From Chitinivibrionales bacterium (GTDB taxonomy: Bacteria > Fibrobacterota > Chitinivibrionia > Chitinivibrionales > WJKA01), in contig WJLZ01000126.1 of NCBI GenBank assembly GCA_014728215.1, forward strand, positions 1 to 64,000: a DNA stretch of 64,000 nucleotides, in the 5' to 3' direction. Made by a program: the position numbers and the translations under genes. Below the pieces are notes generated by a model. It was not told the DNA's origin. It did no database searches and was given only the letters and a program-made list of their open reading frames with translations. This document shows positions 1 to 64,000 of the stretch, in pieces; position 1 is the first letter of the stretch, and the number at the start of each line of letters is the position of its first letter.

Positions 1-142
1 TGCCGAGTATGCCCTTGCAAAAGTGGTAAGCCTGATGGGTACGTCGCATGAAGAACGGGCTATTCAGAAGGAACGGGAAAAGGCCGAAGAACTCGATGAT
101 GAAATCAAGAAACTTCAGGAAGAACTCCAGGAAATAGAGTAA
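1..142 (+). CDS. C-terminal end of an unidentified coiled-coil protein (partial)
   Basis: The reading frame is open from the left edge to TAA at 140-142 and encodes about 46 residues. The last 30 residues are rich in Glu, Lys and Leu in heptad-like order (EREKAEELDDEIKKLQ), so this is the tail of a protein ending in a coiled coil. The rest lies outside the window and the family cannot be named. A terminator follows directly, so the gene closes its transcript. Confidence 0.6.
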   Translation, partial: AEYALAKVVSLMGTSHEERAIQKEREKAEELDDEIKKLQEELQEIE

Positions 143-160
143 AAAACGCTCTCCCATAAA

Positions 161-208
161 AAACACCTGTCACACCGCATATCAGCGGATGGGACAGGTG
201 TTTTTTTT
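161..208 (+). terminator. Rho-independent terminator
   Basis: AAACACCTGTC at 161-171 pairs with GACAGGTGTTT ending near 203, around a loop of about 22 bases that can itself fold, and is followed by an eight-T run. It sits 18 bases after the stop of the partial coiled-coil gene. Confidence 0.85.
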
Positions 209-291
209 ATGTTTTATCTCCCCTATTCCGCCTTTAGAGGTACATTGTTGTATTTTTATTAGCATCGAACAGTTTTTTATACATTCGAGAC

Positions 292-1146
292 ATGGTAATG
301 AGTTCTATTCGAGTGAAGTTGCTTCACGGCTGGCCCGAAAGCCGGGAAACAATGCTCAAAAAATTCAGGAAAATGACCCGGGATGGTAATTCATGGAATG
401 ATATTATTCTCTGTGACCATGATCCCGATTATTATGTAATCCTCAATTATCCGCAGGATGAGTATTACGATCCCGACCGGACACTGATATTCCAGATGGA
501 ACCCGAACCCCTGAGAAAAGAATGGGGTGAATTCTATCGTCCCGACAAGAAAAATTTTCTCTATGTCTTCGATGTGGAATCGCACCGGAACGTATTCGAC
601 TGGTGGCTGAGCAGCGATTACAAGGGCCTGAAAAAGGCCCGGATAGTCAAATCAAAGACACTTTCAACCGTGACATCGAACAAAACATGGCCCCAATTAC
701 CGGGACATACCAAACGGCTGCAATTTCTTGAATACCTGAAATCAAAAATCCGGATCGATCACTTCGGATTCGGGTTTCAGGAACTCCATGATAAAGAAAC
801 CGGGATGTTTCCCTATAAATATACCATTGCAGCCGAGAATTGCATCGAACGTAATTATTTTACCGAAAAACTGCTCGATTCGGTGCTTGCTGAATGCCTC
901 TGTTTTTACTGGGGCTGTCCGAATGTTGCCGATTTTATCGATGACCGGGTTTTTATCAGAATCGATATTGATGATTATGAAAAAAGTACGGCCATAATTC
1001 AAAAGAGTATACAAAACAAGGAATGGGAAAATCGGATTGACGCTATTCGACAGGAGAAAGTTCGTGTTTTAGATGAACTGTCCTTTTTTCCCACACTGGA
1101 GCAGGTGTTGAAAATGCCTGAAATACAACAGCGTACAGGGGTATAA
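292..1146 (+). CDS. Glycosyltransferase family 10 (alpha-1,3-fucosyltransferase-like) protein
   Basis: A 284-residue protein without a signal peptide or membrane segment. Residues about 176-215 carry the GT10 C-terminal signature: KYTIAAENC, then TEKLLDSVLAE and YWGCPN, which in this family bind the GDP-sugar donor. The likely reaction is transfer of fucose (or a related GDP-sugar) to a glycan acceptor in the cytoplasm. It is followed after two bases by a radical SAM gene, so the two are probably co-transcribed. The start is uncertain: ATG at 292 and ATG at 298 are both possible and neither has a strong Shine-Dalgarno. The family call is firm, but the acceptor and the exact linkage cannot be read from the sequence. 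Confidence 0.8.
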   Translation: MVMSSIRVKLLHGWPESRETMLKKFRKMTRDGNSWNDIILCDHDPDYYVILNYPQDEYYDPDRTLIFQMEPEPLRKEWGEFYRPDKKNFLYVFDVESHRNVFDWWLSSDYKGLKKARIVKSKTLSTVTSNKTWPQLPGHTKRLQFLEYLKSKIRIDHFGFGFQELHDKETGMFPYKYTIAAENCIERNYFTEKLLDSVLAECLCFYWGCPNVADFIDDRVFIRIDIDDYEKSTAIIQKSIQNKEWENRIDAIRQEKVRVLDELSFFPTLEQVLKMPEIQQRTGV

Positions 1147-1148
1147 GC

Positions 1149-1955
1149 GTGTTACCGAAAAATGTTTGCAATGATAAACTTTCCCGGATGGCAGCCGGAT
1201 CCCGTGGTCCGGTTTCTTCAGAAAACCTTCTCCTCCCCGACTCTGTGGAGATTGAAACCGATTCACGATGTAATCGGTCATGCCCCTATTGTCCTTCAAA
1301 CAAAAAAGAATTCGACCGGGGTAGCGGAACTCTTCCCGAAGAGGTATTCGATAAAATTCTCGCCGACCTTGCAGCATATAACTACAGTGGTATTATCCGC
1401 CCTCACCTTTTCAATGAACCGCTTATGGACCTCCGTCTTGTCGATTTCATGAAACGCATAAAAAAGGTTCTTCCAAAGGTTGATATCGAAATACTCTCCA
1501 ATGGCGATCTCCTCGATATCGAGACCTATACGGCCCTTGTCGATGCCGACATTAAAGTAATCCGTGTCACCCAGCATGGAAAGCGGCCTACAAAAATTTT
1601 CAATGATCTTCTTGAGTATCTCTTTAAAAATATCGATGTTGAAAACCGGATGAGATACCGGATATTTTCCCGCGAAACCCCTCTTGCCAACCGGGGCGGC
1701 CTGGTCGAACCCGATGTCTTGAATGTGAACCCTCAGGCCCAATGCGATTGGCCGATGGATAACATGGCGATCAATTTCAAAGGCCATGTTCTCCTCTGCT
1801 GCAACGACTTTATGGGGCACCATGTCTTCGGGAATGCCGCAACCGAAAATATTATCGATATCTGGAACAGCGAAAAATTCAAATCGATCCGCACACGACT
1901 TCGCAACGGCGATCTTTTCATGGAAATATGCAGAAAATGCCAGGGTATCGAATAA
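1149..1955 (+). CDS. Radical SAM/SPASM domain protein
   Basis: 268 residues, with a GTG start two bases after the preceding stop. The CxxxCxxC motif for the SAM-binding 4Fe-4S cluster is C41-C45-C48 (CNRSCPYC). The C-terminal part has the SPASM cysteine pattern: a Cys before DWP, a CC pair in the LLCC stretch, and a final CRKC. SPASM proteins use auxiliary Fe-S clusters to modify peptides or other substrates, and some are maturases. The neighbouring GT10 gene hints at glycan or glycoconjugate modification, but no peptide substrate gene is visible beside it. The substrate is unknown. Confidence 0.8.
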   Translation: MLPKNVCNDKLSRMAAGSRGPVSSENLLLPDSVEIETDSRCNRSCPYCPSNKKEFDRGSGTLPEEVFDKILADLAAYNYSGIIRPHLFNEPLMDLRLVDFMKRIKKVLPKVDIEILSNGDLLDIETYTALVDADIKVIRVTQHGKRPTKIFNDLLEYLFKNIDVENRMRYRIFSRETPLANRGGLVEPDVLNVNPQAQCDWPMDNMAINFKGHVLLCCNDFMGHHVFGNAATENIIDIWNSEKFKSIRTRLRNGDLFMEICRKCQGIE

Positions 1956-2030
1956 ATATATTATTTTAGACCCTTAATTTTTTCACCAACACCTGCACAT
2001 TATAAATAGCGGATTGAAGGGGATTTACCT

Positions 2031-5000
2031 ATGGCAAACAACAGCAACGGCGTCACAAAAACATGCCTCAACGGTTACTGGGACATACTTCCCGACTACG
2101 GCACTCTCAGCAGTGATACGGTTCCTGAAGAAGGTTGGATTTCCGATACCTATCTCGTGCCTTCTTTCTGGACAAAATCGACCGCCATGGTCCGGAAAAA
2201 GGGCGAAACCTATTACCGTCCCATGTCCATCGACAAAATAACCGATAACGAAGAGTGGGAGTTTCTCTTCGATGCATTCCGCTATCCACTCAAATGGTCG
2301 ACAACCCGGAAAGGATGGGTCCGTCGCTCCATTGATATCAAGCAGATCACTCCGGACAAACGGTATTTTTTGCTCTTCGAAGCTGTTATGCCCCATTCCC
2401 ATCTTTTCCTGAACGGTAAAAAGATCTGTTCTCATCACGATTGTGCACTACCGCTGGAAATCGATGTAACCGAGCATCTGAAGACCGGGACCAACGAAGT
2501 AGCGCTGTATATCGACGACTATCCCCGCAATCATAACAACCGCTTTCTTACTCCTGTCGGCACCGCATTTACCGTCTCCAATTCGGGAATATGGCAGGAT
2601 GTGTATCTGATCGAACGGAGCGATCTGTATGTTTCCGATATCACAATTCGTCCATCGGTACGAAACAGCGAACTTACCGCCGTTTTTGAAATAACCAACA
2701 GTTCTCAGAAGGAGCGTACCGTCACGGTCGCCCCCGATATTATCAGATGGGACAAGCATAACGATCCTTATACAAAGGAAAAAGTCCTTTCGCTTCCCTC
2801 AAAAGAGCTTACCCTCGCTCCCAACTCAACCGAATGTATCGAGTGCAGCATGAAATGGGAGGATCCGGAACTCTGGTCGCCGGGCAATCCGGTCTTGTAT
2901 CAGATACGAACTTCGGTTGAAGAACGTGGCCGGACGCTCGAAACCACTCTCGAACGGTTCGGGTTCCGGGAGATCTGGATCGAGGGCCACAAGCTGATTC
3001 TCAACGGCTCTCCGGTTCACCTCTTTTCCGATTGGGGCCACAAGCTTGCACCTTTCTGGCTTACCGAAGCCTGGGTCCGTAAATGGTTCGGCATGATCCA
3101 TGACGCCAACATGAATCACAGCCGTCTCCATAATGCACCCCATCCACGGATGTATCTGGACCTGGCTGATGAGGAAGGGATTCTAATTACCGCCGAATCG
3201 CTCATTACCGGATCGGGAAAAATCCTTGCCTCCGAATCTCCCGAGTTCTGGGAAGCAGCACGGAAACATCTGAAAGATTTTATCCGCCGTGATAAAAATC
3301 ATCCCTCCATCCTTCTGTGGAGCTATGAAAACGAGATGCGCTGGAATGAAGACCTGAAAGGAGAATGCCGGGGTGGTGAGAGCGATCTTCTGCTCAAAGA
3401 ACCTCCCCGTTTGCAGCAGATGATTCATGAACTCGACCCGACGCGTATTGCTTACCCTGATGGTGATACTACCATATGGAATGAGGGGAAACAGCCGATC
3501 ATTTCCCGTCACTACGGAAAAGCATGTTCGGGACTGGGATGGTGGCATCGTGAGCAGCCCCTTCTCTCCTCGGAAATGAGCTGGTATCATATGGCGGGTC
3601 CCCACAATGTGTTCAATCTCGGCGGTGATAAAGCCTATGCCGATTTTCATACTGTCGATGATTGGGGTGGACTCGATACCCAGCTTATTGTCGAGGCCGG
3701 ACGGACCTTGGGAGTCTCCTGCTTTGGACCCTGGAATGTCTCCTGTGTCTGTAATCTCCGTATGGAAAAGGAACCGATCGAACTCCACTACGATGATCTC
3801 TCCGCACCGGGGACAAAACCTCTGTATGTTGAAGCTCATTCTTCCGAATTCAGCTTCTGGAAAGACGGAAAAGGATATACGCCTCATCATTCTTTCGGAC
3901 GTCAGGTATCGGCGTTCCGTCCCTTTGCAGCGATCGATCTTTCGCTCAACTCTCAATACTATCTGGGAGATACTTTTGAGCGGGAGATTCACCTGGTCAA
4001 CGATACGGATCACGATATTGCCGGCGGTCTCTCGGTGACCCTCGAAAAAGACGGCGTCCAGAAACACGGGATGGCGTGCACAATCGAAATCCCCCGGGGA
4101 GAAGTGGTCGCCGAAAAGTGCACCATGAAAATTCCGGAGAAATGGGAAGCCGGAACCTACACCTACAAAGTTGCCTTTACGAGCAACGGCGCCGCTCTCG
4201 AAATATGGGACCGTCAAATAACATTTGCATCCGGAAAGGATTTTCCTGCAGTGGATACCGCTTCAATCACTGCAAAGAAAATCGGGCTCCATAAAGCCGA
4301 TTATCTTCACGACCTGTTCACCGCCGCGGGAATCTCCTTTGTCACTCTGGAAGAGATAAGTGAGAATTCTCTCAGGGAATGCGACATTGCGGTTTTAGGA
4401 AAAAACTGCGTTGTCCCCGAATCTTCACAGAATACAATAATCGACAATTTTATCTCCCGGGGCGGAAGGATTATCCTGTTGGAGCAGGAATGCTCGCTGT
4501 TCCCGTCGCTGACTCTCGAGCATGCACAGGTGCTTTCGGCCTTTCCCAGGGCCTATGATCATCCCGTCCTTAATGGGTTCTCGCCTTCCGATTTCGAACA
4601 TTGGGGTGAAGACCCCTATGCATCACTGCTTTCGGATTCTTTCGTGGCCCAAATCATGTATCGCAAAGATGATTTACGTTCCATCCTGCCGATTATCGAT
4701 TCCGGTGAGGGACGCTGGGGTGAAGGTGGCATCTATCATACACCGCTTTTCGAGTATACTCAGGGCAAGGGGTGTCTTTTGGCCTGTCAACTTCGGATCA
4801 GCGATAAATTCAGGACAATTCCTGCCGCGGCCAGGCTCATGATGAAACTGCTGGAATATGCAGCAGCCTATGTCCGGCCCGAAGACGCCTCTCCTGTTCT
4901 TGTTGCCGACGGCTCGAGCGATAGTGATATTACCCGTGCGGTCGAGCATGCGCGCAGTGGAGGAAATGCAATTATCGAGTCATTGACGCCAAAGGCATGC

Positions 5001-6053
5001 GAAAAGCTCAACAGCTCCGCCGGGACCTCACTTTCGCTGAAAAAGATCGATGAAATCTATCAGGCTGTACGGGTCGCGGATGCCCCTGTGTTGAGCGGTG
5101 TTTCCAATGAGGACATCTGCTGTATTGAAACCTGGACCTATGCCCCACCCAGCACGGAAAATTTTGTCATTGGCGACTGGTTCCTCGATCATACCGACGG
5201 CCTCGAACCGCTCTTGGCAACGCCAACACAATCCTGTTTAAAAGAACTGATGGTATACAATGGTAAAAAGGAGCGAGTCAGAGCCCATACCCTGTCCCGG
5301 TTTCTCTACGATGAAAAACCGGAAGAAGCCGTTGTGCTGGGCCGTATACCGGTGGAAGCGGGCCATATCTATATTAATCAGTTTGCCCCGCCCCTCGAAA
5401 AACGGGACCGGTTCAGACGATTGAAAAACCGTCTTGCGGCAAATCTCGGAGCAGATACCGGTCAAAGCCCGCTCTCCGGGACAATCTGTGCCAATGCCGG
5501 TGGTAAATCCCCCGGCTATCCTGGAGAAGTTCAGATTCTGACCATTCCGGTCGATCAAGCACTGGAAAAGGACATGCGCCGCTGCTGCCGCATTACCGGA
5601 GAAGGATGCCCGAACAAGTCTATCCTGAACATCGACGGGTGGAAGATTATCCCGAGTGATGGTGGAACTGTCGCTCCGGGTGTCGGTTCTCCGCTCTATG
5701 TCTACTATCAGGTTTTTTCTCCTATCAATCGGATGACTCCCGAATATCTTGAGCCGGACCCGAAACTGCTTTCCAATCTCGCCTGCAAAGGCAGCGGAAC
5801 CATGACACTTTTTGTTAACGGCGCCGAACACGGAACGCAAAGGCTTACCACGGAAGAATCACTTTTTGACGGTATTCCCCTGATTCAGCGGTTCAACCAG
5901 ATACTTATCAAGTGGGAGCCCGAAAGCAACAATTCGACCCTCGCCATGCAATGGCGCACCTGGAACGGCGCCCCCGAAAGTGAATTCAATTTCACCGCAC
6001 TCAAAGAACGGAATTATATCTTTCCGGGTGGCAACAAACGGGAAGGGTATTAA
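2031..6053 (+). CDS. Very long glycoside hydrolase family 2 protein
   Basis: 1340 residues. The N-terminal third has the GH2 sugar-binding jelly roll and Ig-like sandwich. A TIM-barrel region follows with the family acid/base in SYENEM (N434-E435) and a likely nucleophile Glu at about residue 515 (LLSSEMSW). The C-terminal half is extra compared with usual 600-1000-residue GH2 enzymes. It includes a stretch around residues 740-830 that looks like a glutamine-amidotransferase-type alpha/beta fold (IGLHKADYLHDLF, RGGRIILLEQE). There is no signal peptide, so it is probably cytoplasmic. GH2 covers beta-galactosidase, beta-glucuronidase and beta-mannosidase, and the specificity cannot be assigned. 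An AAGGGGA element lies 10 bases before the ATG. Confidence 0.85.
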   Translation: MANNSNGVTKTCLNGYWDILPDYGTLSSDTVPEEGWISDTYLVPSFWTKSTAMVRKKGETYYRPMSIDKITDNEEWEFLFDAFRYPLKWSTTRKGWVRRSIDIKQITPDKRYFLLFEAVMPHSHLFLNGKKICSHHDCALPLEIDVTEHLKTGTNEVALYIDDYPRNHNNRFLTPVGTAFTVSNSGIWQDVYLIERSDLYVSDITIRPSVRNSELTAVFEITNSSQKERTVTVAPDIIRWDKHNDPYTKEKVLSLPSKELTLAPNSTECIECSMKWEDPELWSPGNPVLYQIRTSVEERGRTLETTLERFGFREIWIEGHKLILNGSPVHLFSDWGHKLAPFWLTEAWVRKWFGMIHDANMNHSRLHNAPHPRMYLDLADEEGILITAESLITGSGKILASESPEFWEAARKHLKDFIRRDKNHPSILLWSYENEMRWNEDLKGECRGGESDLLLKEPPRLQQMIHELDPTRIAYPDGDTTIWNEGKQPIISRHYGKACSGLGWWHREQPLLSSEMSWYHMAGPHNVFNLGGDKAYADFHTVDDWGGLDTQLIVEAGRTLGVSCFGPWNVSCVCNLRMEKEPIELHYDDLSAPGTKPLYVEAHSSEFSFWKDGKGYTPHHSFGRQVSAFRPFAAIDLSLNSQYYLGDTFEREIHLVNDTDHDIAGGLSVTLEKDGVQKHGMACTIEIPRGEVVAEKCTMKIPEKWEAGTYTYKVAFTSNGAALEIWDRQITFASGKDFPAVDTASITAKKIGLHKADYLHDLFTAAGISFVTLEEISENSLRECDIAVLGKNCVVPESSQNTIIDNFISRGGRIILLEQECSLFPSLTLEHAQVLSAFPRAYDHPVLNGFSPSDFEHWGEDPYASLLSDSFVAQIMYRKDDLRSILPIIDSGEGRWGEGGIYHTPLFEYTQGKGCLLACQLRISDKFRTIPAAARLMMKLLEYAAAYVRPEDASPVLVADGSSDSDITRAVEHARSGGNAIIESLTPKACEKLNSSAGTSLSLKKIDEIYQAVRVADAPVLSGVSNEDICCIETWTYAPPSTENFVIGDWFLDHTDGLEPLLATPTQSCLKELMVYNGKKERVRAHTLSRFLYDEKPEEAVVLGRIPVEAGHIYINQFAPPLEKRDRFRRLKNRLAANLGADTGQSPLSGTICANAGGKSPGYPGEVQILTIPVDQALEKDMRRCCRITGEGCPNKSILNIDGWKIIPSDGGTVAPGVGSPLYVYYQVFSPINRMTPEYLEPDPKLLSNLACKGSGTMTLFVNGAEHGTQRLTTEESLFDGIPLIQRFNQILIKWEPESNNSTLAMQWRTWNGAPESEFNFTALKERNYIFPGGNKREGY

Positions 6054-6147
6054 GCCGAGTGCACGAACATACGAGCGCACGAACGTATGAGGGGTTAGTA
6101 AGCGATCGATATGCCGCAGCCCGACCGTGAGGGAGGGCTTAAGTACG

Positions 6148-6175
6148 AAGGCCGGTGGTCCGACCACCGGCCTTT
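6148..6175. terminator. Bidirectional hairpin between convergent GH2 and GH3 genes
   Basis: A perfect 12-bp stem (AAGGCCGGTGGT with ACCACCGGCCTT) and a 3-base loop lie between two convergent genes. The T tracts are short, so termination strength is uncertain. Just upstream, 6059-6090 holds two imperfect 16-base direct repeats built on GCACGAACATACGA. Confidence 0.7.
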
Positions 6176-6263
6176 ACGAATCTTTACTCTGCCGATCCTG
6201 CCGAAATGTCAAACCATTTAAGGTTCACCATTCGACACTTCAACTTTCAACGCTCCCTCTACC

Positions 6264-7895
6264 CTAAACTTCACAGTCAAAAATTCCTTCCAGACTCACC
6301 GGGCTCTTTCCTTTGGCTTCACACTCGCCAAGCCAGAGCTGAACCGCGGCTCGCTGGTTTTCAGGAAGATTGCTGAATACATTGATATAGTTCGAAAGGT
6401 TGGGTAATTCCCAGATAGTATAGGGATTACAGAAAGAAGTGAATACCACCTGCGGATGTTCGGTCCACCATGCACGCCAGAATGATTCGACCAGTTCGCT
6501 GACCATGCGGGTGGAACCGTAACGGGGCGGAACATTAAAATTCACAAAGACCGCTTTGTAATCATGCATGATTTCCCGGATTTTATCGCCGTGAAACGGT
6601 GTTGTCTTATAATCTACTTTAAAACCTCGTTTTTCGAGTTCTTCACGAACAACCGGGAGGCTCTGAACAAATTCACGAAGGGTACCGAGAAACTGAACAT
6701 CAACACACAGGACCTTGTCACCCTTTTCGAGTTTGACCGGAATAGTGCCGTCGTTACGGACAATGCTCATGCAGTTTTCGGCGATCTGCACCGGCAGTTT
6801 CCTGAATTTCTTTTTATCCTCATCGGTAACGGTCTGTTCCATGCTGCCGTCAAAGAGGCCGACCCGTTCCTTGACATTAAGAATGCGGCGGCATGCATCG
6901 GTAAGACGGTCTTCATCCACAATACCCCGTTCGATACATTCCATAAGCCACGGATAGTCTTCATCGCGGCCACCGAGAATGATATCGGCACCTGCAGCAA
7001 CGGCCCGGGCAACCCGTTCATTGATCGGGTAATGGGCCGAAAAACCGATCATGCGGATAGCATCGGTAACAACGACTCCCTCAAAGCCAAGCTCGCCTTT
7101 GAGGAAATCGGTGGTGATTTTTTTACTGAGCGTCGTAGGCCAGTAGCCGATATTCCTGTTGGTATCCGAATCAATCGCGGGAAAGGCCATATGAGCGGTC
7201 ATGATTGTCAGCACGCCCTCCTCAATTACCTGCTGATAAACATAACCGTAGGTTTTATACCATTCATCCAGCGAAAGCGAGTGCACCGATGTGGCCACAT
7301 GAGGCTCCCGGGCATCAACACCATCACCGGGAAAATGCTTTGCCGTGGCGGCCATTCCATGTTCCTGCATGCCGCGAATAAAAGCCCGGGTGAGAGCCGC
7401 AACCCGATCGGGTTTTTCACCGAAAGGTCGGGCATAGCACATTGGATTCATGTGGTTCATACTGAGATCCACCACCGGAGCGAGGTTCCAGTGATGACCA
7501 TGCATACGCCCCTCTTTTGCCGTAGCAACACCGCATTCATAACAGACTTCCTCGGAATCCAGTGCTCCCCATGCCATGGGCCAGGGAAGTGATGTTGCAT
7601 TCTGCTGGATCCGTGCGCCCGCCCCAAGCTCAAGATCACTGCACTGCATAATCGGAATCGGATGGTCCTTCGCAAAATCATCGAAAACCTTCTTGACCTC
7701 CAGAAACCGCTCCGCACTCTCCGCGCCATTATACACATTCCCCATGTGGTACTTCTCAAGCATGGCAACAAGGTCGTCAGAGGACATTTTTTCAATCCAG
7801 GGACATAGCACCTGGCCGGCTTTTTCTTCCAGACTCATGCCCGAAAGAATCTTCTCGAGCTCCTTTTCCCGCTCTTCAGAAATTGGTTTCAGCAC
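6264..7895 (-). CDS. Glycoside hydrolase family 3 (beta-N-acetylhexosaminidase/beta-glucosidase-like)
   Basis: 543 residues, cytoplasmic by lack of a signal peptide. The GH3 N-terminal barrel is complete. KHFPGDG lies at 186-192 with a following His199 in REPHV, resembling the Asp/His loop of NagZ-type enzymes, and the nucleophile Asp is D278 in VVVTDAI. A shorter C-terminal alpha/beta domain follows. It hydrolyses a terminal beta-linked sugar. The loop favours N-acetylglucosaminidase-like or phosphorylase-like chemistry over classical beta-glucosidase, but this is inference. A GAAAGGAGCAG element precedes the ATG. It faces the GH2 gene and shares its terminator region. Confidence 0.85.
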   Translation of the reverse strand: MLKPISEEREKELEKILSGMSLEEKAGQVLCPWIEKMSSDDLVAMLEKYHMGNVYNGAESAERFLEVKKVFDDFAKDHPIPIMQCSDLELGAGARIQQNATSLPWPMAWGALDSEEVCYECGVATAKEGRMHGHHWNLAPVVDLSMNHMNPMCYARPFGEKPDRVAALTRAFIRGMQEHGMAATAKHFPGDGVDAREPHVATSVHSLSLDEWYKTYGYVYQQVIEEGVLTIMTAHMAFPAIDSDTNRNIGYWPTTLSKKITTDFLKGELGFEGVVVTDAIRMIGFSAHYPINERVARAVAAGADIILGGRDEDYPWLMECIERGIVDEDRLTDACRRILNVKERVGLFDGSMEQTVTDEDKKKFRKLPVQIAENCMSIVRNDGTIPVKLEKGDKVLCVDVQFLGTLREFVQSLPVVREELEKRGFKVDYKTTPFHGDKIREIMHDYKAVFVNFNVPPRYGSTRMVSELVESFWRAWWTEHPQVVFTSFCNPYTIWELPNLSNYINVFSNLPENQRAAVQLWLGECEAKGKSPVSLEGIFDCEV

Positions 7896-8107
7896 AATCT
7901 GCTCCTTTCATTAGTAGTATACTGTCGTATCACAAAAATGAGTTTTCGGGGCAAAGAAAATAGAAATTACCTTTTCAGAAATCAAATTTATTGCCGATGC
8001 TGAGAGTGAAAGTGGAGTGTGGAAGTACTCGAGTACTGGAATAATCGCTCTTGGTTCCGGCCAGGTATGGAAGGGAGCTGATGGGAATTTACGGCCGGTT
8101 TATACGG

Positions 8108-8806
8108 TCAGTGGTGCTTAAAAGAGGCGCGCAATTCCGGTCGCTTAAACACGATACTGCGCACATATTCCCCATACCGTGAACGAAACGCTTCCCGTCT
8201 TCGATCATAGTCCCGGGCCGGATCGATCACCCGGGGATCATCAGGCACCTTCGTGCGAACATGATCTTTTGACACCTGAGCGATGCATCGCTCAAGCCTG
8301 ATGGCGTCAAAAGGCCTATCGAAATGATCACATATTTTGGGGAATTCCGTTTCGGGGTTTTTGCGCAGCCTGTCGAAGCAAAGGATGGTTTTCTTTTTTG
8401 TAAAATCTTCATCGAGCAGCCATTTATTTAGATGGCGGCCATAAAATGCAGCCCGTTCTTCGATCACCCCAAAATCGGTGGAATCTTCTTTATAATACCG
8501 CAAATAGGAAAAAATCGTATCCACCGGGTTGCGATACAGATACAACACGTTCCTGCGCTGGATATCGAGTTCGAGATCGTGGGTATGGAGCGCGAGAAAA
8601 TGCCTTTTATCATGAAAAAAGAAAATCCGTGTGAGCAGGGGACGTTCGAAATAGAGTTCCATCACCATTCTCAGCCAGTGACTGCCCGTGCGGGGAAAAC
8701 TTACCAGAAAAGGAGCATGGGGGTCGGCAACGAAACTGTCAACAATTTCCTTTTTGTAATATAATGAGACCGATGGTTTATTACTGCGCGGGCTCATGAA
8801 TTTCAC
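8108..8806 (-). CDS. Sulfotransferase-family protein
   Basis: 232 residues. FPRTGSHWLRM at 37-47 is the PAPS 5'-phosphosulfate-binding loop of cytosolic-type sulfotransferases, and YLYRNPVD further on matches the 3'-phosphate-binding region. It should transfer sulfate from PAPS to a hydroxyl or amine on a small molecule, glycan or lipid. The GTG start at 8806 has AAGG six bases upstream and overlaps the previous gene by 26 bases; the ATG at 8797 is the alternative. It is the last gene of the five-gene operon 8108-12094. The acceptor is unknown. Confidence 0.75.
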   Translation of the reverse strand: MKFMSPRSNKPSVSLYYKKEIVDSFVADPHAPFLVSFPRTGSHWLRMVMELYFERPLLTRIFFFHDKRHFLALHTHDLELDIQRRNVLYLYRNPVDTIFSYLRYYKEDSTDFGVIEERAAFYGRHLNKWLLDEDFTKKKTILCFDRLRKNPETEFPKICDHFDRPFDAIRLERCIAQVSKDHVRTKVPDDPRVIDPARDYDRRREAFRSRYGEYVRSIVFKRPELRASFKHH

Positions 8807-9470
8807 TTCGCACCTTTTCTTTTATTCTTTTTGGAATGAACAGTTCCCTTTTCGCTCCGAATGAAAGCAACCCCCAGCCTCGCAATGGATGATGCGGCGA
8901 CGTTTTATCCCGGTAGTTCGGGTAGTAGAGCGAATAGCTCCGGGATGAATCGAGGGCATCGTGGATATATTCAAAGGAACACACCTGGCCATTATACTGA
9001 TCATACCCGAACCATTCCATACCGGGAACCTTGAAATCATCAATGAAAGCATGGCCGGTTTTGAAATGATTGGTTATAAATTCAATTTCCTTTTTCAGGG
9101 GCCACTCGAATCCGTTTCCATGAGCATCGAGCCAGAAGATGGTCTCCTGGCTAAAGAGTTCGGTATGATCGCGGCGCAGGCGCTGCATGAAATTCTGCGA
9201 ACTTTCGCAAAAGAGCATGACATTACCGAGTTCCTCCCGGGCAATACTCCGGGCAGCCTCATTGCAAGCCACCGGATCGGCCTCACAGGAGTAGCAGTGC
9301 ACATGGGGATAGGTTCGGGCAACATAGGCCAGCGTTGAGCCGATATTGGCGCCGGTTTCAATGAAAACTTCTGCTTTTTTCAAAACACTGTCGGCACAGG
9401 CAAGAAGATAGCTGTCGCCGTGAAATCCAAGTGTATAAAACTCAGTTATCGTTCGATTTTCATGCGTCAT
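8781..9470 (-). CDS. Class I SAM-methyltransferase-like (FkbM-like fold) protein
   Basis: 229 residues. FIETGANIGSTLAYVAR near residues 36-52 resembles the glycine-rich SAM-binding loop of class I methyltransferases, with an acidic CEAD at the end of the next strand. The middle holds WLDAHG and FIDDF, a pattern also found in putative O-methyltransferases acting on saccharides. It overlaps the upstream methyltransferase gene by 11 bases and the downstream sulfotransferase gene by 26. The specific reaction is unknown, and it might also be a non-catalytic Rossmann protein. Confidence 0.6.
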   Translation of the reverse strand: MTHENRTITEFYTLGFHGDSYLLACADSVLKKAEVFIETGANIGSTLAYVARTYPHVHCYSCEADPVACNEAARSIAREELGNVMLFCESSQNFMQRLRRDHTELFSQETIFWLDAHGNGFEWPLKKEIEFITNHFKTGHAFIDDFKVPGMEWFGYDQYNGQVCSFEYIHDALDSSRSYSLYYPNYRDKTSPHHPLRGWGLLSFGAKRELFIPKRIKEKVRSEIHEPAQ

Positions 9471-10113
9471 CTTGATTGTACTTCCTCAGAAGAATGAAAT
9501 GCCTGGTAATTGTGCAACTCGCTGTATTTTCCAGTAGATGTTCCACATACCGGAACGTTTCTTGTGAAAAAAAACATATATGGGTTATATCTTCCTTGTA
9601 CCACCATGAGAGAAAATTGCTGTCTGGATAGAACGCGGTTTTTATGAAGGCTGTTCCACCGGGAACAAGGGCCTTCCAGATTTTACGAAGCTCCTCGGCT
9701 GGTTTTCGAAGGTGTTCGATAACTTCACAGAGAACAACACAGTTATATTTTTTTTCCAAAGCCCTGCCACCGACACCGTATAAGGGATCGTAGGCTGCAC
9801 ATTCATAGCCGGCCTTCTTCAGAAGTGAAGTTAGTGCGGCGTGTTCGCCGCTGCCGAAATCCAGAATCCGGCCCCCCGGCCGTGCGATTTTCTGTATATT
9901 TGATACTATACGCCCGAGATAGCCGATATATTGTTTATCCTCTCCATCGTTGGTATGAAGTGCATATCGTGCTTTTTCTTCATGAATCCCCACATGATAC
10001 TTTGGCGGCACAAAGCGCAACGCACAGGTTTGACAGTGATAATATTCTCTCCGTCCATCCGCCCCCAGAAAAACCGTGTGAGGCTCCCGGCACAGTGGAC
10101 ATTCCATGCTCAT
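9460..10113 (-). CDS. Zinc-ribbon plus class I methyltransferase (Methyltransf_23-like)
   Basis: About 217 residues from an ATG that overlaps the preceding stop as ATGA (10110-10113), which decides the start over the longer form at 10134. The N-terminus has a four-Cys zinc ribbon (CPLC...CQTC). A SAM-binding loop follows (ILDFGSGEHAAL), then CEVIEHLRKP, typical of Methyltransf_23 proteins in polysaccharide or natural-product gene clusters. It probably methylates a sugar or lipid-linked intermediate in this operon. The substrate cannot be deduced. Confidence 0.75.
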   Translation of the reverse strand: MSMECPLCREPHTVFLGADGRREYYHCQTCALRFVPPKYHVGIHEEKARYALHTNDGEDKQYIGYLGRIVSNIQKIARPGGRILDFGSGEHAALTSLLKKAGYECAAYDPLYGVGGRALEKKYNCVVLCEVIEHLRKPAEELRKIWKALVPGGTAFIKTAFYPDSNFLSWWYKEDITHICFFSQETFRYVEHLLENTASCTITRHFILLRKYNQDDA

Positions 10114-10796
10114 CCCAGAAACGGATTGAGCCATGCCATCAGAAATCCGGTAATAACCGGAACAGTAAGGTTGTCGTTAATCTCAAAATTTTTAATGGTA
10201 ATCGGAAAAAGCTCCATCACCGTAATAGCCGCGGCGGTTATCAGAGCAAGGGGCAGAGAAATAGTACCGGACCATGCGCTGAGAAGACCGGGCATGTGAG
10301 GAAAAACAGCCATCAGCAATATGCCGCAGCAGATAAAGCAGGCAACCGACCCTTCCAGGGATTTCTTCCCGATTTTAATCTTTCCCATGCTTATTCCCAC
10401 CAATGCAGCCGCAGCATCACCCCAGATAAAAAGCCAGAGCGCCATTGCAGCGATATGGGGACGGTTAATGAAAATTATCGAACAGAGAAGTGATGACATA
10501 CAGATATAGGTGGCCCCCGAAAACTTCCTCTCCTCATCAGGCCGCATCATGGAACCAAACATCTTATTCACGACCCCCTTCATGAATGCCACCCGGAACC
10601 GTAAGATCTCACCACCCAGGAAAAGGAAGGTAAAAAAGGCCAGAATAAGCACAGGATAATATTCCGGTTTAATCCCCCCCGGTACCCAGGATGCCTCCGC
10701 TGCATAGTTGGGGATATAAAAAATCCCGGCAGGAATCACAATGCCGAAGATAAGATGGAGAACTTTTCGCTGTATTTCTTCTTTCCTCAGTTTCAT
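10110..10796 (-). CDS. SEC59/DGK1/VTE5-type CTP-dependent membrane kinase
   Basis: 228 residues with about six hydrophobic membrane segments. The motif GDAAAALVG with following KIGKKSLEGS is the signature of the dolichol kinase/phytol kinase/diacylglycerol kinase family (COG0170), which phosphorylates a membrane alcohol with CTP. The candidate substrate is a polyprenol, phytol-like alcohol or diacylglycerol. The gene overlaps both neighbours by 4 bases (ATGA), so it is translationally coupled to the NHL protein upstream and the methyltransferase downstream. This context points to making or recycling a lipid carrier or lipid headgroup, which is inference. Confidence 0.75.
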   Translation of the reverse strand: MKLRKEEIQRKVLHLIFGIVIPAGIFYIPNYAAEASWVPGGIKPEYYPVLILAFFTFLFLGGEILRFRVAFMKGVVNKMFGSMMRPDEERKFSGATYICMSSLLCSIIFINRPHIAAMALWLFIWGDAAAALVGISMGKIKIGKKSLEGSVACFICCGILLMAVFPHMPGLLSAWSGTISLPLALITAAAITVMELFPITIKNFEINDNLTVPVITGFLMAWLNPFLG

Positions 10797-12094
10797 TCAG
10801 CTGTCCGTTTCGTTTGGGTGGTGACAGGATAATCCCAATGAAAATAAGTATATGATGAATAGGTTGGCTCAATTCGAAGGGTCAGAGGGCCTTTTTCGAC
10901 AATATTTTTTCTATCTTTAACTGTCAGCGATGTGCCGCCGGGAAGAATTCGGCGTTTTTTCACCAGAAAGGAAGTATCCGATTCAGTTGCCTTAAACAAA
11001 GAGACATAACTGTATTCGGTGCAGTCTACAGTGAGTTCATAGACATTGGGGCTTTTTCGTTCAAAATCCTTTGACTGCAGCTCAGTGCCGATCCAGTAAT
11101 ACTGTGCCCCCTTCTTTTCGGCGATGAATGTCTGGCCGTAGCGTTTCCAGATAGCAATTCCCCGGGGTTCGACAAACTGATTGTCCTTTGTTCCGTAAGA
11201 ACCGAAAACATCAAGCAGCTCCAGATTATGATCAAACTTGAGAATGCAGTGGTTCTCCTTATCGGTAACCCATAGATTATGATAGTAATCTACCGCCGCA
11301 TATTCGGCCCGGTGATTCGAGGGCATGGTGATTTTTCGAATAACGGAGCCGTCGAATTTGATTTTCCAGAGCCGTCGTCCCCCTTTATCCGCACAGAGGA
11401 TCAGACGGTCCTTATTGAAATAGCTCCATTTCATTCTGCCGTCGGCAACAGCAATCGCTGTCGGCCCCTTTTCAAACATGGTTGCTCCGGGACGGGGTAT
11501 GGTTCGTGCAACCACTCCGGAAGTATCGAAAACCACGATCCTCCTGTTGCCGGGATCGGTGACATACACTTTTCCCTGCGCACCGAGAGCGACCCGTTCC
11601 GGACTGCGTAATTTCGGCCCGCCCCCCTTACTGCCGTCAAAGGCCTTCACCCACCGAACCTCTTTTTCGGGATTGAAAAGATGAACAATCCGATTGTTGC
11701 CCCGGTCGGCAACAAACACGTGTCCCCGGGCATTGGTGGTCACCCCACGTGGATCGAGAAACTCATCCCTGCCGCTCCCTTTCTTTCCATACAGCCCCAA
11801 GGTCCACATCGAAGTGTTGTATATCAACTGATGCCTTCCCGAATTAACGCCATATACCACGACCTCATCATCGTCCTTTTCCGTGGATGGATCATCGCGG
11901 GAATCCATCTTTGCGGTCGCAAGCCCCTGGGGATCATCAAAAAATGTCACCGGACCAAAAAACATGAAAAGATGTTTCGGTGTGGCTTTCCGGATTCCAT
12001 AGGAATGACCATAGGGAGGAAATACAAGCGTTTCTCCACGTCCCGGAACCGCAAATCCAAAGATAAAGGCGGAAAAAAGCAATTTTTTAAACAT
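10793..12094 (-). CDS. Secreted NHL-repeat (beta-propeller) protein
   Basis: About 433 residues from the ATG at 12094, chosen because it begins directly with a signal peptide (MFKKLLFSAFIFGFAVPG). A longer in-frame form from 12199 would place that signal internally. NHL-type repeats run through the middle: DPRGVTTNARGHVFVADRGN, then VALGAQGKVYVTDPGN and YHNLWVTDKEN, predicting a beta-propeller. The C-terminal 80 residues are a separate beta-rich region (VKKRRILPGG). It is the first gene of the overlapping operon 8108-12094. The role is likely periplasmic or surface scaffold or ligand binding. Confidence 0.75.
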   Translation of the reverse strand: MFKKLLFSAFIFGFAVPGRGETLVFPPYGHSYGIRKATPKHLFMFFGPVTFFDDPQGLATAKMDSRDDPSTEKDDDEVVVYGVNSGRHQLIYNTSMWTLGLYGKKGSGRDEFLDPRGVTTNARGHVFVADRGNNRIVHLFNPEKEVRWVKAFDGSKGGGPKLRSPERVALGAQGKVYVTDPGNRRIVVFDTSGVVARTIPRPGATMFEKGPTAIAVADGRMKWSYFNKDRLILCADKGGRRLWKIKFDGSVIRKITMPSNHRAEYAAVDYYHNLWVTDKENHCILKFDHNLELLDVFGSYGTKDNQFVEPRGIAIWKRYGQTFIAEKKGAQYYWIGTELQSKDFERKSPNVYELTVDCTEYSYVSLFKATESDTSFLVKKRRILPGGTSLTVKDRKNIVEKGPLTLRIEPTYSSYTYFHWDYPVTTQTKRTAE

Positions 12095-12203
12095 AGAGAC
12101 GAATTGAAGGAAAAGGGTACGATTGTGGGGAAAACGAAAAGAATTGAAAACAAAAAACCTGTCCCGAAATACTATGGGAACCACGAAATGAGAAAACATT
12201 GTA

Positions 12204-12260
12204 CCTTTAACCTTTAACCTTTAACCTTTAACTTTTAACTTTTAACTTTCGACTTTCGGC
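12204..12260. repeat. Heptamer tandem repeat (CTTTAAC)n
   Basis: About eight degenerate copies of a 7-base unit, CTTTAAC changing to TTTTAAC and then TTTCGAC, lie just outside the NHL gene. Related heptamer runs recur in other spacers of this window (20241-20284, 26374-26430, 29820-29850, 41081-41122). Confidence 0.85.
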
Positions 12261-12395
12261 ACGCTCAGTGCATCGAGTTGGACTGAAAGAAAAATACATT
12301 TTTCAATAATTCAAAGTCCTGTTTGTTACGGTGGTTCAATGAAATTATTTTAAACAATCTGTTTCCAGACACCACGAAGGGGTTATCTTCATATT

Positions 12396-12821
12396 ATGAA
12401 ACCTATTGTATTGGCCATGATCATTTGCGATTACTATTACCGGGATTCCCATACGGGTAAAAGTATTCTTTCCGGAACGTTCAGTTCCATTAACAGTCCG
12501 AAATTCCCGTCAAAGCACGGTAATTGCGCAGTGTATATCGCACTCACCGATGTTGCGCAGAACGGAAAAATCCAGTTGGAATTTAAAAAAGAAAATGGTC
12601 CCTTTTCAATGAAACTCCCTCCCTGGGATGTAAAATGTCCTGAAAACCGCCGTGCAGTGGTTGAAATCGGCGGTAATATCAACGGACTGCCGCTTCCCGA
12701 AGAAGGGTATTATGAATTTGTGGTGCTCTGGAATGAAAACGAAATTTCTTCACGACGCCTTAAGGCAGTAAAAATCGATGTTGGCCCTGAAGATTCGCCC
12801 CCACCAAAACAAGAGGATTAA
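12396..12821 (+). CDS. Small protein of unknown function (DUF6941-like)
   Basis: 141 residues, soluble, no signal peptide. The opening VLAMIICDYYYRDSHTGK and the later LSGTFSSINSP look like a family of short bacterial proteins of unknown function (my recollection is DUF6941). Those proteins read 'CD...TGK...LGTF' near the N-terminus and are predicted beta-sandwiches. The C-terminus is Pro-rich and acidic (EDSPPPKQED). It is followed after three bases by a small membrane protein, so the pair is probably one operon. No function can be assigned. Confidence 0.6.
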   Translation: MKPIVLAMIICDYYYRDSHTGKSILSGTFSSINSPKFPSKHGNCAVYIALTDVAQNGKIQLEFKKENGPFSMKLPPWDVKCPENRRAVVEIGGNINGLPLPEEGYYEFVVLWNENEISSRRLKAVKIDVGPEDSPPPKQED

Positions 12822-12824
12822 TCT

Positions 12825-13046
12825 ATGGAACTCTCAATTATTCTCGTAAAAATTGTCGGTGCCCTCCTGCTTATCTGGACCCTCTATTCTATCTATAAAC
12901 ATGTCAAAGAGGTCAAAGCGATAAGCAGCTCCCCGAACCAGGAAGAAGTCCAGTCGGTCAGCGAACAGGTGCTCAACAGTATCCTTCTCTACCTCTGGCT
13001 GGCCTTTATGGTTGTTTTTTCGGTTGGTATGATCGTGAATAACTAA
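12825..13046 (+). CDS. Small two-helix membrane protein
   Basis: 73 residues with two predicted membrane helices (about 5-25 and 50-70) separated by a charged 25-residue linker rich in Glu and Ser. It starts three bases after the preceding stop and is probably co-transcribed with it. I do not recognise the family. It could be an accessory subunit or a membrane anchor for the soluble partner encoded upstream. Confidence 0.6.
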   Translation: MELSIILVKIVGALLLIWTLYSIYKHVKEVKAISSSPNQEEVQSVSEQVLNSILLYLWLAFMVVFSVGMIVNN

Positions 13047-13195
13047 AAGGGGTTTCCACCCCTTATCCCCTTTAGGAGCCGGAGCATAGGGATGTGCGGA
13101 GACGACTGCCGAAGGCAGGGCCGCAAGGCCACGGAGCAGGACTGCGGAGTGCAAAATGCTTGATTATAGGCTATGGCACCGGAAGGTGCATAGGA
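13047..13195. other. Spacer with a series of stable hairpins (possible structured RNA or REP-like element)
   Basis: The 255-base gap after the small membrane protein gene holds four hairpins in a row. These are AAGGGGT/ACCCCTT at 13047-13064, CTGCC-GAA-GGCAG at 13106-13118, GGCC-GCAA-GGCC at 13119-13130, and CTAT(G)GCACC-GGAA-GGTGCATAG at 13171-13193. Two of the loops are GNRA tetraloops. The first hairpin may end the upstream transcript. No open reading frame of note is present. Confidence 0.45.
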
Positions 13196-13301
13196 AGAGC
13201 GTTGCAGGCGTGATATGACATTGTCGGTTTGTGACGGGAAAGCTTTATTTGATCGATTAAAAGAATTGCCCCTTCCGTCGGTCTTTCATTGGGACGGTTA
13301 T

Positions 13302-14006
13302 TCATTTTTTTCCTATTGGGCAGACTGAAACACAAATACCGCATATGCTTGTATTTTTTTGAAGATTTCTTTTTGCCAATTCTCTACATTTATTTCTGCA
13401 TTTAAAGGCATTATAAAATTCATCTCTATCAGTTTCAGTATTCCATTTCTTTCCATTTGCAGCTTGTGCCGGACAATTAGTGACACAGATATTACAATTA
13501 CCACATTTACTTTTAATTATTGGGGTGCCTGTTTCAAATTCGTAATTTCCATTTTCAACCAATATTGTAGAGAGCCTTAATCGTGGGCCATATTCTTTTG
13601 ATATCAACAAATCAGTTTTTCCTATCCAGCCAATACCCGCTTGAGTAGCTGCAAATTTATGAGAAAATTCTGTTCTCAATGTTTTTTGATATTCTTCATC
13701 CACATCTTTGTCCTTAAGGGTTGGCTTTACTAATTTGTATCCTATCCCGGCAGTTTCTAATACTTTTTCAATTCTATGCAGTTGCATTTCCAAATTCGCA
13801 TTGGTTTCTCTATAGAGTTCATAATATTCCAAAGTTGGACCGTTCTCTATAGAATCTATTATCAAATCATCCATTTTTTTTCCAATAGAAATCGCATACT
13901 TATATCTTCGAAATTTCCCACTCAATAACCCCTCTACTTTTGCGAAACCCAGTAGATATCCTGAAGATGATTGAATAATGTCTTGAATTTCTTTTTGTAT
14001 TTGCAT
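13302..14006 (-). CDS. QueG-like double 4Fe-4S cluster protein
   Basis: 234 residues from the ATG at 14006, picked because GGAAAG lies five bases upstream; the in-frame ATG at 14087 has no such site. The C-terminus has two ferredoxin-type cysteine sets (CGNCNICVTNC and CGICVSVCP), as in epoxyqueuosine-reductase-like proteins. Upstream, AATQAGIGWIGKTDLLI is the matching QueG-family region. The cobalamin-binding N-terminal half of true QueG is not obvious, so this is a relative and not QueG itself. The gene is clearly more AT-rich than its neighbours and uses A/T-ending codons, a sign of horizontal transfer. Confidence 0.75.
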   Translation of the reverse strand: MQIQKEIQDIIQSSSGYLLGFAKVEGLLSGKFRRYKYAISIGKKMDDLIIDSIENGPTLEYYELYRETNANLEMQLHRIEKVLETAGIGYKLVKPTLKDKDVDEEYQKTLRTEFSHKFAATQAGIGWIGKTDLLISKEYGPRLRLSTILVENGNYEFETGTPIIKSKCGNCNICVTNCPAQAANGKKWNTETDRDEFYNAFKCRNKCRELAKRNLQKNTSICGICVSVCPIGKK

Positions 14007-14046
14007 TTTCTTTCCGCCCCGGGGGTGTCCAAAATAACTATATATG

Positions 14047-15036
14047 CTAGGGAGTACTTGTCTCCGGTCTTTTCCCGTTTTTTTCAAAGAGCGCTATTGC
14101 TGCGTTCATGTCGCCCGGAAATGGTGCGCTGAGTTCCGTTTCTTTTTGAGTGAAAGGATGGATAAAGGAGATTTTGAATGCGTGCAGTGCGTGGCGGGTG
14201 AAGCATTTGAATATTTTGTAGGCAAAGGGGCGGTAGAGGGGGGCGATCTTTTTGACCTGTTCTCTGTCTCCGCCATAGAGGGGATCGGCGACAACCGGAA
14301 ATCCGGTATAGGAGGCATGGATTCGTATTTGATGGGTCCGTCCGGTATGGGGGCTGAACTCGACAACAGAAATGCCCGATTCGAATGTAAGGAGACGGTA
14401 TGATGTTTTCGCGGGTTTACCGTTTTTTTTTATGACATGTCTGATAGGATCGGACCGGCTTCGCCCAATGGGAGCTTCGATAGTCCCCTGCTCCTGCGGG
14501 CGGGCACCGATACAGATACCGATATAGCGTTTGGATATTTTTCGTTCTGAAAAAAGTGATGCCAGCGCGGCATGGGCCTGATTTGTTTTGGCGACTAAAA
14601 GAATACCGGAAGTTTCTTTGTCTAACCGGTGAACGATGCCCGGACGGTCGTGGGCAAAGCCGTCGGACAGTGAAGGGATATGATATGCCAGGGCATTGGC
14701 AAGGGTGCTGTCCCGCACTCCGCTTCCCGGATGTACCACCATACCCGCGGGTTTGTTGACTGCAATGAGGTAATTGTCTTCGTAAACAATATCAAGGGGA
14801 ATATCCTGAGGCACGAGTGTCGTTGAAGTGAGTGCTGTCATCTCCTGTTCATCGATAGTAACGTCATCACCCCTCTTGAGTCGTACGTTTTTCCCGGCAA
14901 CTGTCCCATTCACCAGCACACCGCCCGACTTGATCGCCTTCTGCACCTGCGACCGTGTCATACCTTCCATAACACCCGCCACAAACACATCAAGACGGCT
15001 CCCCGAAGAATTTTCATCTATTATATAGGTATTCAT
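14047..15036 (-). CDS. rluD: 23S rRNA pseudouridine synthase, RluA/RluD family
   Basis: 329 residues. An N-terminal S4 RNA-binding domain (residues about 12-60, SRLDVFVAGVMEGMTRSQVQ) precedes the pseudouridine synthase fold with the catalytic HRLDKETSG (Asp139). Length and S4 domain fit RluD, which modifies helix 69 of 23S rRNA, although other RluA members share this layout. The gene starts 30 bases after lspA ends and is on the same strand, the common lspA-rluD order in bacteria. Confidence 0.85.
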   Translation of the reverse strand: MNTYIIDENSSGSRLDVFVAGVMEGMTRSQVQKAIKSGGVLVNGTVAGKNVRLKRGDDVTIDEQEMTALTSTTLVPQDIPLDIVYEDNYLIAVNKPAGMVVHPGSGVRDSTLANALAYHIPSLSDGFAHDRPGIVHRLDKETSGILLVAKTNQAHAALASLFSERKISKRYIGICIGARPQEQGTIEAPIGRSRSDPIRHVIKKNGKPAKTSYRLLTFESGISVVEFSPHTGRTHQIRIHASYTGFPVVADPLYGGDREQVKKIAPLYRPFAYKIFKCFTRHALHAFKISFIHPFTQKETELSAPFPGDMNAAIALFEKNGKRPETSTP

Positions 15037-15066
15037 GTAAAAATCGGTGGTCAGAAGCCAGTTCTA

Positions 15067-15660
15067 TTATTGTTGCCTATTATTCTCATCCATTATCATC
15101 CCACGCTCTTTTCCCTTCTCCTCCACAAAACTCTCTGGTTCCTTCTTACTCTGCACTTCATCCCGTATAAAGCAGAAAAGCAAAATCCCCACCCCGACGG
15201 AGACATAGATATCGGCAAAGTTATATATCGGCCAGTAGACGTCTTCGGAAATTCCCATTTTAATGAAATCCACTACCCCTTTCTGCGGATGGATAATTCT
15301 GTCCCAGAGGTTGCCGATTGCGCCCGGAAGGATCAATGCCAAGCCGAAACGCATAGGGAGATCATTTACCCGAATATGGTGATAGTAGATAAGCAGGACG
15401 ATTACTGCGATAGTGGAAAATATAAAGAAGAAAAGATGAAGCGGGAATCCGGGGAAAATGGAGCGGGGATCGAACCCGAACAGCATCCCTTTATTGTATA
15501 CGAGTATAAACTGAAGATAATCGCCGATCACCTCCACCGGTTTTCCCATGCGGAGCATTGTTTCCGCAAGATACTTTGTGTACCAGTCTGCAAGAAATCC
15601 GACAATTGTTATCACAATAAGCAGCACCCATTTATTGGAAAACGGCAGTTTCTTTTCCAT
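15067..15660 (-). CDS. lspA: Lipoprotein signal peptidase (signal peptidase II)
   Basis: 197 residues with four membrane helices. The two catalytic aspartates are in GNLWDRI/GVVDF and YNFADIYVSVG. It cleaves prolipoprotein signal peptides in the inner membrane, in keeping with the several lipoproteins of the window. I prefer the ATG at 15660 (AAAAGGAA upstream, and the helix starts at once) over 15681. The C-terminal tail of about 30 charged residues is longer than in E. coli LspA. Confidence 0.9.
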   Translation of the reverse strand: MEKKLPFSNKWVLLIVITIVGFLADWYTKYLAETMLRMGKPVEVIGDYLQFILVYNKGMLFGFDPRSIFPGFPLHLFFFIFSTIAVIVLLIYYHHIRVNDLPMRFGLALILPGAIGNLWDRIIHPQKGVVDFIKMGISEDVYWPIYNFADIYVSVGVGILLFCFIRDEVQSKKEPESFVEEKGKERGMIMDENNRQQ

Positions 15661-15703
15661 ATACGATTCCTTTTCTCCCATCTTTCGCCGGTCCGATTTT
15701 ATT

Positions 15704-15731
15704 TTAATACTCTATCTATAAGTGTTGTTAA
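15704..15731 (-). promoter_or_regulatory. Candidate sigma70-type promoter for lspA-rluD
   Basis: TTAACA at 15726-15731 and TATTAA at 15704-15709 on the minus strand, 16 bases apart, upstream of lspA in the spacer shared with the divergent UbiA gene. Found by eye only. Confidence 0.35.
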
Positions 15732-15752
15732 AATACCATTTTACGATTTAAA

Positions 15753-16604
15753 ATGATACCTGTTGTTTCATATTTCACCTTTATCCGTCCGGGCAATGCA
15801 GCCATGGCCGGCGGCGCAGTGGCACTGGGGTTCTGGCTTTCCCATGCAGACAGGCCCCTCTGGGAGTTGCTGTTACTCATGATCTCAGCAGTGTGTGCTA
15901 CCGGGTTCGGCAATGTGATCAATGATATCAGGGATATCGAATCGGACAAAATCAATCATCCCGACCGACCTCTTCCCACAGGTGAAATCTCTCCCTTTGC
16001 GGCAGGAGTCTTTGCCTTACTGCTCCTGATCACCGCACTTCTTTGTGCATATCTGGTATCATGGCTCCACTTGGCGGCAACCGCGGTTCCCTGCATTCTG
16101 CTCTTTTTCTATGCCCGCAGGCTGAAAGCTACACCTCTGGCAGGTAATATCATTGTCAGCCTTCTCGTAGCCTATCCGATTATTTACGGCGGCCTTGGCG
16201 CAGAACATAGAGAATACCTCTTTGCTCCTGCAGCACTGGCATTTCTTCTTAATCTAATACGGGAGATAGTCAAAGATATTCAGGACTCCCCGGGCGATAC
16301 CGATTCGGGTATTATCACCACGGCATCGCTACCCGAGACAGTGATAAAAATAATCCTCTATGCACTCACGCTTGTCTACACGGTCCTCCTGTTTATCCCC
16401 TACAGTTTCGGACATTTTCAGAAACCCTATCTTATTATCGTTCTGGCACTCATCATCCCTCTTCACCTATATACGGTCATGCACCTGCTATCCTCACAGT
16501 GGAAACAACAACTCGGAAAGCTTTCAAAACTGACAAAGCTGGAATTACTCTTCGGCCTTGCAGCACTGGCGGTTGACCGAGGGATCGGGGAATGGATGGG
16601 ATAG
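15753..16604 (+). CDS. UbiA-family prenyltransferase, DGGGP-synthase-like
   Basis: 283 residues with about eight or nine membrane helices. The first Asp-rich motif is NDIRDIESDKINHPDRPLP and the second is REIVKDIQDSPGD. The wording of both, and LKATPLAGNIIV between them, resembles the archaeal-type geranylgeranylglyceryl-phosphate geranylgeranyltransferase branch rather than UbiA or MenA. That branch attaches a second geranylgeranyl chain to GGGP. Many FCB bacteria carry homologues whose role is not settled. No Shine-Dalgarno is visible before the ATG. A GGGP synthase partner is not in the window. Confidence 0.75.
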   Translation: MIPVVSYFTFIRPGNAAMAGGAVALGFWLSHADRPLWELLLLMISAVCATGFGNVINDIRDIESDKINHPDRPLPTGEISPFAAGVFALLLLITALLCAYLVSWLHLAATAVPCILLFFYARRLKATPLAGNIIVSLLVAYPIIYGGLGAEHREYLFAPAALAFLLNLIREIVKDIQDSPGDTDSGIITTASLPETVIKIILYALTLVYTVLLFIPYSFGHFQKPYLIIVLALIIPLHLYTVMHLLSSQWKQQLGKLSKLTKLELLFGLAALAVDRGIGEWMG

Positions 16605-16700
16605 AGAATGGGAGGATGCAAGACAATGAGAATGATTAAGAATGACGAGGGAGAGGAAAAAAGGAAGTAAGATTAAGGAGATGATGACTAAGGACGATCA

Positions 16701-17300
16701 ATGAAAAAATATCACAATTTTATCCGGAATCTTTTTCTCTGCCTTTTCCTTCTCCTTATCGCTGCTCAGGCCGAATCCGGGGATCTTTCAAAGGCGCCGC
16801 TTCTGGATGAACTCGGGTTTTCTGCGGGATATAGTGTGATACTTGCTGAAGAGCTTGATAATCAGGAGCAGTATTATCCGCTGCTTCTGATGGGGACTAT
16901 TTCCCTTAATTTGACTCGGAAGCGTACGGCCGCGGGGAGCAGGGGGAGGCTTTTATGGTATTTCGAGCCCCAAATTAACCCGGTGATATACAGAGACAGA
17001 TTTTCTGAAATCGAATTCGGTGCTACAGTAATCGGCCTCAAGTATCGCTACAATTTTTCCCCCCGGTTCTGTGGCTATGCCATGATCGGGTCGGGGCCCC
17101 ATTTCATTTCGGTAGTCTGCGACAAACAGGCAAGCGGTTATATCTTTTCCGATAATTTCGCAATCGGCATCTGCAAATATGGTCCGGGGGGAACCGGTAT
17201 CAACCTCCAACTCAGATACCGCCATATTTCCAATGCCGGTATCATGGAACCAAACTGGGGAATCGACAACCTGTTTTTGGTTGGCGGTATGGAGTGGTAA
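16701..17300 (+). CDS. PagL-like lipid A 3-O-deacylase (outer membrane)
   Basis: 199 residues with a signal peptide and beta-barrel-like alternation. The C-terminal RYRHISNAGIMEPNWGID matches the PagL active-site strand: His, Ser two residues later, and an acidic residue at +14. In Pseudomonas PagL the triad is His/Ser/Glu, whereas here the third residue is Asp. PagL removes the 3-position acyl chain of lipid A in the outer membrane. AAGGA lies six bases before the ATG. The spacer upstream (16606-16690) is purine-rich, with GAATGA-like repeats. Confidence 0.7.
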   Translation: MKKYHNFIRNLFLCLFLLLIAAQAESGDLSKAPLLDELGFSAGYSVILAEELDNQEQYYPLLLMGTISLNLTRKRTAAGSRGRLLWYFEPQINPVIYRDRFSEIEFGATVIGLKYRYNFSPRFCGYAMIGSGPHFISVVCDKQASGYIFSDNFAIGICKYGPGGTGINLQLRYRHISNAGIMEPNWGIDNLFLVGGMEW

Positions 17301-17306
17301 GGGAGT

Positions 17307-17342
17307 AAAAACGGGCAAGTGCCCCGAAAGGCTCTTACCCGT
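17307..17342 (-). terminator. Rho-independent terminator of rpsA
   Basis: On the minus strand ACGGGTAAG (17342-17334) pairs with CTTGCCCGT (17319-17311) with one G-T pair, followed by five Ts. It lies 38 bases after the rpsA stop and between convergent genes. Confidence 0.75.
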
Positions 17343-17379
17343 ATCTTTATTCGTCATAGCTTGCTGAAACTATCCCGAC

Positions 17380-19365
17380 CTACTTCTCTTTTTCATCCTC
17401 TTCCTTCTCCTCAGCTTCCTGAGGTTCTTCGGCAACAGGTTCTTCAGAAGGCTTTTCTTCGGCGGGTGTTTCTTCAACAGAAGCTTCAGCCGGTGCTTCG
17501 GTCTTTTCCGTTTCTTCGGTTGCGGCACTTGCCGTTTCTTCGGAAGCGGAAGTTTCTTCAGCAGGTGCTTCTGCTGTTTCTTCAGCAGGCGTTTCCGCCT
17601 GTGTTTCTGCAGCTTTTTCTTCCGGCTTTTCTTCCTTTTCTCTGGGTTCTGCTGGAGCATGTTCTGCCGTGTAGGCTTCCCATTCGCTCGAGTCTTTGTC
17701 TTTGAAATATTCGCTCACGCTGAGATTAATCTTTTTTGCATCAGAGTCGAACTCAATGACCTTTGCGGGAATTGTATCGCCGGCTTTGTATGCCTCCGAA
17801 GGATGACTGAGGTCCTGCCCCAGCTGGGCCAGCGGAATAAAACCTTCAACATCATCACTGAGATCCACAACCAGACCGCGGTCGAGAATCCGGGCAACCA
17901 CGCATTCGGTTTCGGTGCCCATGGCAAACTGTTGTGCCAGTTCATCCCACGGATCTTTGGTGAGTTGCTTGAGTCCCAGCGAAATCCTCCGCTTGGCTTC
18001 ATCGATGCTGAGAATTTTGACATCAACGATATCGTTCTTTTTCAGCAATTCTCCCGGATGGTTGATTTTCTTTGTCCAGGACATATCGGAAATATGCACA
18101 AGACCGTCAACACCCTCTTTCAATTCGATAAAGGCACCAAAAGCGGCGATGTTACGGACCTTTCCTTTGACAATGCTCCCCACGGGGAATTCACTCTCGA
18201 CATTTTCCCACGGATCCGGTTCGAGCTGCTTGAATCCAAGCGAGATCTTCTGGTTATCTTTGTCAACACTGAGCACGACCGCCTCGACAATATCGCCGAT
18301 ACCGACAATTCTCGACGGGTGCTTGATATGCTCGGTCCAGGACATCTCGGAAATATGAATAAGACCTTCAATACCCTTTTCAAGCTCCATGAATGCACCA
18401 TAATCGGTGATCGAGACAATCTTACCGCGGACCCGGGAACCTTCAGGAAACTTGTTCTCAATGCCTTCCCACGGATGTTCGGTAAGTTGCTTGAGGCCCA
18501 GTGAAATACGTTCTTTGTTTTCGTTGAAATCGAGCACCTTGACATTCAGCTTGTCGCCCAGAGCAACGATTTCCGATGGATGATTGACTCGTCCCCAGGA
18601 CATATCGGTGATATGAAGAAGACCGTCAACACCGCCAAGATCGATAAAGGCGCCAAAATCGGTGATATTCTTGACCGTACCTTCACGAACCTGAGCTTTT
18701 TCGAGTTCGGCAAGGATTTTGTCGCGCATCTGTTGCCGGTTCTCTTCGAGGATCACCCGGCGGGAGACAACGATATTTCGCCGTACTTTATTCACTTTGA
18801 TAACCCGGAACTTATAGGTATTACCGATAAGGGCATCCATGTCGGGTATCTGGCGAAGGTCGATCTGGGAGCCTGGAAGGAAAGCGTCAACGCCGAAAAG
18901 ATCGACGACAACACCGCCCTTGATCCGTCGAAGAACTCTGCCTTCAACGGTATCCTGATTTTCATAGGCCTTGTGGATCCTGTCCCAAACCCGGAGAAAA
19001 TCGGCCCGGGATTTGGAAAGAATTATCTGGCCTTCACTGTCTTCGGCCTGCTCGAGAAATACTTCAATCTCGTCGCCGTTTTTAAATTCATTGATATTTT
19101 TGAATTCGGAAACCGGAATAACGCCTTCCGACTTGAAATTGACATCAACGATAACTTCTTTATCGGTTATCCGAAGAATTTTTCCGGTGACAACCTTTCC
19201 GTCCTCAATGTTCGCCAGCGACGGACCATACTCTTCGAGCATTTCGGTTGATTCAACTGTAGAATGATAATAATCTTCCTCAAACTCCGAAAGGTCAACC
19301 TTATTTCCGTGCGCATCAACGCCATAGTGAGTTTTGTTTTCTTCTGTTGTTGCAGAATCTGCCAT
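17380..19365 (-). CDS. rpsA: 30S ribosomal protein S1 with long acidic C-terminal tail
   Basis: 661 residues. Six S1 (OB-fold) repeats run from about residue 45 to 570; repeats 3-5 share GAF(I/M)(D/E)L and the (D/E)MSW signature. S1 binds mRNA and brings it to the 30S subunit. The last 85 or so residues are a low-complexity Glu/Ala/Pro tail (for example AEETAEAPAEE) that typical S1 proteins lack. AGGAGGGAG lies upstream of the ATG. cmk is immediately upstream on the same strand, the classic cmk-rpsA order. Confidence 0.95.
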   Translation of the reverse strand: MADSATTEENKTHYGVDAHGNKVDLSEFEEDYYHSTVESTEMLEEYGPSLANIEDGKVVTGKILRITDKEVIVDVNFKSEGVIPVSEFKNINEFKNGDEIEVFLEQAEDSEGQIILSKSRADFLRVWDRIHKAYENQDTVEGRVLRRIKGGVVVDLFGVDAFLPGSQIDLRQIPDMDALIGNTYKFRVIKVNKVRRNIVVSRRVILEENRQQMRDKILAELEKAQVREGTVKNITDFGAFIDLGGVDGLLHITDMSWGRVNHPSEIVALGDKLNVKVLDFNENKERISLGLKQLTEHPWEGIENKFPEGSRVRGKIVSITDYGAFMELEKGIEGLIHISEMSWTEHIKHPSRIVGIGDIVEAVVLSVDKDNQKISLGFKQLEPDPWENVESEFPVGSIVKGKVRNIAAFGAFIELKEGVDGLVHISDMSWTKKINHPGELLKKNDIVDVKILSIDEAKRRISLGLKQLTKDPWDELAQQFAMGTETECVVARILDRGLVVDLSDDVEGFIPLAQLGQDLSHPSEAYKAGDTIPAKVIEFDSDAKKINLSVSEYFKDKDSSEWEAYTAEHAPAEPREKEEKPEEKAAETQAETPAEETAEAPAEETSASEETASAATEETEKTEAPAEASVEETPAEEKPSEEPVAEEPQEAEEKEEDEKEK

Positions 19366-19441
19366 TATGTAATTTACTCCCTCCTAAGGGTACTGTTTGG
19401 TTAAGGGTGAAAAAAAAAGTTTTGTTTTTATGATATACTTT

Positions 19442-20119
19442 TTATCCGGTATTTGTTTTTTCTATGAGCACGGATGCTTTTTCTACAATACGGGAAACCT
19501 GCTGATCGAATGACATCGTTGTCGTATCGATTTCTTCAGCATCCCCGGCCTTACAGAGGGGGCTGTTTTCCCGCGATGAATCCTTATGGTCCCGCTCACG
19601 GATCTCCTCAATTAAATTATCGAGGGATTTTGTGATTCCCAGTTTCAGAAAATCTTTTTGCCGGCGGCGGGCTCGCTCTTCAACCGATGCAACCATGAAA
19701 AATTTCAATTCGGCATCGGGGAAAACCACGGTTCCGATATCCCGCCCTTCACACACAACGGAAATGCTTTTGCCGATCTCCCGCTGCTGCGCTACAAGCG
19801 CGTTCCGGACAACCATGGGTTTGCAATAGTCGGAAACGTTCCTCGTGACCTCATCACTCCGCACCGCAGTACTAACATCCTCACCATCCATCCATACCGT
19901 CGTATGCGGAGGAACACCGGAAAAATCCAATTCCGTGTGCTCCATCAGTGAAGCCAATGCCGGCGTATCGGTAGGGTCAATTCCCTGCCGCAGGCATTTA
20001 AGGGTTATCGCCCGGTACATGGCTCCGGTATCCAGATGAAGAAACCCGAGCCGCCGTGCAGCCTCAACTGCAGTCGAACTCTTACCCGACCCGGCAGGAC
20101 CATCTATCGCAATAATCAT
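19442..20119 (-). CDS. cmk: Cytidylate kinase
   Basis: 225 residues. It starts with the P-loop MIIAIDGPAGSGKSSTA, followed by FLHLDTGAMYRAITL and the CEGRDIGTVVFP region typical of CMP kinase. It phosphorylates CMP and dCMP with ATP in the cytoplasm. Seventy-six bases separate it from rpsA downstream, and the two are usually co-transcribed. Confidence 0.95.
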   Translation of the reverse strand: MIIAIDGPAGSGKSSTAVEAARRLGFLHLDTGAMYRAITLKCLRQGIDPTDTPALASLMEHTELDFSGVPPHTTVWMDGEDVSTAVRSDEVTRNVSDYCKPMVVRNALVAQQREIGKSISVVCEGRDIGTVVFPDAELKFFMVASVEERARRRQKDFLKLGITKSLDNLIEEIRERDHKDSSRENSPLCKAGDAEEIDTTTMSFDQQVSRIVEKASVLIEKTNTG

Positions 20120-20240
20120 ATATTTATGTACTCAAAGAACAATATTGTATGTTCAGACAAATTTCTTAAAAATAGAATATCCGGCTCTTTTATGTCAAAT
20201 GGCGGGAAAAAGGATACTCGTCTTTCGATGCTCGTCTCTT

Positions 20241-20284
20241 AATCTTCAACCTTCGACCTTCAATTTTTGACCTTGAACTTTCGC
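20241..20284. repeat. Heptamer repeat run (CTTCAAC-like)
   Basis: About six degenerate 7-base units (CTTCAAC, CTTCGAC, CTTCAAT, TTTTGAC, CTTGAAC, TTTCGCC) lie between cmk and the nucleoside transporter gene. Same class as 12204-12260. Confidence 0.75.
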
Positions 20285-20287
20285 CCC

Positions 20288-21583
20288 CTAGTTCCCCAGC
20301 AAAATCGATCCTTCCGTATAAAAAGCACCTGCAATGCACGCGGTCATGAGGCAGGCCAGGGTTGCAGCGATCAGGGCGCGAAAAGCGATTCTGGAAAGGA
20401 CGCGGGTTTTTGAAGGTGCCAGAGCTGAAACGCCCCCCACAAAGATAGCCATGGAGGCCACGTGGGCAAAGCCGCAAAGCGCATAGGTCGTTATCACGGC
20501 CGAACGGGGATAGACCAGTGCATCTTCGGCAATAAGCGATGCCAGATCTTTATAGGCAGTCACTTCGGTGACCACCAGTCGTTCGCCGATTATCTTTGCG
20601 ATCTCCCCGGCATCTGCCGGTGGTATACCGCAAATCAGTGCCGGTATATAAAATACATACCCCAGAAGCCCTTTGAGAGACCAGTCGATATTAATCGCAA
20701 GATATTCATTGACCGGCGTTCCGATCCCCCCAATAATGAGATCAACAAGCGCTACAAGGCCTAAAAAGGCTATAAGGAGCGCCACAATGCCGACAATCAT
20801 TTTCACAGCGGAATTCGCCCCCCGTATTATGGCCTCAAATACATTGCTTTCCTTTTCATAATGGGGGTGGATGGCAACCCCGAGGGTTTTGGGAGTCTTT
20901 GTTTCGGGAAGAATAATCTTGGACATGATCAACGCTGCCGGTGCCGAAAGAAAGGATGCCGAGATAAGATGACCGGCAATTGTCGGGAACCGGCCCTGAA
21001 GCATGAACACGTAGAGCGCCAGGACATTGGAAGCCACCGTTGCCATCCCTGCGGTAAGGACCGTGCATAATTCGGAGCGGGTCATTTCATTCAAATGGGG
21101 CTTGATAGTCAGGGAGGATTCGACGCCCACAAAGATATTCGATGATGCACAGAGTGATTCGGCACCCGAAAGTTTCATCAACCGGCTGAACACCGAACCA
21201 AACCACCTGATAAGAAACGGCATGATCCGGAAATAATAGAGGATCGCCATAAGCGCGGAAAAAAAGATAATGGTCGGCAATCCCTGGAAAGCCAGAAAGA
21301 ACCCCATCGATCCTTCAGCCCCCGGCGGTATGGCCAAAGGACCAAAGACAAACCGGGCACCTTCATTGGCCGATTCCAACACCTTGACAACGATATCATT
21401 CACAAAAAGAAAAAGCTTCGCACCTGCAGGGACAATGAAAATGAAAAACGCAACGATGAGCTGAAGTCCGATCCCCCATCCCACAACATGCCAGTTCATC
21501 CGTTTTTTATCGCTCGATAACAACCAGGCTATACCAATAAAAATAAAAATGCCCGCAAATGAAACAAGATTGTAGACATGCAT
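20288..21583 (-). CDS. Concentrative nucleoside transporter (NupC/CNT family)
   Basis: 431 residues from the ATG at 21583, chosen because GAGGA lies about ten bases upstream; an in-frame ATG at 21643 adds 20 residues without a site. Around ten membrane helices. SNIFVGVESSLTIKPHLNEMTRSEL is the CNT nucleoside and sodium/proton-binding hairpin region, and CGFAHVASMAIFVGG is the second conserved block. It imports nucleosides with a cation gradient across the inner membrane. The motif set is intact. Confidence 0.9.
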   Translation of the reverse strand: MHVYNLVSFAGIFIFIGIAWLLSSDKKRMNWHVVGWGIGLQLIVAFFIFIVPAGAKLFLFVNDIVVKVLESANEGARFVFGPLAIPPGAEGSMGFFLAFQGLPTIIFFSALMAILYYFRIMPFLIRWFGSVFSRLMKLSGAESLCASSNIFVGVESSLTIKPHLNEMTRSELCTVLTAGMATVASNVLALYVFMLQGRFPTIAGHLISASFLSAPAALIMSKIILPETKTPKTLGVAIHPHYEKESNVFEAIIRGANSAVKMIVGIVALLIAFLGLVALVDLIIGGIGTPVNEYLAINIDWSLKGLLGYVFYIPALICGIPPADAGEIAKIIGERLVVTEVTAYKDLASLIAEDALVYPRSAVITTYALCGFAHVASMAIFVGGVSALAPSKTRVLSRIAFRALIAATLACLMTACIAGAFYTEGSILLGN

Positions 21584-21746
21584 AGCATAATCCTCGAAAA
21601 AAATGGAACTGTTGAAAATAATTGGGTGAAGAAAGGGGTGCAAAATGAATGGTTGGGTTAAGGCAAAAAGCCTCCCCTGGCATTCTGTTATCCATTAACT
21701 ATATTATTATTATGGCTCTTCATTCACGACTCTCAAAGGATTTTTA

Positions 21747-22673
21747 ATGAAATTTTCACTTCGAAATGCTCTGGTTATCGCTCTGACCGGGGGGTGCATG
21801 CTTGCAGCCCAGGATATCGTGTACGTGACTTCAAAAATGAATGAAAATGTCGAAAAAATAGACTCCTATCAGGCAAAGGCCGAAGTCATAAAAGTGAGTG
21901 GGTGAATGGGTGTAAGTACAGAGGGTATCGGTCGATACTCCTATCACAAGCCCGAATCAACCTGGCTCTTTATCGACTCGGTTGAAGGACAGTATTCACC
22001 ACAGCTTTCCGATAACTTTCTCAGCGGGTGCAGTCATGATATGCACACGACCGTACTTGATGCCCCGATCATGTCGCCCTCCTATCCCGAAGCACTCCTC
22101 GGTTATAATGCTTCAGTGGAACCGACCGGCGGGAATACACTCAAGCTCTGGTATCAGGATTCCATTACCAACTATACCTTTGAATATTTCATTGATACAC
22201 TATCCTGGACGATCACGAAATTTGCCTATTATGATGAATCGGACATTCTTCAGTACCATACATGCTATTCCTGGATTGAGATCGGGGGAATTCACGTACT
22301 AAAGCAAGTCTATATCAACTGTGATACCTCCATGTCGGACGGAGGATATACTTTTTATGATATTACTGTGAACGACACCCTCTCTGTTCCGGTGGCCCGC
22401 ACTACACCAGCTTTGGGGGGCGATGGATTTTCGTTTAATCCTTCGAGTTTAATATTGACCGTGCCGGCATTGCATTCACCCTGCAGAATTGGTATTTATA
22501 CCGCCCGAGGTCGGAAAATTCTGAAAACAGTATTGACTCCCGGGATACGGAAATTCGATTTTAGAAATATCGCCGATACCGGACTAAGGTCCTTTGGAAA
22601 AGGGAACTATATCATTCGTATTACCGGTGAAACCTTTTCCGCTACGGTTCCATTCACAAAAGTCGAAAATTAG
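21747..22673 (+). CDS. LolA-like secreted protein interrupted by an in-frame TGA
   Basis: The ATG at 21747 (AAAGGA six bases upstream) opens a frame with a signal peptide (MKFSLRNALVIALTGGCMLA) and NENVEKIDSYQAKAEVIKVSG. It then meets TGA at 21903-21905 and continues in the same frame to TAA at 22673. The two parts make one coherent protein of about 308 residues. The N-terminal part resembles outer-membrane lipoprotein carrier (LolA-like) folds, and the last 70 residues look like a C-terminal surface-sorting tail (RIGIYTARGRKILK...GNYIIRIT). The second part alone (21906-22673, 255 residues) lacks a signal. TGA is a normal stop elsewhere here, so this is a nonsense mutation, a base error or stop readthrough. 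It heads the cluster to 26373. Confidence 0.7.
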
Positions 22674-22676
22674 CCC

Positions 22677-23546
22677 ATGAGACGGTTCCAAACGTATCAA
22701 TTAGGATGGTTATGTTTATGCTTCCTGATGACTGCAGCTGGCGCCGGTAATGTTCAGCAGGTAAAGAATAAAAAGGAACGATGCGTTCGCCGTCTTGAGC
22801 GAGCCGAACAGCAGCTGGAAAAACTCGAACGTTCTATTGACCACCTGGATATGATGGCCGAGGCTTCGGGGAACGAAACTATTGGCCGCCATGTCGAGAC
22901 ATCTCTTAACAAGATAGAGTATTTCAAAAACCGGCTCGACCGGACCCGGAATCAGGTCGACAAGATAGAAGACGATCTTGCTGCACAGGATGATGCGGCG
23001 CCGTGCAAGGATTGTATCCGCTCGAGTGTCAACCTCATGTGCCGTCAGGCGGAAAGTATTTACTCGGAACTTGCGGAATATTCGGCAAAAACCGGCGAAT
23101 TCGAACTTCAGGCACGACGGTCGGCGAATGCCGGGCAGGTCCTCTCCCGAGCAGAGAAAAAGATCGCCCGCTGCAAAGCGACAGCGGACCCAAGGACAAT
23201 CAAAGGCGCCGAACGTATGCTTGGTGAAGCACAGGAGGCGCTTGACCGGAACAAGCCCGCCGCCGCTATCGATATGGCCCTCGGAGCCATAGAAAAACTT
23301 CAAACAATATGTGACGACAATGCCGGGGAAAAGGAACGTGTCGAATCCATGATCGCCCGGGCCAAAAAACTGGTCGGCCGGTCCGGGAGTGCGCAGGCAC
23401 AATCACTGCTGAACCAGGGCATTTCCCATTTTACAAAGGGAAAAGAGCTTCAAAAAGCCAACGACAAAAAAGGCGCGGAAACGGAATTCATTATTGCACG
23501 GAAATTTTTGGAAAAAGCAGCCGACCTTGCCGGTAATTCCCAATGA
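22677..23546 (+). CDS. Secreted coiled-coil protein of unknown function
   Basis: 289 residues with a signal peptide (cleaved near AAGAGN) followed by mostly alpha-helical, heptad-rich sequence in several blocks (RLERAEQQLEKLERSIDHL, IEYFKNRLDRTRNQVDKIE, LSRAEKKIARCKA). Seven or so cysteines are scattered through it, including CKDC. It starts three bases after the LolA-like gene and overlaps the next gene by ATGA, so the three are co-translated. It probably acts in the periplasm as a spacer or partner of the beta-barrel encoded next. I do not recognise the family. Confidence 0.65.
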   Translation: MRRFQTYQLGWLCLCFLMTAAGAGNVQQVKNKKERCVRRLERAEQQLEKLERSIDHLDMMAEASGNETIGRHVETSLNKIEYFKNRLDRTRNQVDKIEDDLAAQDDAAPCKDCIRSSVNLMCRQAESIYSELAEYSAKTGEFELQARRSANAGQVLSRAEKKIARCKATADPRTIKGAERMLGEAQEALDRNKPAAAIDMALGAIEKLQTICDDNAGEKERVESMIARAKKLVGRSGSAQAQSLLNQGISHFTKGKELQKANDKKGAETEFIIARKFLEKAADLAGNSQ

Positions 23547-25177
23547 GAAATCAGCTCCCAGTCCTCACGCTCTGGCTTTTTTTGCTTTCCCTGTCCGCTG
23601 CTGCCCAGCCTGCCGATTCACTTAACTATTATCATACCCGCAACAAAATGATGCAGTCGCAAGACGAAGATATTCTCAAAGCGGTTAAAGCCGCAGATGC
23701 ACTCGCCGGGCAGGGATTCTATACCGAAGCTCTCGATCTGCTCAATGAGATCGCACCGGTGATCCAAACACCCGTCCCGCCCGGATCAGCGCCAAAGCAC
23801 CGCCCTCCTGAAATGAAAAACACATGGCGTATCATGAGCGGCATGGATTATTACTATCTCAAAGACATCGGGAAAGCAGATACCAGCGATCAGGAAGCCA
23901 GGGATTCAATCCAGCAGCTTAAGGAAGAACCCTTTGCGGTATTCGCAAAAGCATCGTTGGAGTATACTCCCTCAAGTGCCTTTATCCGCTCCCTGACGCC
24001 ATCGGTGTATATCGGCAACAACAGGACCTCTATCGATCTCGAAAGCCGGTTTCACTTCTTCAAGAAGTGGCTTAATACCGATATATATGCAAAAGCGGAA
24101 AAACAGTTGATGCGCAGTGATGAGTTCCGCGGTGATACCCCCGATACGTCGGATCTTCTGGAAGGTGAAATCAGACTCGAGCTGCAGAGTTTCCACCTCG
24201 ATAACCCGGCAGGATTTTCACTCCCCCTTGCAGTCACCAACAGAACCTACCGCTACAACCGTTCGGGAAGAAGCTCTTATCTGGAATATTCAACCACCCC
24301 CCTGGGTGAGTTTACCACACGGGATTTCAAAAAGACCTATACCGCCGGTTTTCTCGTTCAGTACAAAGATTATTATGACCGGAATGCCGGTATCGGTGAT
24401 TCATCCGGCATCGACTCGCTGGATATCTACCGGTTCGGTCCGACACTAACCGCTGATCTGCTCCTGAACCGGATAACCTGTAATTTTATGGCTGGCTACC
24501 TCTTCGAGCACTATCCCAATTCCCGGAGAATCGATACGCGAAGTGATTATGAATTTGAAGGACGAATAGAGCGAAAAATCAACGAGCTGATCAGGGTACC
24601 GGTAATACTCGATTATCTGTATAGCCACGAAGAATACAACCAGAATTTCCTCTTTTCAGTCGATTCGATTATTTACAATCCATTTCCCCGTTTTCCCTTG
24701 GATACTGTAGCTAAAGACACCACCATTCCCGCCGCATACTCGCTTTATGGTTCCTCTTTAAAAGCAGGGCCGGGTATTGAACTTTCTCCTTCACCCTTTC
24801 TCCAGATCAGCCTGGAAATTCCGGTTATTTATCGCCGGTATAACGCAATCGATCCTGTCGCGGATGAGAGATTTTCGGTCATTCAGTATATCGATGAAAC
24901 CTCTGTTGTCTTTGAACCCGAAATCGGTTTCCGTCTCGCACCACAAATATTCGATTTCAGGTTCTATTTTGCATGGCTCCGGGAAAATATGGAGGAAAAA
25001 TCCTATTACTATGAATCGAGCAACACCGGTGTGCGGCTTCGAAGCGATCTCTACTGGTCGCTTACCGATAAAGTCTCTCTCAGCGGCACCGCAGAATATC
25101 AGCATAAAAGATATCGAAGCAACAGCCGTAATTCAAATAATGTGTCGGCTTCCTTTAGTGCACAGATGAAATTATAG
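23543..25177 (+). CDS. Outer-membrane beta-barrel protein
   Basis: 544 residues. A signal peptide is followed by a TPR-like helical stretch (residues about 40-75, AADALAGQGFYTEALDLLNEI). A long series of amphipathic beta strands with aromatic ends then runs to the C-terminus, which ends in a strand finishing QMKL. This is the pattern of a barrel of about 16 strands, with no recognised family. ATGA overlap with the coiled-coil gene makes them a translational pair. The role is likely a pore or a surface assembly part. Confidence 0.65.
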   Translation: MRNQLPVLTLWLFLLSLSAAAQPADSLNYYHTRNKMMQSQDEDILKAVKAADALAGQGFYTEALDLLNEIAPVIQTPVPPGSAPKHRPPEMKNTWRIMSGMDYYYLKDIGKADTSDQEARDSIQQLKEEPFAVFAKASLEYTPSSAFIRSLTPSVYIGNNRTSIDLESRFHFFKKWLNTDIYAKAEKQLMRSDEFRGDTPDTSDLLEGEIRLELQSFHLDNPAGFSLPLAVTNRTYRYNRSGRSSYLEYSTTPLGEFTTRDFKKTYTAGFLVQYKDYYDRNAGIGDSSGIDSLDIYRFGPTLTADLLLNRITCNFMAGYLFEHYPNSRRIDTRSDYEFEGRIERKINELIRVPVILDYLYSHEEYNQNFLFSVDSIIYNPFPRFPLDTVAKDTTIPAAYSLYGSSLKAGPGIELSPSPFLQISLEIPVIYRRYNAIDPVADERFSVIQYIDETSVVFEPEIGFRLAPQIFDFRFYFAWLRENMEEKSYYYESSNTGVRLRSDLYWSLTDKVSLSGTAEYQHKRYRSNSRNSNNVSASFSAQMKL

Positions 25178-25227
25178 TATTTTTATCACCCTTTAATTAT
25201 AACGCGTAACCACGAGGCACAGTGCCA

Positions 25228-26373
25228 ATGAAAACTGTTCAAATCCTGCTCTTCACCCTGATAATTACACTTTCTCTTTCGGCCGATCAGCAACAGAAGT
25301 CGCAACTGGAGCTCCATTTTTTCGGCTCCAGCACCTGTGGAGAGTGCATGGAAATCAAAGAGCATCTGCTCAAACCCATGGCCGAAAAGCATCCCGAGAT
25401 CGACCTGCATTTTCACGATATCGACACCGATGAGGGATTTGAACGCCTTGTTACCATGGAAGCCGAATACGGGGTCACCCAATCCTCCCCGCAGGTACTG
25501 TTTTTCCCCGACACATTCCTGACCGGCTACGATGATATCATGACATACGGCGAGAAAAAAATCAGAGAATGTCTCGATGTATGTAAACAAGCAGGGGGCG
25601 ATAGTGTATCCCGGGATTCTGTTGATGTGGCCGGCTATCTCAGAGAAAAAACCCGGGGCTGGGGCTTTTTTATCGGCACCCTGGTGGCGGGGCTGGCCGA
25701 CGGTGTCAATCCCTGTGCAATCGCAACCATGATTTTCCTGGTATCCTTTCTGGCAACACAGAAACGGAAACGGTCTGAAGTTATGATTGTCGGTCTCTCC
25801 TATACCGCGACGGTTTTTGTCACCTATTTTGCCATGGGGGCAGGGCTCAAGGGCATTATCGAACCGATCCAGCAAAACACTATCGGTAAATCGATTATAC
25901 GATGGGGGGCCTTTACTATCGCCGTAGGGGTAGCATTTTTCAGTTTCAAAGATGCCGTTGTCTATGCCAGAACCGGTAAAACAAAGGATATTACCCTGCA
26001 ACTCCCAAAGGCGGTGAAAATCCGGATTCACAAAACCATCTCGGGAAATCTGAGCAATCGCGGTCTCGTCATCGGATCGATTATCACCGGGTTCCTCGTC
26101 ACCCTGCTCGAAGCTATCTGTACCGGCCAGATGTACCTTCCTTATATCGCCGCCATGACACGGCAACAGGAATTCATAATCAAAGGCTATCTCTACCTTG
26201 CCTTTTATAATTTACTCTTTGTCCTTCCCCTCCTCATTGTGATGGGGCTGGCCTACTACGGCATGAAATGGTCGGACCTCGCCAAAAAAACGCAGAAAAA
26301 CATGGTGCTCCTCAAAGTCCTGCTCGGTATGGTCATGACCGGCCTGGCAGTATACCTTGGGGTGAATGGGTAA
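25228..26373 (+). CDS. Thioredoxin-like/DsbD-type membrane fusion protein
   Basis: 381 residues from the ATG at 25228 (GTG at 25222 is the alternative). A signal-anchor is followed by a periplasmic thioredoxin fold with CGEC (C37, C40). A membrane domain of about six helices then carries NPCAIATMIFL and EAICTGQMYLP, the two cysteine-bearing helices of the DsbD/CcdA electron carriers. It should pass electrons from cytoplasmic thioredoxin to periplasmic disulfides. The fusion order (thioredoxin first, membrane part second) differs from E. coli DsbD. It follows the envelope cluster, whose coiled-coil protein is Cys-rich. Confidence 0.8.
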   Translation: MKTVQILLFTLIITLSLSADQQQKSQLELHFFGSSTCGECMEIKEHLLKPMAEKHPEIDLHFHDIDTDEGFERLVTMEAEYGVTQSSPQVLFFPDTFLTGYDDIMTYGEKKIRECLDVCKQAGGDSVSRDSVDVAGYLREKTRGWGFFIGTLVAGLADGVNPCAIATMIFLVSFLATQKRKRSEVMIVGLSYTATVFVTYFAMGAGLKGIIEPIQQNTIGKSIIRWGAFTIAVGVAFFSFKDAVVYARTGKTKDITLQLPKAVKIRIHKTISGNLSNRGLVIGSIITGFLVTLLEAICTGQMYLPYIAAMTRQQEFIIKGYLYLAFYNLLFVLPLLIVMGLAYYGMKWSDLAKKTQKNMVLLKVLLGMVMTGLAVYLGVNG

Positions 26374-26430
26374 GGTTGAGAGTTAAATGGAAGTTAAACG
26401 TTGAAAGGTGAATGAAAGTTGAAGGTTAGG
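26374..26430. repeat. Heptamer repeat run (GTTGAAA-like)
   Basis: Degenerate units such as GTTGAGA, GTTAAAT, GTTGAAA and GTTGAAG, the opposite strand of the CTTTAAC/CTTCAAC class, start right at the stop of the DsbD-like gene. Beyond it 26435-26470 repeats GATGGTGGAT. Confidence 0.65.
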
Positions 26431-26526
26431 GGAAAAGAGGATGGTGGATGACGATGGTGGATCTGGATATTAGACAAAGATAATTGAACCGTTCAAGACC
26501 TCAACCCTGAACCCCGATACACCGCC

Positions 26527-29500
26527 ATGCCCCAAAAGAAACATACATGCAAAACCTTTTCTCACACCTGTCCTGGGGTCAGAGTGGTGAAAGGTACTTT
26601 TGGTGATGATCCGGCGAGTAATCTCACTGCCTATGCTGTAGAGAATCTTGGTCCGGAACTGAAGAAAGAAATCGACCGCCTTGCTGGCTCCTTTATGAAT
26701 AGTATGGAGAAAAACACGCCGCTCCATCTGGAATTCAACACGATTATACCCCGTATCCCGCCTGCGCACCGTGATAACATTGAAGCACTGATCAGAGATC
26801 TTGAAGTTGCTTTTCTTCACCGGCGATACGAAATGCTTCGCCTTGTTTTAAAAGACCCCCTTCCCTACGATCACCTTGTCGTGATGCTTGACAGATATTG
26901 TCTTGAACAGACCTGGGTATCGGACCCCGAAATACCCAGAATCGCTGCCCGGATTGTGGTGGGACATATAAGTCAATGGCGACTCATGTGTCTTCTTCAC
27001 GACAAAATGCGGGGGCATATCGAGCACCTGTCCCAAGCATCATCGATTACCGCCGCCGACATGAAACACACTTTTTCGTGGCTTGGAAGGCTGATGATTT
27101 TTCTTCGCTGGGTCCCCTATGAATGGGTTGAAGAAATCCTTCTCGAAATTATCGATAAAATACGCCTTAAAAGCTCTGTCGATGAAATCCGGCTGTGTAC
27201 CTCAGTGCTTCGTGCGTTCTTCTGCCGACCCAACATCAGCCTTAAGTCGGTAACTCACTTGTGTGATAATCTCCTTGATCGATTCCAGGATAAGCTGCCT
27301 TCCTCACTGCACCCCTTGCTCCGGGCAATTCTTGTTTCGGGTGGTGACGAATGCCGTCGATTTCTCGAACAGCAGGTGTATCGGAACCCTCAGCGCTACT
27401 GCACTCCTTTCTTTTTCGAAACCATGGCCCTGATCGACAAGGCTGAGACAGCGCGCCTGCTCTGCAGTGCCACAGATCACATTCTCACCTTTATCGATAA
27501 GGTAACCTATATTAACCTCCTTGCAGGAACCGGTGAGCGTACCGATTTTGTCGCAGATCAGTTGACTGCATTCTGGGATGATAACAATCTCGATATCAAA
27601 CTTGCCATTCTCAAAGCAATCGATAAACTTCACTGCCCCCGAACATGTTCATTTTTCATTAAAAAACTCGATCGGGAAGATAACACCCGGTTTCAGCTTC
27701 TCATGCTCGATACGATTGCCGCATCGGGGCGGTTCGATGAACTCATGAAGCTGCCGGGGAAACTGGCCGGTGGCCATCCGGTCCTCTATTTTCATATCAT
27801 TGACCTGTGTCATCGTACGCTCCTGTCCGAACCTGCCCTACTCACCAAATTGAAAAACTACACCCTGCTCATGCACTTCGAAATCGCCAGGGTCCAAATA
27901 TATATGCTCTACCGCTTTCTCTTTAATTTCCAGGTCCTGATCGAAAAGGTCCGCTTTTTTGTTGAGAAAGCGGATGCGCTCGAAATCGATGTGACATTCG
28001 ACAAGGAAAGCGGTTTTGTTCCCCTGGTTGATATGAAAGTTCCAGCAGCAAAAAGACGAAGACTGAATACCAGAGATTTCAAAAATCTCCTCGAAGAAAT
28101 AACGCGCCTCAACTTTCGCCATGTGCAAAGCATGGCACTGCGCGAACGGCTGGGCGATATCCTGGATTTTGCATCAGATTTCAACCCCCGCTATTCCGAT
28201 GATATCTTCGGTCGGGCAAAGGCGAAATTCGTACGCGCAAAGGTGCTCCACAAAGATGATTTCACCTGTTTTCGGGCCCCGAAAGAAACGAGTGTTCAAC
28301 AACAATGCAATGATTTACTGGAGCGAACCGGCAACTCGATCGCGATGGTCCAGGAATACTTTCTTTTCAAGGAATGGTTTGTCCGTCGGGCCCCCTTTGT
28401 GCTTCATGATGGTCTCTTTGGTTTGATCGAGAAAATCCGGCGGGGTGACGAACTCCATTTTAATCCGGATGCTTTTTTGGAGGATGATGTCAAAAAGGAT
28501 CTTCGAGAAATCTTTTATATCTTCTATGAATGTACCAAACAGGGAGTCTATCTTACCGACACACTGCTCGATTTTTTACGACAATGGCCTGCCCGGGAAA
28601 TTCCCGATCATGTCTGGAAAGACCTGACTCACCGGCGGTCACAGATAGCGCGGGAAGAAATGGTGTTTGACCCCCACCATACTTTCGACCGGCACCTTCA
28701 GTTTACAACCTTTGCCCATCGATACCGCTACGGTAAAGAATCGGTCGACAGACCATCGATAATCTACCTCTGGCTGAAATTCGAACAGGCATCGGAACAA
28801 CTGAAACAGAAGCTTTCCCCCCGCGGCTGGCCCGCGCTTCCACCCCACGGGGAAATGAGAACGACTATCGGTCCACTGGTGAAAAAAATGTATGTTCAGC
28901 AAATCGACGATGCCTGTGCGTTGTATGATTTTCTCATGCCGATCTACAAACGGTTTCATCCTTTGGGCATACGGATACGGATCATTCCCAATATTACCTA
29001 TGGACTCTTTTGTCTGGCGCCGATCCTTATGGATCTTATTACAAAAGGCGTCCATGTCTCCCTGGCCGGAATCTCATCCCGCTATTGCGACGACATGAAT
29101 ATCAGTGAGTTCAAACTCCGCCATGACGCCCTCTATCCTGTCAAGCCCTATCCATTCAGCACCGCAAGTAACTATGGAACACTCAATCACGACCGGATTC
29201 TGATCGTTATTGACGGCACGATGGAACCGGTACATCGTCAGCACCCTCGAAAAATAAGGCTTCCCATGGCTCACCGGGGCTATTGTAACCATATTGCAGC
29301 GGTAAACTATGTACGGAGTAAATACGGATATGAAATGAATAATCCCTGCAGAGATGTGGCCTCCTCCCTCGGATTGAGCGAGCGGTATGTGCGTAATCTT
29401 GTTCGTACGGTTAATTTCGAGCAGACCGTCAACAGCCTGCTGCAGAACTTCGATAAAAAGGAGTTGAAACGGTTTCACCGGAAAACCGGTACCGGACGGA

Positions 29501-29799
29501 CCTATTATACCTTTTCCCAATGGAACCCGGACGGTTACAGTGCCCTGACCGGCTCCCGTGGCTTTGGAGAACGGGAAATCCCCTGTGCGAAACCGGAAAG
29601 TATAACCTGCCCCACACTTCTCTTTATCAGCATGAATGGATTCTCCAAAAAGGATGCAATCCCCGCCTATTTCGATAACAACCCTGAAGTCGAAAAGTCC
29701 AGAATCATCATCGGACCCTACGGAGTAAACCTCGATACCGGATGGCCCTGGAAAGGGAAGGGTATTGTGGTGAAATTTCCTGAGGGGGAGAATCGATGA
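26527..29799 (+). CDS. 1090-residue protein of unknown function
   Basis: One uninterrupted frame with normal codon use, so a real gene. No signal peptide or membrane helix. Residues 1-500 are strongly alpha-helical and look like HEAT/ARM-type repeats (paired helices about 35-40 residues apart). Residues 500-800 continue helical with basic patches (AAKRRRLNTRDF). The last 250 residues look like an alpha/beta domain with DRILIVIDGTMEP near residue 896 and a conserved-looking HRGYCNHIAAVNYVRSKYGY. The final TLLFISMNGFS...IIIGPYGVN adds further strands. I do not recognise it. There is no Shine-Dalgarno at the ATG (GTG at 26587 possible). Heptamer repeats flank it on both sides. Confidence 0.75.
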   Translation: MPQKKHTCKTFSHTCPGVRVVKGTFGDDPASNLTAYAVENLGPELKKEIDRLAGSFMNSMEKNTPLHLEFNTIIPRIPPAHRDNIEALIRDLEVAFLHRRYEMLRLVLKDPLPYDHLVVMLDRYCLEQTWVSDPEIPRIAARIVVGHISQWRLMCLLHDKMRGHIEHLSQASSITAADMKHTFSWLGRLMIFLRWVPYEWVEEILLEIIDKIRLKSSVDEIRLCTSVLRAFFCRPNISLKSVTHLCDNLLDRFQDKLPSSLHPLLRAILVSGGDECRRFLEQQVYRNPQRYCTPFFFETMALIDKAETARLLCSATDHILTFIDKVTYINLLAGTGERTDFVADQLTAFWDDNNLDIKLAILKAIDKLHCPRTCSFFIKKLDREDNTRFQLLMLDTIAASGRFDELMKLPGKLAGGHPVLYFHIIDLCHRTLLSEPALLTKLKNYTLLMHFEIARVQIYMLYRFLFNFQVLIEKVRFFVEKADALEIDVTFDKESGFVPLVDMKVPAAKRRRLNTRDFKNLLEEITRLNFRHVQSMALRERLGDILDFASDFNPRYSDDIFGRAKAKFVRAKVLHKDDFTCFRAPKETSVQQQCNDLLERTGNSIAMVQEYFLFKEWFVRRAPFVLHDGLFGLIEKIRRGDELHFNPDAFLEDDVKKDLREIFYIFYECTKQGVYLTDTLLDFLRQWPAREIPDHVWKDLTHRRSQIAREEMVFDPHHTFDRHLQFTTFAHRYRYGKESVDRPSIIYLWLKFEQASEQLKQKLSPRGWPALPPHGEMRTTIGPLVKKMYVQQIDDACALYDFLMPIYKRFHPLGIRIRIIPNITYGLFCLAPILMDLITKGVHVSLAGISSRYCDDMNISEFKLRHDALYPVKPYPFSTASNYGTLNHDRILIVIDGTMEPVHRQHPRKIRLPMAHRGYCNHIAAVNYVRSKYGYEMNNPCRDVASSLGLSERYVRNLVRTVNFEQTVNSLLQNFDKKELKRFHRKTGTGRTYYTFSQWNPDGYSALTGSRGFGEREIPCAKPESITCPTLLFISMNGFSKKDAIPAYFDNNPEVEKSRIIIGPYGVNLDTGWPWKGKGIVVKFPEGENR

Positions 29800-29819
29800 G
29801 TTGAGGTTGAGATTAAGCA

Positions 29820-29850
29820 AAGGTAGTGACTTTCAACTTTCAACATTTTT
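29820..29850. repeat. Heptamer repeat run (ACTTTCA/ACTTTCA)
   Basis: GACTTTCAACTTTCAAC is preceded by GTTGAGGTTGAGATT at the stop of the 1090-residue gene, so both orientations of the repeat class sit back to back. Confidence 0.55.
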
Positions 29851-29897
29851 CCCCTCTCCCCTCGCCTCAGGGGGGTGCAATCAATTAGTTTTAACGC

Positions 29898-31230
<1,333 letters not shown>

Positions 31231-31266
31231 AACCGCTCTACTGCATTTGTACAGAAAGTAACATTC

Positions 31267-31305
31267 AAAAGGGAGATTACCGTTTTTCTGTAGTCTCCTT
31301 TTTTC
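31267..31305 (+). terminator. Rho-independent terminator of eno
   Basis: A 14-bp stem with two G-T pairs (31267-31280 with 31290-31303), nine-base loop, followed by a T run, 37 bases after the enolase stop. Confidence 0.8.
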
Positions 31306-31349
31306 ATTTTTAATGCCGCAATCGCACGTTCAATTAGTTCCAGACTCAC

Positions 31350-31685
31350 TTATACCGTTGGTGAAAGAGCCGACCGGGGTTTTCTTCCGAACAATTCTTC
31401 ATACTCTCCAGGCAGATGGGAAAGAACATCGTTAATTTCGCCTTGAGATATGGCTTTCTTAAGCTCATCCATAACAACACGTGAACGATGAACGGCTTCG
31501 CCATATCGAACTCCTGTTCGGGCGCCGACCCGGTTGTAAAACTCCTCAAGATTAAAATATTCGCTGTTTTTCTCCTCAAGCAAAAAGGGTTTCAAACGAT
31601 TTGGCAACTGGGCCGCCAACAGGCTGCACTCCTTACGACCAAGTCGCTCCCGTAATGTATGAAATACCGATGCCGGTGATCTCAA
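31350..31685 (-). CDS. DUF2267 domain protein with missing or unclear 5' end
   Basis: The sequence from VFHTLRERLG through the following LLAAQLPNRLKPFLL to LPGEYEELFG matches the DUF2267 family (about 130-140 residues, helical, unknown function). The first 30 or so residues of the family are not found. Going upstream on this strand the frame runs straight into the antisense of the pgk N-terminus. The only nearby start codon is a TTG at 31685 with no good ribosome site. The gene therefore seems cut at its 5' end at the junction near 31660-31680. It may be a pseudogene. Confidence 0.6.
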   Translation of the reverse strand: MRSPASVFHTLRERLGRKECSLLAAQLPNRLKPFLLEEKNSEYFNLEEFYNRVGARTGVRYGEAVHRSRVVMDELKKAISQGEINDVLSHLPGEYEELFGRKPRSALSPTV

Positions 31686-32850
31686 AGGAAAACGAGTCCT
31701 GATACGTACCGATTTGAATGTTCCAATGCATGAAGGCACTGTTACGGATGATACGCGCATCCACGCAAGCCTTCCCACCCTCAACTATCTTCGGGAACAG
31801 CAGGCACGATGTATAGTCTGTTCCCATGCCGGACGGCCAAAAGGTGAAGTGCGTGAGGAGCTGCGTCTTGATCCGGTACGCGATCGCCTTTCCGAACTAC
31901 TGGGTGTCGAGGTTAAAAAGACCGGTGACTGTATTGGTGATGAGGTAAACAAAGCCGTGGAGCAACTACTGCCTGGTGAAGTACTTCTTTTGGAAAATAC
32001 CCGGTTTCATCCTGAAGAGAAAAAGAATGATCCCGATTTTGCCCGCAAGCTTTCGGAGCACGGAGAAATATTTGTCAATGATGCCTTTGCAAGCGCACAC
32101 CGTGCCCATGCTTCCACCGAAGGAGTTGCTCATTATCTCCCCTCTTATGCAGGTCTGCTGATGATGAAAGAGTTGGAGGTCTTGTCATCGTTACTGCAAA
32201 ATCCTGATCATCCCTCTATCGCAATTATGGGTGGAGCCAAAGCGGCTGACAAAATCGGTGTTATCAGTCGTCTCCTGCCGGATATAGACATGCTTCTGGT
32301 CGGCGGTGTTCCTGCAACAACACTCATGAAAGCAAAGGGTATGGAAATCGGCGTCTCCATTGTCGATAACGATGCCCTCGATGATGCGCGGTCGTTGATC
32401 GAAAAGGCAGGCAATAAGCTGGTTATGCCGATCGATGTGTTAGTCACCACCGATATTTCTGTCTATGGGGAAGCGGAAATGCATCAGGTTACCGATGTTC
32501 CCCTTTCTACCAGCATTATCGATATCGGCGCGGAAACCAGTGCAATGTACAAGAAGAAACTCGAAAAAGCCGGAACCGTCGTATGGAACGGTCCTCTGGG
32601 GATTGCCGAAATCGAGCAATTTGCCCAGGGAACCCTGAAAATCATGAACAAACTTTCGGAAATCGATGCCACGGTGGTTGTTGGCGGGGGCGATACGGTT
32701 GCGGTTATTCAGAAGGCCGGTAAAAAAGATGCTTTCACCCATGTCTCAACCGGCGGCGATGCTTTTCTGGAGTTTCTTGAAGGAAAGGAACTCCCCGGCA
32801 TAGCGGTATTACAAGGTGAGTTTGCCGAAGCTGCCTATGGGCAGGTGTGA
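31663..32850 (+). CDS. pgk: Phosphoglycerate kinase, start codon lost or out of frame
   Basis: The frame encodes DLKGKRVLIRTDLNVPM from about 31678 and then the whole PGK protein: TDDTRIHASLP, CSHAGRPKG, LLLENTRFHPEE, GGAKAADKIGVI and the ATP-site GGGDTVAVI. This frame has TGA at 31660-31662 and no ATG, GTG or TTG until TTG at 31714. That start would remove the first core strand and its substrate-binding Asp and Arg. An ATG at 31659 (ATGAAAT...) would fit if one T were removed (MKTDAGDLKGKRV). So the 5' end is frameshifted, truncated or mis-assembled. It makes ATP from 1,3-bisphosphoglycerate. Confidence 0.85.
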   Translation, partial: NTDAGDLKGKRVLIRTDLNVPMHEGTVTDDTRIHASLPTLNYLREQQARCIVCSHAGRPKGEVREELRLDPVRDRLSELLGVEVKKTGDCIGDEVNKAVEQLLPGEVLLLENTRFHPEEKKNDPDFARKLSEHGEIFVNDAFASAHRAHASTEGVAHYLPSYAGLLMMKELEVLSSLLQNPDHPSIAIMGGAKAADKIGVISRLLPDIDMLLVGGVPATTLMKAKGMEIGVSIVDNDALDDARSLIEKAGNKLVMPIDVLVTTDISVYGEAEMHQVTDVPLSTSIIDIGAETSAMYKKKLEKAGTVVWNGPLGIAEIEQFAQGTLKIMNKLSEIDATVVVGGGDTVAVIQKAGKKDAFTHVSTGGDAFLEFLEGKELPGIAVLQGEFAEAAYGQV

Positions 32851-32862
32851 GAAAAATGTAAT

Positions 32863-32889
32863 GGAGTATTGGAAAACTCCCAATACTCC
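32863..32889. terminator. Hairpin between convergent pgk and esterase genes
   Basis: A perfect 10-bp stem, GGAGTATTGG with CCAATACTCC, and a 7-base loop, 13 bases after the pgk stop. No T run follows. The arms belong to the TACTCCA repeat class also seen at 8013-8045 and 50950-50975, so this may be a repeat serving as a terminator. Confidence 0.5.
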
Positions 32890-32905
32890 ACTACTCCAAT
32901 TCTTC

Positions 32906-34243
32906 TTACAATCCCCCCGCCCCATAGGTCTGCGGTAATTCCCCGGCCTGCCATTGTTCGGTTAATTCCAGCGGTTCAAGAGCATGGGTGTTGTCGATGT
33001 GGATTACCATATCAAACTGTTGGGGCAATGTTACCTCAAAATAATGACTCACCCGTTCAGTTTCCGGCATATAAATAACACCGATAGCCCGCTCCAGACG
33101 GGAGCGCATCAGGGCTTCACGCAACTTCTCGTTTCCCTGTTTGAGCAGCAATGCAAAGGAATTGTATTCTGCACGATGTAAGATATTCTCATAACTCTCT
33201 TGCAAGGATGGACTGATGGTTTTCCGTTGCACCAGACCGCCCCAGCGACTTGCTGCCGAGACAGTGCCGGTGTGGGTGGTAAAACCGATCGACAGGGATC
33301 GATTGCCGTATCGCTCCCGCATAAGTTGACCGATATTAATTTGACCACGAGAGGACATCTCGGTAGCCCGGGAATCACCGATATGAGAATTGTGAGCCCA
33401 TATAACCATTTTAGGTTCACGTCTCTTTCGGATATGATCGGTCAGTGCTTCCGCTATCTCCATCATGTGACGGTCCCGCATATTCCAGGTCGATACCCGG
33501 CCGCCAAACATGGCCCTGAAGTACCCTTCGGAATTCAATGCAACCTTTGCGCTCTGCTCTGCAAAAAACTGTTCATCTTCTGCAATCAATCCATTCCTGC
33601 TGATATATTCCAGTGATTGACGCTGGAGGTCTTGCAACTGACGAAGGGCTTCTTCCCGGCAATTTTCACTTACATAGCTCATAGCCATCCCATAGCTTTC
33701 TTCTTCACGACCGTATTGTTCAAAACAGGAATATCGTTTGCGTGCCTTTTCGGCCGCATCAGGATCGACCTGGTCTAAGTACCTGATTACGGAATCGATC
33801 GATCCGTAGAGACTGTACAGATCCAGTCCGTAAAACCCGGCCATCTCATAGGGCGGTTTTCCCCGATTATATTCCCGAAGGAAACCGATAAAATCGACAA
33901 CGTCTATATTGCGCCACATCCAGGCAGGAAAACGTTTGAAATCCTGAAGTGAATCGATCGCCTCGAGATCATCGCTGCGGTGCTTTACATATCGGTTGAC
34001 ACGGTACGCGTCCGGCCAGTCGGCCTCAACAGCCACTGCATTAAATCCATGCTCTGCAATCAACCGGGCAGTCAACTCGGCCCGAATCCGGTAAAATTCA
34101 TGCGTCCCATGCGAGGCTTCGCCAATAAGAACATATCGTGAACTGTGTGCCTGTGCAAGTATTTCGTCATAATCGCCGGTAACCCCGATAAAAGGCAATG
34201 CCTCACGATTAATCGAATCATAAATCTGTAATTCGCTGTTCAT
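32906..34243 (-). CDS. Erythromycin-esterase-family protein
   Basis: 445 residues from the ATG at 34243, which has GGAGG six bases upstream (the upstream in-frame ATG overlaps that site). GEASHGTHEFYRIRAEL near residues 41-57 carries the Glu and His of the EreA/EreC active site, and WAHNSHIGD carries the second catalytic His. Known members hydrolyse macrolide lactones, but most environmental relatives have other or unknown substrates, so resistance should not be assumed. It stands alone on the minus strand. Confidence 0.8.
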   Translation of the reverse strand: MNSELQIYDSINREALPFIGVTGDYDEILAQAHSSRYVLIGEASHGTHEFYRIRAELTARLIAEHGFNAVAVEADWPDAYRVNRYVKHRSDDLEAIDSLQDFKRFPAWMWRNIDVVDFIGFLREYNRGKPPYEMAGFYGLDLYSLYGSIDSVIRYLDQVDPDAAEKARKRYSCFEQYGREEESYGMAMSYVSENCREEALRQLQDLQRQSLEYISRNGLIAEDEQFFAEQSAKVALNSEGYFRAMFGGRVSTWNMRDRHMMEIAEALTDHIRKRREPKMVIWAHNSHIGDSRATEMSSRGQINIGQLMRERYGNRSLSIGFTTHTGTVSAASRWGGLVQRKTISPSLQESYENILHRAEYNSFALLLKQGNEKLREALMRSRLERAIGVIYMPETERVSHYFEVTLPQQFDMVIHIDNTHALEPLELTEQWQAGELPQTYGAGGL

Positions 34244-34368
34244 ACAATCCTCCATCGTAATATCATGTTTTCAACAATCAAGCGTTCCGGAATGATGCCT
34301 CTAAAAAGCGCAAATCACATGCCATTCTACACTCCGAAACCTCTTCATTTGTTAATCGTCCCGGATCG

Positions 34369-34397
34369 TTGTGGCATTATAATTGATGGAGTATAAT
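34369..34397 (+). promoter_or_regulatory. Candidate sigma70-type promoter for the half-Mth938 ORF
   Basis: TTGTGG at 34369-34374 and TATAAT at 34392-34397, 17 bases apart. A second TATAAT lies at 34378-34383. The predicted transcript start is within about 10 bases of the ATG at 34413. Confidence 0.45.
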
Positions 34398-34412
34398 TAA
34401 ACCTCATATTTT

Positions 34413-34598
34413 ATGGGGAAAAGGTTAATAATCGGCACCGGCGCCGACGCGCAGCTACCGGTCATGAAAGAGGTTGAAGAAAAGGCAAACCGAAAGGGTG
34501 TTGAGCTGATTGCCGTTCCCACCAGAGAAGCATGTGAAATGATCAGTCGGGAGAAAAAAGAAAAAGGTATCAACGCAATCATTCATGTAACCTGCTGA
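34413..34598 (+). CDS. Half-length Mth938-domain protein, possibly leaderless
   Basis: 61 residues. RLIIGTGADAQLPV at the start and INAIIHVTC at the end match the second half of the Mth938/DUF498 fold, whose normal length is about 110-120 residues; the first half is absent. TAA lies in frame 13 bases upstream, so the frame cannot be extended. There is no Shine-Dalgarno, and the promoter at 34369-34397 places the transcript start almost on the ATG, so translation may be leaderless. Either a decayed remnant or a true mini-protein. Confidence 0.55.
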   Translation: MGKRLIIGTGADAQLPVMKEVEEKANRKGVELIAVPTREACEMISREKKEKGINAIIHVTC

Positions 34599-34612
34599 TT
34601 CGTTCATGATTC

Positions 34613-35320
34613 TCAGAACTGAATACCGATAAAAAAGCCGGGCCACTTTTTCTTCCAGGTCCTCCCCTGCCGTATCGATTCTGCATTCCAGTGGGGTGCA
34701 TAGAGCGTAGGACTTGAACCGGTAATATTGCTCCATGAAACACCGGCGAAAAAATTCATATGCGAATTGATTTTCCATTCGCCCGAAAGACGGATACGGG
34801 TAATAAAATCGAGCTTGTCGAGCTCGAGCTTCTCTACATTAAGTGCCTGCGTGAGCAAATCGACATTGAGACAGAAACCAGGAAGGGAAATGTCTTTTCC
34901 AATGCCATACCCTACAGAAAAACATCGATTGGTTTTTGATGGTATAATTCCGGCGGTAAAAAGTGAATAACAGCGGGAATGAGGAACCCGTAATCCAAGA
35001 TTCATCATTCCGACCTCATCCAGCCAGGTCTGGCTATGAGAACCCACCCATTTCCCGAAGGTAATAAATGAAGGAGGGACATCGATAACTTTTCTGTCGG
35101 ATGGACTCTTTTTCCTGTCTTCAAAGGGTAATGAAAGCGGAACAGGGGAATCGGACAAAGATCTGTTCACGACAGAGGAATCAGAAAGTGGACCGTCAGG
35201 CTTACTGTCATTAAAATCCATTGCCAATCCTGAAACAACTAAAATTATCAGAATAAAAAGGGATTCGTATCCACACGTGCTCTTTTGGCGTGACGTTGAG
35301 AAGAGAAATGGAAAAAGCAT
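34613..35320 (-). CDS. Predicted outer-membrane/exported protein of unknown function
   Basis: 235 residues. A hydrophobic segment near residues 20-33 (LFILIILVVSGLAM) acts as signal or anchor; a low-complexity Ser/Pro/Asp stretch follows to residue 80. The last 140 residues alternate as beta strands (INSHMNFFAGVSWSNITG, PGFFIGIQF at the end), like a small barrel. An internal start is possible. It ends 14 bases from the stop of the converging Mth938 ORF. I do not recognise the family. Confidence 0.55.
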   Translation of the reverse strand: MLFPFLFSTSRQKSTCGYESLFILIILVVSGLAMDFNDSKPDGPLSDSSVVNRSLSDSPVPLSLPFEDRKKSPSDRKVIDVPPSFITFGKWVGSHSQTWLDEVGMMNLGLRVPHSRCYSLFTAGIIPSKTNRCFSVGYGIGKDISLPGFCLNVDLLTQALNVEKLELDKLDFITRIRLSGEWKINSHMNFFAGVSWSNITGSSPTLYAPHWNAESIRQGRTWKKKWPGFFIGIQF

Positions 35321-35638
35321 GAAAAAGCTTTACAATAATATATACTACAATCACTATGACAGAATTTGCACATGGTACTTTAGCCCTTAAATAGCAGCGC
35401 CATAAATATCACTTCTTAAATTATCCCGCCGGATATGGCCTGCGGCAGGTGCTCATTACCATGTGCTTACAGAATTCATACTACGATTGTGTAATAATAA
35501 TATTGGTTATTCGATTACAAATATGCGGGAAAGGTTATACCCCGATTGGACCTCAAACAACAAAAGCTCCCCCGAAGAAAGACGGGAGAGCTTTTGATTT
35601 ATAATAAAGCGCCTTACTGTGCATGATTGCCGGTTGTG
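35321..35638. other. Gene-free spacer with one terminator
   Basis: 318 AT-rich bases between two minus-strand genes. Apart from the hairpin at 35561-35596 and a short palindrome CCTGCGGCAGG near 35439, I see no coding or RNA feature. Confidence 0.5.
35561..35596 (-). terminator. Terminator of the OMP_b-brl_2 gene
   Basis: CAAAAGCTC at 35561-35569 pairs with GAGCTTTTG at 35588-35596, extended by CCC/GGG inside. On the minus strand the stem ends in a T-rich arm, and it lies 43 bases after the stop of the gene at 35639. Confidence 0.7.
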
Positions 35639-36394
35639 CTACCGTATTGCAATTGAGTATCCTGCCATTACCAATAATGAACTGTTCTTGACTTCCTCGG
35701 CATTATCAGTTAATTCATCAGTATCGAATACATTGACGAAACCTCTCATCCAGCGAGCTTCAAGACCCAGATATCCGGGGCCGAGTTTGAAATCTACACC
35801 AGCGCCAAGGGTTATGCCTGCATCCAGATTCCTGATTTCATCATCAGCATCGTCTTCGGTGCGGAAAGGAGACAGATAACCGAGATTTAAGCCTGCCGGA
35901 ACATTCTGAAGATTATCAACTTCAGAATTCAGCTGAATACTCAGGTGAGGTCCAGCATAGAGATTAGGACGAAGGAAACCGGCAGTGGGTATCTGCAATT
36001 TGAAAAGCACCGGTATTGTCAAATAATCAGTCTTGATCTCGACATCGTCGAATACCTGAGTTCCAACCTGTGCATCGTACCGCTTTCCACTCCGATGATA
36101 GAGAACTTCCGGCTGAATTGCGATATTCCGGCTTAGCATGAATTTTGCCGAAATGCCGCCGGCAACAAAATAGAAATTGTTGTCCGAGAGCACATCAAAG
36201 GCATCGTCTCCGCGCCATTGATTCTCCAGCACATCGATACCGTCACCGGTAATATGGCTTGTAATGAACCCAGCTTTTGCACCGAATTCGAAGTTTACAT
36301 CCCGAAGTCCCTGGGCATAAGCGGTGCCCGACCAGGTGAAAAACATGAAAATACTGAGAGAAAGAATCGCTTTGTTAATACGTGTTAGTTTCAT
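35639..36394 (-). CDS. Outer-membrane beta-barrel protein (OMP_b-brl_2/PorT-like)
   Basis: 251 residues. The signal peptide ends ...TAYAQG. Next comes FEFGAKAGFITSHITGD, the usual opening of OMP_b-brl_2 barrels, then a set of strands including SRNIAIQPEVLYHRSG, YLTIPVLFKLQIP and GLEARWMRGF. It is probably an eight-strand barrel. The ribosome site is perfect (AAGGAGGT, six bases before ATG), which suggests high expression. Single-gene transcript with its own terminator. Confidence 0.8.
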   Translation of the reverse strand: MKLTRINKAILSLSIFMFFTWSGTAYAQGLRDVNFEFGAKAGFITSHITGDGIDVLENQWRGDDAFDVLSDNNFYFVAGGISAKFMLSRNIAIQPEVLYHRSGKRYDAQVGTQVFDDVEIKTDYLTIPVLFKLQIPTAGFLRPNLYAGPHLSIQLNSEVDNLQNVPAGLNLGYLSPFRTEDDADDEIRNLDAGITLGAGVDFKLGPGYLGLEARWMRGFVNVFDTDELTDNAEEVKNSSLLVMAGYSIAIR

Positions 36395-36912
36395 AATTTA
36401 CCTCCTTAATGAAAAATTGATACAACCGGCTGTTTGAGTTACTTCCCTTATCGGGTTGTCATTTTGTCCTCATACACAGTGCACTCCTACATAATGCAAA
36501 ATCAATGCCAACACCCGTACACGAAAGAGAGGGAATTTACAATAGAAAGCAAACATGACACCGCATATTATAGTATACAGGCCCGCGACAGCGAAGGAGT
36601 ACTCTCATCCACAACAGATTCAAGGGGCCATTTTTCGGGATTAAAATGGGTCTAAATGAGGAAAACCGGTTCAACCGAGAACCAGAAAGATGCCCCGGGG
36701 ACAGGATGGCAGTGGCGCTCCAGACCGGTAGTGCCGATCGACCTTGATACAAACCGAAATCGGCAGTTTGACAGATCGAATTATGTTTTCATTTCCGGAA
36801 ATGAATTTGCCATCTTGACAGGAATAAACGGTTTTCGCTGCAGGATTGGTGGCCTGAGCCCGAAAGGAATAAAATAACCGGAACCAGTCACCCCTTCCGG
36901 AGCCAGCCGGAT
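36395..36912. other. 518-base spacer without a supported gene
   Basis: Two back-to-back 73-codon frames (36434-36655 and 36656-36877) are present, but they have no ribosome site, no recognisable domain and lie in different frames. The region should contain the promoter of the OMP gene, but no clear -35/-10 pair was found. Confidence 0.45.
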
Positions 36913-37404
36913 TCAGGGAAGTATCTCGATGACGACACTGTCCGCCACACACCTCCAGATTTCATCCATCTCTTCATTGGTGACCGCAATACAGCCATTG
37001 GTCCAATCGATTCCACGCATATACTTCCCAGCCCGGGGATACTTGTTCGGCATTCCATGGATCATGATCATTCCTCCGGGATCATCTCCACGGCCGTCGG
37101 CGGCTTCAATATCATCGCTGCGGGGATAGGAAATATGGAGTGACTTATAATATTTGCTTTTTGCGTTTCGCCAATCGATAAGATACCGGCCTTCCGGAGT
37201 ACGGTTATCACCCTTCTTTCTCTTATGTCCCCTCGGATTCTTACCGAGACCGATCTGATAGCTGCGGAATATTTTGTTGTTTTTCATCAAAAACATCTTT
37301 CGTTCGCCTTTTTTGACCATAACCTTATCGGCCTGCGGCAGGGCATGAATAAGTGAAATCGACGTTAATAAAAGAATGCCTGTCCGTGTGATACCTTTGA
37401 TCAT
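36913..37404 (-). CDS. L,D-transpeptidase (YkuD family)
   Basis: 163 residues from the ATG at 37404 (GAAAGG nine bases upstream; a longer form from 37440 has no site). A signal peptide is followed by a YkuD domain: KNNKIFRSYQIGLGKNP, KKGDNRTPEGRY, MIMIHGMP and the active-site IDWTNGCIAVTNEEMDEIW with the catalytic Cys. It makes 3-3 crosslinks in peptidoglycan or attaches proteins to it, in the periplasm. The sequence NGC replaces the SxGC of the standard motif, as in the YafK-like subgroup. Confidence 0.85.
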   Translation of the reverse strand: MIKGITRTGILLLTSISLIHALPQADKVMVKKGERKMFLMKNNKIFRSYQIGLGKNPRGHKRKKGDNRTPEGRYLIDWRNAKSKYYKSLHISYPRSDDIEAADGRGDDPGGMIMIHGMPNKYPRAGKYMRGIDWTNGCIAVTNEEMDEIWRCVADSVVIEILP

Positions 37405-37463
37405 ATCCTGTGACCTTTCATCATATATTGAAATCTCCATAATTAAATGACGAGTCAGGGCAT

Positions 37464-37630
37464 GTCATGCCGGACTTGCCTGTCCCGAACTTGTTTCGGG
37501 AATCCGGCGTCCATCCGTCACTGAAAGACCGGATGGCAGGCTCCTCCACTTTGCTTCGTGGTCCGGCTGGAGTTTATCCCGAACAAGCCTGCCCCCTACA
37601 CCGATACGGGGATTCGGGGCCGGCAATGAC
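37464..37630. repeat. Composite palindromic (REP-like) element, about 167 bp
   Basis: The ends GTCATGCCGG (37464-37473) and CCGGCAATGAC (37620-37630) are inverted copies with one extra base. Inside are further hairpins: TCCCGAA/TTCGGGA at 37482-37501 and CCATCCG/CGGATGG at 37511-37536. No frame of note. It resembles dispersed REP/BIME-type elements of many bacteria. It lies in the 500-base gap between the L,D-transpeptidase and doxX genes. Confidence 0.6.
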
Positions 37631-37867
37631 GCAGAACATAGGCATTAAATATGGTAGCTCTCATTAGTTAAACGCTAAAACAATAGTGTGCAATAGAAAG
37701 ATAAGAAACCAAAAAATAAACCCCTGCAGACAATTCCTCCACTTTTCACCAGTCGGCGTTCCATATTCGCTGGGCCCGGGTCACTTTTTGATGGAATTTC
37801 TGATTCTGGACACCCGAATCTTGAGACAAGTGTAGTGTCATTTACGCAGAGTCTTCATCTCTTCAAT

Positions 37868-37896
37868 TTGACTGGCACCCCCTTTTAACCTATATT
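37868..37896 (+). promoter_or_regulatory. Promoter of the doxX-menA-polyprenyl synthase operon
   Basis: TTGACT at 37868-37873 and TATATT at 37891-37896 with an ideal 17-base spacer, 48 bases before the TTG start codon of the DoxX gene. Confidence 0.65.
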
Positions 37897-37943
37897 TTTA
37901 TTTTCTTATTATCACCCATACAATTCTTGAAACGAGGTGTTCA

Positions 37944-38378
37944 TTGGCTCCAAATGCTCTTCAGAAATATCGGGATCACGGACTATTGATTTTACGGATC
38001 GGTCTTGGCATAATGTTTCTTTTCCATGGATGGCCCAAGCTGACCGGGGGGCCGGAGAAATGGGAGATGGTTGGTGGGGCGATGCAGAATCTGGGAATCA
38101 ATTTTGCCCCTGTGTTATGGGGATTCATGGCTGCGATTTCAGAATTTTTCGGTGGTCTATTTCTTATTGCCGGCCTGTTTACCCGGATTGCGAGTGCTTT
38201 TATGTTTACAACAATGTTTGTTGCCGCTTCCATGCACCTTGGCCGCGGCCAGGGCCTGGGCACAGCATCCCATGCGATCGAACTCGGCATTGTTTTTCTT
38301 TCCCTTATTTTTATTGGAGCAGGAAAGTTCAGTGTTGATGCTCTTCTTTTCAAGCAGTGGGATACAAAATCGCATTAA
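37944..38378 (+). CDS. DoxX-family membrane protein
   Basis: 144 residues with four membrane helices. LRIGLGIMFLFHGWPKLTGG and the later ISEFFGGLFLIAGLFTRIAS are the DoxX signatures. The start is TTG at 37944, fixed by GAGG six bases upstream and the absence of ATG near it. DoxX proteins are small redox- or quinone-related membrane proteins. Here it begins an operon with a MenA-like prenyltransferase and a polyprenyl diphosphate synthase, which fits a quinone link. Confidence 0.8.
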   Translation: MAPNALQKYRDHGLLILRIGLGIMFLFHGWPKLTGGPEKWEMVGGAMQNLGINFAPVLWGFMAAISEFFGGLFLIAGLFTRIASAFMFTTMFVAASMHLGRGQGLGTASHAIELGIVFLSLIFIGAGKFSVDALLFKQWDTKSH

Positions 38379-38450
38379 TGCCTGTTCTATCACTGATATT
38401 ATCAGATTTTCGAGCCATATTTGCCGGTACCGGCATAACAGGATTATCAG

Positions 38451-39344
38451 ATGAAACTTTTCCGGTCTCCACGATTTCAGGCACTTCGGGCATATTCCTT
38501 CCCGGCAATGATTGTTCCCATTGCCGCCGGAGCTGCACTATCTGCAGATGATGGAATTTCTGCCGACTGGCGGCTTCTTCCCCTTATTCTCCTGAGCGCA
38601 CTGGCCATTCATGCCGGTACAAATCTGGTCAACGATCTCGAAGATTTCAGCCGGGGTGTCGATAATCCAGAATGGCCGGGATCGAGCGGCGTTCTCGTTT
38701 TGGGTTTACTCACTCCCCGCCAGATCGTACTGCAGGCACTATCCTGTTTCGCTTTCAGTATCATTGCCGCTCTACCGCTCATCGTTATGCGCGGATGGTC
38801 CGTTGCCGCTTTAGGCGTCGTCGGCATTGTTGCGGGATATTCCTATACGGGAAAACCACTCGCCTATAAATATCATGCCCTCGGTGATGCTGCGGTTTTT
38901 ATGCTCATGGGAATGCTGCCGGTAGCCGGTACCTATTTTGTACTCACCGGTTCCTGGAACCCTTCGACACTTCTTATCGGCATCCCTATCGGTTGCCTGG
39001 TAACCGCCATCTTGCACGCCAATAATATGCGTGATATAAAGCACGATTCCGATTCTGGATTTCGTACACTGGCATTCCATCTGGGATACCGCGGCTCGAA
39101 AGTGCTGTTTGTTGCGCTTATCATGACCGCCTATACGATCCCGGTTCTGCTTGCGCTCCTGCGCACGGCGGGAATGTGGAGTTTACTTGTTATGGCAACA
39201 GCTCCCATGGCCTTTTCCGTGGTGCGTAAAATTGTGAAAAGCTCATCGGAAAATCCCCGAAAGTTAATGTCTATCGATCGGGAAATAGCGCTCTTACATA
39301 TGGCATTCGGCATCGCCTTTGTCTTTGGAATTGGAGTGAACTGA
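38451..39344 (+). CDS. MenA-like UbiA prenyltransferase
   Basis: 297 residues with about nine membrane helices. The first motif is NLVNDLEDFSRGVDNPE and the second is NNMRDIKHDSDSG; YTGKPLAYKYHALGD between them is typical of 1,4-dihydroxy-2-naphthoate prenyltransferases. It should attach a polyprenyl chain to the naphthoate ring in menaquinone synthesis. AGGA lies seven bases before the ATG. The polyprenyl synthase gene begins one base after its stop, a sensible donor-maker beside its user. Confidence 0.8.
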   Translation: MKLFRSPRFQALRAYSFPAMIVPIAAGAALSADDGISADWRLLPLILLSALAIHAGTNLVNDLEDFSRGVDNPEWPGSSGVLVLGLLTPRQIVLQALSCFAFSIIAALPLIVMRGWSVAALGVVGIVAGYSYTGKPLAYKYHALGDAAVFMLMGMLPVAGTYFVLTGSWNPSTLLIGIPIGCLVTAILHANNMRDIKHDSDSGFRTLAFHLGYRGSKVLFVALIMTAYTIPVLLALLRTAGMWSLLVMATAPMAFSVVRKIVKSSSENPRKLMSIDREIALLHMAFGIAFVFGIGVN

Positions 39345-39345
39345 A

Positions 39346-40509
39346 ATGAGTTTGCCCCTTGCATCACCCTTTCCCTTGCACCATGAGACCACCCGGAGCG
39401 ATTCCTCACTGCAGGGCGGAGAAGGGATACTGTCGTATTTCCGCCACTGTCTCGATGAAAAACGAAAGGCGATGGCAACACAGCTTCACTCACTCTGCAA
39501 AAAGCATGCGCTTCCAGAAGAGGTGGGCGATGCTTTTGCTGCAGCGCTTGCAACAAAGGGCAAAGGGTTTCGTCCGCTTCTATTTCTTGCTGCCTATTTC
39601 AGTGCAGGCGGTAGGCCTGTATCGGGCTTATATATAACGGCTCAATCGATCGAGTTTATGCATGATTTTATCTTGATCCACGATGACATTATCGACCGGT
39701 CAGCACTGCGCCGCGGCAAACCCACGCTTCGTAGAGCATTAGAAGAGAATCTTCGAAATACCGGTCTGGCCGGGCGGTTTGATGATATCGCCATGGTGCT
39801 TGGGGATATGGTGTATGCTTTTGCCATAGAATCGTTTCTTACAGTACGACTTACTCCGCTGCGAAAGGAAAAAGCGCTGCGTCAATTTACCGGCGCCGCA
39901 CAATCTACCGGTGCGGGGCAGCTGAAAGAGCTTGCTTTAGCCTGCTGCGAAATCGCCCACGTAACACGCGATAGAGTATATGAGATATACGATCTGAAAA
40001 CCGGCTGTTACTCCTTTGCCGCACCTCTGGCTGCCGGAGCGATCCTTGCCGGAGCACCCCATCGCCACGTGAAAAATGTTTATGATGCGGGACTGGAGCT
40101 CGGGCGAGCCTTTCAGCTTATCGATGATATGATCGATATCATGGGAACAGAGCAAACAAACGGAAAGAATGCGCAAAAAGACTTTTCCCAGGGAATCATT
40201 ACGGTTCCATTACTTTATATGTATGAAAAAGCACAGGCTTGCGGCAACGAAAGGGTATGCCGGATTTTTAGTAACAAACATGCGGATGAGAGAAAGTATG
40301 CCATACTCAGACAATGGTCTCACAGGATTGACCTCCCGGACCGGATCTCCCGGATGCAGAAAGATCATACCTGTCGCGCACTCGAACAGCTTTCATGCCT
40401 GAAACAGTTTTCATCCATGGCTCCCACGATAGAAATACTGATGAACCGGATGTTTTCAGCAGCAGAAAAAATATTTCGCTCAGTTGATTTACCAAAGGAG
40501 GCACGATGA
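39346..40509 (+). CDS. Polyprenyl (farnesyl/geranylgeranyl or longer) diphosphate synthase
   Basis: 387 residues. The first Asp-rich motif is D113-D114-I-I-D117 (IHDDIIDRS) and the second is D260-D261-M-I-D264 (LIDDMIDIMG). GKGFRPLLF near residue 72 binds isopentenyl diphosphate. It elongates allylic diphosphates with IPP. The chain length cannot be read reliably. The first 28 residues are extra and low in similarity, so a later start is possible. It ends in ATGA, overlapping the SDR remnant. Confidence 0.9.
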   Translation: MSLPLASPFPLHHETTRSDSSLQGGEGILSYFRHCLDEKRKAMATQLHSLCKKHALPEEVGDAFAAALATKGKGFRPLLFLAAYFSAGGRPVSGLYITAQSIEFMHDFILIHDDIIDRSALRRGKPTLRRALEENLRNTGLAGRFDDIAMVLGDMVYAFAIESFLTVRLTPLRKEKALRQFTGAAQSTGAGQLKELALACCEIAHVTRDRVYEIYDLKTGCYSFAAPLAAGAILAGAPHRHVKNVYDAGLELGRAFQLIDDMIDIMGTEQTNGKNAQKDFSQGIITVPLLYMYEKAQACGNERVCRIFSNKHADERKYAILRQWSHRIDLPDRISRMQKDHTCRALEQLSCLKQFSSMAPTIEILMNRMFSAAEKIFRSVDLPKEAR

Positions 40510-40676
40510 CCGAATTTGTCGATCAGGTTGCAATTGTAACCGGTGGAGCACAGGGAATCGGAAAAGGGATCGCCTCCATGGCACGTTATCTTCTTTCCAA
40601 AGAAGCAGGATTTATTACCGGACAGAATTTTGTGGTTGACGGCGGTATGACCCGGAAGATGATTTATGTCGAATAG
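40506..40676 (+). pseudogene. Short-chain dehydrogenase remnant with a large in-frame internal deletion
   Basis: A 56-codon frame whose ATG overlaps the preceding stop (ATGA). The first part is VAIVTGGAQGIGKGIA, the TGxxxGIG cofactor loop of an SDR. It then jumps straight to ASMARYLLSKEAGFITG and QNFVVDGGMT, the last 35 residues of an SDR. About 190 residues, including the catalytic Ser and YxxxK, are missing, yet the frame is kept. Position and overlap imply the full gene was the last member of the doxX-menA operon. Probably a non-functional deletion product, or an assembly collapse. Confidence 0.8.
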
Positions 40677-40698
40677 TGATTGGTGGGGCCGAAGGAAG

Positions 40699-40962
40699 CT
40701 ATTTCTTTTTCTTCTTTGATTTTTTAGGAGAAACTTTGGACTCGGAACTGTCGGGTTTTCTGGATGAGTCGAGCATGCGGGGCTGAATCGGTGTATCATC
40801 AGCAACCGGCTGAGGGCTTATGGACCCCGAATCCTTGCTTTCACTCTTCGTTGCAGCAGACTGTTTACGGGTAACGATCTTCTTCGCTTCAACATCGGAA
40901 GCACCCCCAAAAAGCACTCCCGCCATGAGCATAATGATTGTAAGCTGTAGTCCCTTTTTCAT
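40699..40962 (-). CDS. Small secreted Lys/Ser-rich protein
   Basis: 87 residues from the ATG at 40962, with GGAG five bases upstream; the longer in-frame ATG at 41067 would bury the promoter. A signal peptide (LQLTIIMLMAGVLFGG...VEA) is followed by a disordered Ser/Asp/Pro segment and a basic tail of lysines. No family recognised. It has its own promoter and converges on the SDR remnant. Confidence 0.55.
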   Translation of the reverse strand: MKKGLQLTIIMLMAGVLFGGASDVEAKKIVTRKQSAATKSESKDSGSISPQPVADDTPIQPRMLDSSRKPDSSESKVSPKKSKKKKK

Positions 40963-40998
40963 ACGATCTCCATTGCCATAAATATTTTCCCTTATATA

Positions 40999-41027
40999 AA
41001 GATACAGTCGAGCGGGTGTGAAGTCAA
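40999..41027 (-). promoter_or_regulatory. Promoter of the small Lys-rich protein gene
   Basis: On the minus strand TTGACT (41027-41022) and TATCTT (41004-40999) are 17 bases apart, about 37 bases before the ATG at 40962. Confidence 0.55.
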
Positions 41028-41080
41028 GGTTCGGAAGAATTGGAGGAGTGGTCTCTGGATCCACCATCCTCTTTTTTTCC

Positions 41081-41122
41081 TAACCTTCACCTTTTAACCT
41101 TCATCTTTCATTCAACTTTTCC
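41081..41122. repeat. Heptamer repeat run (CTTCACC/CTTTTAACC-like)
   Basis: TAACCTTCACCTTTTAACC and then TTCATCTTTCATTCAAC form a degenerate 7-base run at the end of the FadL-like gene. Confidence 0.6.
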
Positions 41123-41128
41123 CCGCCC

Positions 41129-42391
41129 CTAAAATCCTACACTCACCGCACCCAGCACTCGTTGTGATTCATGTTTTTCTTCAAGTACCGAGGCTGTTGA
41201 CAGTTCATAAACCCTGTGTGATACCGCCAGATCCAGGGATACCCTCTCCGCAACGGTGTAGGCGATTCCTGCGGAGACCATGTGTTCTCCATTAAAAGAA
41301 TGCGTTTCCTCAGCATAATCTTCTTCAACAAAGCCGTCATAGTGAACGTTGTATGGATAGGGTGAATATTCTTTCCATGCGTATCCTCCCCGGAGCGTGA
41401 GGCAATCGAACAGAAATGGTATTTCGATTCCCGCGCCCGCACCAACTTTCCAGTGTCGCTGCAATTCGGTTTCGATCGATTCCGGATGGGGCGCCCGGGC
41501 ATTAACTTCCGCAGTAAGCACCGTATGCGGCGTGGTAAAGGCCAGGCCGACAGCACCGCTGTAGTAGGTTGTCAGGTAGCCATCCATGGTAAAATCATAG
41601 GATTCGGAGAGTGCAGAAGGAAGCACTTCCGAGCCCCACTCGCTGAAAGCTATGTATGACGGAAAATCGATTCTCATGCCGAGCGCGAAATGGTCGGATG
41701 GCCTGAACCGAAACCCGAGGCGGGCATCATAGCCACCGTAATCGCGATTGATTTCATCGATATAATTATCATTGTACGGATCGACCACTTCCCCGTTCAC
41801 GGTTCTGCGAAACTCAAGCTGATCATCACTGTGGCCGGTCACCAGCGATAGGGCGAGTCCCACCGCAAATTCGGGGATTATACGGACACCAAAACCTGCG
41901 GTCCAGAATTCCAGATGGCCGAGCGATCGATACCAGTTGTCTATTTCGACCGTATTCCCGCCCGACATCCATGTGCCGCTGTATCCTAAAACAGCATCGA
42001 AAGCATAGGGGTTCTGATACGCGATCCCGAAAGCAATGTTCCTTCTCCCGATAAAATTGTGGACATAGGCGACATTGCCGACCTGGAGCCGGGAAATGTC
42101 ACTCTCACTCATCGAAATGGTATTCCCCGGATGAAACTCACTGAATGCCTGCGAACGAAGGCCGCCGAAGGAAAACTGGAAAGCACTACCCTTTGTAAAT
42201 GTTATGCCGGCAGGATTCCAGAACAGCGAGGAAGCATCGTTGGCAAGGGCTGTATAATTGTTACCCAGGGCCAGGGCGCGCGTGCCGACCCCTAGATCGG
42301 TACGCGCGGGATCCCCGAGCACCTGAGCGTGGAGGATTGTCGCGGTTAATGCGACAAGGAACAGGCTTAGGTATAGAGTTTTCTTTACCAT
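41129..42391 (-). CDS. FadL/OMPP1-type outer-membrane beta-barrel (PorV-like)
   Basis: 420 residues. Signal peptide, then LGVGTRALALGNNYTALANDASSLFWNPAG, the N-terminal plug signature of OMPP1/FadL/TodX and PorV-type barrels (given here as its key words GTRALALG, ANDASSLFWNPAG). About 14 strands follow, ending in GAVSVGF. These proteins take up hydrophobic molecules or act as shuttles in secretion. It overlaps the preceding His-rich gene by 7 bases, so both are probably driven by the sigma54-type promoter at 43150. Confidence 0.8.
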   Translation of the reverse strand: MVKKTLYLSLFLVALTATILHAQVLGDPARTDLGVGTRALALGNNYTALANDASSLFWNPAGITFTKGSAFQFSFGGLRSQAFSEFHPGNTISMSESDISRLQVGNVAYVHNFIGRRNIAFGIAYQNPYAFDAVLGYSGTWMSGGNTVEIDNWYRSLGHLEFWTAGFGVRIIPEFAVGLALSLVTGHSDDQLEFRRTVNGEVVDPYNDNYIDEINRDYGGYDARLGFRFRPSDHFALGMRIDFPSYIAFSEWGSEVLPSALSESYDFTMDGYLTTYYSGAVGLAFTTPHTVLTAEVNARAPHPESIETELQRHWKVGAGAGIEIPFLFDCLTLRGGYAWKEYSPYPYNVHYDGFVEEDYAEETHSFNGEHMVSAGIAYTVAERVSLDLAVSHRVYELSTASVLEEKHESQRVLGAVSVGF

Positions 42392-43083
42392 TTTTTGATC
42401 CTTTTGGCTTTATAGGTCCCCGAATTCGAACCAAGCTCTACAACTCTGTTACTCTTTCGGGAACTTTTCGTGACTTTCCTTGCAGGACCCCGTGAATTAG
42501 CATGGTGAATTGTTCCGGATGATACCGGTTTGACCGAACGCCTTTTCACTACTACGCTTTTGGAAGATGATTTATGCTTTCTGCCCGATGAACTATGAAT
42601 TACCGTACAGCTCTTTCTTCCATGCGAGCCGTTGTTATGGTGAATTACGGTCTTTTTCCGGTGTCCATGATTTCGATGAACTATCACCTTGTCCCTGCAT
42701 CCACGGTGCACATCATTATGGATATAAATATGCTTTGTCCGGCGCGGATGGTATATATGCCGTCGCGGTCCTTGAATACGGCAGATCCTGTGACGGCGTC
42801 CGCAGGAACATCCACTATGCAACTCTACACCAAAATACCAGGGTCCATACACATAGCACTCAAGATCCCCGTTATAATAAACAACACGGTGTTTCCGCAC
42901 CCGTCTTCCGCAGGAGAACACATGGACCTTTGTGACCTCCTTAACCTCAACCAGATCGCAGTCATGATAATCATCACGCCACTCTCTTATCGGAGTATTG
43001 ATCGAGATCTCAAAGGAAAAATGATCGGCAAACCCACTGAGCGGTATGAGCAATCCCGCCGCTAAAATCATAAATTTCCGCAT
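42385..43083 (-). CDS. Secreted His/Arg/Lys-rich protein
   Basis: 232 residues with a signal peptide (MRKFMILAAGLLIPLSGFA). The first half has paired cysteines (HSGCSCGRRHRIC and others). The second half is strongly basic and rich in His, Arg, Lys and Ser (HRNHGHRKKTVIHHNNGSHG). It is likely a metal- or polyanion-binding periplasmic or surface protein; no family recognised. AAGGAGG stands before the ATG. A sigma54-like promoter lies 67-82 bases upstream, next to a sigma54 activator gene. It overlaps the FadL-like gene downstream. Confidence 0.65.
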   Translation of the reverse strand: MRKFMILAAGLLIPLSGFADHFSFEISINTPIREWRDDYHDCDLVEVKEVTKVHVFSCGRRVRKHRVVYYNGDLECYVYGPWYFGVELHSGCSCGRRHRICRIQGPRRHIYHPRRTKHIYIHNDVHRGCRDKVIVHRNHGHRKKTVIHHNNGSHGRKSCTVIHSSSGRKHKSSSKSVVVKRRSVKPVSSGTIHHANSRGPARKVTKSSRKSNRVVELGSNSGTYKAKRIKKW

Positions 43084-43149
43084 CGGAACCTCCTTTTGAA
43101 TGTTTGGTGATACTTTTCCTCACAGCCAATCAACTGCACCCCTCAATAG

Positions 43150-43165
43150 AACAAATGCCGTGCCA
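43150..43165 (-). promoter_or_regulatory. Candidate sigma54 (-24/-12) promoter
   Basis: The minus strand reads TGGCACGGCATTTGTT. It matches TGGCACG-N4-TTGCW at all -24 positions and at TTG, with GT instead of GC at -12; GG-N10-GT spacing is exact. It lies about 67 bases upstream of the His-rich gene and immediately downstream of the sigma54-activator gene. Confidence 0.55.
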
Positions 43166-43231
43166 TAGCTATAAGTATTTGATTTTAAACAAAAAACAGC
43201 ACAATAACATCACTAAGAGGAGTCAAATTAT

Positions 43232-43247
43232 CGGGAAACTTTTCCCG
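43232..43247. promoter_or_regulatory. Candidate upstream activator site for the sigma54 regulator
   Basis: A 7-bp inverted repeat, CGGGAAA-CT-TTTCCCG, lies about 70-95 bases upstream of the sigma54-like promoter, at the distance usual for enhancer-binding-protein sites. Only one copy is seen. The 301-base spacer 43084-43384 holds nothing else that I can support. Confidence 0.35.
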
Positions 43248-43384
43248 GCAAAGGAAGGAAAACAGGAGAGGAAACAATGTATCATTAATAAATTCAATTA
43301 GTTAGAGAAGAGTAGAACCAGATGAGACAATTATCCCGGTCGAAAATATTCCGGACTGGGGCCATCAACCTTCGCCCTGCGCCC

Positions 43385-44863
43385 TTAACACTTCATCCCA
43401 TACTTCTCCAGCAGAAGTCGCAAGCTTTTCCGGTCGATATCCAGAATTTTGGCGGCATTGGTGAGATTACCGGGAGCACGCTGCACCGCCTGGGCGATCA
43501 TTTCCCGGTCAACGGATTCACGGGCATCCTTGAGGCTGGTGTAGCGGGGACCTTCATCGGTTTCCAACCCGAGATCTTCTCTGGATATTGTAGAGCCGCC
43601 CGCGGTTATAACTGCACGCTGAATCCGGTTCTGGATTTCCCGAACATTGCCCGGCCATTCATAGACCAGAATCGCCTTTTCGGCCTCACGGGAAAACTTA
43701 CACCCGGGGCTTCCCAGAGATTCGCAATACTGTTTCAGAAAAAAATGCGCCAGCAGAAGGGCATCTTCACCACGCTCCCGCATGGGCGGGACGGTTATCG
43801 GCATGACATTGAGTCTGAAAAACAGATCCTTCCGAAACCTGCCTTCATCAACAGCCTTTTCCAGGTCCACATTGGTAGCGGAAATAATACGGACATCGAC
43901 TTTGATCGTTTTGGAGGAACCCACCCGCATAATTTCGCCTTCCTGTAACGCCCGCAAAAACTGAGGCTGCACCTGGGTTGGCAATTCACCCACTTCATCG
44001 AGAAATAACGTACCCCCGTTCGCCTCTTCGAAATGCCCCTTTTTCGCTGCAACAGCGCCGGTAAATGCACCTTTTTCGTGACCAAAAAGCTGGCTTTCGA
44101 TAAGATTGGGAGGGATGGCACCGCAATTGACCGCAAGGAACGGTTTGTCATTTCTTTTACTCAGCTTGTGCGCGCTTCGTGCAAGAATCTCCTTGCCGGT
44201 CCCGGTTTCGCCTATCAAAAGAATGGGAACATCGGTGGGAGCGGCCTGTTTGACAAGGGAAATTGTTTTTTCGAATCGGGGGCTCGAGAAAATCAGGTCC
44301 TCAAACCGCTTTTCTTCAACCCTGCTCTTCAGTTCCTCAATGGTGGCTTCATGTTGGGCAAGAAGATCCGAGTTTTTCACCAGATTGGCCATAAGGGTGG
44401 TGAGTAGTCGGAAAATCTCAAGATCCCGCTGAGAAAAGGGATGTCGATCGGTTCTGCTGTCGAGATAGAGATAGAATTCTTTGCCGGGGTATGCCCCATG
44501 AAGAGCATCGAGTCTGCTGCACAAAACGGTTCTGATTTCATGACTGCTGATCGATTCCTGAACTCTCAATGTCTCATCGCTGATCGTATCGGAGATAAGA
44601 AGCGGCTCCTGCTTTTCCTTGACCAGCTTGAGAGCGGTACTGCTGAAAGGGGCATTGGTATCACTTTCCTTATCTTTATGGATAATTTCACCGGCGCCGT
44701 CCTTGGCTTCACCGATAAGAAAGGCACGATCGCAATCGAGCACCTGTTTACAGAGTTCCAGCCCGCGGCGCAACAGGATCACGACATTCTGTTCTTCAGC
44801 CATAGCAGCGGTCATCCGGAGAGCGGCTTCGAGCATGCCATAACTATCGGTCTTTTCACTCAT
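43385..44863 (-). CDS. Sigma54-dependent transcriptional activator (GAF-AAA+-Fis)
   Basis: 492 residues. A GAF-type sensor region spans about 1-170 with no receiver Asp. The AAA+ domain has Walker A GETGTGKE at 218-225, GAFTGA at 265-270 (sigma54 contact) and Walker B TLFLDE at 285-290. A Fis-type helix-turn-helix lies at the end ([19 protein letters not shown]). It should open sigma54 promoters on receiving a signal. The start overlaps the end of the Ser/Thr kinase gene by 8 bases, so phosphorylation by that kinase is a natural hypothesis. A sigma54-like promoter lies just downstream. Confidence 0.9.
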
Positions 44864-46214
44864 GATTGCGCCTTTCTTCCTTGAGATCCCAGGAGGTAAC
44901 CTGCAGCGGCATCACTTCAATCTGCTTGCTGAATATCCTGTCCTTGCGTGTCCGGATTTCAACCTTGTTCGGTCCGGGGGCCAGCGGTACGCCGATGAAT
45001 CCCTCTCGTGAAAATGACCGCGCCACTTTGCCGTTAATTACCAGTGTATCACTCTTTTTCATCCCTTTGATCATCAGGGTGCCGACATCGGTTCCCGGGC
45101 TCGTGGTGGTGAGTGGTGATGGCTCGGAGTCCATGGTGTTTCCCTGCGGAAAACTTACTTCCGGCTTAAGCGTATCCTGAAAAGCCCCGAGTGTTGGAAG
45201 ATGACGGGCCCCGCGGTTGTGACGGATTGCCGAGTAAACGATAAGCGCAAGGCTTGACAACCCAAGCAGAGCGACACACACCCACAGGAATGCAATACTC
45301 CGGGGCGTTAAGGTAAAGGAGCGGGATTGAAGCGGGACTGCAGGTGATGTTCCGGTTATTATTTCTTTCCCTTTTACAAAGGAGGCGAGGTTTTCCTGGG
45401 CATGACGGTGATGACTTCCGACATATTCGGCCAGCACCGAATGGACTTGTTCTATGGATGGGCGCTTGTCTCGATCTTTGCTCAGGCACTCCATGGTGAG
45501 TTTTTCGAGTGTTTCGGGACAGTCTCCTGTTGCCAAAGCAGGGGGGTCCTCATTGAGCACTTTATACGAAACCTGCCCCAGCGAATCACCCGGAAAAGGG
45601 ACCTTGCCAGCAAGGATTTCGTAGAGAATGCATCCTAAAGAATAGATATCCACTCTGCTGTCGACATCGGCGGGATTGACCATGGCTTCGGGCGCCATGT
45701 ACGAGAGGGTGCCTATGACGGCAACCATCGATGAATGCTGGGTCATTTCCTGCTGAAAAGTGGCAAGACCGAAATCCGCCAGTTTGACCTGTCCCTGTTT
45801 ACCCAGAAGGATATTGGCGGGTTTGATATCATGATGAATAACATTTTCGGTATGCGCGCTTCTCAGTGCTGCTGCAACTCTTTCAAGGACTGCCATGCAC
45901 TCCATAGGGCGAAGCCCCCGCTCGAGGGCAATATCAAAGGAAATGCCTTCGATATATTCCATGACGATATAATAATTACCGCCGAAATAGGCGTAATCGA
46001 ACACAGAGATGATAGTATCGTTGGAGAGCGTGGCCATAGCCTCGGCTTCACGACGGAACCGGATAATATCATGCTTGTTCTGGGCACGCTGGGGAATCAG
46101 GCATTTGATCGCCACGATGCGTCCAAGAGATTTCTGCCGCGCCCGCAGCACCGAACCGAAACCGCCCCGTCCGATTTCATCGATTATCTCGTAATCTTTC
46201 AGTGAAAATGCCAT
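44856..46214 (-). CDS. Transmembrane Ser/Thr protein kinase with PEGA-like C-terminal domain
   Basis: 452 residues. Pkn2/PknB-type kinase: glycine loop GRGGFGSV 15-22, Lys37, catalytic loop HHDIKPAN (Asp129), DFG 147-149, APE 174-176. The catalytic Asp follows His and not Arg, so it is a non-RD kinase. One membrane helix near residues 305-327 (FLWVCVALLGLSSLALIVY) leads to an outside region ending in a PEGA-like beta domain (DTLVINGKVARSF...APGPNKVEIRT). It overlaps the TPR gene upstream by one base and the sigma54 activator downstream by 8, forming a three-gene signalling operon. Confidence 0.9.
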   Translation of the reverse strand: MAFSLKDYEIIDEIGRGGFGSVLRARQKSLGRIVAIKCLIPQRAQNKHDIIRFRREAEAMATLSNDTIISVFDYAYFGGNYYIVMEYIEGISFDIALERGLRPMECMAVLERVAAALRSAHTENVIHHDIKPANILLGKQGQVKLADFGLATFQQEMTQHSSMVAVIGTLSYMAPEAMVNPADVDSRVDIYSLGCILYEILAGKVPFPGDSLGQVSYKVLNEDPPALATGDCPETLEKLTMECLSKDRDKRPSIEQVHSVLAEYVGSHHRHAQENLASFVKGKEIITGTSPAVPLQSRSFTLTPRSIAFLWVCVALLGLSSLALIVYSAIRHNRGARHLPTLGAFQDTLKPEVSFPQGNTMDSEPSPLTTTSPGTDVGTLMIKGMKKSDTLVINGKVARSFSREGFIGVPLAPGPNKVEIRTRKDRIFSKQIEVMPLQVTSWDLKEERRNHE

Positions 46215-46948
46215 TATCCTTGCCTGGATTGCTGTTGTGCTTTATGCAGCCACTGCTTAAAATAGGTGTTGCCCGGTGACAGTTCGGAGGCTTTTTGAAA
46301 ATAGGATACCGCAGCATTGTAATCGCCCGATGCCCAGGCTACTGCACCAAGATTGAAATGGGCCATCGCATATTCGGGCTGCACATCGAGTACTTTCAGA
46401 TAGCATTGTTCGGCTTTCCGAAAATTCTCGCGGGTATGATAGAGCGCACCGAGTAAATTATAGGCTTTCACCAGCGTCGAATCGTATACTACGGCACTTT
46501 CAAGACGCTCAATTGCAGCATCGGCATTTCCCTCTTTGTGGTGACAGGTACCGAGGTTGTAGTGAAGGATCGCCAGAGTACGACTGACCTCGCGCGTGTT
46601 CGGTTGAAGATTCGAGGCGATATTCATATGATAAATGGCGGGATACCAGTCTTCGATACACCCGATATCGAGATTCATTTTATACATAGCCTCGGCGCAC
46701 AGGCTCATACCCATGCCGTAATGGGCCTCAAAATTCTCGGGATCCTTTTCCACAATTTTCGAATAGATCTTTCGCGCCGAAAGGAAATTGCCCGCTTCAA
46801 GGAGTTCGTGGGCATATTCGAGGCGATGATTCGTGCAGCGGATTGAAACGAGCAACGCCATGCAGACCGGAACGAGCACTGCCCAGTGGCATCTTCTGAG
46901 TACCAGAAAGCATGAACGAGCTTTAGTGATTATGGATACGCGCAACAA
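46214..46948 (-). CDS. Membrane-anchored TPR protein
   Basis: 244 residues. An N-terminal hydrophobic segment (WAVLVPVCMALLVSI) is followed by about five tetratricopeptide repeats, clearest as LGTCHHKEGNADAAIERLES, NLLGALYHTRENFRKAEQCY and FNLGAVAWASGDYNAAVSYF. It is probably a periplasmic or membrane scaffold that senses or assembles partners of the kinase encoded next, since the stop and start overlap by one base. No lipobox is convincing. Confidence 0.8.
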   Translation of the reverse strand: MLRVSIITKARSCFLVLRRCHWAVLVPVCMALLVSIRCTNHRLEYAHELLEAGNFLSARKIYSKIVEKDPENFEAHYGMGMSLCAEAMYKMNLDIGCIEDWYPAIYHMNIASNLQPNTREVSRTLAILHYNLGTCHHKEGNADAAIERLESAVVYDSTLVKAYNLLGALYHTRENFRKAEQCYLKVLDVQPEYAMAHFNLGAVAWASGDYNAAVSYFQKASELSPGNTYFKQWLHKAQQQSRQG

Positions 46949-47044
46949 ACGAGTCCTTATATCGATACTACTTCCTCACCGTCACCGTACAAAAAATAGT
47001 TAAGAAAGCAGGGGTATACCAAGAAATCCTGGGCGCAGAAATCC

Positions 47045-47071
47045 GGGACGGACTAACTTTTGAACCTTAAG
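47045..47071 (+). repeat. 27-bp inverted repeat, left copy
   Basis: The copy begins GGGACGGACTAACTTTTG and ends TTAAG. It matches the copy at 50816-50842 on the other strand at 25 of 27 positions. The pair brackets the cluster 47247-50748. The core resembles GGGACGGAC-type REP sequences linked to REP-associated transposases in other bacteria. Confidence 0.85.
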
Positions 47072-47184
47072 GCGAATAACAAATATACAATTATTATGAT
47101 TTTTCAAATTTTATGGCTTTAATTTTCGCCCGCGCTTCGATAATCTTGCTGCCCCCAAATGTTTATTTGGTATTTAAAAATTTA

Positions 47185-47214
47185 TTGCATTTCCTCTTGA
47201 GCAATTGATATATT
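47185..47214 (+). promoter_or_regulatory. Candidate promoter of the 47247-50524 cluster
   Basis: TTGCAT at 47185-47190 and TATATT at 47209-47214 with 18 bases between, 32 bases before the ATG. The rest of the 298-base spacer is AT-rich and holds the left repeat copy. Confidence 0.5.
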
Positions 47215-47246
47215 AGAACCTTTACAACTAAAATCAAGGAAAAGTT

Positions 47247-48014
47247 ATGAAATTTATATACTGTCTTTTCCCGTTGTTTTTCCTCGTGGAACCAATATTT
47301 GCCGGCTTGAATCCAGATAGTTACACGTTGAATTTCGACAGAATTTATGCTTCCGAAGAAGAAATTTTCATTGATGATTCCCGCGAAATTGCCGATAGTA
47401 AGGCGAGTGCAGGTAATCAAAAGGTTTATCCGGTAAAGAATGCCGCAATGGAACAAGTGAATCGGGACATTCAGAGAGGTATTTCCTTGGCCGCCACAGG
47501 AACGGTCATCCATTTCAGTGGTCTTTTTTTGCAGGTACTTTCTATTCCGGTAATAATTAGCGAGGCATCAACGAGCGGCTCGTTTCCGGCCGGCGGCTTT
47601 TCTTTGGCAATAATTGGCGGCCTTTTAACGATGACAGGACCTATACCTTCGTGCATTGGAGAAACAATCGTTCATAATTCCCTGGATTCTTATATTCACG
47701 TCGGCTATTCATCAGCTCCGCGTGGATGGCAACATTACAGAGCAGGTTGGGTGTTCAACGGAGCATCTTTTTTAATCAGTTTCATTGGTGGTTTCATGGC
47801 CTATGAAGCCCCTTCAATGGGAATGTTTTTCACTCTGTTATCGACCGGTCTCGGTATCGCCGGAGAAATACAATGGGCAAAAGCCGCAATTAAGCCACTT
47901 ATATACAGCAAAAAAGCTGAGGGAAAGGTTCATTCGGGAAAAATCAAAATCGGTTTCAAACCGGTCATTGCACCCGGTAAAGGATTTGGAATGGCGATGG
48001 ATATGAGTTTTTGA
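47247..48014 (+). CDS. Predicted membrane/exported protein of unknown function
   Basis: 255 residues. A signal peptide (FIYCLFPLFFLVEPIFA) and a polar segment precede about four hydrophobic stretches (residues 80-145 and 165-205). The C-terminal 50 residues look like beta strands (GKIKIGFKPVIAPGKGFGMAMDM), so the chain may end in the outer membrane. AAGGAAAAG stands before the ATG. First gene of a cluster of four between the 27-bp inverted repeats. Family not recognised. Confidence 0.6.
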   Translation: MKFIYCLFPLFFLVEPIFAGLNPDSYTLNFDRIYASEEEIFIDDSREIADSKASAGNQKVYPVKNAAMEQVNRDIQRGISLAATGTVIHFSGLFLQVLSIPVIISEASTSGSFPAGGFSLAIIGGLLTMTGPIPSCIGETIVHNSLDSYIHVGYSSAPRGWQHYRAGWVFNGASFLISFIGGFMAYEAPSMGMFFTLLSTGLGIAGEIQWAKAAIKPLIYSKKAEGKVHSGKIKIGFKPVIAPGKGFGMAMDMSF

Positions 48015-48048
48015 TACATTGTGTTTAAAATACCGCAATCAGACTGCA

Positions 48049-48432
48049 ATGCTCTCTCGAAAGCCTTTACTTCTTATTCTTCTTCTCCTGAGTCCTCTTA
48101 TTCTTGAATTCTGCATTCGACCGGGAGGAGCTGACGGCTCATTTTACTGCATGTTCGGAGGAGGCGTTGCCGGAATATACGAGAAAATAACCGGAACAAT
48201 GACCTTTGATTACAAGTCCGAAAAAATCCCCACAGAAAGTAAAGAAACAAGTGCTGTTCCGGCAATATCAGCAGCACTCGGGTGGTTTGCCGGCTATCAA
48301 AACAGCTTTGGCGAGATTGAAATCCGATATGTTCAGATGCGCTTGAAAGACAGTGGACAAAAGGAAGTTCCGAACAACAATGCAGCCGTAAGCCATTCGA
48401 CTACACTCAATTTCGGTTTTATTATTACTTGA
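48049..48432 (+). CDS. Small exported protein of unknown function
   Basis: 127 residues from the ATG at 48049, which starts right at a signal or anchor segment (LLLILLLLSPLILEFC); GTG at 48019 is an alternative. The rest is beta-rich (GSFYCMFGGGVAGIYEK, ALGWFAGYQNSFGEIEIRY, TLNFGFIIT), suggesting a small outer-membrane or periplasmic beta structure. No family recognised. It overlaps the longest form of the next frame, but the next gene's real start is at 48459. Confidence 0.5.
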   Translation: MLSRKPLLLILLLLSPLILEFCIRPGGADGSFYCMFGGGVAGIYEKITGTMTFDYKSEKIPTESKETSAVPAISAALGWFAGYQNSFGEIEIRYVQMRLKDSGQKEVPNNNAAVSHSTTLNFGFIIT

Positions 48433-48458
48433 GCTATTGCAAAAAAGGAGTTATTAAA

Positions 48459-49286
48459 ATGAAAGCAGGTTACCACGGTTTATTTAAATGCTGGACAATT
48501 ATGATTATGCTCCTGTGTACCCATTGCGGCTATAAATATACCGAAATAATCAGTAAATCGGTTCATGGGCCTATCACTGCAAGCACTTTTGTTGTTTTTC
48601 CGGTAACCGGGCTCTATTATAACGCACCGTCATCATGCCTGTTTCCTTCCGATATAAGCCAGGCCGGGCGTTATGAACAGGAATGGAATTCGACAATCAG
48701 AAACAAGCTCGCGCATACGTATCCGGAACAACAGTGGGTCTTTCTTGAAAAGGGTGATAACCTGTTGAGATCAACCGGATATTCACTCGACCGCATTTAT
48801 TCCCTGGCCGAAAGCAAGACTTTGTCGCATTTGGTATCTCGAACTCAAAGAGGTGTGATCAAGCGATGGGATACACCGAAAAGTAATGGGATGGGAACAA
48901 TCCTGAAACATTTCCAAGATTCTCTGGGTGCAGATTATGCTCTCATGTTTATGAATCCGTCATTGACCGGCGAAAAGAAAACATCCTATACGCCTCCAAT
49001 GTACGGTCCTAATGGGATGGTGAGTGGTGGCGGCTTTTATACTCAGACCTCCTATACATCCGACATACAATTTCAGGTATGGGATTGTCGCAATGGCCGG
49101 CTTCTCTACTGCTCCGGCGCCTGGGATAAATCTACCAGCTATTGCCTGTTTATCCAACCCCAGAGCTTAACCATCAAATCATCAGCCCGGGATGTCGCTG
49201 AACGGTTATCGAAGGTGATTGCCGAACTGCTGAAAAACAACAGGAAGCTTTTTGCGGCTGAATCCGGAAGGCTCGATTCGAAATGA
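48459..49286 (+). CDS. Putative lipoprotein of unknown function
   Basis: 275 residues from the ATG at 48459, fixed by AAGGAG eight bases upstream; the frame is open from 48429. The N-terminal hydrophobic run ends in CTHCGYKY, a plausible though non-canonical lipidation site. The middle is Tyr/Ser-rich (YTPPMYGPNGMVSGGGFY), and LGADYALMFMNPSL recalls lipoproteins that build periplasmic complexes. It overlaps the YidD-fusion gene by 4 bases (ATGA). Family not recognised. Confidence 0.55.
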   Translation: MKAGYHGLFKCWTIMIMLLCTHCGYKYTEIISKSVHGPITASTFVVFPVTGLYYNAPSSCLFPSDISQAGRYEQEWNSTIRNKLAHTYPEQQWVFLEKGDNLLRSTGYSLDRIYSLAESKTLSHLVSRTQRGVIKRWDTPKSNGMGTILKHFQDSLGADYALMFMNPSLTGEKKTSYTPPMYGPNGMVSGGGFYTQTSYTSDIQFQVWDCRNGRLLYCSGAWDKSTSYCLFIQPQSLTIKSSARDVAERLSKVIAELLKNNRKLFAAESGRLDSK

Positions 49287-50524
49287 ACACATGGTTCCCG
49301 GGACTTGCATTCTTAATGTCTGTTTTTCTATGTAATAATTCCGCCGTGTTTTCCCATGATCGGGCCAAGTCATCGGGAGCAGAAACCACCGAGTCATATG
49401 GAACCGGCTCCAATGAAGTGCTCGATTTTTACCAGAAGTGGATATCCCCGGCAAAGGGGGGCAACACCTGTCCCATGTATCCCTCATGCTCGCAATATGC
49501 CAAAATGCAATTCGAGCGAAACACACCGGTTCCTGCCTTTATTGCAACCTGCCGGCGACTTATCGAATGCGGCCATGACCTTGAGACATATCCCAAAGTT
49601 GCAGTTAACGGAAAAACCCTGAATTTTGATCCGCCCGATCGAGCAGAAACAAATTTGGTGAATGAAAATCAGGAGCAAAGATACAAAAAAACGTATTCTG
49701 ATGAAAGCACCGATAATGAGCGAAGAGATACTGCTGCCGAAACGTGCAGCGCCGACTATGCCGAATATCTTTACGAAACAGGCCAATATTTCCTCGCATA
49801 CGCAATGTACCTGAAGGCGTCCTTTCACTGCACAAATGTGCAACAAAAGAAAAAACTGCTCCACCGCGTCCGCCACAGCGCTTTCTATGCCTTTAATGAA
49901 ATGGATTTCATAAAACATTGCAGCTTTTTACTATTGTTTATCAATGAAACCGGAACATCGGACAACAATTTACACCTGCTTATAGCTCGAAAGCATCTCT
50001 TCCATCACAACAGCCTCAAGGCATTGAGATTGCTTGGGTCAACAAGTCCTTTTCAGCAGGACTCCCTTCAAAACGAGCTGTATTTCCTGCGATCGATCGC
50101 CCGGTTGCAGCTCTTCTTATGGAAAGACGCCAAATTGAGCGCCGACTCGATCCTGCCGACATCAGACTACGCATTTTTGCAGGATTCTTTAGCCGATTTA
50201 TCAATTCGGCTTCAGGATCTAAAATTAAAAAACCGATATCGTGCCGGAATTCTTTCATCAATTATCCCGGGGACAGGCTATATGTATGCCGGAAGGCTGT
50301 CGGCGGGAATAGCCGCGTTCATTATTAACGGCTTGTTTGGCTGGTCTGCTGTAGAAATGATCCGGGGCCATCATTATCCACTTGGAGCCACCATTGCCGT
50401 GCTCGGATTGGGATGGTATCTTGGGAATATTCGGGGTTCGATTAAGTCTGCAGATCGTCATAACCGACGCGAAAAGGAATCTCTTGTGCGCAGGATACTA
50501 TTCGATATTCAGATCGGGCCATGA
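49283..50524 (+). CDS. YidD-domain fusion with helical-repeat and membrane C-terminal parts
   Basis: 413 residues. A signal peptide is followed at about residues 45-98 by a YidD domain: FYQKWISPAKGGNTCPMYPSCSQYAK (key words YQKWISP, CPMYPSCSQYA) and TCRRLIECG. Stand-alone YidD helps insert proteins with YidC on the cytoplasmic side and has about 75 residues. Here it has a signal peptide and is joined to about 170 residues of TPR-like helices and a C-terminal two-helix membrane part (SIIPGTGYMYAGRLSAG, GATIAVLGLGWYLGN). So it is unlikely to be a classical YidD and may act in the periplasm. The start overlaps the lipoprotein gene. Confidence 0.75.
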   Translation: MNTWFPGLAFLMSVFLCNNSAVFSHDRAKSSGAETTESYGTGSNEVLDFYQKWISPAKGGNTCPMYPSCSQYAKMQFERNTPVPAFIATCRRLIECGHDLETYPKVAVNGKTLNFDPPDRAETNLVNENQEQRYKKTYSDESTDNERRDTAAETCSADYAEYLYETGQYFLAYAMYLKASFHCTNVQQKKKLLHRVRHSAFYAFNEMDFIKHCSFLLLFINETGTSDNNLHLLIARKHLFHHNSLKALRLLGSTSPFQQDSLQNELYFLRSIARLQLFLWKDAKLSADSILPTSDYAFLQDSLADLSIRLQDLKLKNRYRAGILSSIIPGTGYMYAGRLSAGIAAFIINGLFGWSAVEMIRGHHYPLGATIAVLGLGWYLGNIRGSIKSADRHNRREKESLVRRILFDIQIGP

Positions 50525-50538
50525 AAACCCGGAAATAA

Positions 50539-50748
50539 TTATCCCACCGATTCGCCGTTAACCACGATAAGATCGACCTCGGTATGCGGTACCCCCTGTG
50601 CTTCAATTGCATCTTTCACCGAAGGCTTGCCTGTGAAAACATAATAAATACGTCGCTTGCGTTTCTCCTCCGGAAGAAAATCATTCAGCTCTTCATAAAA
50701 TCTGAATGTTGCGATGAAGGAACGATCATTTGAGCTGCTCATATTCAT
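50539..50748 (-). CDS. Truncated Mut7-C ubiquitin-like domain protein
   Basis: 69 residues. FRFYEELNDFLPEEKRKR, then GKPSVKDAIEAQGVPHTEVD and LIVVNGESV, match the N-terminal beta-grasp domain of Mut7-C ubiquitin/RNase proteins. Those proteins continue with another strand and a Mut7-C RNase domain to about 240 residues. Here TAA follows directly after GESVG, 14 bases from the end of the convergent YidD-fusion gene. Either a cut remnant or a stand-alone ubiquitin-like protein lacking its last strand. It lies inside the inverted-repeat bracket. Confidence 0.65.
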   Translation of the reverse strand: MNMSSSNDRSFIATFRFYEELNDFLPEEKRKRRIYYVFTGKPSVKDAIEAQGVPHTEVDLIVVNGESVG

Positions 50749-50815
50749 TCCCGGATTATGTTTACGGCAACTCTATTTTTCGGCATTTTTCATTTCTGGA
50801 TATCGCCCCTGAACT

Positions 50816-50842
50816 CTTAAAGTACAAAAGTTAGTCCGTCCC
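50816..50842 (-). repeat. 27-bp inverted repeat, right copy
   Basis: The reverse complement of 47045-47071 with two mismatches, 3.7 kb away. Confidence 0.85.
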
Positions 50843-50865
50843 CCACTCGCGGTCCCCCACTCGCG
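50838..50865. repeat. Perfect 14-bp tandem duplication
   Basis: Two identical units GTCCCCCACTCGCG in direct contact, overlapping the end of the right 27-bp repeat copy, followed by a third partial unit (TCCCC). TACTCCA-type repeats follow at 50950-50975. Confidence 0.8.
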
Positions 50866-50980
50866 TCCCCAATCGATGAATAGTGTGGAGTAAGGAGCGC
50901 GCAGGCAAAAATCTTCACCCCGCTACGAATCGACATCGCTCAATCCGTGACTCCAGTACTCCACCACTCCAGTCTTTGCA

Positions 50981-51409
50981 TCAAATATCGGCTTCAGCCA
51001 TCCAGAAGCCATGCTTATTGCATCGCTCGACTATTTTGACTTTTGAACCTGCTTGTTTAATATGAAAAAGCGAGCCGGGATAGACACCCGGAGTCAGCAT
51101 CTGGCGGGACACGTATTTGTTGTCAACATAGCAGTCAACGTACATGATATGATGCGCTTCTTCCATAGGATGAACAACTTCACCAACCATAACCAGAACA
51201 TCGATACATCCTGCGCCCGGAACGAGTTTACAGTCTTTATTCACTGTTATACCGGGAATATGCTTTGCCGCACCTTCCTTACTCTGCTCCATCGATTCTT
51301 CAAACAGTTTATCGTTCTGTTCGAATTTAGCCGCAGCGCACACCGGGCACGATTCCGGTGAAGAATCAAATTCAACATGACCGCATACCGCACAAGTAAA
51401 AATACTCAT
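50981..51409 (-). CDS. Rubredoxin-like/superoxide-reductase (desulfoferrodoxin-family) protein
   Basis: 142 residues. An N-terminal zinc- or iron-ribbon uses C6-C9-C21-C24 (CAVCG and CPVCA). The neelaredoxin domain has the iron ligands of superoxide reductase: H50 in AKHIPGI, H80 and H86 in HPMEEAHHIMY, C130 and H133 in CNKHGFW. It should reduce superoxide to peroxide in the cytoplasm, a sign of an anaerobe or microaerophile. AGGAGG lies before the ATG, and TATAAT is present upstream on this strand. Confidence 0.85.
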   Translation of the reverse strand: MSIFTCAVCGHVEFDSSPESCPVCAAAKFEQNDKLFEESMEQSKEGAAKHIPGITVNKDCKLVPGAGCIDVLVMVGEVVHPMEEAHHIMYVDCYVDNKYVSRQMLTPGVYPGSLFHIKQAGSKVKIVERCNKHGFWMAEADI

Positions 51410-51869
51410 GACATCCTCCTGTCAGATTATATAGTGTTACATGTTTATATCTCCGAGTATTTCGGAGTGATTAATTTAATGTATTTGTCAAAACACGCGG
51501 ACTTCGGGCTGATTTTTCTATTAATAAGCGAGTAGAGAGAATGAATGATAGTGGGCGTAGGAAGATAAAGTTTTTTCATTACTATACAAACGTTGCGGTA
51601 CTTAACCAACCATTACCTGCGCAATCCAATCCGATTTTTCAATATACTAGAAAAGCCAATAAGTGACAATACAAACCTCGATATTTATTTAAACATTCTT
51701 TTTTGCGGTCTGTGTTATGATATTTTTAAATCTGTTTAATTAATGCACTTTTCTTGCAATGCACACTTTTATTCTTGATGATAAATTAAAAAAACAGGTA
51801 CAAATCGATTAGATATTTAATAAATTCATAATCGACTGAATTAATTATCCCCTGTCATTCGGACATAGT
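51410..51869. other. 460-base AT-rich spacer between divergent genes
   Basis: It contains the inverted repeat CTCCGA-GTATT-TCGGAG at 51451-51467, 20 bases beyond the TATAAT of the superoxide-reductase gene, which may be an operator. The rest (51480-51869) is AT-rich, with no frame, RNA or promoter that I can support. Confidence 0.45.
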
Positions 51870-54110
51870 ATGAAAAATATCATAATTTTCTTTCGGCACA
51901 AAACCCCGGTACTGTTATCGATCCTGATCTTCGTGGTCAATACTTTTAGTGGAAGAGCATATCATGTCTCTGCGACGACGGGAAGCCAAAATGGAGACGG
52001 TTCATTGCCTGCACCTTTTCTCAGAATAATGGCGGCCGCCGATCGTGCTCAGCCGGGTGATACGATCATGGTACATCAGGGTATTTACCGTGGCCGGATA
52101 GCCCCTCCCCAGGGAGGAGAACCGGGGAGCCCAATTGTCTATATGGCCTTTCCCGGGGACACGGTATTTCTCAAAGGCTCAAATATCTGGGACCCATCAT
52201 GGGAAGCGCTGACCACCAAGGCAAATACATTTTACGCATCTCCCGACCCGGCACTCTTTACCGATGATTCTCAATATGACGGTGCCAATCCCTTTGAAAT
52301 AGAACTTATCGGATCACGATCGAGCCCTGCGGCAACGCTGGGTCAGGTATTTGTTGATGGTGAACGAATGACTGAAGTTGATGAAGAAGGGAAACTCTTT
52401 CAGGGCTCGTGGTGGTATGACAGCCTGAGCAAAAACATCTACCTCTGTTTTCCATCAGGAAAAAATCCCGACAGCAGCATGGTTGAGATAACGACACAGC
52501 GACGGGTCTTTGCGCCCCACCTCCGGGAGCTCGGTTATATTACTGTCAAAGGTTTTATCATGGAACATTGCGGTAATCAATATCCGGCAAGCTGGTACAT
52601 GCCCGGCTATCCGCCCCAGGCAGGATTACTCGGATGCCGTTCCGGAAACCACTGGGTTATCGAAAATAATGTTATCCGGCATGCAAAGGGGATCGGAATC
52701 GATTTCGGTGTTGAATCCGATGAAGACGATATCGAACGAAAGGACAACACTGTTAATGGAAGCGAAGTCGGGTATCATCTTATCCGTAACAATCTCATTA
52801 CCGACAACGGTACCAATGGTCTTATGGGCTGCTACACGCACAATGTTCGCATTGTAAACAATATCATCGAAGGCACGAATTACCTTCGGATAGACGGCAA
52901 CGAAAAAGGAGCCATTAAAACACATGGGTTCAACGATGGTATACTTGAAGGCAATCTGTTTCGCAATAATAAATGTCAGGCAATTTATCTGGATGCCGGC
53001 TTTACGGGTGCACGAGTAACAAAAAACATTGTCGTTTCAAATACCGCCTATGGTATGATGTTTGAACTACAGCGCCCCCACTCGACAGCGACACTCGTGG
53101 ATAACAATATCCTTGTCGGTAACGGCTATAACAGCATTTATCACCCTGATGCCTCAAGCGTGACTTATGCCCATAATCTGCTCGCTGCATCCTCCGGCTC
53201 CGACGGTTATGGGTCCTATGGTGAAGGTCATCTCATGCGCATTGTCACCGATCGGAGGAGTGCTCAGCTCTACGAAAACAGAATGTACAACACCCTCTTT
53301 TTCAGAAACTTCGGAGGCCATATGAGCTGGCCCTTTACCGATTGTGTGGATGATGAATTCGGGGAATGCTACAGTGACTACAATGTTTTCACCGGTTCGG
53401 CATTGAGCCGTTTGTTTTTTATCAATAAATACTGCGGTGGCCTCCGCCCATGGGGAGACGACTGGAATATGATGATCCAGATGGTGTGTGACGATATCGG
53501 AAACGCACTTGTCGGGACGGCACCTCAACACAAGGCCTCAAATTACCGGGGAGCCGCTCTCACGTTCTCCGAGTGGCAGGCATACTGGGCCAACAACGGA
53601 ACCGCAAATGATCAAAACAGCATCATAAGTTCTGAATGTAAAGCAGCCTACAATCTGCTATCCAATGAACTGACGATAACGATCGATTATGATCCATCGA
53701 GTTTAAGCTCACAACCGGTAGCCGGTCTGGATACCGATATCCTCGGCAATGCTATCCCGCAGGACGGGACCGCCGATCCGGGACCGATTCAGGGACTGAG
53801 CAAAGGAGTGCACACGTTCCAGCTCTGGCCCCCCCAGGATTTTCCGGATTTTCCACTTCCGGCGCCGTTACAAAACAGGGCAGTCAATCTTCCAAAACCA
53901 TCAAAGCCTCTCCCCGCTCCGTGGATCATGGCGCCCTTTGACGGGCGGATTCATATCCCCCGAGGCCGGAAGATAAAATCAATTGCCGTCTATTCGGCCG
54001 GGGGGCGGTTCATCTCCCGAATAACCGCAGAGGACTCCAAAGTAATAATGCTGGATAAGCATCTCGATGCAGCCCCGGGAATTCGTCTTGTAAAATTTGT
54101 GGCGGAATGA
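51870..54110 (+). CDS. Secreted right-handed beta-helix protein (polysaccharide-lyase-like)
   Basis: 746 residues. A signal peptide is followed by GSQNGDGSLPAPFLRIMAAADRA and GDTIMVHQGIYRG, the DUF1565-type start of parallel beta-helix proteins. Repeated NNxI turns follow (VIENNVIRHAKGIGI, IRNNLITDNGTNGL, VNNIIEGTNY, LVDNNILVGNGYN). Such proteins are often lyases or hydrolases of acidic polysaccharides. The final 50 residues (IKSIAVYSAGGRFISRI) look like a sorting tail, as in the protein ending at 22673. No catalytic residues can be named. Confidence 0.75.
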   Translation: MKNIIIFFRHKTPVLLSILIFVVNTFSGRAYHVSATTGSQNGDGSLPAPFLRIMAAADRAQPGDTIMVHQGIYRGRIAPPQGGEPGSPIVYMAFPGDTVFLKGSNIWDPSWEALTTKANTFYASPDPALFTDDSQYDGANPFEIELIGSRSSPAATLGQVFVDGERMTEVDEEGKLFQGSWWYDSLSKNIYLCFPSGKNPDSSMVEITTQRRVFAPHLRELGYITVKGFIMEHCGNQYPASWYMPGYPPQAGLLGCRSGNHWVIENNVIRHAKGIGIDFGVESDEDDIERKDNTVNGSEVGYHLIRNNLITDNGTNGLMGCYTHNVRIVNNIIEGTNYLRIDGNEKGAIKTHGFNDGILEGNLFRNNKCQAIYLDAGFTGARVTKNIVVSNTAYGMMFELQRPHSTATLVDNNILVGNGYNSIYHPDASSVTYAHNLLAASSGSDGYGSYGEGHLMRIVTDRRSAQLYENRMYNTLFFRNFGGHMSWPFTDCVDDEFGECYSDYNVFTGSALSRLFFINKYCGGLRPWGDDWNMMIQMVCDDIGNALVGTAPQHKASNYRGAALTFSEWQAYWANNGTANDQNSIISSECKAAYNLLSNELTITIDYDPSSLSSQPVAGLDTDILGNAIPQDGTADPGPIQGLSKGVHTFQLWPPQDFPDFPLPAPLQNRAVNLPKPSKPLPAPWIMAPFDGRIHIPRGRKIKSIAVYSAGGRFISRITAEDSKVIMLDKHLDAAPGIRLVKFVAE

Positions 54111-54143
54111 AGGGGGACGTGATATTACCGGACAAAAGGCAGA

Positions 54144-55214
54144 TCACACATTAAACCTGATACTGAGGATATCACCATCATTGACAACATACTCTTTGCC
54201 TTCAAGACGGAACTTCCCTTTTTCTTTTACAGCCTTTTCAGAACCCGATTCCTTTAAGTTGGCATAGGAGAAACACTCGGCCCTGATAAATCCGCGCATC
54301 AAATCCGAATGAATCGCTCCCGCTGCAAGCAGCGCCGTATCGCCCTTCACAATAGTCCAGGCCCGGACCTCATCTTCACCAACAGTAAAAAAACTGATAT
54401 AGCCCAGCAGCTCATAAGCTGCCCGGGCAAGACAATCCCGTGCAGATTCGCCGATACCCATGTCTTCCATGAAAAGAGCGATTTCTTCCTCATCGGTAAG
54501 CCGTGAAAGCTCCATTTCGAAATTGCCGGCAAACTCAATTACCTTGTAGGATTTGCCGATTGATTCGAGGAGTGATTCATTTTTCCCAAAAAGCTCTTCA
54601 CTCGAATTTACAATTGCAAGAACAGGTTTTTGCGTGAGTAACTGAAATCCCTTAATTAGCTTCATTTCGTTTTCGGATAATCCAAGCTCTCTCACCGGTT
54701 TCATCTCTTCGAGCTGTGCATGTATTTTTTTCAAAACCGACTGTTCGAGCTGGATTTCGTTACTTTTTATTCCCCGCTTAAATCCTGCCTCAATTTTTTC
54801 AAGGCGGTTTTCGACAATTACCAGGTCCGAAAGCAGAAGCTCTTCGGTGATAATGTTCAGTTCCTTTTCCGGCTCAGGTGCGCCGACCAGATCACTCTGG
54901 AAATTGCGCAGCACCACCGCAAGTGCATCTGTATTTTTAATCAGTCTCAGAAGCTCCCCCGATAAGGAGCCCTCCTTTGCCGCTCCCTGCGACACGCCCG
55001 CAAAATCGATCATTTCTATTCGGGCATAGGTAGTCTTTTTAGGATTATAAAGGTTACTGAGCCATGTTATCCGCTCATCGATAACCTCCACTTCCCCCAG
55101 ATGAGGTTCAGCTTTGGCATCGGCATAGACTGTTACCGGCACTTCTGAACGGGTTAATGCATTAAAAAGCGTAGTCTTACCGCTGTTGGGAAGCCCTAAT
55201 ATTCCAATTTTCAT
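54144..55214 (-). CDS. ychF: YchF/OLA1-type P-loop NTPase
   Basis: 356 residues. G1 is GLPNSGKTT (7-15). IDFAGVSQGAAKEGSLSG is the YchF G3 region. A coiled-coil insert follows, and the C-terminal TGS domain has FFTVGEDEVRAW and GFIRAECFSYANL. YchF binds ATP in preference to GTP and associates with the ribosome. The usual NVDE-type base-recognition motif is NSSEE here. It is divergent from the 55433 gene and convergent with the beta-helix gene. Confidence 0.9.
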   Translation of the reverse strand: MKIGILGLPNSGKTTLFNALTRSEVPVTVYADAKAEPHLGEVEVIDERITWLSNLYNPKKTTYARIEMIDFAGVSQGAAKEGSLSGELLRLIKNTDALAVVLRNFQSDLVGAPEPEKELNIITEELLLSDLVIVENRLEKIEAGFKRGIKSNEIQLEQSVLKKIHAQLEEMKPVRELGLSENEMKLIKGFQLLTQKPVLAIVNSSEELFGKNESLLESIGKSYKVIEFAGNFEMELSRLTDEEEIALFMEDMGIGESARDCLARAAYELLGYISFFTVGEDEVRAWTIVKGDTALLAAGAIHSDLMRGFIRAECFSYANLKESGSEKAVKEKGKFRLEGKEYVVNDGDILSIRFNV

Positions 55215-55432
55215 CTTTTCTCCAGGTTAAAAAACTTGTTAAAATAATATATATGAAATATCAGAGAGTGATTATGCCCCGGATTGAGCTAAATAATACC
55301 CGTCAGGCCTAATCTTACCAATTCTTCAATGAAAAATGGAAAGAAAATCATGATACATACGCAGCATAGTTATTTAGTATTTTAAATTATATTTATAGTA
55401 TAGTTTGATTTAAAATAAAGGACAGAAACATC

Positions 55433-55834
55433 ATGATGAGCAACCGCGGATTTGATGTTGAGGAAGCTAAAGCGCGACTTCAGCACCTTCTTTCCATGCC
55501 TGAAACCCCTGTGCGAAAACGTGAGATTGCCGCTTTGCGACGGTCACTGGAATTATTTGGTAAGCAGGGGCCGGAAAAAAAACGACGGTCACCCGGACGG
55601 GCAAAAACTTCACGGGCAATGGCATCCAGACTTCAGGAACCTGTAGACGAACCGCCGAAAAAACCAGAGAGAGAAACCGAAAAAACAGAAAACGGCCATC
55701 GGCGGGTTATTATCCGCAAGCGCGCTCCGGAAAAACCGCTGCTGCAGGATGAACGCAAAGATAAAAGAGAACAGAAAGAAATGCTCAGGTCCATTCGCTC
55801 GATGATCGGATCGGAACGGCATGGCATGAGCTAA
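55433..55834 (+). CDS. Small basic, mostly disordered protein
   Basis: 133 residues, strongly charged. Residues 10-45 form a predicted helix pair (FDVEEAKARLQHLLSM, REIAALRRSLELFG). The middle is a Lys/Arg/Pro/Glu-rich linker, and the end a helix with EQKEMLRSIRSMIG. It may bind nucleic acid or a partner protein. AAAGGACAG stands before the ATG. No family recognised; a 53-codon lipoprotein-like frame starts directly after its stop. Confidence 0.55.
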   Translation: MMSNRGFDVEEAKARLQHLLSMPETPVRKREIAALRRSLELFGKQGPEKKRRSPGRAKTSRAMASRLQEPVDEPPKKPERETEKTENGHRRVIIRKRAPEKPLLQDERKDKREQKEMLRSIRSMIGSERHGMS

Positions 55835-55996
55835 ATGCTCGAGAACGCTTTTTTCTCTCTCATGGTCTTGGGATTGTGTATCACGCTATCATGCATCAGC
55901 AACCCTACTTATCCATCAAGAAACACCACCGATGCTCCCGAGGGCATGGTTTTGAATCGAGCAAAAGATGCGGTGTTCCCGGCGACATATAACTGA
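55835..55996 (+). CDS. Candidate 53-residue lipoprotein
   Basis: The ATG immediately follows TAA of the preceding gene. The peptide has a hydrophobic N-terminal run (FFSLMVLGLCITLSC) with a lipobox-like LSC, then ISNPTYPSRNTTDAPEG and a short polar end. It would be a secreted lipoprotein stub or a leader. Downstream 55997-56111 holds no clear feature except the promoter area of the next gene. Confidence 0.4.
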   Translation: MLENAFFSLMVLGLCITLSCISNPTYPSRNTTDAPEGMVLNRAKDAVFPATYN

Positions 55997-56114
55997 ACCG
56001 GAAACAAATATGACACATACCTATGGATTCAGATATGTTATAGTAAAATAAATACCATTTGTCACTATATCCTTTCGACTATTTTTTCATTTTGGGCAAA
56101 AGGAGCATTTTTTG

Positions 56115-56903
56115 ATGCTGACTATTATCGATATTCCCCGGGAAATTGCCGATCTCTATGCTCAAAGCAAAGAAATTGCGCAGAAAATTGCAGCGACAAT
56201 TGCACAAGAAGTTCCCCTGCAGAAATTCACCAAGAATACTTCATTAACCAGAACCTGCCCATCATCGGTAGTAATCATTCAATCCGGCATATTTAAATAT
56301 TTTTACGACAATAAGTTTATCCGATTTTATTCAAACGGCGATATTGTTTCGGTCCCCTCTGCAGGAAACAAATTGCCACTTGCAATTACTTCCGAATTCG
56401 CCGCCGAAATGCTGGTACTTAATAATGAACGTTTTTTATCCGTACTCAGAAAGGATCAGTCACTGGCGACGAACTGGCTGGAATATCATTCGATGAATGA
56501 AACGATCATGCATTCACTGACCTCCCTGTTCGCCGGTGAAGATTTCAAGCCTGATGTCGATATTCGGCAATATCAATCCGGCGAGGTAATCATCCAGGAG
56601 GGCGATGCTCCGGATAATCTCTTTGAGATGATCGAAGGCAAAGCTGCTGTCTCGGTCAAAGATACCCAGGTAGGAACTATCAATGCCGGAGAGGTTTTTG
56701 GCGAAGTGAGTTTCCTGACCGAAAGCACCCGTACAGCGACGGTAATTGCCGAATCCCGGTGTCTGATCCAGGCAATCAGCGGGGATCAGTTCGAAAAAAT
56801 TATTAAGTACCGCCCCACTTTAGTATTTTCCGTATCACGGACACTGGCCAATCGCTTAACTGAAGTTAATGACCGTCTGATAAGGATATCATCACTAACA
56901 TGA
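56115..56903 (+). CDS. Cyclic-nucleotide-binding (CRP-like) domain protein
   Basis: 262 residues from the ATG at 56115 (AGGAG 8-9 bases upstream; TTG at 56112 also open). The C-terminal domain is a clear cNMP fold: YQSGEVIIQEGDAPDNLFEM, GTINAGEVFGEVSFLTESTRTATV. The phosphate-binding cassette GEVSFLTESTRTAT has Glu and Arg in the usual places. The N-terminal half resembles a degenerate second cNMP domain (VVIIQSGIFKYFYD). No helix-turn-helix follows, so it is a sensor rather than a classical regulator. It overlaps the lipoprotein gene by 4 bases. Confidence 0.8.
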   Translation: MLTIIDIPREIADLYAQSKEIAQKIAATIAQEVPLQKFTKNTSLTRTCPSSVVIIQSGIFKYFYDNKFIRFYSNGDIVSVPSAGNKLPLAITSEFAAEMLVLNNERFLSVLRKDQSLATNWLEYHSMNETIMHSLTSLFAGEDFKPDVDIRQYQSGEVIIQEGDAPDNLFEMIEGKAAVSVKDTQVGTINAGEVFGEVSFLTESTRTATVIAESRCLIQAISGDQFEKIIKYRPTLVFSVSRTLANRLTEVNDRLIRISSLT

Positions 56904-57301
56904 CCAGATCATATTTACACATACGAACCCTTATCCTGGTGCTTGCGGCAGGCATCATTGCAACCGGCTGCCAAAATGGAATCAAGGTTGTGATGACCGG
57001 CACTATCCAAGGATATAAGCCTTCCGACGATGTTTTTGTTGCATTATCCCGCAACTGGGAGAAGATATATGTTTCTCCCCGGGTCTTCGAGATCGATCCG
57101 CAGGGAAGGTTTTATCTGGAATTTAAAATCCGCAAACAGATTCTTCCGGTCACCTTCGTCGTGAACAATCGTGCCCATGCACGGCTAACTATCGAAGATA
57201 TGTGGAGTCCACAGGCGAAGCTTTATGATGAAATTCGCAAGCGAACCTTCCCTATTACTGTCGATGAACAGGGGGTGTATCGGGCGACATTGACATTGTG
57301 A
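56900..57301 (+). CDS. Lipoprotein of unknown function
   Basis: 133 residues with a good lipoprotein signal (LILVLAAGIIATGC). The mature part is beta-rich (VVMTGTIQGYKPSDDVFVAL, GRFYLEFKIRK, LPVTFVVNNRAHA) and may be an Ig-like sandwich. It is translationally coupled by ATGA overlap to the CRP-like gene, so their products may act together. No family recognised. Confidence 0.65.
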   Translation: MTRSYLHIRTLILVLAAGIIATGCQNGIKVVMTGTIQGYKPSDDVFVALSRNWEKIYVSPRVFEIDPQGRFYLEFKIRKQILPVTFVVNNRAHARLTIEDMWSPQAKLYDEIRKRTFPITVDEQGVYRATLTL

Positions 57302-57389
57302 GGGGGAGGAAATCGGGATAATGGACCAAGATAATGGATACCAAGACCAGTGACCAGCATCCAGTACATGAAAGAAAGGAGGGAATGTA

Positions 57390-57920
57390 ATGAATAAAGA
57401 ACTGTCTAATAAAATCTCCTCTGTTCTTTCCCGGCGGAGTATTCGATCGTACAAGGACGAAGAAATTTCCGATGAGATAGTCGATGCGCTTCTTCATGCA
57501 GCCATGGCGGCGCCGTCGGCCTGCGCAAAGGATCCATGGCGTTTTGTGGTGATTCGGGATAAAAGCATGCTTGCCCAGGTATGCGAAAAGCTTCCGAACG
57601 GTAAAATGCTTGCCCGGGCAGGACTCGGAATCGTTGTCTGCGGTGATCAGAATGTTGCTCATGATAATCAACTCAGTTATATGCTCCAGGACTGCTCTGC
57701 AGCCATAGAGAATATCCTTGTCGCCGCACCCCTTCTCGATCTGGGTGCGGTCTGGCTTGGAGTGCATCCCCGCGAGGAACGAGTGGAGCATCTTCGGGAA
57801 ATTTTGTCTATTCCTCAAAATATCACTCCCATTTCGGTAATTGCCCTAGGCTATCCCGATGAAACCAAACCACCGCGGTCGAGGTATAATTCGAAATGTG
57901 TGCATTATGAGAAGTGGTGA
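57390..57920 (+). CDS. Nitroreductase-family flavoprotein
   Basis: 176 residues. RRSIRSYKDEEISDEIVDAL and AAPSACAKDPWRFVVI carry the FMN-binding Arg and Ser/Pro residues, and LGAVWLGVHP is the second FMN region. It is an NAD(P)H-dependent oxidoreductase of uncertain substrate. A strong ribosome site (GGAGGGA) precedes the ATG. The spacer 57302-57370 before it repeats GACCAGTGACCAGCATCCAG-like words. Confidence 0.85.
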   Translation: MNKELSNKISSVLSRRSIRSYKDEEISDEIVDALLHAAMAAPSACAKDPWRFVVIRDKSMLAQVCEKLPNGKMLARAGLGIVVCGDQNVAHDNQLSYMLQDCSAAIENILVAAPLLDLGAVWLGVHPREERVEHLREILSIPQNITPISVIALGYPDETKPPRSRYNSKCVHYEKW

Positions 57921-58007
57921 ACAGATAGCTCCGGACATGAGGGGTGCAGGTCGTATCCGCCGGCGATACCGCTACCTTATGGGATGTTCACTAGCTAAAA
58001 ACTAAAT

Positions 58008-58757
58008 TCAGCGACTTTTCTTAAAGTCAGCAATCTTTAAACAGCCAAAACTGGGTTGATCCGCGATCTTTTGGATATATATTCCCTTCGCCGGCTTTAC
58101 TATTTCGATACTTCGTCCACCAATTGCCCGACCACGGACATCAAATACTCTTGTTTGAAAAATACTTTTTACATATAGCGCTGCTTCTTCTGTATAAACC
58201 CTTTTCGCATGCGTCAGATCATAATCGAGCGCGCCATGCGTGTACCGGGTAATGACTTCGCAGTTAACATCGCCTTCATAGTCGCAAAACCGGACTCCTT
58301 CAAGCCAGAGACTGCAGGATTCCATACTGACAATGTCGAACATAATAAGAGCAAGTATCCCGTCACCATCGGGCGCTGCAACCGAATCTATGCCGCCGGT
58401 CAGAGTATTGCTGATAGTCAACAAGTCTGTATGCCCGCTTTCCAAACCGCAGGAAAATAAAAACTCATCCGAGCTGTTTTTCCTGAAAATGTTCGAATAG
58501 CCGATTGTCTCCGCCTGGCCCATGGAAAAGAAAAGTACCGAGGGATCGAATCTCAGAAAAAACTCATAGGAATCAAGATTAACAACATCACCAGCCCTTA
58601 TTGCTATCCCTACCGATGTCCCCGCAAGCTGCGCAACCGAATCGATCTCCGGCGTCTGATAGTCAAGGTCGACATAAATCTTTGCATTTTCATTCGGGCC
58701 TGCTATTGCTGCGAAAACAATGACACAGATCAGCATGCACAACCGTAAATTGATCAT
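58008..58757 (-). CDS. Secreted cohesin-like domain protein with sorting-type tail
   Basis: 249 residues. Signal peptide (LRLCMLICVIVFAAIA), then GPNENAKIYVDLD and a cohesin-like module: NLDSYEFFLRFDPSVLFFS near residue 60. The C-terminal 60 residues (FQTRVFDVRGRAIGGRSIEIV...GIYIQKI) look like the sorting tail of other secreted proteins here. The start overlaps the preceding gene by 4 bases (ATGA). It may present the cohesin at the cell surface for dockerin partners encoded upstream. Confidence 0.65.
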   Translation of the reverse strand: MINLRLCMLICVIVFAAIAGPNENAKIYVDLDYQTPEIDSVAQLAGTSVGIAIRAGDVVNLDSYEFFLRFDPSVLFFSMGQAETIGYSNIFRKNSSDEFLFSCGLESGHTDLLTISNTLTGGIDSVAAPDGDGILALIMFDIVSMESCSLWLEGVRFCDYEGDVNCEVITRYTHGALDYDLTHAKRVYTEEAALYVKSIFQTRVFDVRGRAIGGRSIEIVKPAKGIYIQKIADQPSFGCLKIADFKKSR

Positions 58758-59257
58758 TCGTCCCCCTTGTGGATTACCAGATCCTGCATTGTAACGGGAT
58801 CTATTTTTTCTCTTTTGTTATTCAGCAACTCACCATTTTTCAGGGTAATCACCGTCTGCGCTGTTTCCTTCACAGTAAATATCAGCACTCCCAGTGCGGC
58901 ATTTTCCCGTATTGTTCCTGTAGCATGGGTACCGGTAAGCGTTGCGGAAATATTGACTGTCCCCTCCTCTTTCCTGATCACCGGTATGATCTTTCCGTTC
59001 CCGGCACTCAGGACATTACGGATTCCCGCAAAAGGATCCTCAACAGCCGTCTGCTTGAGTTCCAGAATCTCCGGATCATACACAATATCGATAGAATAGG
59101 TATCGAGATTGGTGACATCCTTGATCATGACAAGTATTTTGATCTGATCACCAGCGGAGGAATTCTCAGTATCGGTCTGCAGCGAAATTATCGGCGCAGT
59201 TTCTGCAGCAAAAAGCATGCACGCCGTCATTACCAGGCTTACGGTAAAGTGTTTCAT
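58754..59257 (-). CDS. Small secreted cohesin-like domain protein
   Basis: 167 residues from the ATG at 59257 (GGAG upstream; 59284 is a longer alternative). Signal peptide, then one cohesin-like module: AGDQIKILVMIKDVTNLDTY, SIDIVYDPEILELK, and GVLIFTVKETAQTVITL. It lacks any other domain, unlike its neighbours. Coupled by ATGA to the 58008 gene. It shares the NLDTYS motif with both adjacent proteins. Confidence 0.7.
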   Translation of the reverse strand: MKHFTVSLVMTACMLFAAETAPIISLQTDTENSSAGDQIKILVMIKDVTNLDTYSIDIVYDPEILELKQTAVEDPFAGIRNVLSAGNGKIIPVIRKEEGTVNISATLTGTHATGTIRENAALGVLIFTVKETAQTVITLKNGELLNNKREKIDPVTMQDLVIHKGDE

Positions 59258-59314
59258 AAAATTCTCCACATTTTTAAGTTTCAATACTTTTTCAGGTTCA
59301 ACAGGTCAACAGGT

Positions 59315-59333
59315 CATGGGCTGGAAGCCCATG
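59315..59333. repeat. REP-like hairpin
   Basis: CATGGGCT-GGA-AGCCCATG forms an 8-bp stem. Just before it, CAACAGGT is repeated in tandem. It lies between two cohesin-cluster genes and may act as an attenuator or dispersed repeat. Confidence 0.65.
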
Positions 59334-59420
59334 CCACACTGGTAAATTTTAAATTCCAAAACTCGAATCACTAAAATCCGGGTCCAGCAACCAGCAAACA
59401 ACATCCATCATCTCTTTCCT

Positions 59421-62177
59421 TTACTTTTCCTTATGCCAACTATCACCAAAAATTGAAAGGTCCTGAACATCGATAATCTGATTACCGGATCCGGCATCGG
59501 CATTAAGGTTCAGGTTGGTAATCCATTCCCAATCGGTATCAGTTTGTTCAAGGTGCCAGGTATCGCCGAATATCGACAGATCCTCAACCCTGACCGTGCC
59601 ATCGTGATTGAAATCCGCTCTGAGCCATCCCTGTGCAGTGTACACCTGCCCGTTTCCATCGGAAAGTGCGATCGACAAGAAATCATTCTCATCGCCGTAT
59701 TTTTTGCCGATCGCCGCTCCGCCGCCGGCGCTCAGTGGTTGCCCTGCAGAATACATCACCCCCATTTCCTGATAGGTGCCGTCATTGCGGTTCCTGAAAT
59801 AGAGAACATCACCGGCGGCATTGCCCACCAAAAGATCATTTGCACCGTCTCCACTGAGATCCATCATGCACGGAGCGGCATCGAAACCCGCAACAATATT
59901 TCCCGATGACGTTGCCAGATTTGTTGCAGTTGCCCACGATGGTGCATTCCAGTCAAAGGGCGTTTGCGCATAGGCAACCATCACCGATCCATCATCCAGA
60001 CCCATCACCAGATCCGGATATTCATCGCTGTTCTCCAGGCTCAGATCAAAGCCGGTGATATTTCCTGTGGAGGTATACAGTACCGTGCCGTTATCGTAAA
60101 CCAGTTCATTGTCGTACGAAATGTTCTTAAACAGCGTTATAGTATTATTGTTATTCGAAACCAGGAGATCGAATTTCCCGTCGGCATTCCAGTCAACGAC
60201 TCTCAGACACACGATTCCTCCGCTGAGAACAAGATCGGATCCGGTTCCATTACGGGGATCGGTTGCCGATACGTAATCGGTTCCGGAATTTGCATAATAG
60301 TCAAAGGTACCATTTCCGCGACCGATCAGCAGATCCATGTCACCGTCATTGTCCATGTCTTCCATGGCTGCGCTGTTGTAACTTCCGGTCTGTATCGGCG
60401 TGCCGCCCGACGAAACGGCCTTAGTGGTATCGAACACAAAGGGCACAACCGGCCGTTGACTGACCGATACAGCAGTGGTAATGCCGGACTGCACGAGTAC
60501 CGGTTTGTATTCCGGACGGAACCCTTGTTCGACAACACAGAGCAGATGATTTCCCGGGATCACGCTGTCGATAGTGCCGGGACCATCGAGTTTCTTACTC
60601 CCATTCATGCCGCTCGATGCAAACAGAAAGACATCGGCATTTCCTCCGGTATTCGGCAACTCAACCGTAATATCTCCTCCCGGCTCGAACACCGCGGTTA
60701 TTGAATATGACTGGTCCATGATAATCGTTTGGGACGGATTTTTATAACCATTAATCGGGCTATTCTGCCATTCCTTGAAATACCATCCGGCAGATCCGGG
60801 TGCTGCAGCAAGCAGTACCGACTCGTTATGGGCATAGGACGTTTTATCCGGATTTTTGGTTACAGTACCGGCGCCGGACACATTGATTGTCAAGCTGTAG
60901 TTATCAAGCGTAAAGCCGGCTGATATAGTGTGGTTCGCGGTTACATTGGTGAAGCTGTAAATATAGCTGCTCGCTTGGGAAGCAGCACCCACTGCCACAT
61001 TATCTACGAGGAGCTGATCGATTACATAGCCGTTGGCATCGTCCGCAGTGACGGTAAACAACTGATCAATGCCATAGGTCACATTAACCGTGCCGCTCGG
61101 AGTGATGCTTCCGTTTGAGCCCGCACTTGCGATGATCGTATGGGTCCGGAGAGCAAAGCTCGCCGAGATCGTCTGGTTGGCGGTTACATTGGTAAACGCG
61201 TGAACATAGCTGCTCACTCCCGCTGCCGCCGTAACCGGTGATCCATCAACAAGCAACTGATCGATCACATAGCCGTTCGCATCGTCGGCAGTGACGGTAA
61301 ACGACTGGTCATTGCCATAGGTCACATTAACCGTGCCATTCGGAGTAATGCTCCCGTTTGGGTCTGCACTTGCCGTAATCGTATGGGTCCGGAGAACAAA
61401 GCTGGCAGAGATCGCCTGGTTGGCGGTCACATTCGTAAACGCGTGAACATAGCTGCTCACTCCCGCTGCCGCGGCAATTGGTAATCCATCAACAAGCAAC
61501 TGATCGATCACATAGCCGTTGGCATCGTCCGCAGTGACGGTAAACGACTGATCAATGCCATAGGTCACATTGACCGTGCCGTTCGGGGATATGCTCCCTT
61601 TTGTACCAGCACTTGCGTTAATTGTAAATGTTGGAGTAAAAGTATAGGAACCGCTAAAAAGATTACCCGATGCGACCAGGTCCCTCTCGCCATCCGAATC
61701 GACAAAATCTCCCAATGCAGAGCGGATTGCCGTACTGTTCAAAGGGCCGAGAAGCGAACGGAACTGTATCGCAGCAAGTAACCCGGAACCGTCAGGCGCC
61801 TGCAGGGTATCATCACCAATCAACGTCAACCAGCCTTCCACCGTATCAGGTGAGCCGTCAAGCGTATCCGGTGCGGACTGCCCGATTGTGGAACCGCCGT
61901 TGAGCGTGAGGATATTATTCGTGCCGGCATAGCTCCATGACGCACTGATAAACTCCAGGCTGTCGGTATTGTATGTCATCCGGAAACTGTAGGTATCCAG
62001 ATTCTTGACTGCACCGGCGGTAACGAACACCCAGAACGTTCCGGCATCGGATGAGAGTGTATTCTGGATTCCGGCCGTTGATGGATCCATGTCAATGCTG
62101 ATTGTCGCATCCTGGTTGGGTCCGGCAACCGCTGCTATCCAAAGCAGTGCGGTAATGAGGCAGGCGTTCTTCACCAT
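59421..62177 (-). CDS. Large secreted cohesin/repeat/VCBS/dockerin-like protein
   Basis: 918 residues from the ATG at 62177 (AGGAGG seven bases upstream; the frame is open from 62225). Order: signal peptide; cohesin-like module with NLDTYSFRMTYNTDSLEF; three 81-residue tandem repeats; a bacterial-repeat-like stretch (WYFKEWQNSPINGY); four FG-GAP/VCBS-type calcium-loop repeats (DMDNDGDMDLLIG, DWNADGKFDLLVS, NSDEYPDLVMG, DLSGDGANDLLVG). It ends with two dockerin-like loops (DFNHDGTVRVEDLSIFGDTW and IIDVQDLSIFGDSWH). A scaffold-like surface protein with both partner types in one chain is the likely reading. Confidence 0.75.
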   Translation of the reverse strand: MVKNACLITALLWIAAVAGPNQDATISIDMDPSTAGIQNTLSSDAGTFWVFVTAGAVKNLDTYSFRMTYNTDSLEFISASWSYAGTNNILTLNGGSTIGQSAPDTLDGSPDTVEGWLTLIGDDTLQAPDGSGLLAAIQFRSLLGPLNSTAIRSALGDFVDSDGERDLVASGNLFSGSYTFTPTFTINASAGTKGSISPNGTVNVTYGIDQSFTVTADDANGYVIDQLLVDGLPIAAAAGVSSYVHAFTNVTANQAISASFVLRTHTITASADPNGSITPNGTVNVTYGNDQSFTVTADDANGYVIDQLLVDGSPVTAAAGVSSYVHAFTNVTANQTISASFALRTHTIIASAGSNGSITPSGTVNVTYGIDQLFTVTADDANGYVIDQLLVDNVAVGAASQASSYIYSFTNVTANHTISAGFTLDNYSLTINVSGAGTVTKNPDKTSYAHNESVLLAAAPGSAGWYFKEWQNSPINGYKNPSQTIIMDQSYSITAVFEPGGDITVELPNTGGNADVFLFASSGMNGSKKLDGPGTIDSVIPGNHLLCVVEQGFRPEYKPVLVQSGITTAVSVSQRPVVPFVFDTTKAVSSGGTPIQTGSYNSAAMEDMDNDGDMDLLIGRGNGTFDYYANSGTDYVSATDPRNGTGSDLVLSGGIVCLRVVDWNADGKFDLLVSNNNNTITLFKNISYDNELVYDNGTVLYTSTGNITGFDLSLENSDEYPDLVMGLDDGSVMVAYAQTPFDWNAPSWATATNLATSSGNIVAGFDAAPCMMDLSGDGANDLLVGNAAGDVLYFRNRNDGTYQEMGVMYSAGQPLSAGGGAAIGKKYGDENDFLSIALSDGNGQVYTAQGWLRADFNHDGTVRVEDLSIFGDTWHLEQTDTDWEWITNLNLNADAGSGNQIIDVQDLSIFGDSWHKEK
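60897..61625 (-). repeat. Three 243-bp in-frame tandem repeats
   Basis: Residues 201-443 of the longest frame of the cohesin/dockerin gene are three 81-residue units, each with GTVNVTYGxDQ and FTVTADDANGYVIDQLLVD. DNA identity between copies is high by eye. The same word GYVIDQLLVD occurs in all three. Confidence 0.85.
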
Positions 62178-62236
62178 ACGAATTCCTCCTTTAGTATCAA
62201 ATTTTCCTTTTTTGAATAATTCCAATATATATATGG

Positions 62237-64000
62237 CTATTTTTCATTTCCATAACAATCTCCAAAAATATGCAAATCGGCTACATCTATACATTGTATC
62301 CCTGAACTTCCGGGTACCAGATCTAAATTTAATTCCCATACCCATCCGGCATCATCCTCATCAGATCCCCATGCATCGCCAAAGGCATTCAAATCATTGA
62401 CATCCACGCATTGAGAACCATCGCTAACAAAATCACCGCATAAGACACCGTCTGTTTTTACCACGATCCCATTGGTATCGGCAACAAGCAATGAAATGAA
62501 CTGCCCCGAAGCATTATATGATCCGGCAAGTGTGCCCTTTCCCGCTGCCCTTATGGGCATTCCCGCCGACATTACCACGCCCCGGTACATGTACGTACCC
62601 GCAGAGGTCTGCTCATACCAGACAAGGGTATCGGAGGCCGAGGTGATACAAAGATCGGAATATTCATCACCGGAGAGCTCCACTATCAGGGGCGCTGCGC
62701 TGTCGCCAGCCTGGATCGCCAAACCATCAAAGGTCTGTACTGCCACGGGAGTATCAAAACCGTTTCCGTTATTGCCTATCATCTTTATCTCACCGGTCGC
62801 GTAGCCGCAGATAAAATCAGGATCATCATCGTTATCATTATCGAAACAATCAAATCCAGTCAGATCATCCCCGCAGTTCACAAGGATCTGCCCACTTCCA
62901 AAGGTCATGCTTCCCTGGTTATAGTAAATCGTGACATCGCCATTTGAAACACCGGCAAGAATATCCGGTTTGTTATCATCGTTCCAGTCTGCGATACGGA
63001 TGCACTGCAGGTCGGAAGTTCCCAGATCGATATCGGAGGAGAAGATAAGGTCATTCCCATTATTTTCGTAAAAATGGATTAACCCCGAAGTAACGCCCGC
63101 CAGCAAGTCCACATCACCGTCACGGTCGATATCATCCCGAACAACCGATGCATACTCATTCAGATCGATTATTGACCCGTTGGATGTGAGGGTATCCTTT
63201 TCTCCAAAGGTTATCCGGACCGCATCATGCATGGTTACGGTAACCGTGGTATCCTGTCTCTCAAGCAGGAGGGGTATATATTCGGTTCTTTTACCGGGAT
63301 CCCGAAGAACGAGCAGGTGATTACCCGGGTTTACATCAGTAATAACACCGCTTCCATCGAGCATCTTATCGCCCTGCCAGGCACTCGTTCCATAAAGGAA
63401 AGCTCTCCCATTCTGCGAAATACCATTTACCGTAATATCGGAGAGCGACTGCGATCGTTCACTTTCCGCCGGTCCGGTATCGGTAGAAAGATGGGCCGGA
63501 AAATCGGCGGTATTGAGTGCGATCATTACCCGGTCGACCTGCCAGCCGTCCTCACGCCTCCGGATCTGAACCGTATGCGTTCCAGCATCGAGATATCCCA
63601 GAGGATTCGTTCCGTGAAACCAGTTCCAAGAAGAAACGATTTGCCAGAAATCACCGGCACAGGCCATGATACCATCAACCCCGTGTTTGGCCGAATTACT
63701 TCCACCGTCGGGAGCCCGGTATCTGACCGCAATATGATAGGTCCCGGGAGTAGAAATATGAACATCCCAGGCAAGCTCGCAATTGGCATCCCAGGTATCA
63801 TCCCCACCGCCGGTTCCATCAGGTACCTCCATGTATCCATCGCCCATATAATCGGCAACCGCGGTCGCTTCAATCCAGTTCGTGACATCGTATCGTTGGT
63901 CAACCCGGTGTGCATGCTCGGCTTCCATGACACAGGTTCCATGCTGTTCTAAAAACAGACCGGCCAGGACCTCTCCAACAGTGATATAGACCGGATCCGA
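62237..64000 (-). CDS. Secreted CBM/VCBS/dockerin-like protein, 5' end outside window
   Basis: The frame stays open from the stop at 62237 through 63928 to the right edge with no stop (upstream codons read VYITVGEVLAGLFLEQHGTC). So the ATG at 63928 is internal and the gene is partial, at least 587 codons. VMEAEHAHRV and the following beta domain (WELAW... TYHIAVRYRAPDGG) resemble the GH115 C-terminal/CBM-like fold. Then come four VCBS-type repeats (DIDRDGDVDLLAG, DWNDDNKPDILAG) and two dockerin-like loops containing Cys (QCVDVNDL, QCIDVADL). The catalytic part may lie beyond the window. Confidence 0.75.
   Translation of the reverse strand, partial: SDPVYITVGEVLAGLFLEQHGTCVMEAEHAHRVDQRYDVTNWIEATAVADYMGDGYMEVPDGTGGGDDTWDANCELAWDVHISTPGTYHIAVRYRAPDGGSNSAKHGVDGIMACAGDFWQIVSSWNWFHGTNPLGYLDAGTHTVQIRRREDGWQVDRVMIALNTADFPAHLSTDTGPAESERSQSLSDITVNGISQNGRAFLYGTSAWQGDKMLDGSGVITDVNPGNHLLVLRDPGKRTEYIPLLLERQDTTVTVTMHDAVRITFGEKDTLTSNGSIIDLNEYASVVRDDIDRDGDVDLLAGVTSGLIHFYENNGNDLIFSSDIDLGTSDLQCIRIADWNDDNKPDILAGVSNGDVTIYYNQGSMTFGSGQILVNCGDDLTGFDCFDNDNDDDPDFICGYATGEIKMIGNNGNGFDTPVAVQTFDGLAIQAGDSAAPLIVELSGDEYSDLCITSASDTLVWYEQTSAGTYMYRGVVMSAGMPIRAAGKGTLAGSYNASGQFISLLVADTNGIVVKTDGVLCGDFVSDGSQCVDVNDLNAFGDAWGSDEDDAGWVWELNLDLVPGSSGIQCIDVADLHIFGDCYGNEK

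Follow-up and report, generated by a model that had tools for sequence, protein, structure and literature searches.

A probable T9SS-linked cohesin-dockerin surface-display cluster in a Chitinivibrionales bacterium

Introduction

In the Cloacimonadota (Ca. Stygibacter), a cohesin scaffoldin with a T9SS C-terminal domain has been proposed to act with enzymes that carry dockerins (PMC8542988). The scaffoldin is one protein of 3,755 aa with tandem cohesins and CBMs, and the dockerins lie at the C-termini of peptidases and hydrolases; that proposal, like ours, was drawn from genomes alone (PMC8542988). An anchor-adaptor-cargo assembly, the planctosome, has been proposed for the Planctomycetes (Nemodlikiaceae), with a lamin-tail domain as the anchor and metallopeptidases, and it was not described as T9SS-linked (PMC6461901). 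The clostridial and Acetivibrio cellulosomes (type II) combine multi-cohesin scaffoldins, cellulose-binding modules and cellulases, and are anchored to Gram-positive surfaces.

A survey of Fibrobacteres genomes, including that of the chitin degrader C. alkaliphilus, reported no clostridial-like cohesins or dockerins (PMC4704652). Fibrobacter succinogenes, which adheres to and degrades cellulose, belongs to the same phylum as our bacterium, and export of its enzymes through the T9SS has been inferred (PMC6851124). Unlike the present system, it was reported to be without cohesins and dockerins (PMC4704652, PMC6851124). In a paper on a cellulolytic Chitinispirillaceae isolate, the two endospore-forming strains are the only ones to which cellulosomes were assigned (PMC11700989). 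No description of the present system was found in the open-licence literature, to which our search was confined. Here we describe a cluster of genes that, judged from its sequences, is likely to encode a T9SS-linked cohesin-dockerin surface-display system with a tailed cohesin anchor, an adaptor and giant cargo.

Results

The window, that is, the whole stretch of DNA analysed, comprises bases 1-64000 of a contig of 75,472 bp (C126). In a search with proteins, the closest named relatives were metagenome-derived Chitinivibrionales bacteria (Fibrobacterota), which places the organism in or close to this order. A first-pass annotation of the window had described a compact cluster of four consecutive minus-strand genes at 58008-64000. 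The four genes are there (Table 1), but the cluster runs on beyond 64000, to about 74531 (window coordinate), and contains six genes over about 16 kb, including two further dockerin genes for proteins of 618 and 1403 aa. In the order of transcription, the genes encode the 1403-aa, 618-aa and ~2000-aa proteins, the 934-aa adaptor, the 176-aa cohesin and the 249-aa tailed cohesin. The gap between the genes of the ~2000-aa and 934-aa proteins is 11 bp, that upstream of the 176-aa gene is about 136 bp, and the two small cohesin genes overlap by 4 bp. Because the gaps are mostly short or replaced by overlaps, the cluster is likely an operon. Promoter and terminator scans gave counts close to the shuffled expectation, tRNA and Rfam searches gave no match, and a plasmid search returned generic FG-GAP and repeat matches only.

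Table 1. Features of the cohesin-dockerin cluster inside the window
Feature	Position	Strand	Basis
249-aa anchor cohesin: signal peptide, one cohesin, C-terminal sorting-type tail	58008..58757	-	ORF; AlphaFold core and Foldseek
Cohesin module of the 249-aa protein	58278..58691	-	Local iterated cohesin HMM, residues 23-160, E 2e-45
Probable T9SS type A sorting tail (VFDVRGRAIG...GIYIQKI) of the 249-aa protein	58011..58157	-	Own-genome tail HMM, E 0.074
176-aa tail-less cohesin	58754..59284	-	Pfam Cohesin, 3.1e-9
Cohesin module of the 176-aa protein	58790..59179	-	Pfam cohesin model, 8.1e-9 whole-genome
934-aa adaptor: cohesin, InlB-type repeats, propeller module, dockerin	59421..62225	-	ORF, Pfam; layout matches G001, G002
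Adaptor cohesin module	61698..62114	-	Homology to 249-aa cohesin, 7.8e-15
Adaptor divergent InlB B-type repeats	60681..61616	-	Pfam PF18998, 1.7e-18, 4 stretches
Adaptor shared C-terminal module: beta-sandwich and FG-GAP propeller	59637..60665	-	Alignment, ~35% identity
Adaptor dockerin, canonical 12-residue first loop	59424..59624	-	Family profile, E 1.7e-28 (own-genome search)
~2000-aa cargo protein, C-terminal 587 aa: CBM35-like, propeller module, dockerin	62237..64000	-	Gene runs to ~68310 (contig coordinate)
Cargo CBM35 / GH115_C-like carbohydrate-binding domain	63518..63820	-	CBM_35, 2.1e-5; GH115_C, 34.3 bits
Shared beta-sandwich and FG-GAP propeller module of the ~2000-aa cargo	62458..63436	-	Pfam, alignment
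Cysteine-bearing dockerin of the ~2000-aa cargo, first loop longer by 2 residues	62240..62455	-	Family profile, E 1.5e-28; sister-species alignment

Three of the cluster proteins carry cohesins, as the first-pass annotation had claimed, one recognised by Pfam, the other two through homology or their fold. Pfam Cohesin (PF00963) is matched above the cut-off by the 176-aa protein, the single match of this model in the whole genome; the best PDB match of this protein is a cohesin dyad of an Acetivibrio adaptor scaffoldin (2.5e-8). The 249-aa protein matched no Pfam family, and the PDB entry closest to it by sequence is a cohesin (E 0.009). When its core was modelled with AlphaFold (pLDDT of about 60-84 for most of residues 51-160) and the model compared with the PDB by Foldseek, the best 50 listed matches were all cohesins, with type II first and a best value of 5.8e-7. 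The N-terminus of the 934-aa protein is homologous to the 249-aa cohesin and is itself below the Pfam cohesin cut-off. A profile made from eight cohesins had its best PDB match at 1.9e-10, and nearly all of its matches were cohesins.

C-terminal dockerins were found in two proteins of the window, again in agreement with the earlier claim, and in the two proteins beyond 64000. Single dockerin sequences remained below the NCBIfam and Pfam cut-offs (that of the adaptor reached 3.4e-4 with NCBIfam dockerin_GC) and have an insertion in the second loop, and thus we regard them as divergent dockerins. Pooled into a family profile, 23 sequences gave PDB dockerin matches of 3e-7 and 7e-6; the values for calmodulin and myosin light chains were only near 1. 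The AlphaFold model was poor (pLDDT 55), with two loop-helix elements at the expected positions, and a fold search with it was uninformative. Assignment of the modules to unrelated Ig-like and EF-hand families had been named beforehand as a result that would speak against the cluster. The profile and fold searches run on this point rank cohesins and dockerins first, and a generic Ig or EF-hand identity is rejected by Foldseek for the cohesins and by the 23-sequence profile for the dockerins.

Of 24 dockerins, 16 have a canonical first calcium loop. The loop is two residues longer in the remaining eight, all of which come from the family of G000, G001 and G002, the family that also has the adaptor. 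Within this family the loop is canonical in all three adaptors and long in 8 of 10 cargo proteins. Small as these numbers are, they suggest two binding specificities; tentatively, the canonical-loop dockerins may bind the tailed cohesins and the long-loop dockerins the adaptor. The cysteines noticed earlier in the dockerin loops (SQCVDV, IQCIDV) are conserved in the sister species. The dockerin at 62240-62461 has four cysteines, two of them at matching positions of both loops and conserved in the sister species, and it is possibly disulfide-bridged.

The genome encodes SprA (99 bits) and contains 53 matches to sorting tails, and SprA was found in 118 of 121 relatives. The single sorting tail reported for the window copy is weak there, with E values of 0.07-0.09 against a tail HMM from the same genome, yet it scored above all shuffles, and the tail, a feature of the larger cohesins, is clear in several relatives. 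The orthologue in the sister species gave E 0.0026 with the same HMM, TIGR04183 was above the cut-off on the tailed cohesins of two relatives, and the own-genome profile identified seven tailed cohesins at E<0.01. We consider the C-terminus of the 249-aa protein to be a probable T9SS type A sorting tail. For the 176-aa protein, anchoring as a lipoprotein was considered and is not favoured; the cysteine near its signal peptide is kept in the G001 copy and absent from those of G002 and G039. Elsewhere in the window (51870-54110), a right-handed beta-helix protein of 746 aa has a C-terminus that weakly matches the T9SS tail profile (E 0.01).

By the own-genome tail profile, a T9SS-type sorting tail was found on 0 of 24 dockerin proteins, and the dockerin ends within 6 residues of the C-terminus in all 24, where a sorting tail would sit. 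It might be supposed that the dockerin stands in for the tail, so that tail-less cargo would bind the tailed cohesin in the periplasm and be exported and anchored by it. If this were true, the cohesin-dockerin pair would be a carrier module of type IX secretion, but we consider the idea unlikely. The genome also has three secretin matches, and the T2SS is a possible export route of the dockerin proteins.

The four large proteins of the cluster all share a C-terminal module of 400 residues, which consists of a beta-sandwich, an FG-GAP propeller and the dockerin, with about 35% identity among them in the alignment. What had been read as VCBS repeats belongs to Pfam FG-GAP_3. The adaptor was correctly recognised in the window as one protein with both a cohesin and a dockerin, as chaining would require; it is conserved in three genomes, its layout (cohesin, InlB repeats, propeller, dockerin) is identical in G001 and G002, and it has a tandem repeat with a period of 243 bp over 61014-61626. 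Ahead of the propeller and dockerin, the ~2000-aa protein has SGNH-like, Ig, PKD, DUF5107 and CBM35-like domains, the 1403-aa protein has two SGNH hydrolase domains, a GH115_C-like domain and PKD, and the 618-aa protein has cadherin/Ig-like domains. The carbohydrate-binding-like domain of the earlier annotation was recovered in the ~2000-aa protein, where CBM_35 falls just below its cut-off and GH115_C exceeds its own (24.1 bits) in the full-length protein. The 618-aa gene has a TAG in the second half of its dockerin, with the rest in frame after it (L002 11305-11523; C126:68304-68522), which may represent a decayed gene, an assembly error or a truncation.

The SGNH hydrolase, CBM35/GH115_C and DUF5107 domains of the cargo, as well as a dockerin protein that resembles esterases and is encoded at another site of the genome (L054), would fit a true degradative complex of the small cellulosome or planctosome type, directed at one polymer, in which cargo esterases and binding modules strip the acyl groups from a polysaccharide. 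We think this unlikely. The dockerin proteins scanned contained no match to a glycoside hydrolase catalytic domain, but only to GH115_C, a C-terminal domain. A catalytic motif is missing from two of the cluster's three SGNH domains, namely the second of the 1403-aa protein (no block V histidine) and that of the ~2000-aa protein (no block III motif). The first domain of the 1403-aa protein has its catalytic motifs intact. The cargo in relatives is varied, with subtilases, VWA, IgGFc-binding, Calx-beta and nidogen-like domains, and therefore the attachment module is not specific to a single substrate. Such cargo suggests that the system serves the general display of adhesins and hydrolases, rather than the breakdown of cellulose.

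Among 121 related genomes, the propeller-dockerin module (400 residues, high score) occurred in 10. Cohesins of the family were present in all 10, compared to 2 of the 111 others (Fisher 5e-13, without correction for kinship). Besides the present genome, seven have the cohesin and propeller-dockerin genes side by side (G001, G009, G021 with two loci, G026, G027, G039 and G092), and so does G002, whose contig stops after the tail-less cohesin. A linked and conserved system of cohesins and dockerins is now known from the Chitinivibrionales and from one genome of another Fibrobacterota family. For nine linked pairs, cohesin distances correlated with dockerin distances (Mantel r=0.87, p=5e-5). Block inheritance of linked genes would also produce such a correlation, so it supports binding rather than proves it. 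In G021, one of the paralogous loci resembles G009 and the other G026, two different genera, on the cohesin and dockerin sides alike, which indicates that the pairing reflects more than species identity.

Cohesin modules are known outside cellulosomes, and it is conceivable that the modules described here are homologues that do not pair: the cohesins would be generic beta-sandwich surface domains, and the dockerin would cap or stabilise the propeller with calcium. The dockerin nearly always follows the same FG-GAP propeller, and its failure to pass the curated cut-offs as a single sequence would agree with this. However, the co-occurrence and adjacency of cohesin and dockerin are near-perfect, and the cohesin distances track the dockerin more closely than the propeller (0.87 vs 0.69). 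We therefore find non-pairing improbable and retain the display system as the preferred reading.

Two further loci of the same genome have similar elements. The esterase-like protein at L054 (5319-8483, contig C196) is unlinked and has the same propeller-dockerin C-terminus. At L055 (1546-8432, contig C167), a divergent cohesin-like protein adjoins a protein of 2004 aa that has a dockerin-like loop in its interior and an FlgD-Ig domain at its C-terminus.

Discussion

We suggest that the 249-aa cohesin would be exported and retained at the outer surface by its C-terminal T9SS-type tail, and that the dockerin of the 934-aa adaptor would dock onto it. The cohesin of the adaptor could then take up the dockerin of a giant cargo protein with SGNH-hydrolase-like, CBM35-like and Ig/PKD domains. 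The tail-less 176-aa cohesin may be a free partner or a periplasmic holder. The sequences themselves show the identities of the domains, the gene order, the conservation of the linked pair and the T9SS genes; we infer from them that the modules bind one another, that docking proceeds in this order and that the assembly lies at the surface.

As in Stygibacter, a cohesin protein would be attached to the cell's own surface by a C-terminal domain (PMC8542988). The present system differs in that single cohesins are placed on small separate proteins, an adaptor is present, and the dockerins are fused to a common FG-GAP propeller module (PMC8542988). It shares with the planctosome a cohesin anchor, an adaptor with dockerin and cohesin, and secreted cargo that would dock on the adaptor (PMC6461901). 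The clostridial and Acetivibrio cellulosomes provide the nearest solved structures for both module types and have the hierarchical adaptor logic in common with our system, but none of their other characteristic components listed above was found here. This genome has single cohesins only, and a scaffoldin with several cohesins and a cellulose-binding module was not found in it. A canonical cellulosome is rejected, with no multi-cohesin scaffoldin found in this genome and no glycoside hydrolase catalytic domain in the dockerin proteins scanned, and the first-pass annotation's description of the cluster as cellulosome-like is not well supported for the same reason. Its other suggestion, a surface-display system unlike those of clostridia, finds support in the T9SS-type tails and in the T9SS that the genome encodes. 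The best reading is a likeness to a minimal adaptor-scaffoldin system that is not a cellulosome.

What is best called new is a combination of cohesins that occur singly, an adaptor, and a propeller module fused to the dockerin, in a phylum other than that of the earlier T9SS-linked proposal. The system offers simple pairs of one cohesin and one dockerin from diderm bacteria, and it raises the question of how tail-less giant proteins reach the surface in a T9SS bacterium.

In four relatives, a conserved trio of genes follows the tailed cohesin (L035 8608-17315, L119 9655-18070, L121 628-9042 and L128 627-8799). The trio encodes proteins of about 1500, 800 and 230 aa, the second of which ends in a T9SS-like tail, and the copies scanned (L035, L119) matched no Pfam family above the cut-off. 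Other cohesin-like proteins, at L041 9352-9987 and L045 9191-9778 within the same order, have PEP-CTERM-like tails, which point to a different sorting system.
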